A program made the translations under genes and the position numbers. A DNA stretch of 51,175 nt from Lachnospiraceae bacterium. GTDB lineage: Bacteria > Bacillota > Clostridia > Lachnospirales > Lachnospiraceae. The notes under the pieces were generated by a model. It worked only from the letters and a program-made list of their open reading frames with translations. It was not told where the DNA came from and searched no databases. Below, one piece after another: positions 1-51,175 of the stretch (the first letter of the stretch is position 1; each line of letters opens with the position of its first letter). The stretch covers positions 1 to 51,175 of the forward strand of contig JAFUJA010000001.1 of the NCBI GenBank assembly GCA_017473905.1, written 5' to 3'.

Positions 1-2
1 AG

Positions 3-485
3 CGTAATTACACCGGCTATACGGGTTACGGAACCCGGAATCAGTCCGGAAAGCGTTATGAAAGCTATACATACGGAACTGCTGCAGCAGAGGTGGACAA
101 GCTTTTGGAAGAAGAGTCTACCGGCATGATTAAGGAGAAGTCCAAGGAAAGAGTTTCCCGCAGAGCAGGAATCAATCTTCCTCTTCTTCTGACAATGTTG
201 GGTGCAGCATGCATTTCTTTTTATCTGCTTGCAAATTATGTAGGAACCCAGTCTGATGTTACCAAAAGCATTCGTGCCGTTAACAGTCTTGAGGCTGAAT
301 ACAATACTTTGAAAGAGCAGAATGATGCGGATTACGACAGAATTATTACATCCGTGGATATGAATGAAATCAAAAGAATTGCAACCCAGGAACTGGGAAT
401 GCACTACGCGGCTGACGGTCAGGTAATCGGCTACACATATACGGCTGAAGATTACGTACGTCAGTATTCTGATATTGCAGAGTAA
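3..485 (+). CDS. ftsL: FtsL-like cell division protein, 5' end outside window
   Basis: Small bitopic division protein, expected to bridge DivIB and the septal transpeptidase at the division site. One membrane segment (LPLLLTMLGAACISFYLLANYV) is followed by a short coiled-coil-like stretch (SIRAVNSLEAEYNTLKEQND) and a C-terminal part containing the IATQELGM signature of FtsL/DivIC proteins. A GTG at 93 could start the frame but has no ribosome site, and the frame stays open upstream to the window edge with a protein-like tyrosine/glycine-rich sequence (NYTGYTGYGT, then ESYTYGTAAAEV). The true start is therefore probably outside the window. It lies directly before a class B PBP, the usual rsmH-ftsL-pbp order. 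Family assignment rests on topology, the C-terminal signature and position, because FtsL sequences are poorly conserved. Confidence 0.8.
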   Translation, partial: RNYTGYTGYGTRNQSGKRYESYTYGTAAAEVDKLLEEESTGMIKEKSKERVSRRAGINLPLLLTMLGAACISFYLLANYVGTQSDVTKSIRAVNSLEAEYNTLKEQNDADYDRIITSVDMNEIKRIATQELGMHYAADGQVIGYTYTAEDYVRQYSDIAE

Positions 486-500
486 GCAGGTGTAAAGGAT

Positions 501-2687
501 TTGGAAAGAGAAAGAAAACGTACCTCAAAAATGAATAAAGCGCTTGATAAAAAGTCAGGCAGAGGCATAAAACAAAGGACAGGACTGTTCTTTGTTTTTG
601 TTGTCATTTGCCTTATGGTTGCATTTGGTAAAATCGTTTATTTGAATGTGACAAAAAACGAAGAATATAAAAAAATCGTTATGTCACAACGTATCAGTGA
701 CAGTACCACCATTGCATACCAGAGAGGCTATATTTATGACAGCAAGGGAACCATTCTTGCTGCCAGCAAAAAAGTATATAACGTGGTACTGGATGCGTAT
801 GTTATCAATCAGGAAGAAGAGAAGCATCCCGGTACCATTAATGCTACCGTGAATGCGGTTTCCGAGTGTCTCGGAATCAGCAAGGAAACGGTTTTGGACA
901 GAATTAAAAATTACGGTCAGTCCAAATACTATATTATTGCAAAGGAAATGTCCGCCGAAGAAAAAGATAAGTTTGATGCAAAAGTTGCAGCTTCTAAAGA
1001 AAGCAAAGAACTTGTGGATATCGTAGGCGTTTGGTTTGAAGCGTACTATGTAAGATATTATCCCATGGGAAGCCTTGCCTGTGACGTAATCGGTTACACC
1101 AATGCGGGAAATGCAGGTGCCTATGGATTGGAGGAATTTTATAATACTACTTTAAACGGTACCGACGGACGTGTTTATGAGCATTATATTTCTGACAGTA
1201 ACGTAGAGCAAAATACTATTTCGGCGGTGGACGGCAACAGCCTTGTGACTACAATCGATGCCAATATCCAGCGTATCGTAGAAGAAAAACTTTTAGAATA
1301 CAACGAGAAATTTAAGGATAATGCCAGAGACGGAAACGGTGCGGAAAATGCGGCCTGCATTATTATGAACCCTAAAAAAGGTGAAGTATATGCCATGGCA
1401 AGCTATCCTAATTTTGATTTAAATTATCCCAGACGGGCAGACTTATACTTTGAAGAAGGAAGTTTGAAAGAAGAAACTTCTTCCGAGGTACCTTCAGGAG
1501 AGCAGGCTTCGACAAGTGAGACTTCTACGGAAGAGGATGAACGTCCTACAGCGGCGGAAGCACTTGCAGAGTTGTGGAAGAATTATTGTATATCCGCAAC
1601 ATATGAGCCCGGTTCCGTAGCGAAACCTTTTACGGTGGCCATGGGATTGGATTCCGGTAAAATGACCGGTGAGGAGACTTACTTTTGCGGCGGTCTTCTG
1701 GAAGTGGGCGGATATAAAATCAAATGTCACAACCGATACGGCGACGGACAGATGACGGTAGGCGATGCAATTGCCCAGTCCTGTAACGTTTCCCTGATGT
1801 TAATGGGTGAAACAATCGGAAAAACCAACTTTTTAAAATATTTCCAGGATTTTAATTTTGGCTTAAAGACGAATATTGACCTTACGGGTGAGGCAAGAAC
1901 TGTTTCCCTGGTATTTAATGAGCAGACCATGGGGCCTACGGAACTTGCAACCTCAACCTTCGGTCAAGGCTATAATGTTACCATGATTCAGATGATCAGT
2001 GCGTTCTGCTCTCTGGTAAACGGCGGTTATTACTATGAGCCTCACATGGTAAGTCAGATTTTAAACGCAGAAGGTGCGGTAATCGAAAATATCCAGCCCC
2101 GCCTTTTGAAGCAGCCTATTTCCACTTCTACATCCAAGCAGGTTATTGAGTATTGTAACGGCGTAGTTACCGACGGTACCGGTAAAAAAGCCCGTCCTGC
2201 GGGATACATGATTGGTGGTAAGACCGGTACGGCGGAAACCATTGTAGACGGTAAACGTGGTTCTAAACAGTATGTAGTATCTTTTATGGGATATGCACCT
2301 GCGGATGATCCGGAAATCGTTATTTATGTGGTTCTTGACCGTCCGAATTTACAGGACCAGACTCTTGGTACGGCAGAAGCGGCAATTATTACAAGAGAGA
2401 TTTTAACAGAGGTTCTTCCTTACTTAAATATTCCCATGACCGTGGAGTTAACAGAGGAAGAGAAGCAGGAACTTCTTGAAAAAGGGTTATATGATGCAAC
2501 ATTGATTCAGACAGAAATAACCCAGGAAGAGTTACAGCAGAATACGGGAGATAATAAGCATTTGGAAGGTATGCAAATTGACCCTGCCACAGGATACGGA
2601 ATTGATCCTCATACAGGGGAATATCTGGACCCGAATACAGGTTATCCCATTGATCCCGGTTCGTCTTTTATTACCACTTCCGATTAA
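501..2687 (+). CDS. ftsI: Class B penicillin-binding protein 2 (FtsI/PBP2B type), septal transpeptidase
   Basis: Peptidoglycan D,D-transpeptidase that crosslinks septal wall. It has a short basic cytoplasmic tail, one membrane anchor at about residues 28-50, a PBP dimerisation domain, then the transpeptidase domain with all three active-site motifs: SVAK (Ser372, Lys375), SCN (427-429) and KTG (574-576). A Ser/Glu/Thr-rich insert at about 312-350 precedes the catalytic serine. There is no PASTA domain; the C-terminus carries tandem DPxTG repeats. The TTG at 501 is chosen because AGGTG lies 8 nt upstream; ATG 531 (MNKALDKK) is a weaker alternative. It is the first of two tandem class B PBPs. 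By the Bacillus order pbpB-spoVD it is more likely the vegetative division enzyme, but the sequence does not prove which is which. Confidence 0.88.
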   Translation: MERERKRTSKMNKALDKKSGRGIKQRTGLFFVFVVICLMVAFGKIVYLNVTKNEEYKKIVMSQRISDSTTIAYQRGYIYDSKGTILAASKKVYNVVLDAYVINQEEEKHPGTINATVNAVSECLGISKETVLDRIKNYGQSKYYIIAKEMSAEEKDKFDAKVAASKESKELVDIVGVWFEAYYVRYYPMGSLACDVIGYTNAGNAGAYGLEEFYNTTLNGTDGRVYEHYISDSNVEQNTISAVDGNSLVTTIDANIQRIVEEKLLEYNEKFKDNARDGNGAENAACIIMNPKKGEVYAMASYPNFDLNYPRRADLYFEEGSLKEETSSEVPSGEQASTSETSTEEDERPTAAEALAELWKNYCISATYEPGSVAKPFTVAMGLDSGKMTGEETYFCGGLLEVGGYKIKCHNRYGDGQMTVGDAIAQSCNVSLMLMGETIGKTNFLKYFQDFNFGLKTNIDLTGEARTVSLVFNEQTMGPTELATSTFGQGYNVTMIQMISAFCSLVNGGYYYEPHMVSQILNAEGAVIENIQPRLLKQPISTSTSKQVIEYCNGVVTDGTGKKARPAGYMIGGKTGTAETIVDGKRGSKQYVVSFMGYAPADDPEIVIYVVLDRPNLQDQTLGTAEAAIITREILTEVLPYLNIPMTVELTEEEKQELLEKGLYDATLIQTEITQEELQQNTGDNKHLEGMQIDPATGYGIDPHTGEYLDPNTGYPIDPGSSFITTSD
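2569..2672 (+). repeat. Tandem DPxTG octapeptide repeats in the PBP C-terminus
   Basis: The last ~40 residues of the upstream PBP contain IDPATGYG, IDPHTGEY, LDPNTGYP and a final IDPGSS, a near-perfect 8-residue period placed on the outer face of the membrane. The repeats are seen at protein level; the codons differ between copies, so the repeat is not a recent DNA duplication. Confidence 0.7.
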
Positions 2688-2709
2688 CAGTACACAGGAA
2701 TTACAGAAT

Positions 2710-2759
2710 AACCTCACCGAAGCGCTAATAAACTATAATGAAGTTGCTAAGGTGAGGTT
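2710..2759 (+). promoter_or_regulatory. 9-bp inverted repeat covering the ribosome site of the second PBP
   Basis: AACCTCACC (2710-2718) is exactly complementary to GGTGAGGTT (2751-2759), with a 32-nt loop. The right arm is the Shine-Dalgarno of the gene starting at 2762, so the folded mRNA would hide it. No T-tract follows, so this does not look like a terminator. The loop contains TATAAT at 2734-2739, but no good -35 lies 17 bp upstream. Confidence 0.5.
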
Positions 2760-2761
2760 TT

Positions 2762-4510
2762 ATGCAGGATAGAAATAAAACAAGATGTAAAAGAATGGCT
2801 ACCTTATACGGCTGTGTGGTAATGTTTCTTTTTCTTGTGCTGGCAGTCAGGCTCTTTTATATTATGATTATTCAGGGAGAGCATTATTCGGAAGAGGCAA
2901 GACAACAGCAGGAGCGGGAACGCAGTATCAAAGCTGCCAGAGGTAAAATCACAGACCGGAACGGAGTTGTAATTGCAGACAATCTTACGGTTTGTACCGT
3001 ATCCGTAGTTCATAATCAGATTGAGGACACGGAACGGGTAATTAAGGTTTTATGTGAGGAACTTTCACTTACCGAGGAATATGTCAGACCCCGTGTGGAG
3101 AAACGTTCTTCCATGGAAAAAATCAGAAGTAATGTGGATAAAACCATCGGCGACCGGATTCGAAGCTATGAGCTTGCCGGTGTTAAAGTAGATGAAGATT
3201 ATAAAAGATATTACCCCTATGGGGAAACGGCTTCCAAAATACTGGGTTTTACAGGGTCTGATAATCAGGGAATTATTGGTTTGGAAGTAAAATACGAAGA
3301 GTATCTGGAAGGAGAGGCCGGTACCATTCTCACCGTAACCAATGCAAGAGGAGAAGAGGTGGAGAATGAGGCTGAACATCGTATTGAACCCATAAAAGGA
3401 GAGGACTTACGTCTTACATTGGACTGGAATATTCAGGAATACTGTACCCAGCTTGCTATGCTTGCCATGGAGGAGCATGAGGCTGACAGGGTATCCGTCA
3501 TTGTAATGAATCCCCGGAACGGCGAGCTTTATGCAATGGCTGATGTGCCGGAGTTTGATTTGAACAGTCCGTATGATTTGACACCTATCGGAATAGAAGA
3601 AGAGCTTTCGGGGGAAGATTATCAGAATGCATTAAATTCCATGTGGAGAAACGGTTGTATTAACGATACATACGAGCCGGGTTCCACTTTCAAAATGGTT
3701 ACGGCGGCTGCTGCGCTGGAAACGGGGACGGTAACTCCGGAGGACCCTTTTTTCTGTCCCGGTTATATTATGGTAGAAGACAGAAGAATCCGTTGTCATG
3801 ATACGGACGGACACGGCAGCGAAACTTTTGCCGTGGGAATGATGAATTCCTGTAACCCTGTTTTTATATCTGTGGGATTGAAGCTGGGTGTAGATACCTT
3901 TTATGAATATTTCACCCAATTCGGTTTGTTTCAGAGAACGGGGATTGACCTGCCCGGTGAGGCTGGCACGATTATGCATGCAAAAGAAAATATGGGACCG
4001 GTGGAACTGGCTACCACATCTTTTGGCCAGTCTTTCCAGATTTCACCCATTCAACTTGTGACAACAGCTTCCATGCTGATAAACGGAGGAACCAGAGTGA
4101 CTCCTCATCTGGCAAAGGAGACTTTAAAAGAAGACGGAAGTATAAGTCATATTTTTACGTATGAAGAGACAACCGGTCATGTTTCGGAAGAAACAAGTGC
4201 AACCCTTAGAATGTTGCTTGAAAAGGTGGTTTCGGAAGGCGGCGGGAAAAATGCCTATATTGAGGGCTGGTCTATCGGCGGTAAAACCGCAACCAGTCAG
4301 ACACTGCCGAGAAGCAGTGGGAAATACATTTCTTCCTTCATCGGTTTTTCACCGGCGGAAAATCCGGAAGTCATAGCTCTTGTTGTGATTCATAATCCCA
4401 AGGGGATTTATTACGGAAGCCAGACGGCTGCTCCGGTTGTAAAAAAGCTTTATGAAAATATTCTTCCTTATTTGGAAGGAATGAATTATAATGAACAAAG
4501 GGTGCAGTAA
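2762..4510 (+). CDS. spoVD: Class B penicillin-binding protein (SpoVD/PBP2 type)
   Basis: Second septal-type peptidoglycan transpeptidase, anchored by one N-terminal helix (LYGCVVMFLFLVLAVRLFYI). Active-site motifs are STFK in YEPGSTFKMVT, SCN in MNSCNPVF, and GGKTAT where GGKTGT is usual, so the KTG box is KTA. It lacks the C-terminal PASTA domain found in Bacillus SpoVD. The start ATG follows GGTGAGG by a few bases; that ribosome site is inside an inverted repeat. Position second after ftsL suggests the spore-cortex enzyme SpoVD, but a second vegetative PBP2 is possible. It is co-oriented with the dcw genes around it. Confidence 0.8.
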   Translation: MQDRNKTRCKRMATLYGCVVMFLFLVLAVRLFYIMIIQGEHYSEEARQQQERERSIKAARGKITDRNGVVIADNLTVCTVSVVHNQIEDTERVIKVLCEELSLTEEYVRPRVEKRSSMEKIRSNVDKTIGDRIRSYELAGVKVDEDYKRYYPYGETASKILGFTGSDNQGIIGLEVKYEEYLEGEAGTILTVTNARGEEVENEAEHRIEPIKGEDLRLTLDWNIQEYCTQLAMLAMEEHEADRVSVIVMNPRNGELYAMADVPEFDLNSPYDLTPIGIEEELSGEDYQNALNSMWRNGCINDTYEPGSTFKMVTAAAALETGTVTPEDPFFCPGYIMVEDRRIRCHDTDGHGSETFAVGMMNSCNPVFISVGLKLGVDTFYEYFTQFGLFQRTGIDLPGEAGTIMHAKENMGPVELATTSFGQSFQISPIQLVTTASMLINGGTRVTPHLAKETLKEDGSISHIFTYEETTGHVSEETSATLRMLLEKVVSEGGGKNAYIEGWSIGGKTATSQTLPRSSGKYISSFIGFSPAENPEVIALVVIHNPKGIYYGSQTAAPVVKKLYENILPYLEGMNYNEQRVQ

Positions 4511-4546
4511 TCCGCAAAAATGCGGTAGCTGCGGAAAGGATATAAA

Positions 4547-5500
4547 ATGAATTATGTTGCAATTTTAGCGGGAGTCATTGCGTTTGCGGTAACGGCTGTT
4601 TTAGGACCGGTAACTATCTCTTTTTTAAGACGTTTAAAAGCCGGCCAGACCGTGCGTGAGGAAGGCCCCAAAACTCATCTTACGAAAACCGGAACACCTA
4701 CCATGGGAGGAATTTTGATTGTATTTGCGATTCTTGTAGGGTCTTTGTTTTTTGTAATGGAGTATCCGAAGATTCTTCCTATCCTGTTTCTGACATTGGG
4801 ATTGGGCCTTGTCGGATTCTGGGATGATTATCTTAAAGTGGTAAAAAAGAATTCCAAGGGATTGCGGGCATGGCAGAAAATGGGACTTCAGCTGCTTGTG
4901 ACCGGTATTTTCCTGTTTTATGTGGAATTTTATACTGATATTTCGCTGGCGATGAAGGTGCCTTTCATGCCTGATGTTACACTGGATTTGGGAATACTTA
5001 CCATTCCGTTTCTGTTTCTTGTAATCATCGGTACGGATACGGGCGCAAATTTTACGGATGGTATGGATGGTCTTGCATCTTCTGTTACGGCGATGATTTC
5101 CGTATTTTTTGCAGTGGTTGCCTTCGGAACCAACAGCGGAATAGAACCCCTTACCTGCGCGGTGACAGGCGCCTTATTGGGATTTCTGCTGTTTAACTGG
5201 CATCCTGCCAAAGTGTTTATGGGGGATACGGGAGCACTTGCAATCGGCGGCTTCGTGGCAGGAACCGCAATTGTACTGCAACTTCCTTTATTCCTGCTGA
5301 TTATTGCGGTGGTCTATGTAGTGGAAGTGGCTTCCGTTATCATTCAGGTAACAAGTTTTAAACTGTTTGGAAAAAGAGTCTTTCTCATGACCCCCATCCA
5401 TCATCATTTTGAACTGTTAAAGTGGAAGGAACCTACCGTTGTTGCCATGTTTACAGTGGTTACGGCACTTGCATGCGTGCTTGCATTTTTCGCATTATAG
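4547..5500 (+). CDS. mraY: Phospho-N-acetylmuramoyl-pentapeptide transferase MraY
   Basis: Integral membrane enzyme that moves phospho-MurNAc-pentapeptide from UDP to undecaprenyl phosphate, giving lipid I. Family signatures are all present: THLTKTGTPTMGG near the N-terminus, the DDYLK aspartate pair, NFTDGMDGLA, NWHPAKVFMGDTG, and the histidine-rich PIHHHFELLKW near the C-terminus. Length (317 aa) and about ten hydrophobic segments fit the family. The start ATG is preceded by AAAGGA. A short hairpin (CCGC/GCGG) lies in the 36-nt gap after the PBP gene. Confidence 0.97.
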   Translation: MNYVAILAGVIAFAVTAVLGPVTISFLRRLKAGQTVREEGPKTHLTKTGTPTMGGILIVFAILVGSLFFVMEYPKILPILFLTLGLGLVGFWDDYLKVVKKNSKGLRAWQKMGLQLLVTGIFLFYVEFYTDISLAMKVPFMPDVTLDLGILTIPFLFLVIIGTDTGANFTDGMDGLASSVTAMISVFFAVVAFGTNSGIEPLTCAVTGALLGFLLFNWHPAKVFMGDTGALAIGGFVAGTAIVLQLPLFLLIIAVVYVVEVASVIIQVTSFKLFGKRVFLMTPIHHHFELLKWKEPTVVAMFTVVTALACVLAFFAL

Positions 5501-5521
5501 ATTGAAAAGAGGTAAAATACA

Positions 5522-6895
5522 ATGATACAGAAACTGGAAGGTAAAAAAGCACTTGTGATCGGAGCCGGTATCAGTGGTGTGGCAGCGTATAATCTGCTTG
5601 CAGCATCCGGTGCAATTCCTGTTTTATATGACGGAAATGCCGATTTGGATGTGGAAAAAGTCAAAGAAAGACTTTGCCACAAAGGAGATTCACAGGTTGT
5701 TACGGGAGAACTGCCGGAATACGTTGAAAATGAAACGGAGCTTTTGGTTTTAAGCCCCGGTGTTCCTGTGGACGGCGAAATCCCTGTCCGTTTTTATAAA
5801 AGAAATATTCCGGTTCTGGGAGAAATTGAACTTGCATATATTGCCGGTGCGGGACGTATTGTTGCCATTACCGGTACAAATGGTAAAACGACTACCACAG
5901 CCCTTACGGGTAAAATTATGGAGGATTATTTCGGAAAGGCCTATGTTGTGGGAAATATCGGGATTCCCTATACCGGTGTGGCATCCGAATTAAAAAATGA
6001 TGACGTGGTTGTGGCGGAAGTCAGCAGTTTCCAGTTGGAAACCATTGATGCTTTCCGGCCCTGTGTTTCTGCGGTATTAAATGTTACACCTGACCACTTG
6101 AACCGTCATCACACCATGGAAAATTACATTGCAGCCAAGGCTGCCATTGGTAAAAACCAGGATGAAACGGACTTTTGTGTATTGAATTATGAAGACGAGA
6201 TTACCCGTAAAATGGGTGAGGGTATGAGGGCAAAGGTTCTTTATTTCTCATCAAAACAGCCTTTGGAAGACGGATGTTTTTATGAAGAAAACAGTATTTT
6301 TTATGCAGAAAAAGGGAAAGCGGAAAAGCTGTTTGAAATTTCTGAAATGAAGCTTTTGGGCATGCACAACGTGGAAAATGTTATGGCTGCAATTTTAATC
6401 AGTCATGCATTTGGTGTTCCTCTTGCAAATATTATAAAAACCGTAAAAGAATTCCGTGCCGTGGAACATCGTATTGAATACGTCTGTACCAGAAACGGTG
6501 TGGATTATTACAATGATTCCAAAGGAACCAATCCGGATGCGGCAATCAAAGGCATTTCGGCTATGAATCGCAAAACTGTTCTCATAGGAGGCGGATATGA
6601 CAAAGACAGCTCTTATGATGAATGGATTGAGGCTTTTCAGGGAAAGGTAAAAGCTCTTGTTTTAATCGGCCAGACGGCTGATAAAATCGAAAAATGTGCC
6701 CGTTCCCACGGATTTAATGAAATATACAGGGAAGAAAGCCTTGAGGCGGCGGTTCTTACCTGCGCAAAACTTGCAAACCCGGGAGAAGCGGTTTTATTAT
6801 CCCCTGCATGTGCCAGCTGGGGAATGTTCCCGAATTATGAGGTGCGGGGACGGATGTTTAAAGAGTATGCACAAGGATTAAAAGATAGTAATTAG
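5522..6895 (+). CDS. murD: UDP-N-acetylmuramoyl-L-alanine--D-glutamate ligase MurD
   Basis: Cytoplasmic ATP-dependent ligase that adds D-Glu to UDP-MurNAc-L-Ala. The N-terminal UDP-binding fold starts with VIGAGISGVAAY, the central ATPase domain has the P-loop TGTNGKTTTT, and the C-terminal domain has YYNDSKGTNPDA and LLSPACASWGMF. Length (457 aa) is normal. It lies 21 nt after mraY and 11 nt before ftsW with its own AGAGG-type ribosome site, clearly in the same operon. murG, which often follows ftsW, is not present in the cluster. Confidence 0.97.
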   Translation: MIQKLEGKKALVIGAGISGVAAYNLLAASGAIPVLYDGNADLDVEKVKERLCHKGDSQVVTGELPEYVENETELLVLSPGVPVDGEIPVRFYKRNIPVLGEIELAYIAGAGRIVAITGTNGKTTTTALTGKIMEDYFGKAYVVGNIGIPYTGVASELKNDDVVVAEVSSFQLETIDAFRPCVSAVLNVTPDHLNRHHTMENYIAAKAAIGKNQDETDFCVLNYEDEITRKMGEGMRAKVLYFSSKQPLEDGCFYEENSIFYAEKGKAEKLFEISEMKLLGMHNVENVMAAILISHAFGVPLANIIKTVKEFRAVEHRIEYVCTRNGVDYYNDSKGTNPDAAIKGISAMNRKTVLIGGGYDKDSSYDEWIEAFQGKVKALVLIGQTADKIEKCARSHGFNEIYREESLEAAVLTCAKLANPGEAVLLSPACASWGMFPNYEVRGRMFKEYAQGLKDSN

Positions 6896-6906
6896 GAGGC
6901 GTTCGC

Positions 6907-8067
6907 ATGGAGAACGACAGAACAAAAAAAGATAGGAAAAAATCAGGAATATACGTTGATTTTCTGATGCTTTTGACAGTGCTTGTATTGATTGCCATCG
7001 GTATGGTTATGCAGTATTCCATTCAGGCATTCCGGGGAAGCGAAGCAGAAACCGGTATTATTGCCGCACTGGGTATTCAGTTCATTGCAACCATTTTAGG
7101 GTTGGCAGTTATGATTGCCGTGGCATTTGTTCCCATAGCCATGTATAAAAAAGTGGACTGGATATGGTATCTTATAGGTTTCCTGCCTTTGTTTCTTCTC
7201 TTTACCCCGCTTGCCAAAACGGAAAATGGTGCTACAAGATGGCTGAATCTTTTTGGTGTCTCTGTTCAGGTCGCGGAAATATCCAAGATTGCCATGATGT
7301 TTTTTTATGCGACATTTCTTTGTAAAATAAAACTGGATAATATCAAAGGTTTTTTGATTGCGTTGTTTACTCCGGCACCTATGTTCCTTGGTGTTTTGCT
7401 GATTAGTAACAATTTGAGTTCTGCAATCATCATTTATGGTATTTGTGTTGTTATGCTTTGTATTGCCTGTCCTAAAAAGTCCTATGTGTTTGGACTTATA
7501 GCCATAATTGTGCTGGCTTTCTTCGGATTGCTTGGTGGTATTCTTTTGTTCTTGGATCCACAGGACTGGCAGGATGATTTCCGAATTTTACGAGTGTTTG
7601 CCTGGGCGGATCCGGAAAGCTACAGCTCCGGTAAGGGTTATCAGGTAATGCAGGCGTTGTATGCCATCGGTTCCGGCGGACTTTTTGGGAAAGGAATCGG
7701 TAAAAGTATTCAGAAACTGGAATACATGCCTGAAGCGGAAAATGACATGATTTTTGCGGTTTTGTGCGAGGAATTAGGTGCTTTTGGCGGATTTGTCGTA
7801 CTTGTATTGTTTGCTTTTATGATTTTCCGTTTCCTGAATGTGGTAAACCATGCAAAGGATTTATATTCAGCATTACTTGCTACGGGTATTATGGCCCATT
7901 TCTCCATTCAGGTTGTTTTGAATATTGCGGTTGCAACCAACTTAATTCCCAATACGGGTGTATCACTGCCATTCATCAGTGACGGCGGTAGCGCAATGGT
8001 TTTCCTGCTGATAGAGGTGGGATTGATGATGGCAATAGCCAGAGAGGGAACGAAAAGGAAAAGCTGA
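6907..8067 (+). CDS. ftsW: FtsW/SpoVE-type lipid II glycosyltransferase (SEDS family)
   Basis: Polytopic SEDS protein that polymerises lipid II into glycan strands together with a class B PBP. Seen: about ten membrane segments, the conserved loop GSGGLFGKGIGKS followed by the family acidic stretch (PEAENDMIFAVLCEELG), and LPFISDGGSAM near the end, where most relatives have a tyrosine (ISYGGSS). AGGAGG sits just before the ATG. In Clostridia one gene at this place may serve as FtsW, SpoVE or both; two class B PBPs upstream are its likely partners. Confidence 0.9.
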   Translation: MENDRTKKDRKKSGIYVDFLMLLTVLVLIAIGMVMQYSIQAFRGSEAETGIIAALGIQFIATILGLAVMIAVAFVPIAMYKKVDWIWYLIGFLPLFLLFTPLAKTENGATRWLNLFGVSVQVAEISKIAMMFFYATFLCKIKLDNIKGFLIALFTPAPMFLGVLLISNNLSSAIIIYGICVVMLCIACPKKSYVFGLIAIIVLAFFGLLGGILLFLDPQDWQDDFRILRVFAWADPESYSSGKGYQVMQALYAIGSGGLFGKGIGKSIQKLEYMPEAENDMIFAVLCEELGAFGGFVVLVLFAFMIFRFLNVVNHAKDLYSALLATGIMAHFSIQVVLNIAVATNLIPNTGVSLPFISDGGSAMVFLLIEVGLMMAIAREGTKRKS

Positions 8068-8095
8068 TTTTACATAGAATAAAAAAGGAGGAGCC

Positions 8096-8932
8096 ATGAA
8101 GAAGGAAAGCAAAAGCCGTTTTGCCCTGGAAAACAGAAAATATACCATGATTCGTGCAGGCATTGTAAGCGGTTGCGTTCTTCTTGTGTTTCTTTTGCTT
8201 GTTATATTTTTATTGTCTTTTAAGGTAACTACTGTACAGGTGAACGGAAATGTCCACTATACTTCAGCACAGATTGAGGAAATGGTACTGGGAGAGAATA
8301 CTTTTAAAAATTCTCTTTATCTGTCCATGAAATATAAAAATAAAGGAATGGAGGATATTCCTTTTATTGAAAAGATAGATATTACCGTTGTGGACCGTAA
8401 TACAATCAATATTAACGTATACGAAAAATCCCTTGCCGGATATGTTACTTTTCTTGGAAACTGCATGTACTTTGATAAAGACGGAATCGTGGTGGAAAAT
8501 TCCAGTATCCTTACGCCGGGAATTCCTGAAGTGACGGGATTGCACTTTGATTATGTTGTGCTTCATGAGAAACTTCCAGTGGCAGATGAGGATGTTTTTC
8601 AGCAGATTCTGAATATGACCAATCTGTTAAATAAAAATGGTCTGAATGCTACTAAATTACAGTTTGATGCATATGGAAACATGACTTTGTATTTCAATGA
8701 TGTAAGAATAGTGCTCGGAGATGATGAGAACGAATTAAAGCTCATGCGTATAAAAGAAATTCTTCCTTCTTTGCAAGGAAAAAGTGGTGTCATCCGTATG
8801 GACGATTATGTGGTGGGTGACGGAACTATTACTTTTGTAAGCGACGAAAAGGAAGTGGAAACTTCTTCAGAAACAGAGGAATTTGCTACGGAAGTAACAA
8901 CGGAAAGCGGTTCCGAAGAATCCGTTCAATAG
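8096..8932 (+). CDS. divIB: Cell division protein DivIB/FtsQ (POTRA domain)
   Basis: Bitopic division protein of the DivIB-DivIC-FtsL complex. It has a basic N-terminus, one membrane helix at about residues 22-43, then a POTRA domain (VTTVQVNGNVHYTSAQIEE) and the beta domain typical of FtsQ/DivIB, ending in a Ser/Thr/Glu-rich tail. AGGAGG precedes the ATG. It sits 28 nt after ftsW, with no murG, murA or murB in between. Promoter and ftsZ follow. Confidence 0.9.
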   Translation: MKKESKSRFALENRKYTMIRAGIVSGCVLLVFLLLVIFLLSFKVTTVQVNGNVHYTSAQIEEMVLGENTFKNSLYLSMKYKNKGMEDIPFIEKIDITVVDRNTININVYEKSLAGYVTFLGNCMYFDKDGIVVENSSILTPGIPEVTGLHFDYVVLHEKLPVADEDVFQQILNMTNLLNKNGLNATKLQFDAYGNMTLYFNDVRIVLGDDENELKLMRIKEILPSLQGKSGVIRMDDYVVGDGTITFVSDEKEVETSSETEEFATEVTTESGSEESVQ

Positions 8933-8981
8933 AAAATACGAGGCAGGTGAGCCACGGGAAACCTTATAATTGTGAAAAATA

Positions 8982-9001
8982 TTCCTTGAGAATGCAAGGA
9001 A
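8982..9001 (+). other. 7-bp hairpin between divIB and ftsZ
   Basis: TTCCTTG (8982-8988) and CAAGGAA (8995-9001) form a perfect stem with a 6-nt loop, 15 nt upstream of the ftsZ -35. No T-run follows, so it is not a classic terminator on this strand. Confidence 0.35.
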
Positions 9002-9015
9002 AAGTGAAAAAAAGG

Positions 9016-9044
9016 TTGATAAAATCGTAAAAATTATATATGAT
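9016..9044 (+). promoter_or_regulatory. Sigma-A promoter of ftsZ
   Basis: TTGATA (9016-9021), exactly 17 bp, then TATGAT (9039-9044). Both hexamers are one base from consensus. This gives ftsZ its own transcript with a leader of about 100 nt, separate from the dcw read-through. Confidence 0.7.
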
Positions 9045-9153
9045 AATATATGGTTATTTCTATACTTAGGAATATACTGTGAATTATTATGAGATATGGA
9101 TTTTTACATAGAGTTCGTAAAAGAGGAAAAGGAATATTAAGGAGGAAAAAACC

Positions 9154-10419
9154 TTGATCGAAATCAGAACAAATGAAGCGGATGCTGCCGCAAAAATCAT
9201 AGTTGTTGGTGTCGGCGGTGCAGGAAACAACGCAGTTAACAGAATGATCGAAGAAAATATTACCGGTGTGGAATTTATCGGTATTAATACAGATAAGCAG
9301 GCTTTACAGTTATGTAAGGCTCCCAAATTGATTCAGATTGGCGAGAAGGCTACCAAGGGACTTGGTGCCGGAGCAAGACCTGAAATCGGTGAAATGGCTG
9401 CGGAAGAAAGCCGTGAAGAAATCGCGGAAGCAATTCAGGATGCGGATATGGTATTCGTAACCTGCGGTATGGGTGGCGGAACCGGTACAGGTGCGGCTCC
9501 TATCGTTGCTGAATTATCTAAATCCATGGGAATCCTTACTGTTGGTGTAGTTACCAAGCCTTTCCGTTTTGAAGCAAAAGGACGTATGCAGAATGCAGAA
9601 ATGGGTATTGAGAAGTTAAGACATTTCGTAGACACTCTGATTGTAATTCCCAACGAAAAGCTTCTTCAGATTGTGGACAAGAAGACGACTATGCCGGATG
9701 CGTTAAAGAAAGCGGATGAAGTTCTCCAGCAGGCCGTTTCCGGTATTACAGACCTGATTAATATTCCTTCCGTAATTAACCTTGACTTTGCGGACGTACA
9801 GACTGTTATGACGAACAAGGGTATTGCACATATCGGTATCGGTATGGGCAAGGGTGAGAATAAGGCAGAAGAAGCAATTAAAATGGCAGTTGAGAGTCCC
9901 TTACTCGAAACCACTATCGAAGGTGCTTCTGATGTTATCATCAATGTATCCGGTGATATCTCACTTATTGATGCAAATATTGCAGCAAGCTATGTACAGG
10001 AGCTTACAGGCGACAATGTAAACATTATCTTTGGTGCTATGTACAATGCAGACAATGTAGATACCTGTAAGATTACCGTAATCGCAACCGGTATTGCACC
10101 TCAGGGCGTGGCACCTGCTACTAAGTTTGGCGGATTTGCCGGATTCGGTAATCAGCCGGCAAGACCTGTAACACCCGGAACTCCCGGAACAGTTCCCATG
10201 GGAACCATGAATATGCGTAGTATGACTCCCGGAGCAGGTATTTCCTTCAGTAGCATGCAGGGCGGTGCAGCAGCACAGAGTCCTTATCAGCAGCCTCAGC
10301 AGCAGGCACCTGTAACTCCCAGACCTGCACCTGTTCGTAAACCCCAGCAGGAAGTTAAGAGCACGGTAACAGATGTGCCTATCGTGATTCCTGATTTCTT
10401 AAAGGGAAATAAAAAATAA
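9154..10419 (+). CDS. ftsZ: Cell division GTPase FtsZ
   Basis: Tubulin-like GTPase that polymerises into the Z-ring. Seen: nucleotide-binding [11 protein letters not shown], the tubulin signature [10 protein letters not shown], the T7-loop residues NLDFADV, a Pro/Gln/Gly-rich disordered linker (about 325-400) and a C-terminal conserved peptide (VPIVIPDFL) that binds FtsA/SepF-type anchors. The start is TTG at 9154, supported by AAGGAGG 8 nt upstream and by the absence of any nearby ATG; a rare start codon for such an abundant protein. No ftsA lies beside it, so another anchor such as SepF is expected elsewhere. Confidence 0.98.
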
Positions 10420-10439
10420 AAATTCAGACATGACAATGA

Positions 10440-10477
10440 ACTCCTTTTATCGTATTTCGGTAAAAGGAGTTTTTTTG
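10440..10477 (+). terminator. Rho-independent terminator after ftsZ
   Basis: ACTCCTTTTA (10440-10449) pairs perfectly with TAAAAGGAGT (10461-10470), followed by six T. It separates the division genes from the sporulation genes. Confidence 0.92.
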
Positions 10478-10540
10478 TCGATTTTTTTAAAAGGGGTTGT
10501 TTCTGTTTTGACAAAATAAGTGTGTCTCTTTTGGTAAAAT
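10475..10540 (+). promoter_or_regulatory. Spo0A-dependent-type promoter of spoIIGA-sigE
   Basis: TTGACA (10508-10513) and TAAAAT (10535-10540) are separated by 21 bp. The B. subtilis spoIIG promoter is known for an abnormally long spacer (22 bp) with Spo0A binding next to the -35. Here the -35 lies inside TTTTGACAAAA, one base from a 0A box (TGNCGAA), and a second near-match, TTGTCGAT, lies at 10475-10482. Assigning Spo0A control is inference from this parallel. Confidence 0.6.
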
Positions 10541-10560
10541 CATAAAAAAGGGGGATGTTT

Positions 10561-11328
10561 ATGCAAGCGGAACTGTATTTGGAAGACCTGCTTTTACAAC
10601 AATTTGTTTGGGATTTTTGGATTCTTACACTTGCTTGTGCAATACGGGGAATGTCCTTTCGTTTTTGGCGGTGCTTTGCAGGAGCCATGGGTGGAGCAAT
10701 TTTGTGGATGTTGTTGTTGATAACGTTTGTTCCCTTTTGGATACATATGTGTACTGTTTTAACAGTCGGGATTGTAGTTATGGCAGTGATTGCATTTCCT
10801 GTGGTTTCCTTACGTAATTACATCAAAAATTGTGGGGCAATCCTTGCAGGCGGCTTGTTTTTGGGAGGTATTGGAACGTTTCTGGGGAACAGGATTCCTG
10901 TTGTAAACAGCATACCGGTGCAGGTGATTTTAATTTCGGTATTGGCACCGGTTACCTGTGTGATTGTGCGTCGGTTACATAAAAAAAGAAAACTGTTTTA
11001 TCCGGTTAAAATTGAATTTGAAGATGGGGAGGTGATTCATACCATAGGACTTTTGGATACAGGGAATTGTCTTCGTACTGAGGACGGTGAGGGCGTCTGT
11101 CTCCTGGAAAGCCGGTTGCGAAAGGGACAAAGACAGGATACTTTTCATATTCCCTATTCATGTATCGGTGATGCTTCCGGAGTAGTTTCGGGAGAATATG
11201 CGGGAAAGCTTATTGTTTTTACAACAGAGGGAACAGAGGTAAGGAAAAATGTTCCGATAGCCTATGTTACATGGTCGGCAAAAGAAAAGAAGAAATATGA
11301 AATGATTTTGCAGGGAGAATATGTATGA
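10561..11328 (+). CDS. spoIIGA: Sigma-E processing peptidase SpoIIGA
   Basis: Membrane-bound aspartic protease that cleaves the pro-sequence from pro-sigma-E after SpoIIR signalling from the forespore. The N-terminal half has about five hydrophobic segments; the cytoplasmic half carries the aspartic-protease motif LLDTGN with the catalytic Asp. At 255 aa it is shorter than the Bacillus protein (about 310). The start at 10561 is preferred over ATG 10555 because AAGGGGG abuts 10555 but is 6 nt from 10561. It overlaps sigE by 4 nt (ATGA), the standard coupling. Confidence 0.9.
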
Positions 11329-12065
11329 AATGGTTATTGTGGTTAAAACAACTGAGTAAAGATGAAGATACAAATGCAGAGGAATACAGAGAATTCCTAG
11401 CCGGTAACGAATTGTTTTATATCGGCGGAAGTGATGCGCTTCCTCCACCATTGGAGCCTGAACAGGAAAATGAATGTATTATGAAACTTGGTACTGATTT
11501 GGAAGCTGAAGCCAGAAGCGAATTGATTGAACATAATCTTAGACTGGTAGTCTATATTGCCAAGAAATTTGATAATACGGGAGTCGGTGTGGAGGATTTG
11601 ATTTCTATCGGTACCATCGGTCTGATTAAGTCTATCAATACCTTTCGGGCAGATAAAAACATAAAACTTGCCACCTATGCATCAAGATGTATTGAAAATG
11701 AAATTTTGATGTTTTTGCGTAAAAACAGTAAGGTAAAAATGGAAGTATCCATTGATGAACCTTTAAATGTTGACTGGGACGGAAATGAATTGCTTTTATC
11801 AGATATTCTGGGAACGGACGAGGATGTCATATACAGAGATATGGAGCTTGACGCAGAACGCAGACTTCTTGGAAAGGCAATCGGGACTTTAAAGGAACGG
11901 GAACGGATGATTATTGCCCTGCGATATGGATTAAGTCGTTCGGACGGGCAGGAGATGACACAAAAAGAAGTGGCTGATCACTTGGGAATTTCCCAGTCCT
12001 ATATTTCCCGTCTCGAAAAGAAAATAATGAACCGGTTAAAGAAAGAGATCAGCCGTGAATTATAA
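11325..12065 (+). CDS. sigE: RNA polymerase sporulation sigma factor sigma-E (pro-form)
   Basis: Early mother-cell sigma factor. It has an N-terminal pro-sequence ([20 protein letters not shown]...) removed by SpoIIGA, then region 2 ([35 protein letters not shown]) and region 4 with the helix-turn-helix [20 protein letters not shown]. Length (246 aa) matches the family. Its ATG overlaps the spoIIGA stop, and GGGAG precedes it. sigG, which follows directly in Bacillus, is displaced and inverted here. Confidence 0.97.
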
Positions 12066-12070
12066 AGTAT

Positions 12071-13549
12071 TTAATGTTTATTCTTCTTTTTTTCGGCAAT
12101 TCTGGTTGAGAAATGTTCTCGCCAGATTGCAGGGGTAAAGAGCAGAAGCAGGGGGAATAATTCCAATCTTCCTGCAATCATGTCAAAGCTCATTACCAGT
12201 TTGGAAAACCAGTTAAAATGTCCAAAATTCTGTGTGGGACCCACCATTTCAAGGCCGGGTCCTACATTATTTAATGTAGCGGCAATTGCAGTAAATGTTG
12301 TGGTGAAGTCTTTGTTTTCCAATGCAACCAGTAAAAAGGAACAGACAAATATGAGAATAAATGTTAAAAAGTAAACACTGGTTGCACGTATCACATCATC
12401 TTCTAAAGGTTTTCCTTCCATTTGGATTTTTTTGATGCTTTTAGGGTGAATGTATGAGGTAATTTCCTTAATAAAAACTTTAATAGCTATGAGGATTCTT
12501 GAAATTTTAATGCCTCCGCCCGTGCTGCCGGCACATGCTCCGATAAATGTTAATATGACAAGTATCGATTTTGCGAATCCGGGCCATACTTCGTAGTCTG
12601 CGGATGCGAATCCTGTGGTAGATATTATGGAAGTTACCTGAAATGCTGCATGCATTAATGCTTCACCGAGAGAAGGATACAAGCTTAATATTGAAATTGT
12701 AATTCCGATAATGGATGCCGTAACAATCAATACATAAGCTCTGACTTCTTCCATGAGAAGTGCTTTTTTTAGTTTGCCGTATAGAATCAGGTAATACATG
12801 TTAAAGTTAACACCGAATAAGAACATAAAAATGCTAACGATCCAAATGACGGCAGATGAGTAGTCTGCAACGCTTGTATTTTTAACAGCAAATCCACCTG
12901 TGCCGGCTGTACCTATAGAAAGACAAAGTGCATCAAAAACAGGAGTTCCTGCAATCAGGAGTAAAATAAATTCAACAACTGTAAGGACGAAATAGATAAC
13001 ATATAGTATTCTTGCCGTTATTTTTAATTTAGGAACCAGCTTGCCGACTGTGGGACCGGGGCTCTCTGCACGCATAAGATTCATATGGGAACCGCCATTC
13101 ATGGGAACAATTGCCAGTAAAAAAACAAGAACACCCATGCCACCAATCCAATGGGTAAAGCATCGCCAGAACAGTGAACAGTGGCTTAATGCTTCCACAT
13201 CGGAAAGGATGGTAGCACCTGTTGTAGTAAAGCCGGATACAATTTCGAAGAATGCGTCGATAAGGTTCGGTATCTCGTTGGTTATGTACAAAGGGATACA
13301 TCCCACAAGACTTAATATAATCCAGCTTAATGCTGTGGTTATGCAGCCTTCTTTTAGATAAAAAATATTATTTTTGGGTTTTTTTAGTGAAAGCAAAAAG
13401 CCGAGCAGCCCGCTGAGAATTGCAACAAGCAGATAGTTCCAGCCCTGACTTTCCTTGTAAAAAATAGCAACAACACAGGGAAGCAGTAAAAAAACAGCTT
13501 CTATTTTCAGTATGTTGCCTATGATATAACGCACCATGGAAGTATTCAT
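12071..13549 (-). CDS. trkH: TrkH/KtrB-type potassium transporter, membrane subunit
   Basis: K+ translocating subunit of a Trk/Ktr system. The four selectivity-filter repeats are visible as TTGATIL, GTAGTGGFA, STTGFAS and NNVGPGLE, each after a pore helix, with GSTGGGIKISR in the third repeat. Length (492 aa) is typical of TrkH. It starts 11 nt after the trkA stop, with AAAGGTG as ribosome site, so the two form one reverse-strand operon. Its end converges on the sigE stop with only 5 nt between and no obvious terminator. Confidence 0.93.
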   Translation of the reverse strand: MNTSMVRYIIGNILKIEAVFLLLPCVVAIFYKESQGWNYLLVAILSGLLGFLLSLKKPKNNIFYLKEGCITTALSWIILSLVGCIPLYITNEIPNLIDAFFEIVSGFTTTGATILSDVEALSHCSLFWRCFTHWIGGMGVLVFLLAIVPMNGGSHMNLMRAESPGPTVGKLVPKLKITARILYVIYFVLTVVEFILLLIAGTPVFDALCLSIGTAGTGGFAVKNTSVADYSSAVIWIVSIFMFLFGVNFNMYYLILYGKLKKALLMEEVRAYVLIVTASIIGITISILSLYPSLGEALMHAAFQVTSIISTTGFASADYEVWPGFAKSILVILTFIGACAGSTGGGIKISRILIAIKVFIKEITSYIHPKSIKKIQMEGKPLEDDVIRATSVYFLTFILIFVCSFLLVALENKDFTTTFTAIAATLNNVGPGLEMVGPTQNFGHFNWFSKLVMSFDMIAGRLELFPLLLLFTPAIWREHFSTRIAEKKKNKH

Positions 13550-13560
13550 ATTTTCACCTT

Positions 13561-14973
13561 TTATTTCTCTAAAATATCTTCCAAATCGTAAAAGCCTGTA
13601 TGAGTTGTTACAATCATTACGGTATCTCCGATTTGAATAGTGTCCTGACCGCGAGGAATCAGAATTTTTCCGTTACGATTAATAAAAGCAATCAGGAGAT
13701 TGTCTTTTAAAGACAGTTCCATAAGAGGGACGTTAATCAGTTCAGATTTCTTTTCTACAAGGAATTCGATGGCCTCCACCCTGGAATCAAATAGGTGATA
13801 TAAAGATTCAATATTGCTGTTGTAAGAATCTTTTTTTGCACGAACATATTTAATGATTGCCTCTGAAGTAATGTATTCCGGGTAAACCACGCTTCCCAAG
13901 TCAAGCTTTGCAATTACATTTTTAAATGTAGAGCGGTTAATCTTAGTAACCACTTTGGCATCAGAAACCTGTTTTGCGTAAAGGGTAAGCATAACATTTT
14001 CTGTATCTTTTCCTGTCAAGGGAACAAAAGATTCTGCAAATTCCAATCCTTCTTCTTTCAGAAGTTCTGAATCTGTACCGTCCCCGTTGATGATGATGGC
14101 TTCGGGAAGCAGATTACTTAAATCTTCACAACGTGATTTGTTTTGTTCAATGATTTTTACATCGATACCCATGGTAATTAATTGTTTTGCAAGGTAGTAG
14201 GAAGCTCTTCCGCCTCCGACTATCATGGTATTTTTAACCTGTTTTGTATCGAAGCCTATTTCCCCGAGAAAAGCGATTGCGTTCTTCTTCGTGGCAACAA
14301 ATGATATAATATCTCCGGTGTGTAACATGAAATTACCGGAAGGGATATAAACCTCACCGTCTCTTTCTATGGCACAAATCAGGATATGATTGTTGGTCAG
14401 CTCTCTGGAAAGAGAGTAGATGGGTTTGCCGTCAAGTATATTATATTCCGGAATTTTAAATTTAATCATTTCTGCTTGTCCGTGGGCAAAGGAGTTAATT
14501 TCCAGTGCGGTAGGAAGATAGAGAACTCTTGCGGCTTCTCTCGCAGCTTCGTATTCGGGATTTAGAATCATTGTTAAGCCTAATGATTTTCGCAAATAGC
14601 TGGTTTCTGCGTTATAATCCGGAGTTCTGACTCTTGCAACGGCAGCACAATTGGTTGATTGTTTGGCAATGGTGCAACATAAAAGATTCAGTTCATCGGA
14701 ATTTGTTACTGCAATAATCAGATCGGCGGATTCGATACCGGCTTCTGTCTGAGTGCTGTAGTTTGCCCCGTTTCCGACAACTCCCATAATATCATACATA
14801 TTAGTTATAGATTGCACCACGGTCGCATCCGTATCAATAATAGTGATGTCATGACCTTCAGGGGCAAGCTGTTCCACCAGTGTGGAACCTACATTACCGC
14901 ATCCTACAATAATAATCTTCAGCCCATGTTTATTCCGTTCTCCGGAAGTAAGTGAGCTCATAAAATCCAACAT
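13561..14973 (-). CDS. trkA: TrkA potassium uptake regulatory protein (double RCK)
   Basis: Cytoplasmic nucleotide-gated regulator of the TrkH channel. Two RCK-N Rossmann folds are seen (IIIVGCGNVGSTLVEQL with IIDTD, and MIVGGGRASYYLAKQL with IIEQNKSR), each followed by an RCK-C domain, giving the full-length ~470 aa TrkA. The second glycine motif is degenerate (GGGRAS). The start at 14973 (MLDFMSSL) is chosen because GGGGAGG lies 6 nt before it; an upstream in-frame extension to 15024 lacks a ribosome site. Confidence 0.93.
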   Translation of the reverse strand: MLDFMSSLTSGERNKHGLKIIIVGCGNVGSTLVEQLAPEGHDITIIDTDATVVQSITNMYDIMGVVGNGANYSTQTEAGIESADLIIAVTNSDELNLLCCTIAKQSTNCAAVARVRTPDYNAETSYLRKSLGLTMILNPEYEAAREAARVLYLPTALEINSFAHGQAEMIKFKIPEYNILDGKPIYSLSRELTNNHILICAIERDGEVYIPSGNFMLHTGDIISFVATKKNAIAFLGEIGFDTKQVKNTMIVGGGRASYYLAKQLITMGIDVKIIEQNKSRCEDLSNLLPEAIIINGDGTDSELLKEEGLEFAESFVPLTGKDTENVMLTLYAKQVSDAKVVTKINRSTFKNVIAKLDLGSVVYPEYITSEAIIKYVRAKKDSYNSNIESLYHLFDSRVEAIEFLVEKKSELINVPLMELSLKDNLLIAFINRNGKILIPRGQDTIQIGDTVMIVTTHTGFYDLEDILEK

Positions 14974-14985
14974 AGATTTCCTCCC

Positions 14986-15003
14986 CGGTATTTTTATATA
15001 CCG
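14986..15003 (-). other. Hairpin beside the trkA ribosome site
   Basis: CGGTAT (14986-14991) and ATACCG (14998-15003) form a 6-bp stem whose arm touches the GGGGAGG of trkA. It may modulate ribosome access; role not shown. Confidence 0.3.
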
Positions 15004-15027
15004 TAAATTAAAAATAATATACAACCT

Positions 15028-15036
15028 AGTATACCA
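15028..15036 (-). promoter_or_regulatory. Extended -10 promoter of trkA-trkH
   Basis: On the reverse strand TGGTATACT gives an extended -10 (TGn then TATACT, 15033 down to 15028). No convincing -35 lies 17 bp upstream. It is placed about 50 nt before the trkA start. Confidence 0.4.
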
Positions 15037-15079
15037 CTGACCGGGGATTTTTGCATCAAATTTTTACATGTTTTCTTCG

Positions 15080-15859
15080 TCAGTAATCAAGATAATTTCT
15101 CATTATTTTTAAAGCATTTTTTTCGAGACGGGAGACCTGTGCCTGGGAAATGCCTATCATATCGGCCACTTCCATCTGGGTTTTGCCTTCCAAAAAGCGA
15201 AGCGTAATGATATTTTTTTCACGTTCGTTTAATTTTTTCATTGCATCTACGATACATAGATTTTCAATCCAGGAATCTTCGTGGGTTTTTTTGTCACTGA
15301 CCTGATCCATTACATACAAGGTATCTCCGCCGTCTGTATAAACAGGCTCGTAAAGACTGACGGGATGTTGGATTGCATCAAGCGCGTAGACGATGTCTTC
15401 TTTTGGGATTCCGATTTCTTCCGAAATTTCTGCGATTGTGGGTTCCTGCATCGTTTTACGGGAAAGGGCTTCTCTTGCATAAATGGCTTTATAGGCGGTA
15501 TCTTTTACGGAACGGCTGATGCGGATTGCATGATTGTCCCGTAAAAAGCGCCGGATTTCGCCAATAATCATGGGAACCGCATATGTGGAGAACTTCACAT
15601 TCAGACTCGGGTCGAAATTATCAATTGCCTTCATGAGACCGATACACCCAATCTGAAATAAGTCGTCAGCATTTTCATTGTTGGATGAAAAACGTTTTAT
15701 AACGCTTAAAACCAGACGCAAATTTCCTTCGATGTAACGTTGTCTGGCTTCTTGGTCTCCCTGGGTTATTTTTTCGAAGAGAAGTTCTTTTTCTTCGGTA
15801 CTTAAAAGGGGGAGGGTGGAGGTGTTGACTCCGCAGATTTCTACTTTATACAATGCCAT
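15080..15859 (-). CDS. sigG: RNA polymerase sporulation sigma factor sigma-G
   Basis: Late forespore sigma factor. It begins MALYKVEICGVNTS, the sigma-G-specific N-terminus, then has region 2 (DDLFQIGCIGLMKAIDNF, VKFSTYAVPMIIGEIRRFL), region 3, the conserved DGGDTLYVMDQ stretch, and the region 4 helix-turn-helix MEVADMIGISQAQVSRLEK. Length (259 aa) is normal. AAAGGAGA precedes the ATG. In Bacillus and many Clostridia it follows sigE on the same strand; here it is reversed and separated from sigE by trkAH. I could not identify a sigma-F or sigma-G promoter before it with confidence. Confidence 0.97.
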   Translation of the reverse strand: MALYKVEICGVNTSTLPLLSTEEKELLFEKITQGDQEARQRYIEGNLRLVLSVIKRFSSNNENADDLFQIGCIGLMKAIDNFDPSLNVKFSTYAVPMIIGEIRRFLRDNHAIRISRSVKDTAYKAIYAREALSRKTMQEPTIAEISEEIGIPKEDIVYALDAIQHPVSLYEPVYTDGGDTLYVMDQVSDKKTHEDSWIENLCIVDAMKKLNEREKNIITLRFLEGKTQMEVADMIGISQAQVSRLEKNALKIMRNYLDY

Positions 15860-16048
15860 GGATGTCTCCTTTTTCGATACTGAAATGAAGATAAACAGAT
15901 GGCAAAACAGGTGATTTGCAACTGTTGTTCAAAATACAGAATGTGCCTATTTTGTTTTTTTTATACAGTTGGAAAGGCTTATTTTTTTATTTCCTGAATA
16001 TGGATAAAATATAAGAGTAATATTGTAGAAATGAGGAGGTGACAGAAT
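15860..16048. other. Divergent intergenic region sigG / ylmC
   Basis: AT-rich region between two divergent sporulation genes. It holds the reverse-strand sigG ribosome site, a short palindrome CAACTGTTG near 15920, and the ylmC ribosome site (GAGGAGGTG). No promoter hexamers are clear enough to call. Confidence 0.4.
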
Positions 16049-16276
16049 ATGCTTTTCTCTGAATTGACGGATAAAGAAGTAATCAGTATCAAGGATTGCA
16101 GGTGTCTTGGTAAAATTGGAGATTTGGAATTTAACTGCCAGACGGGGTGTATTGAAAAAGTGTATATTCCTGCTAAAGGAAAACTGTGTAATTTTTTTCA
16201 GCCGGCACCGGAGTACACAATCTGTTACCGGGATATCCGGCAAATCGGTCCGGATGTAATACTGGTTGACGTGTAG
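16049..16276 (+). CDS. ylmC: YlmC/YmxH family PRC-barrel sporulation protein
   Basis: Small single-domain PRC-barrel protein of the YlmC/YmxH family, found in spore formers; exact role unknown. Seen: SELTDKEVISIKDCRCLGKIGDLEF followed by a second beta-rich half ending in IRQIGPDVILVDV. Length (75 aa) is usual. A strong GAGGAGGTG ribosome site precedes the ATG. It is placed next to sigG, as often observed in this class. Confidence 0.85.
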   Translation: MLFSELTDKEVISIKDCRCLGKIGDLEFNCQTGCIEKVYIPAKGKLCNFFQPAPEYTICYRDIRQIGPDVILVDV

Positions 16277-16329
16277 GAATAGAAAGAACCGGAAAGAATG
16301 GAAATAAAAGGGTTTCAAGGGCATTTTGG

Positions 16330-16358
16330 TTGACGTAATATGGAAAATGGTATATAAT
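16330..16358 (+). promoter_or_regulatory. Sigma-A promoter of nrdR
   Basis: TTGACG (16330-16335), 17 bp, TATAAT (16353-16358): near-perfect consensus. The predicted start is at about 16365, giving a leader of about 70 nt. Confidence 0.8.
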
Positions 16359-16368
16359 TCCATTGTAG

Positions 16369-16419
16369 ACCGCAAGATGTTGCGGTTGACTAAAATTCCT
16401 TCGGGAAATGCGTAAAACG
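16369..16419 (+). promoter_or_regulatory. Three tandem small hairpins in the nrdR leader
   Basis: In order: ACCGCAA-GATG-TTGCGGT (16369-16386), TTCC-TTCG-GGAA with a stable UUCG-type loop (about 16395-16406), and TGCGT-AAA-ACGCA (about 16407-16419). They fill the leader between promoter and ribosome site. Role unknown; no known riboswitch pattern recognised. Confidence 0.45.
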
Positions 16420-16437
16420 CAGGAAATGGAGAGACCA

Positions 16438-16887
16438 ATGAAGTGTCCTTTTTGTAGTCATGAAAATACGAGAGTAATTGATTCCAGACCGGCTGAGGAT
16501 AATAATTCCATCCGCCGGCGCCGTGTGTGTGATGAATGCGGAAAACGTTTCACAACCTATGAAAAAATAGAAACCATTCCTTTGATTATTATAAAAAAGG
16601 ATATGAACCGTGAAACCTATGACAGAAGCAAGATTGAAGCAGGTATTCTTCGTGCCTGCCATAAAAGACCGGTGTCTGTAGCACAGATTACCCAGCTTGC
16701 GGATGAGGTGGAAACAGAGATTTCCAATTTGGAAGAACGGGAAATTCCCAGTGCAATTATCGGTGAAATGATTATGAACAAATTAAAGGATCTTGATCCC
16801 GTAGCTTATGTAAGATTTGCATCTGTATATCGTGAATTTAAGGATGTGAATACTTTTATGGATGAACTCAAAAAAGTTTTAAAATAA
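16438..16887 (+). CDS. nrdR: Transcriptional repressor NrdR
   Basis: Zinc-ribbon/ATP-cone repressor of ribonucleotide reductase genes that senses dATP/ATP. The zinc ribbon is CPFC...CDECGKRFTTYE and the ATP-cone follows (IIIKKDMNRETYDRSKIEAGILRAC). The start at 16438 (MKCPFC) is chosen because all NrdR proteins begin with the first Cys pair; an in-frame ATG at 16408 would add ten unrelated residues. Length 149 aa is typical. No ribonucleotide reductase gene lies in the window. Confidence 0.95.
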   Translation: MKCPFCSHENTRVIDSRPAEDNNSIRRRRVCDECGKRFTTYEKIETIPLIIIKKDMNRETYDRSKIEAGILRACHKRPVSVAQITQLADEVETEISNLEEREIPSAIIGEMIMNKLKDLDPVAYVRFASVYREFKDVNTFMDELKKVLK

Positions 16888-16915
16888 TTTTTACGTACGA
16901 AGGAGGAAATGCAGT

Positions 16916-17383
16916 ATGGATTACGGAAACGGACAGGGAAACGATGCATATGCTCAGGTTCCCCCTCGGTACAGAACTTCTGCAGAAAATGTGAACATGG
17001 TTTATCTTCCCAATAAGGTAACCCAGACAATTTCTACAATGGTAACAATCAGTGCGGTTATCTGGTTGCTCATTGCGATTTACCAGATTCTTGTCGGATT
17101 GATATTTGCAATTTTTGGTGTTGGTCTTGTAACGCTTCTTTGCGGCGCATGGAACATATATGCCTGCGTAAGCAATTTTAAGCATGCAAAGTGGGTAAAA
17201 AATTGTAACAGCATCGCACAGGGGCAGGCGATAGTGGATTCTTACGAAAGTTCACTTGGTAAAATCATTATTTTCCTGATTACAAATCTTACCATAGGCG
17301 GAGGTATTGGTGTAATCGGTTCTATTTATGACCTGATTCTGAGGGCCTATGTATTAAAGCACAGAGAAGAACTTGGTGCATAA
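16916..17383 (+). CDS. Small membrane protein of unknown function
   Basis: Not recognised. The 155-aa protein has a soluble Gly/Asn/Tyr-rich N-terminus, then a long hydrophobic hairpin (about residues 42-80; TISAVIWLLIAIYQILVGLIF and the segment after it), a polar middle (NFKHAKWVKNCNSIAQG) and a third hydrophobic stretch (IIIFLITNLTIGGGIGVIGSI). GGAGGAAA precedes the ATG. It is 28 nt after nrdR and probably shares its transcript, ending at the terminator at 17416. It resembles the short membrane domains often attached to zinc-ribbon modules, but no cysteine motif is present. Confidence 0.7.
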   Translation: MDYGNGQGNDAYAQVPPRYRTSAENVNMVYLPNKVTQTISTMVTISAVIWLLIAIYQILVGLIFAIFGVGLVTLLCGAWNIYACVSNFKHAKWVKNCNSIAQGQAIVDSYESSLGKIIIFLITNLTIGGGIGVIGSIYDLILRAYVLKHREELGA

Positions 17384-17415
17384 TTAAAAAACGGATTATT
17401 TTGAACGAAAAATGT

Positions 17416-17463
17416 GAGATATGAAGTCAAAGGAAGAAAAGATTGACTTCATATCTCCTTTTT
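17416..17463 (+). terminator. Perfect 15-bp terminator hairpin
   Basis: GAGATATGAAGTCAA (17416-17430) pairs without mismatch with TTGACTTCATATCTC (17443-17457), then CTTTTTG. It ends the nrdR transcript. Its right arm contains the -35 of the next promoter. Confidence 0.9.
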
Positions 17464-17471
17464 GTTACAAT
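17443..17471 (+). promoter_or_regulatory. Sigma-A promoter of the peptide-transport operon, inside the terminator arm
   Basis: TTGACT (17443-17448), exactly 17 bp, TACAAT (17466-17471). The -35 is the first six bases of the terminator's right arm. Confidence 0.75.
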
Positions 17472-17478
17472 GCAGTCG

Positions 17479-17504
17479 AATGAGGAGTCTTGTTCATCCT
17501 CATT
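17479..17504 (+). promoter_or_regulatory. Inverted repeat at the transcript start of the peptide-transport operon
   Basis: AATGAGGA (17479-17486) and TCCTCATT (17497-17504) form an 8-bp stem starting at the predicted +1. It could be an operator or a 5' stabilising hairpin. Confidence 0.4.
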
Positions 17505-17550
17505 TTAAAAATCATATAGGAATAATATAGAAGAAAGGAAGTTAAGAACA

Positions 17551-19077
17551 ATGAAAAAGAGTACCTTTTTGAAGGGCATTCTTCTTCTGATGTTACTTAC
17601 ACTGACTGTTGCACTGTGCGCATGCGCAGGTGATAAGGAAGACAAATCCTCTTCATCTATTACCATCGGTATTCCTCAGGATATTGAAGACAGTCTTGAC
17701 CCCCACGAAATGCTGGCGGCAGGAACCAAAGAGCTTTTCTTCAATGTATACGAGGGTCTGTATAAGGCAGACGTCGATGGGAATTTAGTGCCCGCAGTAG
17801 CCGGTGATGTAGTAATTTCCGAAGATGGATGTACCTACACATTCACATTAAGAGAAGGAGTGAAGTTCCACGACGGAACCCTTGTAACGGCAGCGGACGT
17901 TGAATATTCAATTGCTAAATGCGCCGATATCGAGGGTGGTTCACCCAACATAGCGGCGTTTTCTAATATTGTAAGCGTAACCGCTACGGATGATACCCAT
18001 GTGGAAATCGTTCTGGCAGAAGCAGATAATGATTTACTTGCCATGCTTGCAAGTATTGAGGCAGCAATTTTACCGAAAAACAATGCAACTCCCGATAGTG
18101 TAGCCATCGGAACCGGACCGTATAAGTATGTATCACGTTCTCCGCTGGAGAATATTAAAATGGAAGCATTTGAAGAATACTGGAACGGTGCTCCCGAAAT
18201 TAAAAATGTTACATTTAAAATCTGTTCCAATGCAGATACCATTGCAATGGAATTAAATGGCGGTTCCATTGATATGTTCTGTCGTCTTACCACTGCACAG
18301 ATGGCTGAAATCAATATGGAGCAGTTTGAGATTCTGGAAGGAACCATGAATCTTGTACAGGGTATGTACTTAAATAATGATTTCGGACCTTTTCAGGATG
18401 TGAGAGTAAGACAGGCATTGTGCCATGCAGTGAACAGGGAAGAAGTTCTTGCATTTGTGTCAGACGGAAAAGGAACCGTAATCGGTAGCAGCATGATTCC
18501 CGCTTTCGGAAAGTATTATATGGAGGATTTAAATGAACTTTACCCCTATGATACACAGAAGGCAAAGGAACTTCTTTCGGAAGCAGGGTATGCAGATGGA
18601 CTTACGTTTAGCATTACCGTACCTTCCAATTATCAGCAGCACGTAGATACCGCTCAGGTTATTGCAGAGCAGCTGAAAGAAGTAAACGTAACCGCAGAAA
18701 TCAAGCTGGTTGACTGGGATACATGGTTATCCGAAACCTATAGCAACCGTAATTACGAAGCAACGGTAATCGGCGTAGATGCGCCCCAGCTTACCGCAAC
18801 TGCATTTTTAGACCGTTTTGTAAGTACCGCAGGAGATAATTTTGTAAATTATTCAAATCCCGCATATGATGAGAACTTTGCAAATGCAATGTCTACTGTA
18901 GAGGATGAGGCACGTACGGAATATTTTAAAAACTGCGAACGTCTTCTTGCGGAAGATGCGGCAAATGTATACATTCAGGATTTGCCTGAATTTGTAGCAC
19001 TGAGTAAAAAATATACCGGTTATCAATTCTATCCGGTATATGTATTGGATGTTTCCACCATTAAGATTGCAGAGTAG
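17551..19077 (+). CDS. Peptide ABC transporter substrate-binding lipoprotein (SBP family 5)
   Basis: Extracellular solute receptor of an oligopeptide/dipeptide importer. It has a lipoprotein signal (hydrophobic core LLLMLLTLTVAL then LCAC with the lipidated Cys), followed by the family 5 fold: ITIGIPQDIEDSLDPHE, YTFTLREGVKFHDGTLVTAADVEYS and VRQALCHAVNREEV. Length (508 aa) is typical. Ligand cannot be told from sequence; peptides are most likely, nickel or glutathione are alternatives. First gene of a five-gene operon with its own promoter. Confidence 0.93.
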   Translation: MKKSTFLKGILLLMLLTLTVALCACAGDKEDKSSSSITIGIPQDIEDSLDPHEMLAAGTKELFFNVYEGLYKADVDGNLVPAVAGDVVISEDGCTYTFTLREGVKFHDGTLVTAADVEYSIAKCADIEGGSPNIAAFSNIVSVTATDDTHVEIVLAEADNDLLAMLASIEAAILPKNNATPDSVAIGTGPYKYVSRSPLENIKMEAFEEYWNGAPEIKNVTFKICSNADTIAMELNGGSIDMFCRLTTAQMAEINMEQFEILEGTMNLVQGMYLNNDFGPFQDVRVRQALCHAVNREEVLAFVSDGKGTVIGSSMIPAFGKYYMEDLNELYPYDTQKAKELLSEAGYADGLTFSITVPSNYQQHVDTAQVIAEQLKEVNVTAEIKLVDWDTWLSETYSNRNYEATVIGVDAPQLTATAFLDRFVSTAGDNFVNYSNPAYDENFANAMSTVEDEARTEYFKNCERLLAEDAANVYIQDLPEFVALSKKYTGYQFYPVYVLDVSTIKIAE

Positions 19078-19116
19078 AAACATTTTTAAAAGATGAATAG
19101 GAAGGAGATCGCAAGT

Positions 19117-20058
19117 ATGGGAAAATACCTGTTAAAAAAGACTGTAATGTTGGTATTGACTCTTCTTGCGGTCTCTTTTGTTGTTTTTGCGATTTTTACC
19201 ATTCTGCCGGGAGACCCTGCGTTGCATAAGCTGGGAACCCAGGCAACACCGGAGCGTCTGGAGGCACTTCGGGAGTCTATGGGATTGAACGAACCTTTTA
19301 TGCTTAGGTATTTAAAATGGTTGTCCGGCATGCTGGTATTTGATTTCGGAAATTCATATTCCTACTCCGGCAGTGTTACGGCTTTGATCGGTCCTAAAAT
19401 TCCGATTAACCTTGTTTTATCGGTAATGGCGCTGGTTATTGTCTGTTGTGTATCCATTCCCATGGGAATTTATACAGCCAAACATGTGGGTGGCAAGGCA
19501 GATAAGTGCATTATGGCGGTGAATCAGTTCGCCATGTCAGTTCCCCCTTTCCTCGTAGGTCTGTTTTTGACCTTTGTTTTTGGGCTTACCCTGAAATTGT
19601 TTGTGCCGGGAGGCTATGTGGATTATCGGGAGAATTTCATCGGTTTTATCGGTTATCTTATTTGTCCGGCCATTGCAATTGCCCTTCCTAAGTGCGCAAT
19701 GTGTATCAAACTTCTCAAGGCCAATATTTTGGAGGAATCTAAAAAGGATTATGCAAGAACTGCTTACAGCAGGGGAAATTCCACTACGCAGATGTTATAT
19801 AAACATCTTTTAAAAAATGCGATTATGCCTACCATTACTTTTATTGGTATGGTGGCTGCAGATATGATTGCAAGCGGTATTATTGTGGAGCAGGTATTCG
19901 GCATTCCCGGTCTGGGAAGAAGCCTGCTGGCAGCAATTTCTGCCCGGGATTATCCTGTGGTGGAAGCAATTGTTATGCTGATTGCTTTTTTGATTGTAAC
20001 CATTAGTGCCGTTACGGATGTGATTCATGGCATTATGGACCCGAGAGTGAGAATGTAA
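19117..20058 (+). CDS. Peptide ABC transporter permease (DppB/OppB type)
   Basis: First inner-membrane permease. It has an N-terminal helix (MLVLTLLAVSFVVFAIFTILPGDPA), the OppB signature LRESMGLNEPF, and the ATPase-coupling EAA loop (DYARTAYSRGNS...LKNAIMPTITF). The start at 19117 (MGKYLLKK) is preferred to ATG 19093 because AGGAAGGAG lies 8 nt before it, inside the longer reading. Length 313 aa is typical. Confidence 0.93.
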   Translation: MGKYLLKKTVMLVLTLLAVSFVVFAIFTILPGDPALHKLGTQATPERLEALRESMGLNEPFMLRYLKWLSGMLVFDFGNSYSYSGSVTALIGPKIPINLVLSVMALVIVCCVSIPMGIYTAKHVGGKADKCIMAVNQFAMSVPPFLVGLFLTFVFGLTLKLFVPGGYVDYRENFIGFIGYLICPAIAIALPKCAMCIKLLKANILEESKKDYARTAYSRGNSTTQMLYKHLLKNAIMPTITFIGMVAADMIASGIIVEQVFGIPGLGRSLLAAISARDYPVVEAIVMLIAFLIVTISAVTDVIHGIMDPRVRM

Positions 20059-20070
20059 AAGGAACTTTTT

Positions 20071-20874
20071 ATGAAGAAGAAAACAGGAAAATTCAACTTA
20101 ATACTGGGTTGTATCCTGCTGGGTGGCATTGGGTTGTTTGCGCTTTCCGGTCTTCTTTTCATGCCTTATGATCCGGAAGGAATGGACATAGCCAATAAAC
20201 TGGCGGCACCCTCCCTTGCCCATCCCTTCGGGTGTGATAATTTCGGCAGGGATATTTTCAGCAGGGTTCAGTCAGGATTGTTAACAACTCTTGGAATCGG
20301 CATTTCCAGCGTTGCCCTGGGAACGGTGCTGGGAACTCTTTTAGGAGCACTGATGGGATATTATGCAGGTCTGATAGATGAGGGACTGATGCGGATTATG
20401 GATGTGCTTTTTGCCATTCCGTCTATTTTACTTGCTTTGATTTTTCTGAGTGTGTTTGACTCCAGTATGGGAAATGTCATCCTGGCGCTGGGATTTTCCA
20501 TCGTGCCCAGCTTTGCCAAAATGATGCGACAGGAGTTCCGGAAACAAAGGGAGATGGAATATGTAAAAGTGGCGAAGCTTTTTGGAGCATCTGATGCCAG
20601 AATTCTTTTTGTGCATATTCTTCCTAATGTGATGCCTACTTTTATTAATTGTATTTTGATTTCTTTTAATAATGCCGTACTTGCAGAGGCGGGAATGAGT
20701 TATTTGGGAATCGGTGTACAGCCGCCCAAGGCAAGCCTTGGAAGAATGCTTTCCGAAGCCCAGGGCTATCTGACGAGTGCTCCTTTTTATACGATTTTTC
20801 CCGGTATTATTATGATATTGATGTTGTTCGGCTTCTGCCTTTTAAGTGAGAAGGGAAGTGAAAAGAATGCTTGA
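20071..20874 (+). CDS. Peptide ABC transporter permease (DppC/OppC type)
   Basis: Second permease. Seen: HPFGCDNFGRDIFSRVQSG (the usual GTDxxGRDxxSR motif), six hydrophobic segments, and the EAA loop (YVKVAKLFGASDARILFVHILPN). Length 267 aa. It starts 12 nt after the first permease with AAAGGA as ribosome site and overlaps the following ATPase by 8 nt. Confidence 0.93.
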   Translation: MKKKTGKFNLILGCILLGGIGLFALSGLLFMPYDPEGMDIANKLAAPSLAHPFGCDNFGRDIFSRVQSGLLTTLGIGISSVALGTVLGTLLGALMGYYAGLIDEGLMRIMDVLFAIPSILLALIFLSVFDSSMGNVILALGFSIVPSFAKMMRQEFRKQREMEYVKVAKLFGASDARILFVHILPNVMPTFINCILISFNNAVLAEAGMSYLGIGVQPPKASLGRMLSEAQGYLTSAPFYTIFPGIIMILMLFGFCLLSEKGSEKNA

Positions 20875-21673
20875 TGTAAGGAATTTGACGATTGAGTTTC
20901 ACGACCATTCTCTTCCGGAAGTGGCGGTGGACAATATATCTTTTTCCGTAAATGACGGAGATATTTTGGGAATAGTGGGAGAATCCGGTTCCGGTAAAAG
21001 TATGACGGCGTTAGCGATTGCAGGTCTTTTAAACAGGGGAGATATTACCAAGTCGGGAGAGATTCTTCTGGACGGCAAAGAACTTCTTCACATGAAACGT
21101 AAAGAGCTGCGTGAACTGCAGGGAAAAGACATCGGAATTGTATTTCAGGAACCCATGACCAGCTTAAATCCCGTGCGTAAAATCGACTGGCAGGTGGAAG
21201 AAGCCCTTCGTACCCATGGGGAAAAAGATAAGGATAAAATGAAGCAGCTTGCACTGGAAATCATGGAAGAAGTGGGGCTTCCGGATGTGGAAATCCTTTA
21301 TAATGCTTATCCTCACGAGCTTTCCGGCGGCATGCGTCAGAGAGTTATGATTGCAGCAGCTATGATTTCGGGGCCGGGGCTTTTGATTGCAGATGAACCG
21401 ACTACGGCATTGGATGTAACCGTACAGGCTCAGATTATTGCCTTGTTAAAGAAAATAAATGCGGAGAAAAAGACCACGATTTTATTTATATCCCATGATT
21501 TAAGTCTTGTGAGAATGCTGTGTAAGCATGTTCTTGTGATGAAAGACGGTAATATTGTGGAAGAAGGTCCTGTGGAAGAAATCTTCCGCAATCCGAAGGA
21601 AAGCTATACCCGGGAACTGATTGATGCCATTCCTGTGGTGGAAAGAAGGAGGAATGATAATGGAGCAAAGTAA
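20867..21673 (+). CDS. Peptide ABC transporter ATP-binding protein (DppD/OppD type)
   Basis: ATPase subunit. Walker [10 protein letters not shown]-loop [12 protein letters not shown], signature LSGGMRQR, Walker [13 protein letters not shown], and the switch His in [10 protein letters not shown]. The start at 20867 ([11 protein letters not shown]) fits the family N-terminus; an in-frame start at 20846 would add seven residues and a longer overlap with the permease gene. 268 aa, a little shorter than OppD (about 330) because the C-terminal Fe-S/peptide-loop tail is missing. Confidence 0.93.
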
Positions 21674-22403
21674 TGTTTGTGAAGTGAGAAATCTTTCTTT
21701 TTCCTATGCTAAATCCGGATTCGGCAGAAAAAAAGCCGGACAGGGAAGCAGTATATCGGACATTTCTTTTTCCATAAAAGAAGGAGAAATTTTAGGTCTT
21801 GTAGGGGAGAGCGGAAGCGGAAAATCAACCCTTGCCAAGTGTATTGCCGGTCTTTTGGAGCCTTCCCAAGGAACCATCGAAAAGCAAAAAGTTCAAATGG
21901 TATTTCAGGATAGCTATAGTGCCTTGAATCCTGCTAAAACCGTGGGCTGGCTTCTGGAAGAGTCGCTTCGTTTGTCCGGTGTGAAAGACAAAGAAATCCG
22001 CAGAGAAAAAATACGTCAGATGTTGGATGAAGTGGAGTTGGAAGAAGAACATCTGGACAGAAAACCATCTGCACTTTCCGGCGGACAGCGTCAAAGGGTG
22101 ATGATTGCCATGGCACTTCTTGCAAATCCCGGACTTTTGATTGCAGATGAACCGGTATCCGCTTTGGATGTGACGGTGCAGAAACAAATTCTGGGACTTT
22201 TAAAAAAATTAAGAAAAGAGCGTAAGCTGGCAATTCTTTTTATTTCCCATGATTTACGTACCGTTTACGGTCTTTGCGACAGCTGTATGGTTATGAAAGA
22301 AGGAAAAATAGTTGAAGCAGGCAGCAAAGATGAGTTATACTGTAATCCGAAGACAGAATATACCCGGCTTCTTTTACAAAGTGCCGGTATCGAGTGGGAG
22401 TAA
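21660..22403 (+). CDS. Peptide ABC transporter ATP-binding protein (DppF/OppF type)
   Basis: Second ATPase. Walker [10 protein letters not shown]-loop [12 protein letters not shown], signature LSGGQRQR, Walker [16 protein letters not shown] 21660 is chosen because AGGAGG ends 7 nt before it; ATG 21654 would be one base from the ribosome site. It overlaps the preceding ATPase gene by 14 nt, suggesting coupled translation. 247 aa, short for OppF because the C-terminal extension is absent. Confidence 0.93.
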
Positions 22404-22405
22404 TT

Positions 22406-22921
22406 ATGTTTCAAGCTTTTTATCCTGGTGAATATGTGGATTCTACCTATGAAATAGATTTTGAAGAATTTTATAAAAAGGGATATCGAGGCGTTATTTT
22501 TGATATTGATAATACGCTGGTTCCCCATGGTGCACCTGCGGATGATAGAAGCAGAAAACTGATAGCCTCTTTGAAGGAAATGGGATATTCCGTATTTCTT
22601 CTTTCCAATAATAAGGAAGCAAGAGTAAAGGTGTTTAATGAAGGGCAGAATCTGGACTATATCCATAAAGCAGGCAAGCCTTTCAGGAAAAATTACAGAC
22701 GGGCCATGGAGAAAATGGGCACAACTACGGAGAATACCCTTTTTGTGGGAGACCAGCTTTTTACGGATGTGTGGGGAGCAAAACGGACCGGAATGCACAA
22801 TATTCTTGTAAAACCCATTCATCCCCGTGAAGAAATCCAAATTGTCCTGAAAAGGAAGCTGGAACGGGTTGTTTTGAAAGAATATGCAAAAAAAATTGAA
22901 AAAAATAAAAAAATCAGTTGA
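22406..22921 (+). CDS. yqeG: YqeG family HAD-superfamily phosphatase
   Basis: HAD phosphatase of the YqeG (IIIA) type. Motif I is FDIDNTLVPH, motif II LLSNN, and motif III the GDQLFTDVWGAKR stretch. Length 171 aa fits. ATG 22406 is preferred to GTG 22394 because GGGAG lies 5 nt before the ATG; it begins 2 nt after the ATPase stop. Substrate unknown; in many Firmicutes it is grouped with aroE/yqeH genes, not transport genes, so its place at the end of this operon may be incidental. Confidence 0.9.
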   Translation: MFQAFYPGEYVDSTYEIDFEEFYKKGYRGVIFDIDNTLVPHGAPADDRSRKLIASLKEMGYSVFLLSNNKEARVKVFNEGQNLDYIHKAGKPFRKNYRRAMEKMGTTTENTLFVGDQLFTDVWGAKRTGMHNILVKPIHPREEIQIVLKRKLERVVLKEYAKKIEKNKKIS

Positions 22922-22946
22922 AATATGCTTGTTCTTATATTAAACT
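22918..22946 (+). promoter_or_regulatory. Probable promoter of efp
   Basis: TTGAAA (22918-22923), 17 bp, TAAACT (22941-22946), overlapping the stop of the preceding gene. The -10 is a weak match. Confidence 0.45.
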
Positions 22947-22985
22947 AATTTTGAATTATTATGTAATATTTAGGAGGAAGAAACG

Positions 22986-23543
22986 ATGATTTCTGCCGGT
23001 GAATTTAGAAACGGTGTTACGATTGAATTGGATTCTAATGTTTTTCAGATTGTTGAATTTCAGCATGTAAAACCCGGAAAGGGCGCTGCTTTTGTTCGTA
23101 CCAAATTGAAAAATATTAAGAATGGTGGTGTTGTGGAGAGAACCTTCAGACCTACCGAAAAATGTCCTTTGGCACGAATTGATAGAAAGGATATGCAGTA
23201 CTTATACTCTGACGGAGATATGTTCAATTTCATGGATGTTGAAACTTACGAGCAGATTGCTCTCAACAAGGATGAAATCGGCGATGCTCTTAAGTTCGTT
23301 AAAGAAAATGACATGGTTAAAATGTGTTCCCACAACGGAAGTGTGTTCGCTATCGAACCCCCTCTGTTTGTTGAACTTGAAATTACCGAAACCGAACCCG
23401 GTTTCAAGGGTGATACCGCTACAGGTGCAAGCAAGCCTGCTACCGTGGAAACCGGTGCAGTTGTAAGCGTTCCCCTGTTCGTAGAAATCGGTGACAAGAT
23501 TAAGATTGACACAAGAACCGGAGAATACTTAAGTAGAGTATAA
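22986..23543 (+). CDS. efp: Translation elongation factor P
   Basis: Ribosome-bound factor that relieves stalling at polyproline. KOW-like N-domain with [10 protein letters not shown], where Lys32 is the residue modified in other bacteria (aminopentanolylated in Bacillus), then the two OB domains ending with [17 protein letters not shown]. Length 185 aa is canonical. AGGAGG precedes the ATG. Monocistronic: promoter before and strong terminator after. Confidence 0.98.
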
Positions 23544-23569
23544 TGATATTCACATCTATTTTGGCTTTT

Positions 23570-23604
23570 AAGGCAATGAAAATTCTTTTTTCATTGCCTT
23601 TTTG
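23570..23604 (+). terminator. Rho-independent terminator of efp
   Basis: AAGGCAATGAAAA (23570-23582) pairs perfectly with TTTTCATTGCCTT (23588-23600), then TTTT. Confidence 0.93.
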
Positions 23605-23736
23605 TTATGGGGAGAGGCCGCAGCATTCATGCGAGCGTATCTCATTTCTGTTATGGCAACGGGACGGAAGACCGTTGTATCTGAAATCATATCTTTGTCC
23701 GAAAGGACAGTCTAAAATGAAAGAGAGGTCAAATCT
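23605..23736 (+). promoter_or_regulatory. Structured leader region before the DUF5688 gene
   Basis: 132 nt without a credible gene but with several hairpins: GCAT-TC-ATGC near 23625, CAACGG (23657-23662)/CCGTTG (23672-23677) enclosed by ATTTC/GAAAT, and TGTCC-GAAA-GGACA (23696-23709) with a GNRA tetraloop. No known riboswitch class recognised. Confidence 0.4.
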
Positions 23737-24660
23737 ATGGATTTTATGGAATTTACACAGACTATCAAAGAAATGGCGGAAGTAAGATGTAAGGAAAATG
23801 ATAAAGTTTCCCTGAATCGTGTGCCTAAAAATAACGGTGTTTTTTTACAAGGATTAACCATTTCGAAAAAGGGGAGAAATATATCCCCAACCATTTATTT
23901 GGAGGAATTTTATAAAGAATATCAAAAGGGCAGGAGTGCAGAGGATATTGTAGAAGAAATTCTTTTTATTTACGAAGAGAAAACGTTGCAAAACAGCCTG
24001 GATATGGATTTTTTTACGGAATATGACAAAGCAGTGGAGAACATTGTTTTTAAATTGGTAAACTATGAGAAAAATGAGGAATTGCTCGCAGATGTCCCTC
24101 ATGTAAAATATCTTGACCTTGCAATTGTTTTTCTTTATCTGTTCCGGGATCATGAAATCGGAAATGCCACGATTCTGATTCATAACAATCATTTAAAAAT
24201 TTGGGAAAAAACCACGGAAGATTTATATGAAGCAGCATGTAAGAACACACCAAGGCTTTTAAAATGGGAATTAAAAGGAATGGAAGAAATCTTAAAGGAA
24301 CTGTGTGCCGGAGACCATTTTTATGATGAGGAAGAGGCGGAAACAGACGAGGAATGTCCGGATATACATGATGACGGAGAAATGTATGTATTAACCAATC
24401 ATGAGAGAATTAACGGAGCAGGTGTTATTCTTTATGACAGTCTGCTTTCAAGGTTTGCAGAGCGGAAGAAGAAAGATATTATTATTTTGCCCAGCTCTGT
24501 TCATGAAGTGATTTTGCTGCCTTGTGATGACAATCAGGATAAAAGAATGCTTATGGAACTTGTGAAAGAAGTAAATCAAACACAGGTAGAAGCACAGGAA
24601 GTACTGTCTGACAGCGTATACCTTTTCTCCAGAAAAGAACAAAAAGTAGTCTGTCTCTAG
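23737..24660 (+). CDS. DUF5688 family protein
   Basis: Cytoplasmic protein of unknown function from a family common in Lachnospiraceae. The N-terminal signature is VSLNRVPKNNGVFLQGLTIS followed by NISPTIYLEEFYKEY; no membrane segments or signal. An acidic stretch (DEEEAETDEECPDIHDD) precedes the last third, which resembles the usual C-terminus (VLTNHERINGAGVILYD). AGAGAGG precedes the ATG. It follows a structured leader and stands alone. No enzymatic motif is recognisable. Confidence 0.8.
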   Translation: MDFMEFTQTIKEMAEVRCKENDKVSLNRVPKNNGVFLQGLTISKKGRNISPTIYLEEFYKEYQKGRSAEDIVEEILFIYEEKTLQNSLDMDFFTEYDKAVENIVFKLVNYEKNEELLADVPHVKYLDLAIVFLYLFRDHEIGNATILIHNNHLKIWEKTTEDLYEAACKNTPRLLKWELKGMEEILKELCAGDHFYDEEEAETDEECPDIHDDGEMYVLTNHERINGAGVILYDSLLSRFAERKKKDIIILPSSVHEVILLPCDDNQDKRMLMELVKEVNQTQVEAQEVLSDSVYLFSRKEQKVVCL

Positions 24661-24667
24661 TGTTTTC

Positions 24668-24739
24668 GGGGTATGAAAGCATTGTTACATGTAAAAAAAT
24701 GGGGCTTTTAGAAGAATGTGGCGATGCTTTTCACACCCC
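24668..24739 (+). repeat. Imperfect 17-bp inverted repeat after the DUF5688 gene
   Basis: GGGGTATGAAAGCATTG (24668-24684) faces CGATGCTTTTCACACCCC (24722-24739): one mismatch, one bulge and one wobble. A palindrome TTACATGTAA sits in the loop. No T-tract follows, so terminator function is doubtful. Confidence 0.4.
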
Positions 24740-24747
24740 TAAACTAC

Positions 24748-24776
24748 TAGACAAAAAGAGAAGAGTATGGTATCAT
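24748..24776 (+). promoter_or_regulatory. Promoter of tRNA-Arg
   Basis: TAGACA (24748-24753), 17 bp, TATCAT (24771-24776) with an extended TG (24768-24769). It lies about 45 nt before the tRNA. Confidence 0.6.
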
Positions 24777-24820
24777 ATGTCACAGTGGCGTAATATTTTT
24801 GTAATATTTTCGTCTTCTGA

Positions 24821-24892
24821 GCACCCGTAGTCTAATGGATAGAACGAAGGCCTCCGACGCCTTTAATGCAGGTTCGATTCCTGTCGGGTGTA
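24821..24892 (+). tRNA. tRNA-Arg, anticodon CCG
   Basis: Full cloverleaf by eye: acceptor GCACCCG/CGGGTGT (one G-U), D-arm GTCT/GAAC, anticodon stem AAGGC/GCCTT with loop CTCCGAC (anticodon CCG), variable TAAT, T-arm GCAGG/CCTGT with loop TTCGATT, discriminator A. No CCA is encoded. The D-stem has a C12-A23 mismatch, where a G at position 23 would pair. Confidence 0.95.
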
Positions 24893-24953
24893 TTTTGTAA
24901 GTAAAAGAGGATATTCTTTTGACATACAATTTAGAAATGAGGTTAAGGGTTAT

Positions 24954-26180
24954 ATGATGAAGTTTATCAAGTCCCTCCTCTTCGACAAAATCGGTGGTTG
25001 GATTAAAGTTCATTCCATCATTTCCGCAACGCTTCTATTTGCTGTGGTTGTTGCCTGTGTAACTTTGGTGGCGGCAGTAATTGGTGGCAAGGGAAATCCT
25101 GCAATGTTGGGAACTGTCGGAGACGAAGGCAAAACAGGTGGCACAGAAGGATCTGAATTACCTGCAAGAGATATTTCTCTGCAGTGTGACAAATATCCTG
25201 ACGTAAATCAGCTGATTGAAGACTATCACAAAGCGCTTGCAGACAATGATGAAGAGAAAATCAAACAGTATCTTCTTTATGTAAGCGAGGATGAGCTGAT
25301 TAATATTGCCGTTAAAAGTGAATATATCGAGAGTTATGATAAAATCAAATGCTATACACAGGAAGGTTATGACGAGAATTCCTACTATGTATATGTATCT
25401 TATCAGTTGAAACTGGATGGTTTTGAAACTCTTGTACCCGGTCTGAGCGGACTGTATTATTGTCCTGATGAAGCCGGTACTTATCACATTTATCGGAAAT
25501 CTGATATGAGCGAAGCCGTACTTGCGGACTTTTATCAGGTGTATATGGAACAGGAAGTACAGGATTTGTATGATACCGTAAAACTGGATTATACGGAAGT
25601 TCTGGAAAGTGATGAGAATCTAAAGACTTTTGTTGAATCTTTTGAAGATGTGGTTCGTGATGAAGTTGTAAAACGAATTGCCATTCGTGAAGCAAGCGAA
25701 GCGCTTGTGGAAGCCAGCAGTGAAGCTCTCAGCTCAGAGGAAGACCCTACAGAGGTTGCTGACGGAGATGAAAGTGAAACGGTTCGTGCAACCACCACTG
25801 TAAATGTCAGAAGTTCAGACAGCGAGACTGCGGATAAAATCGGCAAGGTAATAACCGGAACGACTTTAACCCGTCTTGAAGAGAAGTTAAACGGATGGAG
25901 CAAGGTTCTTTATGAAGGTTCTGAGGGTTATATCAAATCAGAATATTTAGAGTCTATGTCCTCTTCGGGAGACAATGATAATGATGAGCCTGCATCAGGA
26001 AAATATGTAACTGTAAAAGAAAATGTTAATATCCGTGCAAGCGCAAGCGAAACAGGAAATAAGCTTGGTCTTGCCGTTGCGGGAACCAAGCTGGAACTGA
26101 TTGAAAAAATGAGTGACGGCTGGACGAAGATTAAATACGAAGGCCAGACCGCCTACGTGAAATCTGACTATGTAGAATAA
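24954..26180 (+). CDS. Membrane-anchored protein with two C-terminal SH3b domains
   Basis: Surface protein of unknown role. One membrane helix near the N-terminus (about residues 22-45, SIISATLLFAVVVACVTLVA) and an extracellular part with an alpha/beta domain of the kind seen in NTF2-like folds (QLIEDYHKALADNDEEKIKQ). A coiled acidic linker follows, then two SH3b repeats (TVNVRSSDSETADKIG...GYIKSEYLE and NVNIRASASETGNKLG...AYVKSDYVE) that usually bind cell wall. The start at 24954 uses AAGGG 6 nt upstream; an in-frame GTG at 24888 would lie in the tRNA and is rejected. 408 aa. Confidence 0.85.
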   Translation: MMKFIKSLLFDKIGGWIKVHSIISATLLFAVVVACVTLVAAVIGGKGNPAMLGTVGDEGKTGGTEGSELPARDISLQCDKYPDVNQLIEDYHKALADNDEEKIKQYLLYVSEDELINIAVKSEYIESYDKIKCYTQEGYDENSYYVYVSYQLKLDGFETLVPGLSGLYYCPDEAGTYHIYRKSDMSEAVLADFYQVYMEQEVQDLYDTVKLDYTEVLESDENLKTFVESFEDVVRDEVVKRIAIREASEALVEASSEALSSEEDPTEVADGDESETVRATTTVNVRSSDSETADKIGKVITGTTLTRLEEKLNGWSKVLYEGSEGYIKSEYLESMSSSGDNDNDEPASGKYVTVKENVNIRASASETGNKLGLAVAGTKLELIEKMSDGWTKIKYEGQTAYVKSDYVE

Positions 26181-26187
26181 GGCGTAT

Positions 26188-26223
26188 AAGGTTCATAATC
26201 GGTATTGGTTATGAACCTTTTTG
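26188..26223 (+). terminator. Rho-independent terminator after the SH3b gene
   Basis: AAGGTTCATAA (26188-26198) and TTATGAACCTT (26209-26219), perfect 11-bp stem followed by T residues. Confidence 0.93.
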
Positions 26224-26314
26224 TTATGGCAACGAGGCAAGCGGCTGCATCTGCCGACTGCTAATCAGAGCGGGATTTACAAAGCGTATCCCGGATCTGT
26301 TCATGGGAGGAACA
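26224..26314 (+). other. Short structured leader before rluF
   Basis: Holds CGGC/GCCG nested in GGCA/TGCC (about 26236-26255), CGGGAT/ATCCCG (about 26270-26292), then GGGAGG as ribosome site. It shares the 13-mer TGTTATGGCAACG (26222-26234) with the leader at 23649-23661; a 13-mer match is expected by chance in a window this size. Confidence 0.3.
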
Positions 26315-27034
26315 ATGGGCATACGAATCAACAAATATCTGGCGGATGCATCGGTAGCATCCAGACGGGAAGCAGATAAATTGGTAGAACAGGGGCTTGT
26401 GACCATAAACGGACGAATTGCACAAAATGCAGATCGTGTGGAAGAAGGGGATAAGGTTTGTCTCCGCGGGAAAGAAATCCACATAAAAGATGAGAAACAT
26501 GTGGTGGCTTTTCATAAGCCTGTAGGTGTGACATGTACCAGACAGGATAAATTTGCAAAGGTAACCATTGAAGATGTGATTTCATATCCTGTCAGGTTAA
26601 ATTATGCAGGACGGCTTGACCGGGATTCGGAAGGCTTGCTTCTTTTAACCAACGATGGTGCCCTGATTGATAATATGATGCGTGGGGCAAACGGTCATGA
26701 GAAGGAATATGTTGTTAAAACGGATAAAAAAATAACGGATGAATTTCTTGCCGGAATGCGTAAAGGGGTTTATTTAAAAGAACTGGAGCGTAAAACCAGA
26801 CCTTGTGAGGTTACAAAGGAAGGTGAATATACCTTCCGCATTGTTCTGACCCAGGGATTGAACCGGCAAATCCGCCGTATGTGTAAAGAATTCGGATATG
26901 AAGTAAGAAAGCTGACCAGAGTAAGGGTTTTAAATATTACGCTGGATGGTTTGAAAACCGGTGAACTTCGCAGACTGGAAGGTGAAGAACTGGAGACTCT
27001 TTATCAGATGGTTGGTATGTTACCACCGTCATAA
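26315..27034 (+). CDS. rluF: 23S rRNA pseudouridine synthase, RluB/E/F family (RluF-like)
   Basis: Isomerises uridine in 23S rRNA. An N-terminal S4 RNA-binding domain (IRINKYLADASVASRREADKL) is followed by the catalytic domain with the Asp-containing motif AGRLDRDSEGLLLLTND and the LTQGLNRQIRRMC motif. The start at 26315 (MGIRINKY) is chosen because GGGAGG lies before it and inside the longer reading from 26303. 239 aa. RluF is the closest subtype by length and the CTRQ context, but RluB/E cannot be excluded. Confidence 0.88.
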   Translation: MGIRINKYLADASVASRREADKLVEQGLVTINGRIAQNADRVEEGDKVCLRGKEIHIKDEKHVVAFHKPVGVTCTRQDKFAKVTIEDVISYPVRLNYAGRLDRDSEGLLLLTNDGALIDNMMRGANGHEKEYVVKTDKKITDEFLAGMRKGVYLKELERKTRPCEVTKEGEYTFRIVLTQGLNRQIRRMCKEFGYEVRKLTRVRVLNITLDGLKTGELRRLEGEELETLYQMVGMLPPS

Positions 27035-27057
27035 AAAATAGGGAATAGGTGAAATAT

Positions 27058-29025
27058 ATGGATAAAATGGTACGGATGCAGGAACTGGTAAAGGTTCTTT
27101 CGGAAGCAGCATATGCTTATTATGCCAAGGATGAAGAAATCATCAGTAATTTTGAATATGACCGCATGTATGATGAACTGGAAGCACTTGAAAAAGAAAC
27201 GGGTGTGGTTTTGGCAGGCAGTCCTACTACCAAGGTCGGTTATGAGGCAGTGGATGAATTGCCGAAAGAACGTCATGCGGCACCTATGCTTTCCCTTGCC
27301 AAAACAAAGGAAAGAGAGGAACTGTCCGCTTTTTTGGGGGAGAAAAAAGGTCTTCTTTCCTGGAAGCTTGACGGTTTAACCGTTGTTCTGGAATACTTTG
27401 GAGGAACGCTTCAGAAAGCAGTTACCAGAGGAAACGGAGAAGTCGGAGAGATTGTTACCAACAATGCCAGAATGTTTAAAAATATTCCCCTGCAGATTCC
27501 TTTTATGGGAAGATTGATTTTAAGAGGAGAAGCTGTTATACGGTATTCGGACTTTGAAGAAATTAACCGTAAAATCACCAATCCGGACGAACAGTATAAA
27601 AATCCCCGAAACTTGTGCAGCGGCTCTGTCCGTCAGTTAAACAATGAAGTAACAGCCGGACGTAATGTACGTTTTTATGGTTTTTCACTTGTGGAAGCGG
27701 GGGAAGAGGAGTTTGACAATTCTAGGGAAAATCAGCTTTTGTTCTTAAAAGAGCAGGGATTTGAGATTGTTCCTTTTAAGGTGGTAACAGGTGAAACGGT
27801 TGTTGCTGCCGTAGAAGAATTTGCAGAAGAAATTAAAACGTTTGATGTGCCCTCTGACGGACTTGTGCTTCTTTTAGATGACATTGCCTACGGAAAATCT
27901 TTGGGAAGAACCGCAAAATTTCCTCGGGATGCCATTGCTTTTAAATGGGCTGATGAAGTAAGGGAAACCGTTCTTCGGGAAATTGAATGGAGTCCCAGTC
28001 GAACAGGGTTGATTAATCCCGTGGCGATTTTTGACCCGGTAGAACTGGAAGGAACTACAGTGAGCCGTGCCAGTGTTCATAACATCAGTGTGATGCGTTC
28101 GTTAAAGCTTGGAATCGGGGACAGGATTACGGTTTATAAAGCCAACATGATTATTCCTCAGATTGCAGATAATTTAACCGGAAGCAATACGGTGGAAATT
28201 CCCTGTAAATGTCCTGTTTGTGAAGGCGATACGGCGATTGAAGCAGTAAATGAAGTGCAGTCACTGTTTTGTGTAAATCCTGCCTGTCCCGTTAAAAAGA
28301 TTAAGTCCCTTACTCTTTTTGTGAGCCGGGATGCGTTGAATATGGAAGGCTTAAGCGAGGCAACTCTTGAAAAATTTGTCGGTGCGGGATTTGTAAAAGA
28401 ATATCGGGATTTATTCCGTTTGTCAGAGCATAGAGACAAGATTGTTTCCATGGAAGGATTCGGAGAGAAATCCTTTGAAAATCTGGTTGCAAGCATCGAA
28501 AATGCCAGAAAAACAACGTTGCCCCGTCTTCTTTACGGACTTGGGATTGCCAATATCGGTGTGGCAACCGCAAAGGTAATGGCAAGAGAATTTGACCATG
28601 ATTTAGAAAAAATGCGTAATGCAACTCCGGAAGAAGTGGGTCTCGTGGAAGGTATCGGACCGGTAATCGCAGGAACTTTTTGTGATTACTTCCGAAGTGA
28701 AGAAAATATGGAGGTGCTTGAAAGACTCCTTGATGAATTGGAATTGGAGGCGGCTCCCGAAGTGCAGAAGAATGATATGATTACGGGAAAAACATTTGTT
28801 GTTACCGGAAGTCTTACTCATTTTACGGACAGAAGTGCATTTAAAGAGGCAATTGAAGCTATGGGTGGTAAGGTGGCCGGCAGCGTGTCTGCGAAAACAG
28901 AATGTCTGATTAATAATGATACGGCATCCGCTTCTTCCAAGAATAAAAAGGCAAAAGAGCTTGGCTTAAAAATCCTGTCGGAAGAGGATTTTATGCAGGA
29001 ATACGGTTTGCCGCCTCAGATGTAA
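27058..29025 (+). CDS. ligA: NAD-dependent DNA ligase LigA
   Basis: Seals nicks in replication and repair using NAD+. Domain order: Ia (YYAKDEEIISNFEYDRMYDEL), adenylation with the KxDG motif (SWKLDG) and TRGNGEVGE, OB fold, a four-Cys zinc finger (CPVC...CVNPAC), helix-hairpin-helix repeats and a C-terminal BRCT domain (TGKTFVVTGSLTHF). The start at 27058 uses AGGTG 7 nt upstream in place of GTG 27049. 655 aa, normal. The motif reads SWKLDG rather than the EPKLDG of enteric enzymes. Confidence 0.97.
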   Translation: MDKMVRMQELVKVLSEAAYAYYAKDEEIISNFEYDRMYDELEALEKETGVVLAGSPTTKVGYEAVDELPKERHAAPMLSLAKTKEREELSAFLGEKKGLLSWKLDGLTVVLEYFGGTLQKAVTRGNGEVGEIVTNNARMFKNIPLQIPFMGRLILRGEAVIRYSDFEEINRKITNPDEQYKNPRNLCSGSVRQLNNEVTAGRNVRFYGFSLVEAGEEEFDNSRENQLLFLKEQGFEIVPFKVVTGETVVAAVEEFAEEIKTFDVPSDGLVLLLDDIAYGKSLGRTAKFPRDAIAFKWADEVRETVLREIEWSPSRTGLINPVAIFDPVELEGTTVSRASVHNISVMRSLKLGIGDRITVYKANMIIPQIADNLTGSNTVEIPCKCPVCEGDTAIEAVNEVQSLFCVNPACPVKKIKSLTLFVSRDALNMEGLSEATLEKFVGAGFVKEYRDLFRLSEHRDKIVSMEGFGEKSFENLVASIENARKTTLPRLLYGLGIANIGVATAKVMAREFDHDLEKMRNATPEEVGLVEGIGPVIAGTFCDYFRSEENMEVLERLLDELELEAAPEVQKNDMITGKTFVVTGSLTHFTDRSAFKEAIEAMGGKVAGSVSAKTECLINNDTASASSKNKKAKELGLKILSEEDFMQEYGLPPQM

Positions 29026-29128
29026 ATTTTTATTGAGAAGACATAAAAAGTAACGGCTGTTGAATTTGTTGCACACAAATACTTTTTATGATATGATTTC
29101 CAAAGAAAAAACAGGAAGGTGATAGATT

Positions 29129-30034
29129 ATGCCGATTCGGATACAGAGTGAATTACCCGCAAAAGAACGGTTGGAAAATGAGAATATATTTGTAATGGAT
29201 GAGTTTCGTGCCATGCATCAGGATATCCGTCCTTTGAAGGTTTGCATTCTGAATCTGATGCCTTTGAAAGAAGAAACGGAGTTACAGCTTTTACGCGTTC
29301 TTTCTAACACGCCTCTTCAGGTAGATGTTGTATTTATGAATGTAAAAAGTCATATTTCCCAGAATACTTCGGCAAGTCATTTGAATAAGTTTTATATTAC
29401 TTTGGATGATGTAAGAGAGCAGAAGTTTGATGGTTTGATTATTACAGGTGCACCGGTAGAGCAGATTCCTTTTGAAGAAGTGGATTACTGGGAAGAATTG
29501 TGCGAAATCATGGACTGGTCCAAAGAGAATGTAACCTCAACCCTTCATATTTGCTGGGGAGCACAGGCCGGAATGTATTATCATTTTGGTTTGGATAAGG
29601 CTTCTCTTTCTAAAAAAATTACGGGAATTTATAAACACAGGGTTATGAAAAGAAAAGAGCCGCTGGTAAGGGGCTTTGACGATGAATTTTATGCCCCTCA
29701 CAGCCGTTACACGGAAGTTCCTTCCTCTGCTGTGCATTCTTGCGAAGACTTAACAGTTCTGGCAGAATCCGATGAGGCAGGTATTTATATTGCCATGGCA
29801 GGAGCCGGAAAGCAGATTTTTGTAACCGGGCATCCTGAGTATGACCGTATGACACTGGACAAGGAATATCGTCGTGACATGGGTAAGGGACTGAATCCTG
29901 ATGTGCCTGCCAACTATTATCCTTGTGATGATCCGGAACAGGAACCTCTTCTTCAGTGGCGTTCCCACAGCATCAATTTATACAGTAACTGGTTAAATTA
30001 TTACGTATATCAGGTGACACCTTACGAATTATAG
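29129..30034 (+). CDS. metA: Homoserine O-acetyltransferase MetA (MetAA)
   Basis: First committed step of methionine synthesis, acylating homoserine. Nucleophile Cys142 lies in HICWGAQAG; His235 and Glu237 lie in GHPEYD. The substrate-selecting residue is Glu111 (GAPVEQ), which in characterised Bacillus MetA directs acetyl-CoA use, while enteric enzymes with Gly there use succinyl-CoA. 301 aa. AGGAAGGTGA precedes the ATG. Leader too short for a SAM riboswitch or T-box, and none is visible. Confidence 0.95.
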
Positions 30035-30044
30035 TTAAAAAAAT

Positions 30045-30101
30045 ACACCCGCCCATTTTTTTTTCCGTTTGATGGAAAGTGAAATGCACGGGTGTTTTTT
30101 T
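30045..30101. terminator. Bidirectional terminator between metA and the reverse-strand membrane gene
   Basis: ACACCCG (30045-30051) pairs with CGGGTGT (30089-30095), with ATTT/AAAT extending the stem. T-runs flank both sides, so it can serve both convergent genes. Confidence 0.8.
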
Positions 30102-31896
30102 ATTCTTTTTTACTTGCATCCTTTTGTAACAGAAAAGCCACATACAAAGGATAAAGGACTATAATAGGGAATACATACCGGAAATTGCTGACCGGTCCCA
30201 ATAAAAAGGTACACCAGTAGAAGAATGCAGGTAATATCGAGAGAATTAATGTGTGTTTCTTTTGATATACCAACAGGAACATGGTAAGGATTAATATCCA
30301 TACCGGTGTACTGATTGCAAATAAGTTGGCAACAAGAGGCATCGTGTCATATAAAAGATAAGATGCACATCTTTCGTAAATATTAAAAAGGAAGGGCAGT
30401 TTGCTGTCTCTTGTGACTTTATAGCCGGAACTTTCTTTTGGGTAAATATAAGTTTCGATGTAAGCCCTCTGGGAATACTCATCATTTGTGTTTGCATCCG
30501 GATACCAGTAGGGTAGATTCAGATTTAAAAATGAATTCACATAATCCAAGGGATATTTAATCAGAAGGCGTAACCAGAGTTCGATAAAACCGGCTTTATC
30601 TGCCTGGAAATTTCCTGTGTTAAAATGAATTTTTACAGGGTCTGCCAGACGGGGATTGTAAAGTTCATTCAGGGAATCCACAGGAAGAAAACGACCTGCT
30701 TCCGCCAAATCCGCTTCAGATAATTCCGCTTTATGCTCAATGATAACGCAGGAAATCTGCTGCATGGGAACACTGAGCATTTCACGTACGTTTCCCTCGC
30801 CGATTCCCAAAAGTGTATATACCGGTCCGTTAATTAAGCCATATCCCAGAAGAATACAGGTTAACCAGAGGAGAAAGGTTTTCCAATATTTCCGGTAAAG
30901 TACCAGCATAAGAAGGATTGCGGGAATCAGTGCGTAAACCATGTTATTGCGGAACAGACAGCACAGAACACCGAATATAATCAGACTCAGGTTACCAAAA
31001 ACATTCGTGGAATTTTCTTTTCTTTTTATACCGAAAGTACAAAGCTCGATGGTGAAGAAAATAAGACAAACGGTAAAAAATACATCCTTTGTAGGAATAA
31101 AAGAAAATAAGGTTACCGCCGGGTTTATGCAGAAAAATGCAACTGCTCCTAAAATCAGGTAATTATTCCATTTCTGCAGTACCATAAATCGGATTAAAAA
31201 TGCCAGCGCGGTTGCAAGAAGAAGCATCTGGCATACAGAGTAAATCATAAGTGCGTTTAAGCCGCTGAACTCTTCAAACATCAGGCAAAGCTTCCAGAAG
31301 ATGGTATGAAGCGGCGGATGATGTTTGGTCATTTGTGTCAATCCCAGGGCTTCCCGGGTCTGAACATCCATATCATAGGCAAAAACTCCCGGGTAATAAG
31401 CAAGGTAAGCCGGAAGCCATGACAGGAAAAATAAAATACCGGATAAAAGAGGGTACTTATAAATTTTCCATTGTGTTTCAGCCGTGCATTTTGGAATGCG
31501 GGGCAGATAACGAATCACCAACATAAGAACACAGGATAAGATTGTCGTAAAGCCTGCCATGGAAATGAGAAACCGTAAAATGCCGGCAGGAGAATTACAA
31601 AGAGCTGCCAGACTGCCTTTTACATAGAGCGCATGCCCCATTAACAGGATATCGGATAAAAAGAATCCGAAAACAAAAGAACCGAGGCGGATTTTTTTGT
31701 CCGTGATTTTACCGGCAGTATGCATCAGAAGCAGGCCGGCAAGAAACAGTACGATATTAAAAATACTCTGATTTCCGAGATAGTTCCCATCAAAGAAATA
31801 TTCATTGTATCCCCAGACAAAACAAAAGGATAGAATTCCGTATAAAACGAATCGGAACGGTTTTGTTTTATAAAAAGCTTGTTTATTTTCCGTCAT
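30100..31896 (-). CDS. Large polytopic membrane protein, DUF6020-type (GT-C-like)
   Basis: About 12-14 membrane segments in 598 aa. The first extracytoplasmic loop after segment 5 has YYPGVFAYDMDVQTREALG and TKHHPPLHTIFW, a pattern of the DUF6020-like family that resembles GT-C glycosyltransferases. Function and substrate are unknown; a role in cell-surface glycan modification is inference. It is alone on the reverse strand. AGGAG lies 13 nt before the ATG, a loose ribosome site. Soluble domain near residues 400-500 contains NANTNDEYSQRAY. Confidence 0.75.
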   Translation of the reverse strand: MTENKQAFYKTKPFRFVLYGILSFCFVWGYNEYFFDGNYLGNQSIFNIVLFLAGLLLMHTAGKITDKKIRLGSFVFGFFLSDILLMGHALYVKGSLAALCNSPAGILRFLISMAGFTTILSCVLMLVIRYLPRIPKCTAETQWKIYKYPLLSGILFFLSWLPAYLAYYPGVFAYDMDVQTREALGLTQMTKHHPPLHTIFWKLCLMFEEFSGLNALMIYSVCQMLLLATALAFLIRFMVLQKWNNYLILGAVAFFCINPAVTLFSFIPTKDVFFTVCLIFFTIELCTFGIKRKENSTNVFGNLSLIIFGVLCCLFRNNMVYALIPAILLMLVLYRKYWKTFLLWLTCILLGYGLINGPVYTLLGIGEGNVREMLSVPMQQISCVIIEHKAELSEADLAEAGRFLPVDSLNELYNPRLADPVKIHFNTGNFQADKAGFIELWLRLLIKYPLDYVNSFLNLNLPYWYPDANTNDEYSQRAYIETYIYPKESSGYKVTRDSKLPFLFNIYERCASYLLYDTMPLVANLFAISTPVWILILTMFLLVYQKKHTLILSILPAFFYWCTFLLGPVSNFRYVFPIIVLYPLYVAFLLQKDASKKE

Positions 31897-32001
31897 AATT
31901 ATTTAAAACTCCTATAATTGTCTTAATTATTATAACACAAAAACAGGCTTGAGCAATCATTTCTGCGTTTTTTAACAGATAAAACACAAAGGTATGCTAT
32001 A

Positions 32002-32039
32002 AAAAAATGGTGGTAAAATAACCATGAAAGCATTATAAT
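32002..32039 (+). promoter_or_regulatory. Putative promoter of the rhomboid-like gene set
   Basis: AAAAAATGGTGG (32002-32013), 20 nt, TATAAT (32034-32039). The same 12-mer and spacing occur before ppdK. A conventional -35 is not evident. Confidence 0.45.
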
Positions 32040-32087
32040 AAAAAGGTCTGTTATTATTTTTTGAATCTAAGAAGAACGGAGTATAAA

Positions 32088-32987
32088 ATGTCAAAATTTA
32101 TTTATAAACTTGAGCGGAAATTCGGAAAGTACGCAATCCCGAATTTAATGTTATATGTGGTTATTGTGCAGGCGGTGGGATATATTATCACCTATACCAA
32201 ACCGGAGCTGCTTTTTTATCTTTCTTTGAATCCGGCGGCAATTATAACGGGACAGGTATGGCGTCTTGTTACCTGGGTTCTGGTGCCTGAACAGTACATG
32301 AATCTTTTTATGGCGATTATTTCCCTGTATTGTTTCTATTCCCTGGGAAGGGCATTGGAACGGGCTTTGGGAAGCTTTTATTTAAATCTTTTCTTTCTGT
32401 CCGGCTGTATATTTTCTGTCATAGGTGCATTTATCATGACCGGAATTGCTACCGGGGCATTGATGATTTCCACGGATTTAGGCATGTGGCAGGTGTTGCA
32501 GCTTCTGGCTGAGGGCGGTTTGAGCCTTTATGCCATGTATTATCTGAATCTTTCCCTGATTCTTGCTTTTGCCATTTGTTTCCCTGATGCGAGATTTTAT
32601 GTGTTTTTCGTGATTCAGATACCGGCGAAGGTTTTGGGAATTATTTATGCCTGTCTTCAGGCTGCCACCGTAATTTTTGCTTTTGTGGACGGATTTGCTT
32701 CCGGTCTGATTACCCTTGTTGCGGTAGGCGCTTCCCTGTTAAATGTTATCCTTTTCTTCCTCTGGACCAAACGAAGCCGTTTTAAGTCCCCTAAGGAAAT
32801 CAAGCGTCAGCGTGAATATAAGGTAAAAATGAAGCGGGCTTCTGCAGTTTCCAGACACAAATGTGCTATTTGCGGACAGACCAACGAAAGCAACCCGGAT
32901 TTACAGTTCCGGTATTGCTCCAAGTGTGAAGGAAATTATGAATATTGTTCCGAGCATCTTTTTACCCACGAACATGTTACAAAATAA
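32088..32987 (+). CDS. Rhomboid-like membrane protein with C-terminal zinc ribbon
   Basis: About six membrane segments. Rhomboid-type features: GQVWRLVTWVLVP before segment 2, and the LYCFYSLGRALERALGS and FFLSGCIFSVIGAF stretches. The catalytic Ser motif GxSG of true rhomboid proteases is absent, so it is probably an inactive member, comparable to Derlin/iRhom-type proteins. The cytoplasmic tail ends in a zinc ribbon (CAICG...YCSKCE, then CSEH...HEH). The start at 32088 follows ACGGAGTATAAA; the same 15-base start context recurs at the next gene. 299 aa. First of three co-directional genes. Confidence 0.7.
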   Translation: MSKFIYKLERKFGKYAIPNLMLYVVIVQAVGYIITYTKPELLFYLSLNPAAIITGQVWRLVTWVLVPEQYMNLFMAIISLYCFYSLGRALERALGSFYLNLFFLSGCIFSVIGAFIMTGIATGALMISTDLGMWQVLQLLAEGGLSLYAMYYLNLSLILAFAICFPDARFYVFFVIQIPAKVLGIIYACLQAATVIFAFVDGFASGLITLVAVGASLLNVILFFLWTKRSRFKSPKEIKRQREYKVKMKRASAVSRHKCAICGQTNESNPDLQFRYCSKCEGNYEYCSEHLFTHEHVTK

Positions 32988-33027
32988 AATCTTTTAAAAG
33001 AAAATAAAAGATAACACGGAGTATAAA

Positions 33028-33768
33028 ATGAAAAAAGAAGACAGCAATTTATTTGTCAGTGCATTGACTGAATTAAAAGAAACCGCAGTTGCCCAGGGGA
33101 ATGTAATTTCCAAGGAACAGCTGGAAGAAATTCTCGGAGACATGAATTTAAATGACGAACAGATGGATTTGGTTTATCAGTATTTAAAAGATGCCAAAAT
33201 CGGTGTGGATGAGCCTGTGGATGCGGATGAATATGTGGTCGGGGAAGACCGTAAGTATCTGGATATGTATCTGGAAGAACTTGCAGAACTTCCGCCCTGT
33301 TCCCAGAGCAAAAAAGAAGCACTTTTACTTTCAGCCATGGCAGGTGAAACGAGCGTTCGTGACGAACTGATTCAGGCGTTTTTGCCTCAGGTTGCGGATA
33401 TTGCTAAAATCTATGCAGGTCAGGGCGTTTTACTGGAAGATTTGATTGGAGAAGGGAATGTAGCCCTTGCTGTTGTGATGGATATGCTGGGAAGCCAGGA
33501 AAATGCCGGGGAAGCGGAAGAAATGGTTGTCCAGATGGTAATGAAAGCCATGGAAAGTCTTGTATATGAAGTACAGGAAAACAGGGACAGTACTTCTGAA
33601 ATTGCGGAAAAAGCAAATATGGTTTTGGAAAAAGCTAACGCTCTTGCAGAAGAACTTCTCCGTAAGGTAACCCGGGATGAGGTCTGTCAGGAAACAGGTC
33701 TTAGCAGGGAAGAACTGGATGAGATTCTCCGCATTACCGGATGGAAAATAGAAGTCATTGACCAATAA
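33028..33768 (+). CDS. Degenerate sigma-70-like protein lacking promoter-recognition regions
   Basis: Recognised by alignment to housekeeping sigma (RpoD). Residues ~10-60 resemble region 1.1 (ISKEQLEEILGDMNLNDEQ). Residues 78-153 follow regions 1.2-2.2 closely, with YLEELAELP, then YAGQGVLLEDLIGEGNVAL, equivalent to RpoD YVGRGMQFLDLIQEGNLGL. The -10 melting part (RpoD YATWW, region 2.3-2.4) is replaced by an acidic, aromatic-poor stretch (155-182). A region-3-like part returns at 190-240 (VTRDEVCQETGLSREELDE). No region 4 exists. It should be able to contact RNA polymerase but not recognise promoters; that role is inference. 246 aa, in a set with its neighbours. Confidence 0.65.
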   Translation: MKKEDSNLFVSALTELKETAVAQGNVISKEQLEEILGDMNLNDEQMDLVYQYLKDAKIGVDEPVDADEYVVGEDRKYLDMYLEELAELPPCSQSKKEALLLSAMAGETSVRDELIQAFLPQVADIAKIYAGQGVLLEDLIGEGNVALAVVMDMLGSQENAGEAEEMVVQMVMKAMESLVYEVQENRDSTSEIAEKANMVLEKANALAEELLRKVTRDEVCQETGLSREELDEILRITGWKIEVIDQ

Positions 33769-33781
33769 GGGAGGAAATGTG

Positions 33782-34198
33782 GTGGAATACAGTAACGACA
33801 GAGATTTTAAATATGTTCTGCAGGATGCATCTCACGTTTATCTCGGTGGCCGTATGACCTTTCAGGAAATGATGGACTGGGAGGACGTTCCTTTTAAATT
33901 AAAGGCTATTGTGAACAAATATTTCCTTGAACAGGAAGTGGATGCAGACAGTCTTGCCGGGGCATTTAAAGTAATGGATAAAAAAACATTTACATATCAG
34001 ATTTGTAAGCAGCTTCGAATAAAAATCAAAGCGGGTTTTTATACGGTAAAAGTGAATCGTAAGGGAGAAGAAGAGAAAATTTACAAAAGCAAAACTTACT
34101 CTCTGGATGAATATCTTGCACTTCTTTCCGAGGGGGCAGAACCGATTACAGAAGAGGTTTCTCTTTCTAAGCTTGCACTGCTTGCATTTTCTGTTTAA
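33782..34198 (+). CDS. Small protein of unknown function
   Basis: Not recognised. 138 aa, soluble, no signal or membrane segment. N-terminal half HVYLGGRMTFQEMMDWEDVP, then a central KxxFTYQICKQLRIK and a basic beta-rich stretch (YTVKVNRKGEEEKIYKSKTYS). The start is GTG at 33782, 7 nt after GGGAGG; GTG 33779 is one codon earlier. It follows the sigma-like gene by 13 nt, so the two are almost surely co-expressed. Confidence 0.6.
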   Translation: MEYSNDRDFKYVLQDASHVYLGGRMTFQEMMDWEDVPFKLKAIVNKYFLEQEVDADSLAGAFKVMDKKTFTYQICKQLRIKIKAGFYTVKVNRKGEEEKIYKSKTYSLDEYLALLSEGAEPITEEVSLSKLALLAFSV

Positions 34199-34200
34199 TC

Positions 34201-34217
34201 TTAGGCATAATGCCTAA
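34201..34217 (+). other. Hairpin after the rhomboid-like gene set
   Basis: TTAGGCA (34201-34207) and TGCCTAA (34211-34217), 7-bp stem with a 3-nt loop. No T-tract; weak terminator at best. Confidence 0.4.
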
Positions 34218-34341
34218 AATCGGCAAAAACACCAATTTTAAATCGTTTAAAATGTGGAAAATGTCAAAAAATGGGTTTTCTGTATGGTGTATCTCTATAA
34301 GTATGATATACTACTATGGAGAATAAGGAGCATTATTGCTG

Positions 34342-37134
34342 ATGAAAAAAGACAAAGAATCCAAAATGAGCGGATATAAAAAAATACGTTATTATCTGGT
34401 TACGGAAAACATCTTTATTGTATTAGCCTTTTTGCTGATTGCGGTAGGTGTTTATAATCTGGTGGACGTAGGACTTGGCCAGTGGCTTCCCTATACCTAT
34501 ATTTGTGCGGGAGCCATTCTTCTTGTTGTAGGTGTAACCATTGCAATTAAGATGATTAAGGCTTTTCAGCGGGAGGACATTCCGGCATACGTGAATTTGC
34601 TTGAATCGGAAGATGTTGACCCGGAATCCGGCTTGTTATATTATGACAGTTTTATCAAAAAAGCAGATACCCAGATGCAGCTTGCACTTACAAGCTGCTA
34701 TTTGGTGTGTTTTCATATTGACGGCATTGAACATTTGCGTCATTTTGTAGGTTATCAGAAATCTGCGGATACCATGGCGGAAATCGGTGGATTATTCAGT
34801 GCACTGGAGAAAAAGCTGGGAAGCCGTAACGTGCTTTGCGGCAGTAAATCCGGTCATGAGATTATGTTGTTTGTCCAGAGTGAAGATAAAAACAGTCTGA
34901 AGGCGGAATTGCAGGAACTCATTAATAATATCAACGGTATTATGTTGCATCTTCCCACCGCAGAGAATTTCACCACATACTGTGGCTACAGCTGTTATCC
35001 CCGTCATGCGGCATCTATGGATGAACTGGTGAAGAATACCAGTTTTGCCGTGTACGAAGCAACCATGTTCCACAAATCCGAACCGAATTTCTTCTCTCCT
35101 GATGCATATCGCCGTCAGGAAACGGAATACTTAAAGGATAACAAGCTTCGCGTTCTTTTGGACAAGAATGAATTAAAATACAAGTTCCAGCCGATTGTCA
35201 GTGCAAAGACAGGTAAGATTTATGCATATGAAGCATTGATGCGTACAGAGAAAGACATGGGATTAACGCCGGTGGATGTTCTCGAGCTGGCAACCCGTCA
35301 GGATCGTTTGTATGAAGTAGAGCATTATACCTTTTATAATGTTCTCAAAATTATGAGCGAGAACAATAATCTCTTTGAAAAGAGAAAATTATTTTTAAAC
35401 AGTATTCCTACGGCAATCATCAAAGAAAAAGAATTTGATGAGCTGTTGGACCAGTATCAGGATCTGATGAAAAGCCTTGTTATTGAAATTACCGAAAACG
35501 GCATGCAGTCTGAGGAATCCTGTGAAGCCGTTCATAAATACATGGAGAAGAGCGGCTGTGAGCTTGCACTGGATGATTACGGAACCGGATATTCCAATGC
35601 ATCCTCTCTTTTAAAGAACAGCCCCAATTACTTAAAAATTGATCACTCCATGATTATGGGTATTGATACGGACAGTAAAAAGCAGCATCTTGTCTCCAGT
35701 TATATTTCTTTTGCAAATAACCATAACATGAAGATTCTGGCAGAAGGCGTAGAGACAGCTGATGAGTTGCAGATGGTTATCCAGCTTGGATGTCATCTGA
35801 TTCAGGGCTTTTATACAGGTCGTCCCAATACGGTTATCGTGGATCATATCAATGAAGAAATTGAAAATGAAATTGTGGCAATTAACTTAAAGCTTGCCAA
35901 GCTTGCATACGAGAATAAAATCTACGAAACAAATAATTTTGATGTGGTTTCCATTGTTAATCTTGCATTGGATTTTTATTCCCAGATTTTTATCGGACAT
36001 GCTTCCACTAAAATTGTGGGGGATAAGGACCGTGAAGTATGTATGGGTATTAAAATCAAAGACAATACAGAGGCGGTTGTGACAATTTCCAACGTGAATT
36101 TAAGAGGGCGTGATATGCCTGCCATTTCCGTTGGAGAAAACTCCACATTGGTGTTGTGCCTTGAAGGCGAGAATACCTTGTCTTATGAGGGTATTTATGT
36201 ACCCAAGTCTTCCAAACTGGTGATTCAGGGTAAGGGAAATCTTACCGTTCATGTGGATCATAACAACGGAATCGGAATCGGTTCCACAGGTAATGTTCCT
36301 TACGGCTCATTGACCTTTGAAACGGAAGGTACGGTACGAATTGAATCCAATGGTGAAATCGTTATCGGTATCGGTGGCACTGTTGCAGACGAAGAATCAG
36401 AAATCCGGTTTGTAAAAGGTAATATTGAAATTATTTCTAACGGCAGTAAGTCCATCGGTGTGGGTGCCATGGACGGATTTGTAAAAGTAGCGGTGGAAGA
36501 CAGTGATATTGCAATTTCTTCTTCCGGTGCGGAATCCGTTGGTATTGGTTCATTTTCCGGTGAAGTGGATATTGTATCTTCCGGTAATATTGAAATGGAT
36601 GCTTCCGGAAGCTATGCTACGGGTATCGGTAGTCTTAGAGACGGCAAAGGCCAGATTGCAGTGAATGCAGGACGGGCAAAGATGATTCTTCACTGTATGG
36701 AAGGTGTGGGAATCGGTTCCATGGACGGTTTCATGAACACACAGATATCCGGCGGGGAAGTGTTTGTTTACATCGAAGGTTCAGATGTGGGTGGTATTGG
36801 TAATTACCACGGAGGCGGTAACACAATCATCCGTTCCGGCGTGGTTAAGGTTGTTTTACTTGCGGCGAATCCCATGCCGCTGGGAGATGTAAAAGGATAT
36901 CTTGAGATTTCCGGCGGTAATGTATTCTGCGATCTTGCAGGAACGGTACAGCCCGTTAACCAGTTTGGAGTCCCTGTATTTGAACGTGTGATTGAATCTA
37001 AAGATACTTACTACAGCAGGGTAGAAACTGCAGAAGGAATTTATCAGTATATTGCGGAACCCTCGGAGCTTTTTGAAAATCTTCACATTTATGTTCCGAA
37101 ATTCTGTGTGGAAACACCTCTTGAGGTTTACTGA
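34342..37134 (+). CDS. c-di-GMP phosphodiesterase (degenerate GGDEF + EAL) with C-terminal beta-solenoid
   Basis: Two N-terminal membrane helices (about 20-70) place the rest in the cytoplasm. A GGDEF domain follows in which the active motif reads SGHEI (170-174), so it should not make c-di-GMP. The EAL domain keeps the catalytic set: EALMR (Glu297), Asn in FLNSIP, EITEN, DDYGTG (Asp411-412), LKID, AEGVET (Glu468), QGFYTG. The last third (about 575-870) is a right-handed beta-solenoid-like array of GIGS/GIGN repeats usually found in secreted carbohydrate-binding proteins. ATG 34342 is 11 nt after AAGGAG; TTG 34336 is the alternative. 930 aa, monocistronic. Confidence 0.85.
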   Translation: MKKDKESKMSGYKKIRYYLVTENIFIVLAFLLIAVGVYNLVDVGLGQWLPYTYICAGAILLVVGVTIAIKMIKAFQREDIPAYVNLLESEDVDPESGLLYYDSFIKKADTQMQLALTSCYLVCFHIDGIEHLRHFVGYQKSADTMAEIGGLFSALEKKLGSRNVLCGSKSGHEIMLFVQSEDKNSLKAELQELINNINGIMLHLPTAENFTTYCGYSCYPRHAASMDELVKNTSFAVYEATMFHKSEPNFFSPDAYRRQETEYLKDNKLRVLLDKNELKYKFQPIVSAKTGKIYAYEALMRTEKDMGLTPVDVLELATRQDRLYEVEHYTFYNVLKIMSENNNLFEKRKLFLNSIPTAIIKEKEFDELLDQYQDLMKSLVIEITENGMQSEESCEAVHKYMEKSGCELALDDYGTGYSNASSLLKNSPNYLKIDHSMIMGIDTDSKKQHLVSSYISFANNHNMKILAEGVETADELQMVIQLGCHLIQGFYTGRPNTVIVDHINEEIENEIVAINLKLAKLAYENKIYETNNFDVVSIVNLALDFYSQIFIGHASTKIVGDKDREVCMGIKIKDNTEAVVTISNVNLRGRDMPAISVGENSTLVLCLEGENTLSYEGIYVPKSSKLVIQGKGNLTVHVDHNNGIGIGSTGNVPYGSLTFETEGTVRIESNGEIVIGIGGTVADEESEIRFVKGNIEIISNGSKSIGVGAMDGFVKVAVEDSDIAISSSGAESVGIGSFSGEVDIVSSGNIEMDASGSYATGIGSLRDGKGQIAVNAGRAKMILHCMEGVGIGSMDGFMNTQISGGEVFVYIEGSDVGGIGNYHGGGNTIIRSGVVKVVLLAANPMPLGDVKGYLEISGGNVFCDLAGTVQPVNQFGVPVFERVIESKDTYYSRVETAEGIYQYIAEPSELFENLHIYVPKFCVETPLEVY

Positions 37135-37196
37135 TAAAACATGTATGATGAACATATGATTTTCGGCATCTGGTCCGAATCAACCAACAGACTGAT

Positions 37197-37226
37197 AAAA
37201 CGGGAAGAGTATATTCTTCCCGTTTT
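37197..37226 (+). terminator. Rho-independent terminator of the EAL gene
   Basis: AAAACGGGAAGA (37197-37208) pairs perfectly with TCTTCCCGTTTT (37215-37226). Confidence 0.85.
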
Positions 37227-37303
37227 CCTCTTACTCTCTGACAGGACATAAAAAGAAATCGTTAAGCCAAACTAAAAATAATAAGCATTGAAAGGAAGAC
37301 AGC

Positions 37304-40234
37304 ATGAGTAAAAACGGATTGAAAAATCTGGCTGCATATGAAATTGTAGAGGACAGATTTATTGAAGATTTAAATACACAGGGAACATTATTACGTCATA
37401 AAAAAACCGGGGCAAGAGTGGCTCTTTTATCCAACAATGATGATAACAAGGTTTTTTATATCGGATTTCGTACCCCGCCTGCTGACAGTACAGGTGTGGC
37501 TCATATTGTGGAACATACCGTACTTTGCGGTTCCGAGCATTTTCCGGTAAAGGATCCTTTTATTGAACTGGCTAAGGGTTCCTTAAATACCTTCTTAAAT
37601 GCCATGACTTTTCCGGATAAAACTGTATATCCCGTTGCAAGCTGCAACGATAAGGATTTTCAGAATTTAATGCATGTGTATCTGGATTCCGTTTTTTATC
37701 CTAATATCTACAAGGAAGAAAACATCTTCCGTCAGGAAGGCTGGCATTATGAGTTAAAAGATGAAAATGAACCGTTGACTATCAATGGTGTGGTTTACAG
37801 TGAAATGAAAGGGGCATTTTCTTCACCTGATGATGTACTGGAGCGGGAAATCATGAACTCCCTGTATCCGGATACTTCTTACGGTGTGGAATCCGGCGGA
37901 CATCCGGATGTGATTCCCGAGCTGACCTACGAAGATTATCTTGCATTTCATAAAAAGTTTTATCATCCTTCCAACAGCTATATTTACCTTTACGGTGATA
38001 TGGATATGGAAGAGAAGCTTCGTTTTATTGATGAGGAATATTTATGCAAATTTGATTATCTGGAAGTGGATTCTGTCATCAAAGAACAGCCTGCTTTTGA
38101 CGGATGCAGGGAATCAGTGATTGAGTATCCTATTTCTGAGACGGAATCGGAGGAAGACAATGCGTATCTTTCCTTTAATGCGGTTGTAGGTAAAAGTGTA
38201 GACAGGGAACTCTATCTTGCATTTGCAATTCTGGATTATGCCATTTGCTCTGCTCCCGGGGCCCCTTTGAAAAAGGCTTTGATTGACAAAGGAATCGGTA
38301 AAGATGTTTACAGTACCTATGAAAACGGTATTTTCCAGCCCTATTTCTCTGTTATCTCCAAGAATACCAATGCGGACAGAAAAGAAGAGTTTTTGGAAAC
38401 GATTCAGGAAGTGTTATGCAATCTTGTAAAAGAAGGCGTGGACAGAAAAGCACTTGCTGCGGCAATTCAGTATTATGAATTCCGTTACAGAGAAGCAGAT
38501 TTCGGCTCTTATCCCAAGGGACTTATGTATGGTCTTACGGTTCTGGACAGCTGGCTTTATGATGATGCCCTTGCATTCTGGCACATTGAAGCCAATGACA
38601 TGTATCGTCTGATGAAGGAACGTATTGAAACCGATTACTTTGAAGAGCTGATTCAGAAATATCTGATTGATAACAGTCATAAATCCGTTGTTACCGCAGT
38701 TCCCGTTAAAGGTCTTACGGAGAAGCGCGAGAAACAGCTGGAGGAAAGCCTTACAGCATATAAAAACAGCCTTACATCCGAAGAAATTCAGGATATTATC
38801 AAAAAGGCAGAGGCTTTGAAGGAATATCAGGAAACTCCCGACAGCAAAGAGGCATTGGAGTGTATCCCTCTTTTAAAAAGAGAGGATATGAGAAAAGAAG
38901 TGCTTCCTTTTGACAATACGGTAAAAGATTTGGCAGGCAGTACCTTTTTACACCATGATATTTTTACCAATGGTATCGGTTATGTAAGAATATCCTTTGA
39001 TGCGGACAATATCCCCGCAGAACTTTTGCCCTACACCGGTATACTGAAAAATGTAATCGGCTATATGGATACCGCAAAGAGAAAGTACGGTGAACTGTTC
39101 CATGAAGTGCATCTTCTTACGGGAGGATTCTCTACCGGTTTTCATGTGTATGAAGATAGTATGGAGAACAACAAACCTCATCTTTATTACGAAGTAAAAA
39201 TGAAGGTTTTATATGAAAATATGGAAAAGGCCTTTGCTCTTCTGGAAGAAATTCTTCTGGAAACTTCTTTTGAAGATACGGGACGTTTGTATGAAATCGT
39301 GGCGGAAGCCAAATCCAGAATGCAGTCCCAGTTAATGGCTTCCGGGCACAGTGCCGCAGCGGGAAGAGCAGCTTCTTATTTATCCGGAGCGGCAGCTCTG
39401 ATGGAAGAAATGTCAGGTATCAGCTATTACAGATTCCTTGAGGATACAGAGCGTAATTTTGATGCATGTAAAGAAGAACTTGTAAGCAAATTAAAAGAAC
39501 TGCTTGTAAGAATTCTCCGTCCCGAAAATGTGTTGCTGGATTATACGTCACCTTTAAAAGAAGAAGCAGGAATCGGAAAAGCCTTCCTGTCTTTGAAGGG
39601 CAGATTGTTTCAGACGGAAATTACCGATGCAGACTGCAGTGTTTGTCCGGTAAAGAAGAACGAAGGTTTCACCAATTCCGCCAAGGTGCAGTATGTATGC
39701 CGTGCCGGAAAGTATCTGAAGGATGACTCGGATTATACCGGTTCCCTGAAAGTACTTCGTACCATTTTAGGATATGATTATCTTTGGGGCCGGGTTCGTG
39801 TGGAAGGCGGCGCCTATGGCTGTATGTCCGCATTTAAGCGAAACGGTCTGGGATATTTCGTATCTTACCGTGATCCTAACCTGACTAAAACCAATCAGGT
39901 GTTTGAAGAAGTTGTGGAATATCTGGAAGGATATGAGGCGGATGAGCGGGAAATGACACAGTATATCATCGGTACCATGAGTGATGAGGATGCGCCTCTT
40001 ACTCCCGTGGCGAGAGGACAGCGTTCCTATCTTGCCTACCGTATGAATGTGGCTATTGAAACCCTTCAGAAGGAAAGAGATGAACTGCTTGCCACCACGG
40101 AGAAGGAAATCCGAGCGCTTGCACCTTTTATGAAAAATATGCTGGAGGCAGATTGTATCTGCGTTGTAGGAAATACCACCGCAATCGGCGAGGCGGCAGA
40201 GTTGTTTGAAAAAATTGAGCCTTTGTTCCACTAA
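37304..40234 (+). CDS. M16C-family zinc metallopeptidase (presequence-protease type)
   Basis: Cytoplasmic insulinase-family peptidase related to mitochondrial PreP and HypA-type M16C enzymes; degrades peptides. The inverted zinc motif is HIVEH (His67, Glu70, His71), with the third zinc ligand Glu167 exactly 100 residues after His67, as in PreP. The C-terminal half holds the substrate-contact Arg/Tyr region (GAYGCMSAFKRNGLGYFVSYRDPN). Length 976 aa is canonical. AAAGGAAG precedes the ATG. Confidence 0.93.
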   Translation: MSKNGLKNLAAYEIVEDRFIEDLNTQGTLLRHKKTGARVALLSNNDDNKVFYIGFRTPPADSTGVAHIVEHTVLCGSEHFPVKDPFIELAKGSLNTFLNAMTFPDKTVYPVASCNDKDFQNLMHVYLDSVFYPNIYKEENIFRQEGWHYELKDENEPLTINGVVYSEMKGAFSSPDDVLEREIMNSLYPDTSYGVESGGHPDVIPELTYEDYLAFHKKFYHPSNSYIYLYGDMDMEEKLRFIDEEYLCKFDYLEVDSVIKEQPAFDGCRESVIEYPISETESEEDNAYLSFNAVVGKSVDRELYLAFAILDYAICSAPGAPLKKALIDKGIGKDVYSTYENGIFQPYFSVISKNTNADRKEEFLETIQEVLCNLVKEGVDRKALAAAIQYYEFRYREADFGSYPKGLMYGLTVLDSWLYDDALAFWHIEANDMYRLMKERIETDYFEELIQKYLIDNSHKSVVTAVPVKGLTEKREKQLEESLTAYKNSLTSEEIQDIIKKAEALKEYQETPDSKEALECIPLLKREDMRKEVLPFDNTVKDLAGSTFLHHDIFTNGIGYVRISFDADNIPAELLPYTGILKNVIGYMDTAKRKYGELFHEVHLLTGGFSTGFHVYEDSMENNKPHLYYEVKMKVLYENMEKAFALLEEILLETSFEDTGRLYEIVAEAKSRMQSQLMASGHSAAAGRAASYLSGAAALMEEMSGISYYRFLEDTERNFDACKEELVSKLKELLVRILRPENVLLDYTSPLKEEAGIGKAFLSLKGRLFQTEITDADCSVCPVKKNEGFTNSAKVQYVCRAGKYLKDDSDYTGSLKVLRTILGYDYLWGRVRVEGGAYGCMSAFKRNGLGYFVSYRDPNLTKTNQVFEEVVEYLEGYEADEREMTQYIIGTMSDEDAPLTPVARGQRSYLAYRMNVAIETLQKERDELLATTEKEIRALAPFMKNMLEADCICVVGNTTAIGEAAELFEKIEPLFH

Positions 40235-40264
40235 ATTTATAAAATTCTAACTTTTACCATAAAA

Positions 40265-40324
40265 AATACTTTTGCGTCCGTATCCTTTTTAGAAGCTTTT
40301 AAAACGGAAGCGAAAGTATTTTTT
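40265..40324 (+). terminator. Rho-independent terminator of the M16C gene
   Basis: AATACTTTTGCGTCCGT (40265-40281) faces ACGGAAGCGAAAGTATT (40304-40320) with one wobble and one mismatch, then TTTT. Confidence 0.85.
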
Positions 40325-40340
40325 ATTGGGAGGAGTTCTT

Positions 40341-41375
40341 ATGAAGAAAAAATGGAATTGTGAGAAAAAGGGAAGCGTAACTGGGCTGGGCAAGCGTCTG
40401 GCATTACTGGGAGTCGGCGGATGCATGCTGGTTTCACTCGCGGGATGCGGCATGAGTGATACAACGGCAGCGGAAATTGTACCGTATAAAAACAGTTTTA
40501 CGGAAGCCGGATCTTATTCTGCAACCGCAGACCAGGTGGCAGAATTTGACGGTGGGGAATATGAGTATACGGAAGAAACCACAACTACGGTGGTGGAGCC
40601 CGGATCCGATACATCCGTTGCCACCAACCGAAAGCTGATTCAAACCGTAGACCTTACCGTGGAGACGGAGAATTTTGAGGAGCTGAATGCAAACGTAGAG
40701 AAACGGATTACCGCACTCGGCGGTTATGTGGAACAGGCTTATACCTATAACGGAAGCGCTTACAGCACAGGTAAAATAATGCGTTACGCCACAATCACCA
40801 TTCGTTTGCCTGAGGAAAAATTAAGTGTATTTGTGGATGAGGTTTCGTCAGGCGCAAATGTGATTTCCAAGACAACAAGCACGGAAGACGTTACCTTACA
40901 GTATGTGGATACCCAGGGCTTAAAAGAAATGTATCTTGCGGAAGAAAAAAGCCTTCTTGCACTTTTGGAGCAGGCAGAAAGTGTGGAAGATATCAGCTTT
41001 CTGGTATCTGAACTTTCCACGGTACGTTATGAAATAGAACATTTGGAATCCAGACTTCGTACATACGACAATCTTGTGGATTATGCAACCGTGAATTTAC
41101 GAATTGATGAAGTGGAAGTTTTAACACCTCTGACCGTAGAAGAAAAGACCTTCTGGCAGGAAGTGACAGAGGGCACAAAAGCAAGCTTTTTAAATCTCTG
41201 GAACGGATTTTTATCTTTTATAAAAGGAATCATCATTGCATCTCCTTATCTGATTCCCGTTGTCATTGTAATCGGTGTGTTTGTTCTTGCAATTCGTTTG
41301 ATTATTGTTATAATAAAAAAGGCGATTGCCAAAGGCAAGACGCATAAAAAAGCAGAAGAAGAGGTAAAACAGTAA
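40341..41375 (+). CDS. DUF4349 lipoprotein
   Basis: Surface lipoprotein of unknown function. The signal ends in LAGC, lipidated Cys. The body matches DUF4349: RKLIQTVDLTVETENFEELN, an LGGYVE segment, TITIRLPEEKL, a coiled-coil middle (VEDISFLVSELSTVRYEIEHLESRL) and a C-terminal membrane helix (IIIASPYLIPVVIVIGVFVLAI). The start at 40341 follows GGGAGGAG; TTG 40326 is rejected. 344 aa. era follows after 2 nt. Confidence 0.88.
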   Translation: MKKKWNCEKKGSVTGLGKRLALLGVGGCMLVSLAGCGMSDTTAAEIVPYKNSFTEAGSYSATADQVAEFDGGEYEYTEETTTTVVEPGSDTSVATNRKLIQTVDLTVETENFEELNANVEKRITALGGYVEQAYTYNGSAYSTGKIMRYATITIRLPEEKLSVFVDEVSSGANVISKTTSTEDVTLQYVDTQGLKEMYLAEEKSLLALLEQAESVEDISFLVSELSTVRYEIEHLESRLRTYDNLVDYATVNLRIDEVEVLTPLTVEEKTFWQEVTEGTKASFLNLWNGFLSFIKGIIIASPYLIPVVIVIGVFVLAIRLIIVIIKKAIAKGKTHKKAEEEVKQ

Positions 41376-41377
41376 GC

Positions 41378-42277
41378 ATGGATAATAAGAAGTCCGGATT
41401 CGTAACAATGATAGGAAGACCAAACGTGGGAAAATCCACGTTGATGAACGGTTTAATCGGTCAGAAGGTGGCAATTACATCCAATAAGCCCCAGACCACA
41501 AGAAACCGTATCCAGACAGTCTATACGGATGATACCATGCAGATTGTTTTCGTTGATACGCCCGGACTTCATAAGTCTAAAAACAAGCTGGGCGACTACA
41601 TGATGAGTGCGGCGAAAAGCACCATCAATGAAGCGGATGTGATTCTCTGGCTTGTGGAACCCACCACTTTTATCGGTGCGGGGGAGAAGAATATTATTGA
41701 AACCTTAAAAACCGTAAGAACACCGGTGATTCTGGTTGTAAATAAAATCGACACTGTAAAAAAAGACGAGCTTTTACAGGTAATTGACTGCTACCGCAAG
41801 CAGCTGGATTTTGCGGAAGTGGTGCCGGTTTCTGCTTTGAAAGCAGACAACTTTGCAACACTTTTGGAATGTATTAAAAAATACCTGCCTTACGGACCTT
41901 TCTTTTATGACAAAGATACCCTTACGGACCAGCCTGAGCGTCAGATTGTTGCGGAGTTAATCAGAGAAAAGGCGCTTCGGTGTCTTTCCGATGAAATCCC
42001 CCACGGAATTGCTGTTTGTATCGATACCATGAAATTTGAGAAAAAGATAGTGGAAATCGAGGCAACCATTGTTTGCGAGCGGGATTCCCACAAGGGAATC
42101 ATTATCGGAAAAGGGGGACAGATGCTTAAAAAAATCGGTTCCCAGGCAAGATTTGATATTGAAAAAATGCTTGGCAAACAAGTAAATTTAAAGCTTTGGA
42201 TTAAAGTAAAAAAAGACTGGCGTGACAGTGATTTCATGCTGAAAAATTTCGGTTTTCAGTCCAAAGATTTCGAATAG
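41378..42277 (+). CDS. era: GTPase Era
   Basis: Ribosome assembly GTPase acting on 16S rRNA. G1 GRPNVGKST, G3 DTPGLH, G4 NKID and a C-terminal KH domain (GIIIGKGGQMLKKIGSQAR). 299 aa is canonical. It starts 2 nt after the DUF4349 gene and is followed by yqzL and recO, the widespread Firmicute order. Confidence 0.98.
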   Translation: MDNKKSGFVTMIGRPNVGKSTLMNGLIGQKVAITSNKPQTTRNRIQTVYTDDTMQIVFVDTPGLHKSKNKLGDYMMSAAKSTINEADVILWLVEPTTFIGAGEKNIIETLKTVRTPVILVVNKIDTVKKDELLQVIDCYRKQLDFAEVVPVSALKADNFATLLECIKKYLPYGPFFYDKDTLTDQPERQIVAELIREKALRCLSDEIPHGIAVCIDTMKFEKKIVEIEATIVCERDSHKGIIIGKGGQMLKKIGSQARFDIEKMLGKQVNLKLWIKVKKDWRDSDFMLKNFGFQSKDFE

Positions 42278-42291
42278 TTTTTCATAAAAAT

Positions 42292-42331
42292 GCAAACCCT
42301 AAAATCAGAATTCATTGAAGAAGAGGGTTGC
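42292..42331 (+). promoter_or_regulatory. Inverted repeat over the yqzL ribosome site
   Basis: GCAAACCCT (42292-42300) is complementary, with one bulged A, to AGGGTTGC (42324-42331), which includes the GAGGG ribosome site of the gene at 42334. Confidence 0.4.
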
Positions 42332-42333
42332 CT

Positions 42334-42540
42334 ATGAAAAACAGAAGCGAATGGAATAGTTTTATGAAAACGGGAAGCGTGGAAGACTATTTAAGATATA
42401 CGGGATGCTATAAAGAAGCTTCCGTGGATGAGCCTTCCGGAGATAAGCGGGATGTAAAAACCGCTTCGGAGAACACAGATGCAGAATTTGGTAACGGTTT
42501 TAGGAATTATCATCAGGACGGAGCCCATCGGGGAATTTGA
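42334..42540 (+). CDS. yqzL: YqzL-like small protein
   Basis: Short protein between era and recO. The N-terminus (NSFMKTGSVEDYLRYTG) matches YqzL of Bacillus, where W..F.KTG..E.YL is conserved. 68 aa, longer than the usual ~45-50, because the frame runs 62 nt into recO. The start at 42334 follows GAGGG. Function unknown; the KTGS-EDYL pattern and position carry the call. Confidence 0.75.
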   Translation: MKNRSEWNSFMKTGSVEDYLRYTGCYKEASVDEPSGDKRDVKTASENTDAEFGNGFRNYHQDGAHRGI

Positions 42541-43132
42541 CAGACGACTTGTCATTCTTACCAGGGAAAAAGGTAAAATTACGGTATTTGCCCGTGGTGC
42601 AAGACGTCAGAACAATCGATTTCTGGCAACAACAACTCCCTTTTGTTTTGGGGAGTTTGTTCTGTTTACGGGGCATAATTCCTATTCCCTGTCCGAAGCC
42701 AATATATCCCACTTTTTCGAAGAAATAAGAAGCGATTATGAGAATTCCCTGTACGGCATGTATTTTATGGAACTGGCAGATTATTATACAAGAGAAAGTA
42801 AGGACGAAGCGGACCAGTTAAAACTCCTGTTCCAGTCTTTGCGGGCGCTTGCTTCCGGAAGATACGGGCGTAAATTTTTAAAAGCCGTATATGAAATAAA
42901 AACCATTATGATTAACGGAGAATTTCCGGGGATTCCGGACAGACGGGATGATTTGGCGGGAATGGATAAGGTGATCCGTTTTTTATGGGAATGCAGACCG
43001 GAAAAAGTGTATACCTTTGCGGTCAGCGAACGTTTGGAGCAAGAGATGATTCAGACGGGAGAAACGGCAGTCAAAAACATGATAGACAAAAAATTAAATA
43101 CGTTGGAGCTGCTGGAGACTCTGACGGAATAA
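42479..43132 (+). CDS. recO: DNA repair protein RecO
   Basis: RecF-pathway protein that helps load RecA on ssDNA. The N-terminal OB fold has GIIIRTEPIGEFDRRLVILTREKGKI and ARGARRQNNRF. The start at 42479 is within yqzL, with CGGAG 7 nt upstream. 217 aa is short for RecO (usually 240-260): the C-terminal four-Cys zinc finger is missing, with only two Cys in the protein. Confidence 0.9.
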   Translation: MQNLVTVLGIIIRTEPIGEFDRRLVILTREKGKITVFARGARRQNNRFLATTTPFCFGEFVLFTGHNSYSLSEANISHFFEEIRSDYENSLYGMYFMELADYYTRESKDEADQLKLLFQSLRALASGRYGRKFLKAVYEIKTIMINGEFPGIPDRRDDLAGMDKVIRFLWECRPEKVYTFAVSERLEQEMIQTGETAVKNMIDKKLNTLELLETLTE

Positions 43133-43161
43133 GTGTAACCTTGTGTGAAAGGGTGTAAGGA

Positions 43162-45807
43162 ATGAAGAAAAAAAAGCAAAAAAATGAAACACTTGATAAG
43201 CTATGGAGCTTTTTGGAAAAACATAAGCTTGAGATAACTGCGTTTCTGATACCGGTTATTATTTTATTGATTTTATACATTGTAAGAAACATATATCCCT
43301 TTGGGGACCGTTCTTACATGCGTGTGGATTTTTACCATCAGTATGCTCCTTTCATGAAGGAATTTGCCCATAAGTTAAAAACCGGGGGCAGCCTGTTGTT
43401 TTCCTGGCAAAACGGTATGGGGATTAATTATTGGGCACAGTATGCCTATTATCTTGCAAGCCCTATTAACTGGCTGATTGCCCTTGGACCGGAGCAGTAC
43501 ATAGTGGAAATGATGAATGCCACAATGGCATTACGCAGCGGTCTTGCGGGACTTTGCATGTTCCTGTTCCTCAGCGGTAAATATGAAAAAAAAGAATGGG
43601 TTACCATTGGATTTGCCATTCTCTATGCTCTTTCCGGATTTTATTTTGCCTATGCCTGCAATATTATCTGGATGGATTGTTTTGCCCTGTTTCCGCTGGC
43701 GGCCTTAGGCGTGGATAATATCGTAAAAGGGAAAAGCGGTAAGCTGTATGGGATTGCCATGGGAATCTGCACCGTAAGCAATTTTTATATGGCGGTAATT
43801 TGCGGTCTTTGTCTGGTTTTATATTTCTTCTGGGCAGAGATTACAGCGAAGGAGAATTCTTTTAAAAAGTTTCTGAAAGCCGGCTTTACTTTTTTATTTG
43901 TTACAATTGTTTATGTTGCGGTGGCGGGAGTGATTCTGCTTCCTGTTTTTCTTGCTTTGCAGGAGACCCCTTCCGGAGCTTCGGAGTTCCCGAAAGAGTG
44001 GAGAACCAATTTTATCTGGTATGAATTACTGGAACGTTTCCTGGTAAATGCGGAAAGCATTACCAAAGGTTCGGATTTGCCGAATGCGTATTCTTCCGTA
44101 TTCATTCTCCTGGCATTGCCTCTTTTGTGTTGTAATAAATCCGTGCCTTTACGGGAAAAGATAGCAACTGTGGTTCTGTTTGTTTTTATGTGCTTCAGTT
44201 TTTGGGGAAATATTCCGGATTATATCTGGCACGGCTTTCATTTTCCCAATAGTTTTCCTGCGCGACAGTCATTCTTTATTATCTTTTTATCAATTGCCGT
44301 TATGTATCGTTTTTATATGTTGCGAAATGAATGTCACAAGGCAGCGGTAGGAATTGTTTCCGGAATTCAGCTGATGATACTGATTGCGGGATGGATTTTT
44401 CTCGGAAAGGATAATGACGGTGCCGGTGCGGAAATTTATCTGGTATCCATTCTTTTTATTCTTGGCTATGTGCTTATACTTGTTGCGGAAAAAGAAAACC
44501 TCACCCGTGTATTTTCGGGCATGATGCTGGCAATGCTGATTTTAGAATCTGTGGTAAATACTTTTAATACGGGACTTGATTCGGTTGTAATCCGGGATAA
44601 GTACAGGGAAAGTGATGTTGCAGTGGCGGAAATGCTTGAGGATATAGAAGCAGAAGAAGGGGATGCATTCTTCCGCTTTGAAAAGTGGAGCCGTAAAACC
44701 GTAAACGATTCCGCATGGCAGCATTACAACGGTATTTCTTACTTCTCATCCACTGTGCGAAGAGATGTGTGTGATTTTTATAAACAATTCGGATTCCGTT
44801 TTAGCAATGGTTCCTATTCTTTCCAGGGGGCAACTCCCTTTGCGGCATCTTTATTCGGTGTAAAATACATGATGGATGAGAAAGAATGGCAGCCTGCAGC
44901 AAACTATACGGTAGCAAAATATACGACAGAGCATTACAAGGATGGAGAAAAGGATTTTTATCTGTATACCAATCCGGATGCACTTCCTCTTGCCTTTGTG
45001 GTAGACAGCTCTTTGGATGAAAGATTTGAATTTCCCGAAAAAAGAAATCCTTTTCTTGTACAGAATACGTTTGTGAATTGTGTTCTGGAGAATGAAGAAG
45101 AGTTATTTGAGTCTTTGAAAACATATAAAAAAGAAACGGTTTTGGAAGAGGTAGAAGACGGAGAAGGAATTGAAGCGGTTCTGGATGGAGAAGGTAGCGA
45201 AGAAAACGCTGATGTGACAGCAAATTGTGTCGAAGTGGAGCCCGGGGATAATTTATTTCTGTTTGTCCGTAACGGTGTGGAAAAGATAACCGTTACCACC
45301 AGAAATACGGAAACAGATGAGGAATCGGTTCAAAAGTTTGATGGGCTGAATTTCCGTCAGGTTGTTCCGCTGGGAATCACGGAGTATCCCAGAGAAGTTG
45401 CGGTGCGTCCCGATGGAGAAGAGTCGTCAGAAGTCATTATGTATGCTTGTAAAATGAATCAGGATGTGTACGAAAAAGTTCTTGGAAAGCTGGGAGAATA
45501 CCCCTTGGAATTCCATAAAATAAAAGACGGTAAGATGGAAGCTTCTTTAAATAGCACCGGAGGAACCGTATTTACCACCATACCTTACGATGAAGGCTGG
45601 CAGGTGACTGTGGATGGGGAAAATGTGAACTGTTATGCCTGGGAAAAAACCTTTTTGGCGTTTGATGTCACCGAAGGAAGTCATGAGGTGAAGTTTACTT
45701 ACATACCTCCCGGATTTCAGGAAGGATGTACGATAAGTCTGGTAGGAATTCTGGTTACCATTCTTTTATTGATGCGTAAAAAAGAAAAACTTGAAAAACA
45801 GGCATGA
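43162..45807 (+). CDS. YfhO family membrane protein
   Basis: Polytopic GT-C-like protein of the YfhO family, implicated in glycosylation of cell-wall polymers. Signature after the first helix: PFGDRSYMRVDFYHQYAPF, then SWQNGMGINYWAQYAYYLASP. The C-terminal extracytoplasmic domain ends with PYDEGWQVTVDG and a final membrane helix (GCTISLVGILVTILLLM). 881 aa is typical. The target glycan cannot be told from sequence. Confidence 0.9.
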   Translation: MKKKKQKNETLDKLWSFLEKHKLEITAFLIPVIILLILYIVRNIYPFGDRSYMRVDFYHQYAPFMKEFAHKLKTGGSLLFSWQNGMGINYWAQYAYYLASPINWLIALGPEQYIVEMMNATMALRSGLAGLCMFLFLSGKYEKKEWVTIGFAILYALSGFYFAYACNIIWMDCFALFPLAALGVDNIVKGKSGKLYGIAMGICTVSNFYMAVICGLCLVLYFFWAEITAKENSFKKFLKAGFTFLFVTIVYVAVAGVILLPVFLALQETPSGASEFPKEWRTNFIWYELLERFLVNAESITKGSDLPNAYSSVFILLALPLLCCNKSVPLREKIATVVLFVFMCFSFWGNIPDYIWHGFHFPNSFPARQSFFIIFLSIAVMYRFYMLRNECHKAAVGIVSGIQLMILIAGWIFLGKDNDGAGAEIYLVSILFILGYVLILVAEKENLTRVFSGMMLAMLILESVVNTFNTGLDSVVIRDKYRESDVAVAEMLEDIEAEEGDAFFRFEKWSRKTVNDSAWQHYNGISYFSSTVRRDVCDFYKQFGFRFSNGSYSFQGATPFAASLFGVKYMMDEKEWQPAANYTVAKYTTEHYKDGEKDFYLYTNPDALPLAFVVDSSLDERFEFPEKRNPFLVQNTFVNCVLENEEELFESLKTYKKETVLEEVEDGEGIEAVLDGEGSEENADVTANCVEVEPGDNLFLFVRNGVEKITVTTRNTETDEESVQKFDGLNFRQVVPLGITEYPREVAVRPDGEESSEVIMYACKMNQDVYEKVLGKLGEYPLEFHKIKDGKMEASLNSTGGTVFTTIPYDEGWQVTVDGENVNCYAWEKTFLAFDVTEGSHEVKFTYIPPGFQEGCTISLVGILVTILLLMRKKEKLEKQA

Positions 45808-45819
45808 TTTCGTTATAAT
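45791..45819 (+). promoter_or_regulatory. Sigma-A promoter of the lipoprotein-glyQS unit
   Basis: TTGAAA (45791-45796), 17 bp, TATAAT (45814-45819): near-consensus, starting within the last codons of the YfhO gene. Confidence 0.75.
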
Positions 45820-45859
45820 AAAATGCATGTTTTGTGCAGTGCTGAATTGGAGGATGCGG

Positions 45860-46450
45860 ATGAAGAGAAAAACAGCATGTTTTATTGCGTTGATTCTGGC
45901 AATGGGACTTAGCGCATGCAGTTCCCAAAATGTGAATAATATCGGAAAGACCACGGTGTATGTGGAAACTGACGGAAATATTGTGCATACCATTGTAGAA
46001 GACTTCGGAATGCCGTATTACGAAGAGGAAGGATTGCGACAGAAAGCAGAAGCAGATGTATCTTCCTACAATGAAGAAACAGGACGTGAAGCGGTTGCCA
46101 TGACGAGCCTTAAGGTAGAAAATCAGATTGTCAAATTGCAGATGACCTATGAAAATGCAGATGACTATACTGCTTTTAACAATGAGGATCTTTTTGTGGG
46201 AACCATTGCGGAAGCATTGGCAGCAGGATATGATTTAAAATATGATTTGAAAAATCCCCTGAATGAAAACGATACAATCGGAGAGCATGAGCTTCTTACC
46301 ATGCAGGATAAACATATCGTGATTGCAGAAAATGCACTTCGTCTTCGCACGGAGGCAAAAGTGCTTTATGCCAGTGTGGATGCGGATTTTATTGATGAAT
46401 ATGAAGTGGACGCTTACGAAAACGACGGCGTCACCGTTATCATATATTAA
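45860..46450 (+). CDS. Lipoprotein of unknown function
   Basis: Signal with LSAC lipobox (MKRKTACFIALILAMGLSAC), then 170 aa without a recognised domain; resembles small Clostridial lipoproteins with a NIGKTTVYVETDGNI start. The start at 45860 follows GGAGG by 6 nt; ATG 45854 touches it. 18 nt before glyQS, with a shared promoter. Confidence 0.75.
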   Translation: MKRKTACFIALILAMGLSACSSQNVNNIGKTTVYVETDGNIVHTIVEDFGMPYYEEEGLRQKAEADVSSYNEETGREAVAMTSLKVENQIVKLQMTYENADDYTAFNNEDLFVGTIAEALAAGYDLKYDLKNPLNENDTIGEHELLTMQDKHIVIAENALRLRTEAKVLYASVDADFIDEYEVDAYENDGVTVIIY

Positions 46451-46468
46451 GAAACAGGAGAGTGTGAT

Positions 46469-47857
46469 ATGGAAAAGACAATGGACAAAATTGTAACCCT
46501 TGCCAAGACCAGAGGTTTTATTTATCCCGGCTCTGAGATTTACGGCGGTCTTGCGAATACCTGGGACTACGGTAACCTGGGTGTTGAATTAAAAAATAAC
46601 GTAAAGAAAGCATGGTGGCAGAAATTCATCGTAGAGAATCCCTACAATGTAGGTGTGGACTGTGCCATTCTTATGAATCCCCAGACATGGGTTGCGTCAG
46701 GACATTTGGGAGGCTTCTCAGATCCTTTGATGGATTGTAAAGAATGTCATGAACGTTTCCGTGCAGATAAGGTAATTGAGGACTATTGTGCTGAAAACGG
46801 TATCGAATTAACCGAAGCGGTAGATGCATGGTCACAGGAGAAGATGATGGATTTCATCAAAGAAAAGAGTATTCCCTGTCCTACCTGCGGTAAGCATAAT
46901 TTTACGGATATCCGTCAGTTCAACCTGATGTTTAAAACCTTCCAGGGTGTAACCGAAGATGCTAAAAATACCGTATATTTAAGACCCGAAACTGCACAGG
47001 GTATTTTTGTTAACTTCAAAAATGTACAGAGATCTTCCCGTAAAAAGATTCCTTTCGGTATCGGACAGATTGGTAAGTCCTTCCGTAACGAAATTACACC
47101 GGGTAACTTTACCTTCCGTACCAGAGAATTCGAACAGATGGAGCTTGAGTTCTTCTGCGAGCCTGATACAGACCTTGAGTGGTTTGCATACTGGAAGCAG
47201 TTCTGTATTGACTGGTTAAAGGCACTTGGTATGAAGGAAGAAGAAATGAGAGTCCGTGACCATGATCCCGAGGAGCTTTCTTTCTACTCCAAGGCAACTA
47301 CTGATATCGAGTTTTTATTCCCCTTCGGCTGGGGTGAACTCTGGGGTATTGCAGACAGAACCGATTATGATTTAACACAGCATCAGAATGTATCCAAGCA
47401 GGATATGACTTATTTTGATGATACAAAGAATGAAAAATATATTCCTTACGTTGTTGAGCCTTCACTGGGTGCAGACCGTGTTGTTCTTGCGTTCCTTTGC
47501 GGAGCTTATGATGAAGAGGATCTGGGAGAAGGCGATATGCGTACCGTGCTTCGTTTCCATCCCGCACTTGCACCTGTTAAAATCGGTGTGCTTCCTCTTA
47601 GCAAGAAGTTAAATGAGGGTGCCGAGAAGATTTACAATAAGCTTTGCAAGAAGTATTACTGTGAATTCGATGACAGAGGAAACATTGGTAAGAGATATCG
47701 CCGTCAGGACGAAATCGGTACACCGTTCTGCATTACTTACGATTTTGAATCTGAAAATGACAACTGCGTAACCGTACGTTTCCGTGACAGCATGGAACAG
47801 GTTCGTGTTAACATTGATGAACTTGATGCATTTTTTGCAGATAAGTTTGATTTCTAA
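46469..47857 (+). CDS. glyQS: Glycyl-tRNA synthetase (dimeric, class II)
   Basis: Charges tRNA-Gly. Class II core with motif 1 region ([28 protein letters not shown]), zinc-binding CKEC and CPTC pairs, motif 2 ([15 protein letters not shown]), motif 3 ([14 protein letters not shown]) and the C-terminal anticodon-binding domain. 462 aa is typical of the single-chain type. AGGAG precedes the ATG. No T-box is seen upstream. Confidence 0.97.
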
Positions 47858-47876
47858 TTCATAAAATGAATTATTT

Positions 47877-47911
47877 AGAGGTATCGCCCGGAACAGGCGG
47901 TGCCTCTTTTT
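47877..47911 (+). terminator. Rho-independent terminator after glyQS
   Basis: AGAGGTATCGCC (47877-47888) faces GGCGGTGCCTCT (47896-47907) with two wobbles, then TTTT. Confidence 0.9.
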
Positions 47912-47982
47912 AATGCATTGGAAATTCCTACTAATGAACCAATTGAGTAAAACGATTTGATAAAATACGCATTTTTTTGAAT

Positions 47983-48020
47983 AAAAAATGGTGGATTTTA
48001 CACTGCTTATATGTTATAAT
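47983..48020 (+). promoter_or_regulatory. Promoter of ppdK, extended -10 type
   Basis: TGTTATAAT (48012-48020) gives TGn plus TATAAT. The 12-mer AAAAAATGGTGG (47983-47994) lies 20 nt upstream, as before the rhomboid-like gene set. Confidence 0.55.
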
Positions 48021-48058
48021 ATGTGAGTCGTAAAGAGACGACGAAGACAAAACAATTT

Positions 48059-48093
48059 AAAACGGTATGTAAATACCGTTTTGTTGTTTTTTT
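48059..48093 (+). terminator. Terminator/attenuator in the ppdK leader
   Basis: AAAACGGTAT (48059-48068), loop GTAA, ATACCGTTTT (48073-48082), then GTTGTTTTTTT. It lies after the promoter and before the ppdK start (48158). A second small hairpin, GTCGT/ACGAC, lies at about 48028-48043. Most transcripts should stop here unless antiterminated. Confidence 0.7.
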
Positions 48094-48157
48094 GCCGATT
48101 AGCTGTTTTTGTTTTAAATGAAGACGGGAAAAAAGTTTCAAAGGAGGAACAAACACG

Positions 48158-50785
48158 ATGGCAAAGAAATGGGTGTATTTATTTAAAGAAGGAAGCGCAG
48201 ACATGCGTAATCTTTTAGGAGGTAAAGGTGCGAATCTGGCAGAAATGACCAATATCGGACTGCCCGTTCCCCAGGGTTTTACCATTACTACAGAAGCCTG
48301 TACCCAGTATTATGAAGACGGCGAGAAGATTAATGACGAAATTCAGTCCCAGATTATGGAATACATAGTAAAGATGGAAGAAATTACCGGAAAGAAGTTC
48401 GGTGATAAAGAGAATCCGCTTCTGGTTTCCGTTCGTTCCGGTGCAAGAGCGTCTATGCCCGGTATGATGGATACCATTTTGAACTTAGGTCTTAATGAAG
48501 AAGTTGTGGAAGTTCTTGCTGCCAAATCCGGCAATCCCCGTTGGGCATGGGACTGCTACAGAAGATTTATTCAGATGTTCTCCGACGTAGTTATGGAAGT
48601 CGGCAAGAAATATTTTGAAGAGCTGATTGATGAAATGAAGGCAGAAAAGGGAGTTACACAGGATGTGGAGCTTACTGCCGATGATTTAAAAGAACTTGCA
48701 TCCAAGTTCAAAGCAGAATATAAAGCTAAAATCGGAGAAGATTTCCCTACCGATCCCAAAGAACAGCTTATGGCAGCTGTTAAAGCCGTATTCCGCTCCT
48801 GGGATAATCCCAGAGCAAATGTATACCGTCGTGACAACGATATTCCTTATTCATGGGGTACCGCTGTTAACGTACAGATGATGGCATTCGGTAACATGGG
48901 AGATACTTCGGGTACCGGTGTTGCTTTTACCCGTGATCCGGCAACCGGTGAAAAGAAGCTCATGGGTGAATTCCTTATGAACGCACAGGGTGAAGACGTA
49001 GTAGCAGGTGTTCGTACTCCTAACAAGATTTCCGAATTACAGGAAATTATGCCGGAGGTGTATGAACAGTTTGTTCAAATCTGCGCTACTTTGGAAGACC
49101 ACTACAGAGATATGCAGGATATGGAGTTTACCATCGAGGATAAGAAGTTATACATGCTTCAGACCCGTAATGGTAAAAGAACTGCTCAGGCAGCATTACA
49201 GATTGCCTGTGACCTTGTAGATGAGGGTATGATTACGGAAGAAAAAGCCGTAACCATGATTGACCCCAGAAACTTAGACACCTTATTGCATCCCCAGTTT
49301 GATGCAGCTGCATTAAAGGCAGCGACACCTATCGGTAAAGCACTTGGTGCTTCTCCCGGAGCGGCATGCGGTAAGATTGTCTTTACAGCAGAAGATGCAA
49401 AAGCATGGAAGGCAAGAGGAGAAAAGGTTGTACTTGTTCGTCTCGAAACCTCTCCGGAAGATATTGAAGGTATGAAAGCTGCTCAGGGTATTCTTACCGT
49501 ACGTGGAGGTATGACTTCCCATGCAGCAGTTGTTGCCCGTGGTATGGGAACCTGCTGTGTATCCGGATGCGGTGATATCGTAATGGATGAAGCTAACAAG
49601 AAATTTACCCTTGCAGGCAAGGAATACCATGAAGGTGACTGTATTTCCATCGATGGTTCCACAGGATGCATTTATGATGGTTTGATTGCAACAGTGGACG
49701 CTACCATTGCAGGTACTTTCGGTCGTATCATGGAATGGGCGGATAAATACCGTAAATTAAAAGTTCGTACCAACGCAGATACTCCTGCGGATGCGAAAAA
49801 AGCCCGTGAACTTGGTGCGGAAGGTATTGGTCTTTGCCGTACGGAGCATATGTTCTTCGAAGAAGACAGAATCGCAGCATTCCGTGAAATGATTTGCTCC
49901 GATACCGTAGAAGAGCGTGAAGCCGCACTTGCCAAAATCCTTCCTTACCAGCAGAGTGACTTTGAGAAGTTATATGAAGCATTGGAAGGAAATCCTGTTA
50001 CAATCCGTTTCTTAGATCCTCCTCTTCATGAGTTTGTTCCTACGGAAGAAGCTGATATTAAGAAGCTTGCGGATGCCCAGGGAAAGAGCGTAGAGAAGAT
50101 TAAGGCTATTATTGATTCCCTCCACGAGTTTAACCCGATGATGGGTCACAGAGGATGTCGTCTTGCAGTTACCTATCCTGAAATTGCAAAGATGCAGACA
50201 AGAGCCGTAATTCGTGCAGCAATCAATGTGCAGAAGGCTCATCCCGAATGGAGCGTAAAACCTGAAATTATGATTCCTTTGATTTGTGAAATCAAAGAAT
50301 TAAAATATGTTAAGAAAATGGTTGTTGAAACCGCTGATGAAGAAATTTCCGCAGCAGGTGTTTCATTAGAGTACGAAGTGGGAACCATGATTGAAATTCC
50401 CCGTGCAGCTCTTACTGCGGATGAAATTGCCGATGAAGCAGACTTCTTCTGTTTCGGTACCAATGACTTGACCCAGATGACATTTGGTTTCTCCAGAGAT
50501 TATGCAGGTAAGTTCCTGGAAGCTTATTATAACAGTAAGATTTTTGAAAATGATCCTTTTGCAAAACTGGATAGAAACGGCGTTGGCAAGTTGATGGATA
50601 TGACCATCAAGCTTGGTAAGGCAGTAAACAAAGACCTTCACATCGGTATTTGCGGCGAGCATGGTGGAGATCCTTCTTCTGTTGAGTTCTGCCATAAGAT
50701 TGGTTTGGATTATGTATCCTGTTCACCTTTCCGTGTGCCTATTGCAAGACTTTCCGCAGCACAGGCAGCTATCAACCAAAAGTAG
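48158..50785 (+). CDS. ppdK: Pyruvate, phosphate dikinase
   Basis: Interconverts pyruvate, ATP and Pi with PEP, AMP and PPi. The N-terminal ATP-grasp domain (FKEGSADMRNLLGGKGANLAEM), the phospho-histidine domain with GGMTSHAAVVARG (His455, the catalytic His), and the C-terminal PEP-binding barrel (FCFGTNDLTQMTFGFSRDY, GICGEHGGDP) are all present. 875 aa is canonical. AAAGGAGG precedes the ATG. Confidence 0.98.
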   Translation: MAKKWVYLFKEGSADMRNLLGGKGANLAEMTNIGLPVPQGFTITTEACTQYYEDGEKINDEIQSQIMEYIVKMEEITGKKFGDKENPLLVSVRSGARASMPGMMDTILNLGLNEEVVEVLAAKSGNPRWAWDCYRRFIQMFSDVVMEVGKKYFEELIDEMKAEKGVTQDVELTADDLKELASKFKAEYKAKIGEDFPTDPKEQLMAAVKAVFRSWDNPRANVYRRDNDIPYSWGTAVNVQMMAFGNMGDTSGTGVAFTRDPATGEKKLMGEFLMNAQGEDVVAGVRTPNKISELQEIMPEVYEQFVQICATLEDHYRDMQDMEFTIEDKKLYMLQTRNGKRTAQAALQIACDLVDEGMITEEKAVTMIDPRNLDTLLHPQFDAAALKAATPIGKALGASPGAACGKIVFTAEDAKAWKARGEKVVLVRLETSPEDIEGMKAAQGILTVRGGMTSHAAVVARGMGTCCVSGCGDIVMDEANKKFTLAGKEYHEGDCISIDGSTGCIYDGLIATVDATIAGTFGRIMEWADKYRKLKVRTNADTPADAKKARELGAEGIGLCRTEHMFFEEDRIAAFREMICSDTVEEREAALAKILPYQQSDFEKLYEALEGNPVTIRFLDPPLHEFVPTEEADIKKLADAQGKSVEKIKAIIDSLHEFNPMMGHRGCRLAVTYPEIAKMQTRAVIRAAINVQKAHPEWSVKPEIMIPLICEIKELKYVKKMVVETADEEISAAGVSLEYEVGTMIEIPRAALTADEIADEADFFCFGTNDLTQMTFGFSRDYAGKFLEAYYNSKIFENDPFAKLDRNGVGKLMDMTIKLGKAVNKDLHIGICGEHGGDPSSVEFCHKIGLDYVSCSPFRVPIARLSAAQAAINQK

Positions 50786-50794
50786 GGAGATTTG

Positions 50795-50836
50795 ATCCCA
50801 CTATCTATAGAAATGTAGGTAGTGGGATTTTGCTTT
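50795..50836 (+). terminator. Rho-independent terminator of ppdK
   Basis: ATCCCACTATCTA (50795-50807) pairs with TAGGTAGTGGGAT (50816-50828), one wobble, followed by TTTTGCTTTTTT. Confidence 0.9.
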
Positions 50837-50881
50837 TTTAGAATTTGAGAATACAAAAGACAGAAGGGAATGCACCAAGAT

Positions 50882-51037
50882 ATGAATAAATGGCAAAGTA
50901 AACTATTACCTTGGATTTTTGTGAGTTTGTTATTGCTGGCAGGTTGTAATGGTTTGCAGTTGAATTTAGAAAAAGTGAATCAGGAGGAGGCTTCTACGGA
51001 ACAGGAAATAACGCTTTCTGACTGTATACCGTTGTAA
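50882..51037 (+). CDS. Short lipoprotein N-terminus, possibly a truncated gene
   Basis: 51 aa: signal MNKWQSKLLPWIFVSLLLLAG then lipid Cys22 (LLAGC), a linker (QLNLEKVNQEEASTEQEITLSD) and a stop after CIPL. Lipoproteins are normally much longer, so the body seems to be missing. The ribosome site (AAGGG) is far from the ATG. The last ~20 codons overlap an antisense frame. Confidence 0.45.
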   Translation: MNKWQSKLLPWIFVSLLLLAGCNGLQLNLEKVNQEEASTEQEITLSDCIPL

Positions 51038-51175
51038 GACATATTATTATATACCGCATCATAGCCAAGCATATCATCTTCCCGCAGTACCAATACCCAT
51101 GCCGTAAAAATATCCACCTCATCATCAGGGTTCTGAGGCATTTGTTCTTTTACGTTGCCTGCTTCATCAATCACT
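50980..51175 (-). CDS. C-terminal part of a reverse-strand protein, cut by the window edge
   Basis: 64 codons open to the window edge, ending in TGA at 50980. The peptide (EVDIFTAWVLVLREDDMLGYDA and onward) has a protein-like composition, but the family is not recognised. The C-terminal ~19 residues overlap the lipoprotein fragment in antisense. Either this is the real gene and the lipoprotein is a remnant, or the reverse. Confidence 0.4.
   Translation of the reverse strand, partial: VIDEAGNVKEQMPQNPDDEVDIFTAWVLVLREDDMLGYDAVYNNMSYNGIQSESVISCSVEASS

Follow-up and report, generated by a model that had tools for sequence, protein, structure and literature searches.

A truncated sigma-70-like protein of Lachnospiraceae with an exchanged DNA-reading surface, encoded between a rhomboid-like membrane protein and a predicted flavin-domain relative

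The locus and its three genes

The stretch of DNA analysed here (the window, 51,175 nucleotides from a Lachnospiraceae bacterium whose genome assembly is incomplete, at 1.72 Mb and 71% completeness) contains three genes in series on the + strand, here called RHOM, SIGL and ORF3. RHOM (32088..32987) encodes a rhomboid-like membrane protein of 299 amino acids from an ATG behind ACGGAGTATAAA, and has a C-terminal zinc-type domain (32856..32975, + strand) containing H257, C259, C262, C277, C280, C287, H290, H294 and H296. SIGL (33028..33768) starts with ATG and encodes a truncated sigma-70-like protein of 246 amino acids, recognised by profile and fold matches. ORF3 (33782..34198) starts with GTG and encodes a protein of 138 amino acids, predicted to be related, in degenerate form and without the TIGG loop, to the FAD-binding domain of molybdenum hydroxylases. 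An earlier note on this DNA had described the gene at 33028..33768 as a degenerate sigma-70 homologue that could be coupled to its membrane neighbour; the coordinates given there were right, and the third gene, ORF3, was overlooked.

An identical 15-base sequence, ACGGAGTATAAAATG, lies at the starts of RHOM (32076-32090) and SIGL (33016-33030). SIGL is followed after 13 bases by ORF3, which has its own GGGAGG leader; the GTG was picked as the start of ORF3 for this leader. Within 31880-34400, neither the number of promoter-like sites (6, with 6.0 expected) nor that of terminator-like sites (1, with 2.2 expected) is above chance. The gene at 34336-37134 encodes an EAL c-di-GMP phosphodiesterase-type protein of 932 amino acids, the C-terminal part of which (beyond about residue 500) matches no Pfam model at E<=1; an EAL gene adjoins the operon in loci L003-L005 and L046. 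Elsewhere in the window lie a SpoIIGA-like protease followed by a sigma factor (10555-12065) and another sigma factor with regions 2, 3 and 4 (15080-15859), which by position we take to be SigE- and SigG-like, i.e., a sporulation sigma cluster.

SIGL, a truncated relative of SigA

Judged by its sequence, SIGL is a genuine sigma-70 homologue, and a paralogue of the housekeeping SigA that ends after sigma3. The single SIGL sequence is matched by NCBIfam RpoD (E=1e-11) and by SigA in the PDB (E=3.3e-9), and a profile of 34 orthologues by SigA of C. difficile (7l7b, E=1.3e-27), so the profile search against sigma-70 that the earlier note proposed as a check did find its match. When the profile was compared by hhalign with 19 SigA proteins drawn from the same genome, its genus and its order, the two were colinear from the start of region 1.1 to the end of sigma3 (E=6.2e-30), in agreement with the RpoD-like order of regions that had been claimed. 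Within its own genome, the sole other match to the SIGL protein is SigA.

The protein begins with a region 1.1-like domain (amino acids 5-63, 33040..33216), seen by Pfam as Sigma70_r1_1 and by hhalign to SigA, which is followed by a region 1.2-like segment (about amino acids 75-105, 33250..33342) found by phmmer alignment to SigA and by hhalign. Regions 2.1-2.2 (amino acids 111-148, 33358..33471) include LEDLIGEGNVAL, in which D138, E142 and N144 correspond to D403, E407 and N409 of sigma70 and G141 to Q406. In the former regions 2.3-2.4 (about amino acids 152-184, 33481..33579) the aromatic and basic residues are gone, and M172, M175 and E176 are near-invariant. SIGL terminates with a sigma3-like domain (about amino acids 191-238, 33598..33741), without the sigma3.2 finger and without sigma4; all of these segments are read from the + strand.

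When the 34 orthologues were searched singly against Pfam (E<=0.1), Sigma70_r3 was found in 34/34, r2 in 28/34 and r1_1 in 25/34, the r1_1 match of the window's SIGL (E=2e-4) being slightly below the family cut-off and that of the best orthologue 8.3e-8. Sigma70_r4 is absent among the 25 of 66 Pfam families listed for these orthologues, and the last SigA position aligned to SIGL has a median of 513 and a maximum of 519 in 34/34, SigA itself ending at 612 (E. coli-anchored numbering). As the sigma factors at 11325-12065 and 15080-15859 in the same window, used as a positive control, show both r2 and r4 (Pfam, E<=1e-5), the absence of region 4, which had been noted before, cannot be put down to the method. 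There is no Pfam match to a receiver domain in SIGL, the 246 amino acids of which are taken up by regions 1.1-3. The fold predicted by AlphaFold matches sigma chains and contains a sigma2-type fold with the region-2 helices (model residues 76-183 against 7xya, rmsd 2.5; residues 75-184 against 8hkc, rmsd 3.1); pLDDT was 79.9 in one of five models and 53-62 in the other four.

The roles of single residues of sigma70 in melting, -10 recognition and core binding are known: Y430, W433, W434, Q437 and T440 are melting aromatics and -10 residues, and Q406 is a main core-contact residue (E. coli sigma70 numbering, the alignment being anchored on the motif DLIQEGN, with D403). Averaged over 14 melting and -10 positions (418-441), 1% of the 34 orthologues and 10% of 26 distant paralogues still have the SigA residue; Y430 and W433 are each kept in a single orthologue, and W434, Q437 and T440 in none. 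The replacement of the region 2.3-2.4 aromatics by an acidic stretch, as described in the earlier note, is plain from the medians for positions 417-449: SigA (n=19) has a charge of +4 and 7 aromatics, SIGL (n=34) a charge of -7 and 1 aromatic. The net charge of regions 2.1-2.2 also changes, from +5 in SigA to -2.5 in SIGL. The claim that the polymerase-binding parts are kept, and with it the expectation that clamp-interface residues would be conserved among orthologues, holds for one group of residues and fails for another: D403 and N409 are kept in 34/34 and E407 in 32/34, but Q406 has become G in 34/34, and L402 and I413 are gone in 34/34.

In place of the lost residues there are near-invariant ones that are new to SIGL, namely R436M (33/34), I439M (34/34), T440E (32/34) and K423E (31/34). 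Nine columns are invariant in the 34 sequences, five of them (D138, L139, G141, G143 and N144) in region 2.2. In the alignment, the DNA-reading surface has been exchanged for a conserved acidic and methionine surface, i.e., there has been replacement rather than decay. Compared with SigA/RpoD, a group 1 sigma-70, SIGL has regions 1.1, 1.2, 2.1-2.2 and 3 in the same order with D403, E407 and N409 kept; it differs in the missing sigma3.2 finger, sigma4 and melting/-10 residues, in the acidic 2.3-2.4 segment, in Q406G, and in occupying its own branch of the tree.

SIGL is a conserved family spread across many genera, and no decaying gene. A close relative (E<=1e-35, a cut-off chosen once the hit list was known) is present in 36 of 250 sampled genomes of the family, taken as Lachnospiraceae, and in each of the 36 the gene immediately upstream, in the same orientation, is RHOM (34 from coordinates, G236 from its locus, and G187 with a partial RHOM), so that this genomic survey bears out the tie to the membrane neighbour. 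Weaker matches are a mix of SigA and more distant SIGL-like proteins; in the ten genomes with weaker matches that were examined, a SIGL-like match adjoins RHOM in G079, G233, G170 and G087, lies on a separate contig from RHOM in G152, G095, G105, G140 and G144, and is without a detected RHOM in G164. From 60 loci taken, 56 gave SIGL (L038, L073, L083 and L094 did not by simple ORF calling and were excluded); with the window and L003-L005 these yielded 34 core proteins, defined by RHOM in the same locus, so that RHOM adjacency within the core is by construction, and 26 distant ones. Core and distant profiles match over their full length (E=3.9e-62). In a tree built by a quick method with 19 SigA and 13 other sigma factors, core SIGL forms one clade (99, starred), and a branch (93, not starred) divides core and distant SIGL together from SigA.

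Among the four closest SIGL genes, three of the six pairs have a defined dS (1.5-3.1, near saturation) and give a dN/dS of 0.08-0.16, synonymous sites being saturated in the other three; where the ratio is computable, it indicates purifying selection. No clear SIGL member was found outside the family among the matches listed for 118 class and 146 order genomes. For the class sample (E<=1e-25), listed matches in frames of <300 amino acids occurred only in the window's own genome and in G207, both within the family, and the other listed matches lay in frames of at least 351 amino acids, as in full-length sigma factors. For the order sample, the listed matches from outside the family lay in frames of at least 360 amino acids, the exceptions being three shorter frames, in G346 and G359 at the ends of contigs and in G398.

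The neighbours RHOM and ORF3

The resemblance of RHOM to rhomboids and derlins is weak. Pfam Rhomboid matches with E=0.27 and NCBIfam rhombosortase with E=0.008; a 35-member RHOM profile matches GlpG structures with E=0.027-0.72 at profile positions of about 20-108, and there are weak Pfam matches to DER1 in 2/35 and to DUF1751 in 3/35. RHOM differs from these proteins in two ways. The GxSG motif is found in the core of 0/35 members (a lone match, at residue 7 of one member, lies outside the core), and an active rhomboid protease was therefore rejected. The C-terminal zinc-type domain is invariant, with all nine Cys/His residues, and the motif that they form, present in 35/35; this domain, which weakly matches Pfam DUF7577 in 28/35, would by its residue pattern bind zinc. 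It has some resemblance to Gin/CsfB-like anti-sigma zinc proteins, but was set aside as one of them: the Gin family is absent from the Pfam hits listed for 10 RHOM C-terminal segments, an absence that is weak evidence.

RHOM is far more widespread than SIGL, occurring in 236/250 family genomes and in 72/146 order genomes (15 of these 72 within the family). Since close SIGL relatives occur in only 36 of the 250, RHOM is mostly present without one. In a set of 20 family RHOM loci, mostly chosen for having no strong SIGL match, 17 had no adjoining SIGL-type gene, from which RHOM can be seen to be independent of SIGL; of the remaining three, G233 had a SIGL-type neighbour and two had no RHOM by ORF calling.

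The distribution and evolution of ORF3 follow SIGL more closely than those of RHOM do. ORF3 is present in 32/250 genomes: in 30 of the 36 SIGL genomes versus 2 of the 214 others, these two being G233 (with a weaker SIGL adjoining RHOM) and G128 (without SIGL). ORF3 was not detected in 5/34 core loci, and the two exceptions to T440E in SIGL both fall in these five, an observation that is post hoc and concerns small numbers. Across the 26 of 34 core loci that have all four genes, the neighbouring M16 peptidase serving as background, the SIGL-ORF3 distance correlation is 0.61, or 0.57 after the M16 peptidase is taken out, with 0/999 permutations as high; the corresponding values are 0.27, 0.20 and 66/999 for SIGL-RHOM, and 0.22, 0.14 and 58/999 for RHOM-ORF3. 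By these distances, ORF3 co-evolves with SIGL. In locus L130 of G128 (3593-4971, with RHOM beyond this span), an FtsY-like GTPase (named by eye) fills the slot of SIGL, giving the order RHOM-FtsY-ORF3.

ORF3 is predicted to be a degenerate flavin-domain relative. Its predicted model resembles the FAD-binding domain of molybdenum hydroxylases closely enough to be assigned that fold, and its alignment to the FAD-subunit profile runs colinearly and scores higher than each of 60 column shuffles; because the profile probability is 15%, the class rests mainly on the predicted fold. ORF3 as a known family defined by sequence was rejected, there being no consistent Pfam match and no PDB sequence match. 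Unlike the FAD subunit, ORF3 is only 138 amino acids long and has no TIGG-type motif, the FAD pyrophosphate loop, in any of 29 sequences (0/29); this count alone is informative, because the 29 FAD-subunit comparison sequences (from 29/30 loci) were selected by demanding that motif. The flanking genes scanned (RHOM, SIGL, the EAL gene and the M16 peptidase) gave no molybdenum-hydroxylase match.

How SIGL may act

We infer, tentatively and with slightly more doubt than conviction, that SIGL functions as a sigma mimic which binds core RNA polymerase weakly under the control of ORF3 and the membrane, a reading placed on homology, losses, near-invariant residues, gene order and SIGL-ORF3 co-occurrence, which the sequences and models themselves establish. 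Regions 2.1-2.2 of sigma are the part that binds the clamp helices, as stated in a passage of PMC7406223. Region 1.1 and the sigma2 parts of SIGL would attach to the beta-prime clamp of core RNA polymerase, on the region 2.2 side, the affinity being lowered by the change of Q406 to G. Lacking a sigma finger and sigma4, the resulting complex would be unable to open promoters, and would compete with sigma factors or park polymerase. ORF3 would bind the new M-x-x-M-E face of SIGL and thereby switch docking on or off, and the zinc-type domain of RHOM would position the SIGL-ORF3 pair at the membrane.

The sigma-mimic reading is supported by the extent of the homology, from region 1.1 to sigma3, together with the match of the model to sigma chains; by the clustering of invariant columns in region 2.2; by the retention of D403, E407, N409 and Q406 in distant paralogues; and also by purifying selection, the SIGL-ORF3 correlation and the genome distribution of ORF3. 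It is weakened by the low pLDDT of four of the five models. Docking on core polymerase in particular is weakened by the loss of Q406, L402 and I413 from the clamp-facing helix in every orthologue and by the loss of net positive charge in regions 2.1-2.2, and the part played by the membrane and RHOM by the weak SIGL-RHOM distance correlation. Folding alone might account for the retention of the D--EGN residues. The proposal of the earlier note that the protein could titrate or antagonise core polymerase is supported in part: D403, E407 and N409 stay, but Q406 is uniformly G and new near-invariant residues occupy the former DNA-reading helix.

The main alternative, which we regard as rather unlikely, is that SIGL is a sigma decoy or adaptor that works without polymerase; its partners would then be confined to ORF3, RHOM (through the zinc-type domain) or some anti-sigma factor, and polymerase would be affected indirectly. 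The nearest analogy is PhyR, of the general stress response of Alphaproteobacteria, which mimics an ECF sigma and whose sigma-like domain binds NepR. SIGL would be like PhyR in that a sigma-like domain works by mimicry and not on DNA, as described for PhyR in PMC5830050 and PMC4814048; it differs in that PhyR has a response-regulator domain, whereas SIGL has no receiver, is of region-1.1-bearing SigA-type origin, and sits with RHOM and ORF3. Partial conservation would fit a decoy, as class I anti-sigma factors bind the same clamp-facing surface, 2.1-2.2 (a passage of PMC7406223), and CsfB binds its targets in regions 2.1-2.3 (likewise a passage, of PMC4383634). The uniform Q406G, together with R436M, I439M and T440E, points to a re-made binding face and a changed partner, and the co-evolution of SIGL with ORF3 and the coincidence of both T440E exceptions with loci without detected ORF3 (2 of 5 loci; post hoc, small numbers) are in keeping with this. 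However, SIGL keeps region 1.1 (25/34 by Pfam), which is not obviously needed by an anti-sigma decoy and so favours core docking; Q406 is kept in 25/26 distant paralogues even though their loci showed no ORF3; and an anti-sigma factor did not emerge from the analysis, nor is Gin among the Pfam hits listed for the zinc-type domain of RHOM.

It is very improbable that SIGL provides sigma2-sigma3 and that ORF3 or another protein provides promoter reading, in the manner of SigO-RsoA of Bacillus subtilis, the pieces of which jointly still read promoters. There, according to a passage of PMC10141391, sigma2/sigma3 and sigma4 are found on separate polypeptides, each an incomplete sigma, and ORF3 is indeed co-inherited with SIGL; but SIGL differs from SigO-RsoA in lacking the reading residues (mean 1% kept) and in its acidic 2.3-2.4 segment, and ORF3 is no sigma4 partner, since hhalign finds it unlike SigA in every part, including region 4 (probability 0.2), and the fold predicted for it is like that of a flavin domain. 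ORF3 as a split-sigma region 4 was rejected on this profile comparison and predicted fold. A third possibility, which seems improbable, is that SIGL anchors polymerase, whether transcribing or idle, to RHOM at the membrane without inhibiting it. The position of RHOM directly upstream in 36/36 close orthologues and its invariant zinc-type domain would suit such a station, and a loose precedent is offered by E. coli sigmaH and FecI, which, in a passage of PMC12037070, are discussed as membrane-associated and disturb rrn clustering; the sigmaH effect described there, however, requires DNA binding plus core interaction, and SIGL has no DNA-reading residues. Moreover, RHOM occurs in 236/250 genomes against 36 with close SIGL, RHOM distances barely follow those of SIGL beyond background, and G128 has RHOM-FtsY-ORF3 without SIGL. 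Finally, there is little probability that SIGL is a sigma fold reused outside transcription or a slowly decaying relic. The varied neighbourhoods of the distant paralogues would fit either, but the low dN/dS where computable, the nine invariant columns, the uniform end point and the gene order argue that SIGL is not a relic, leaving reuse outside transcription as a slight possibility.

Sigma mimicry (PhyR) and split sigma factors (SigO-RsoA) are already known kinds of protein. In searches of mostly open-access literature, no paper on the SIGL family or its kind and no parallel to the three-gene RHOM-SIGL-ORF3 arrangement was found among the papers listed. Each of the three proteins lacks the signature residues of its relatives, which suggests an undescribed control of polymerase near the membrane. 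Known control of sigma usually involves anti-sigma factors, 6S RNA or small polymerase binders; promoter-blind sigma paralogues maintained by selection in common gut bacteria would add a new level to the control of polymerase, with ORF3 and RHOM as concrete candidate partners, and the SIGL family would be a natural experiment on which sigma surfaces suffice for core binding alone. A more far-reaching picture, which is doubtful, is that the three look-alikes (a pseudo-sigma, a pseudo-rhomboid carrying the zinc-type domain, and a relic of a flavin domain) form a Lachnospiraceae device, in which a promoter-blind SIGL bearing region 1.1 joins core polymerase in an inactive “blank” holoenzyme, located at the membrane and with the flavin-like partner as its gate. 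If so, the distant paralogues would be further blank sigmas under other controls.

These 26 distant paralogues (L065, L067-L072, L074-L082 and L084-L093) are mostly truncated and acidic. D403, E407 and N409 are each kept in 26/26 and Q406 in 25/26, the other losses being largely as in SIGL, and the retention of Q406 would make them better candidates for core binding than the window's SIGL. Pfam Sigma70_r4 matches 6/26 (E<=0.1, best 3.4e-6), and 4/26 align to SigA past position 600; the r4 match may be due to the sigma3 helix-turn-helix or to a true sigma4 remnant. ORF3 was not found in their loci, and the absence of RHOM is by definition of the set; their neighbours are varied (S41 peptidase, pyruvate kinase, HemN-like, amidophosphoribosyltransferase-like and others, named by eye). 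A tblastn search of 50,697 phage records yielded four unannotated faecal “Bacteriophage sp.” contigs (MT837372.1, MT835772.1, MT839976.1 and MT836790.1) with SIGL-like stretches of 25-31% identity, which may be bacterial fragments.
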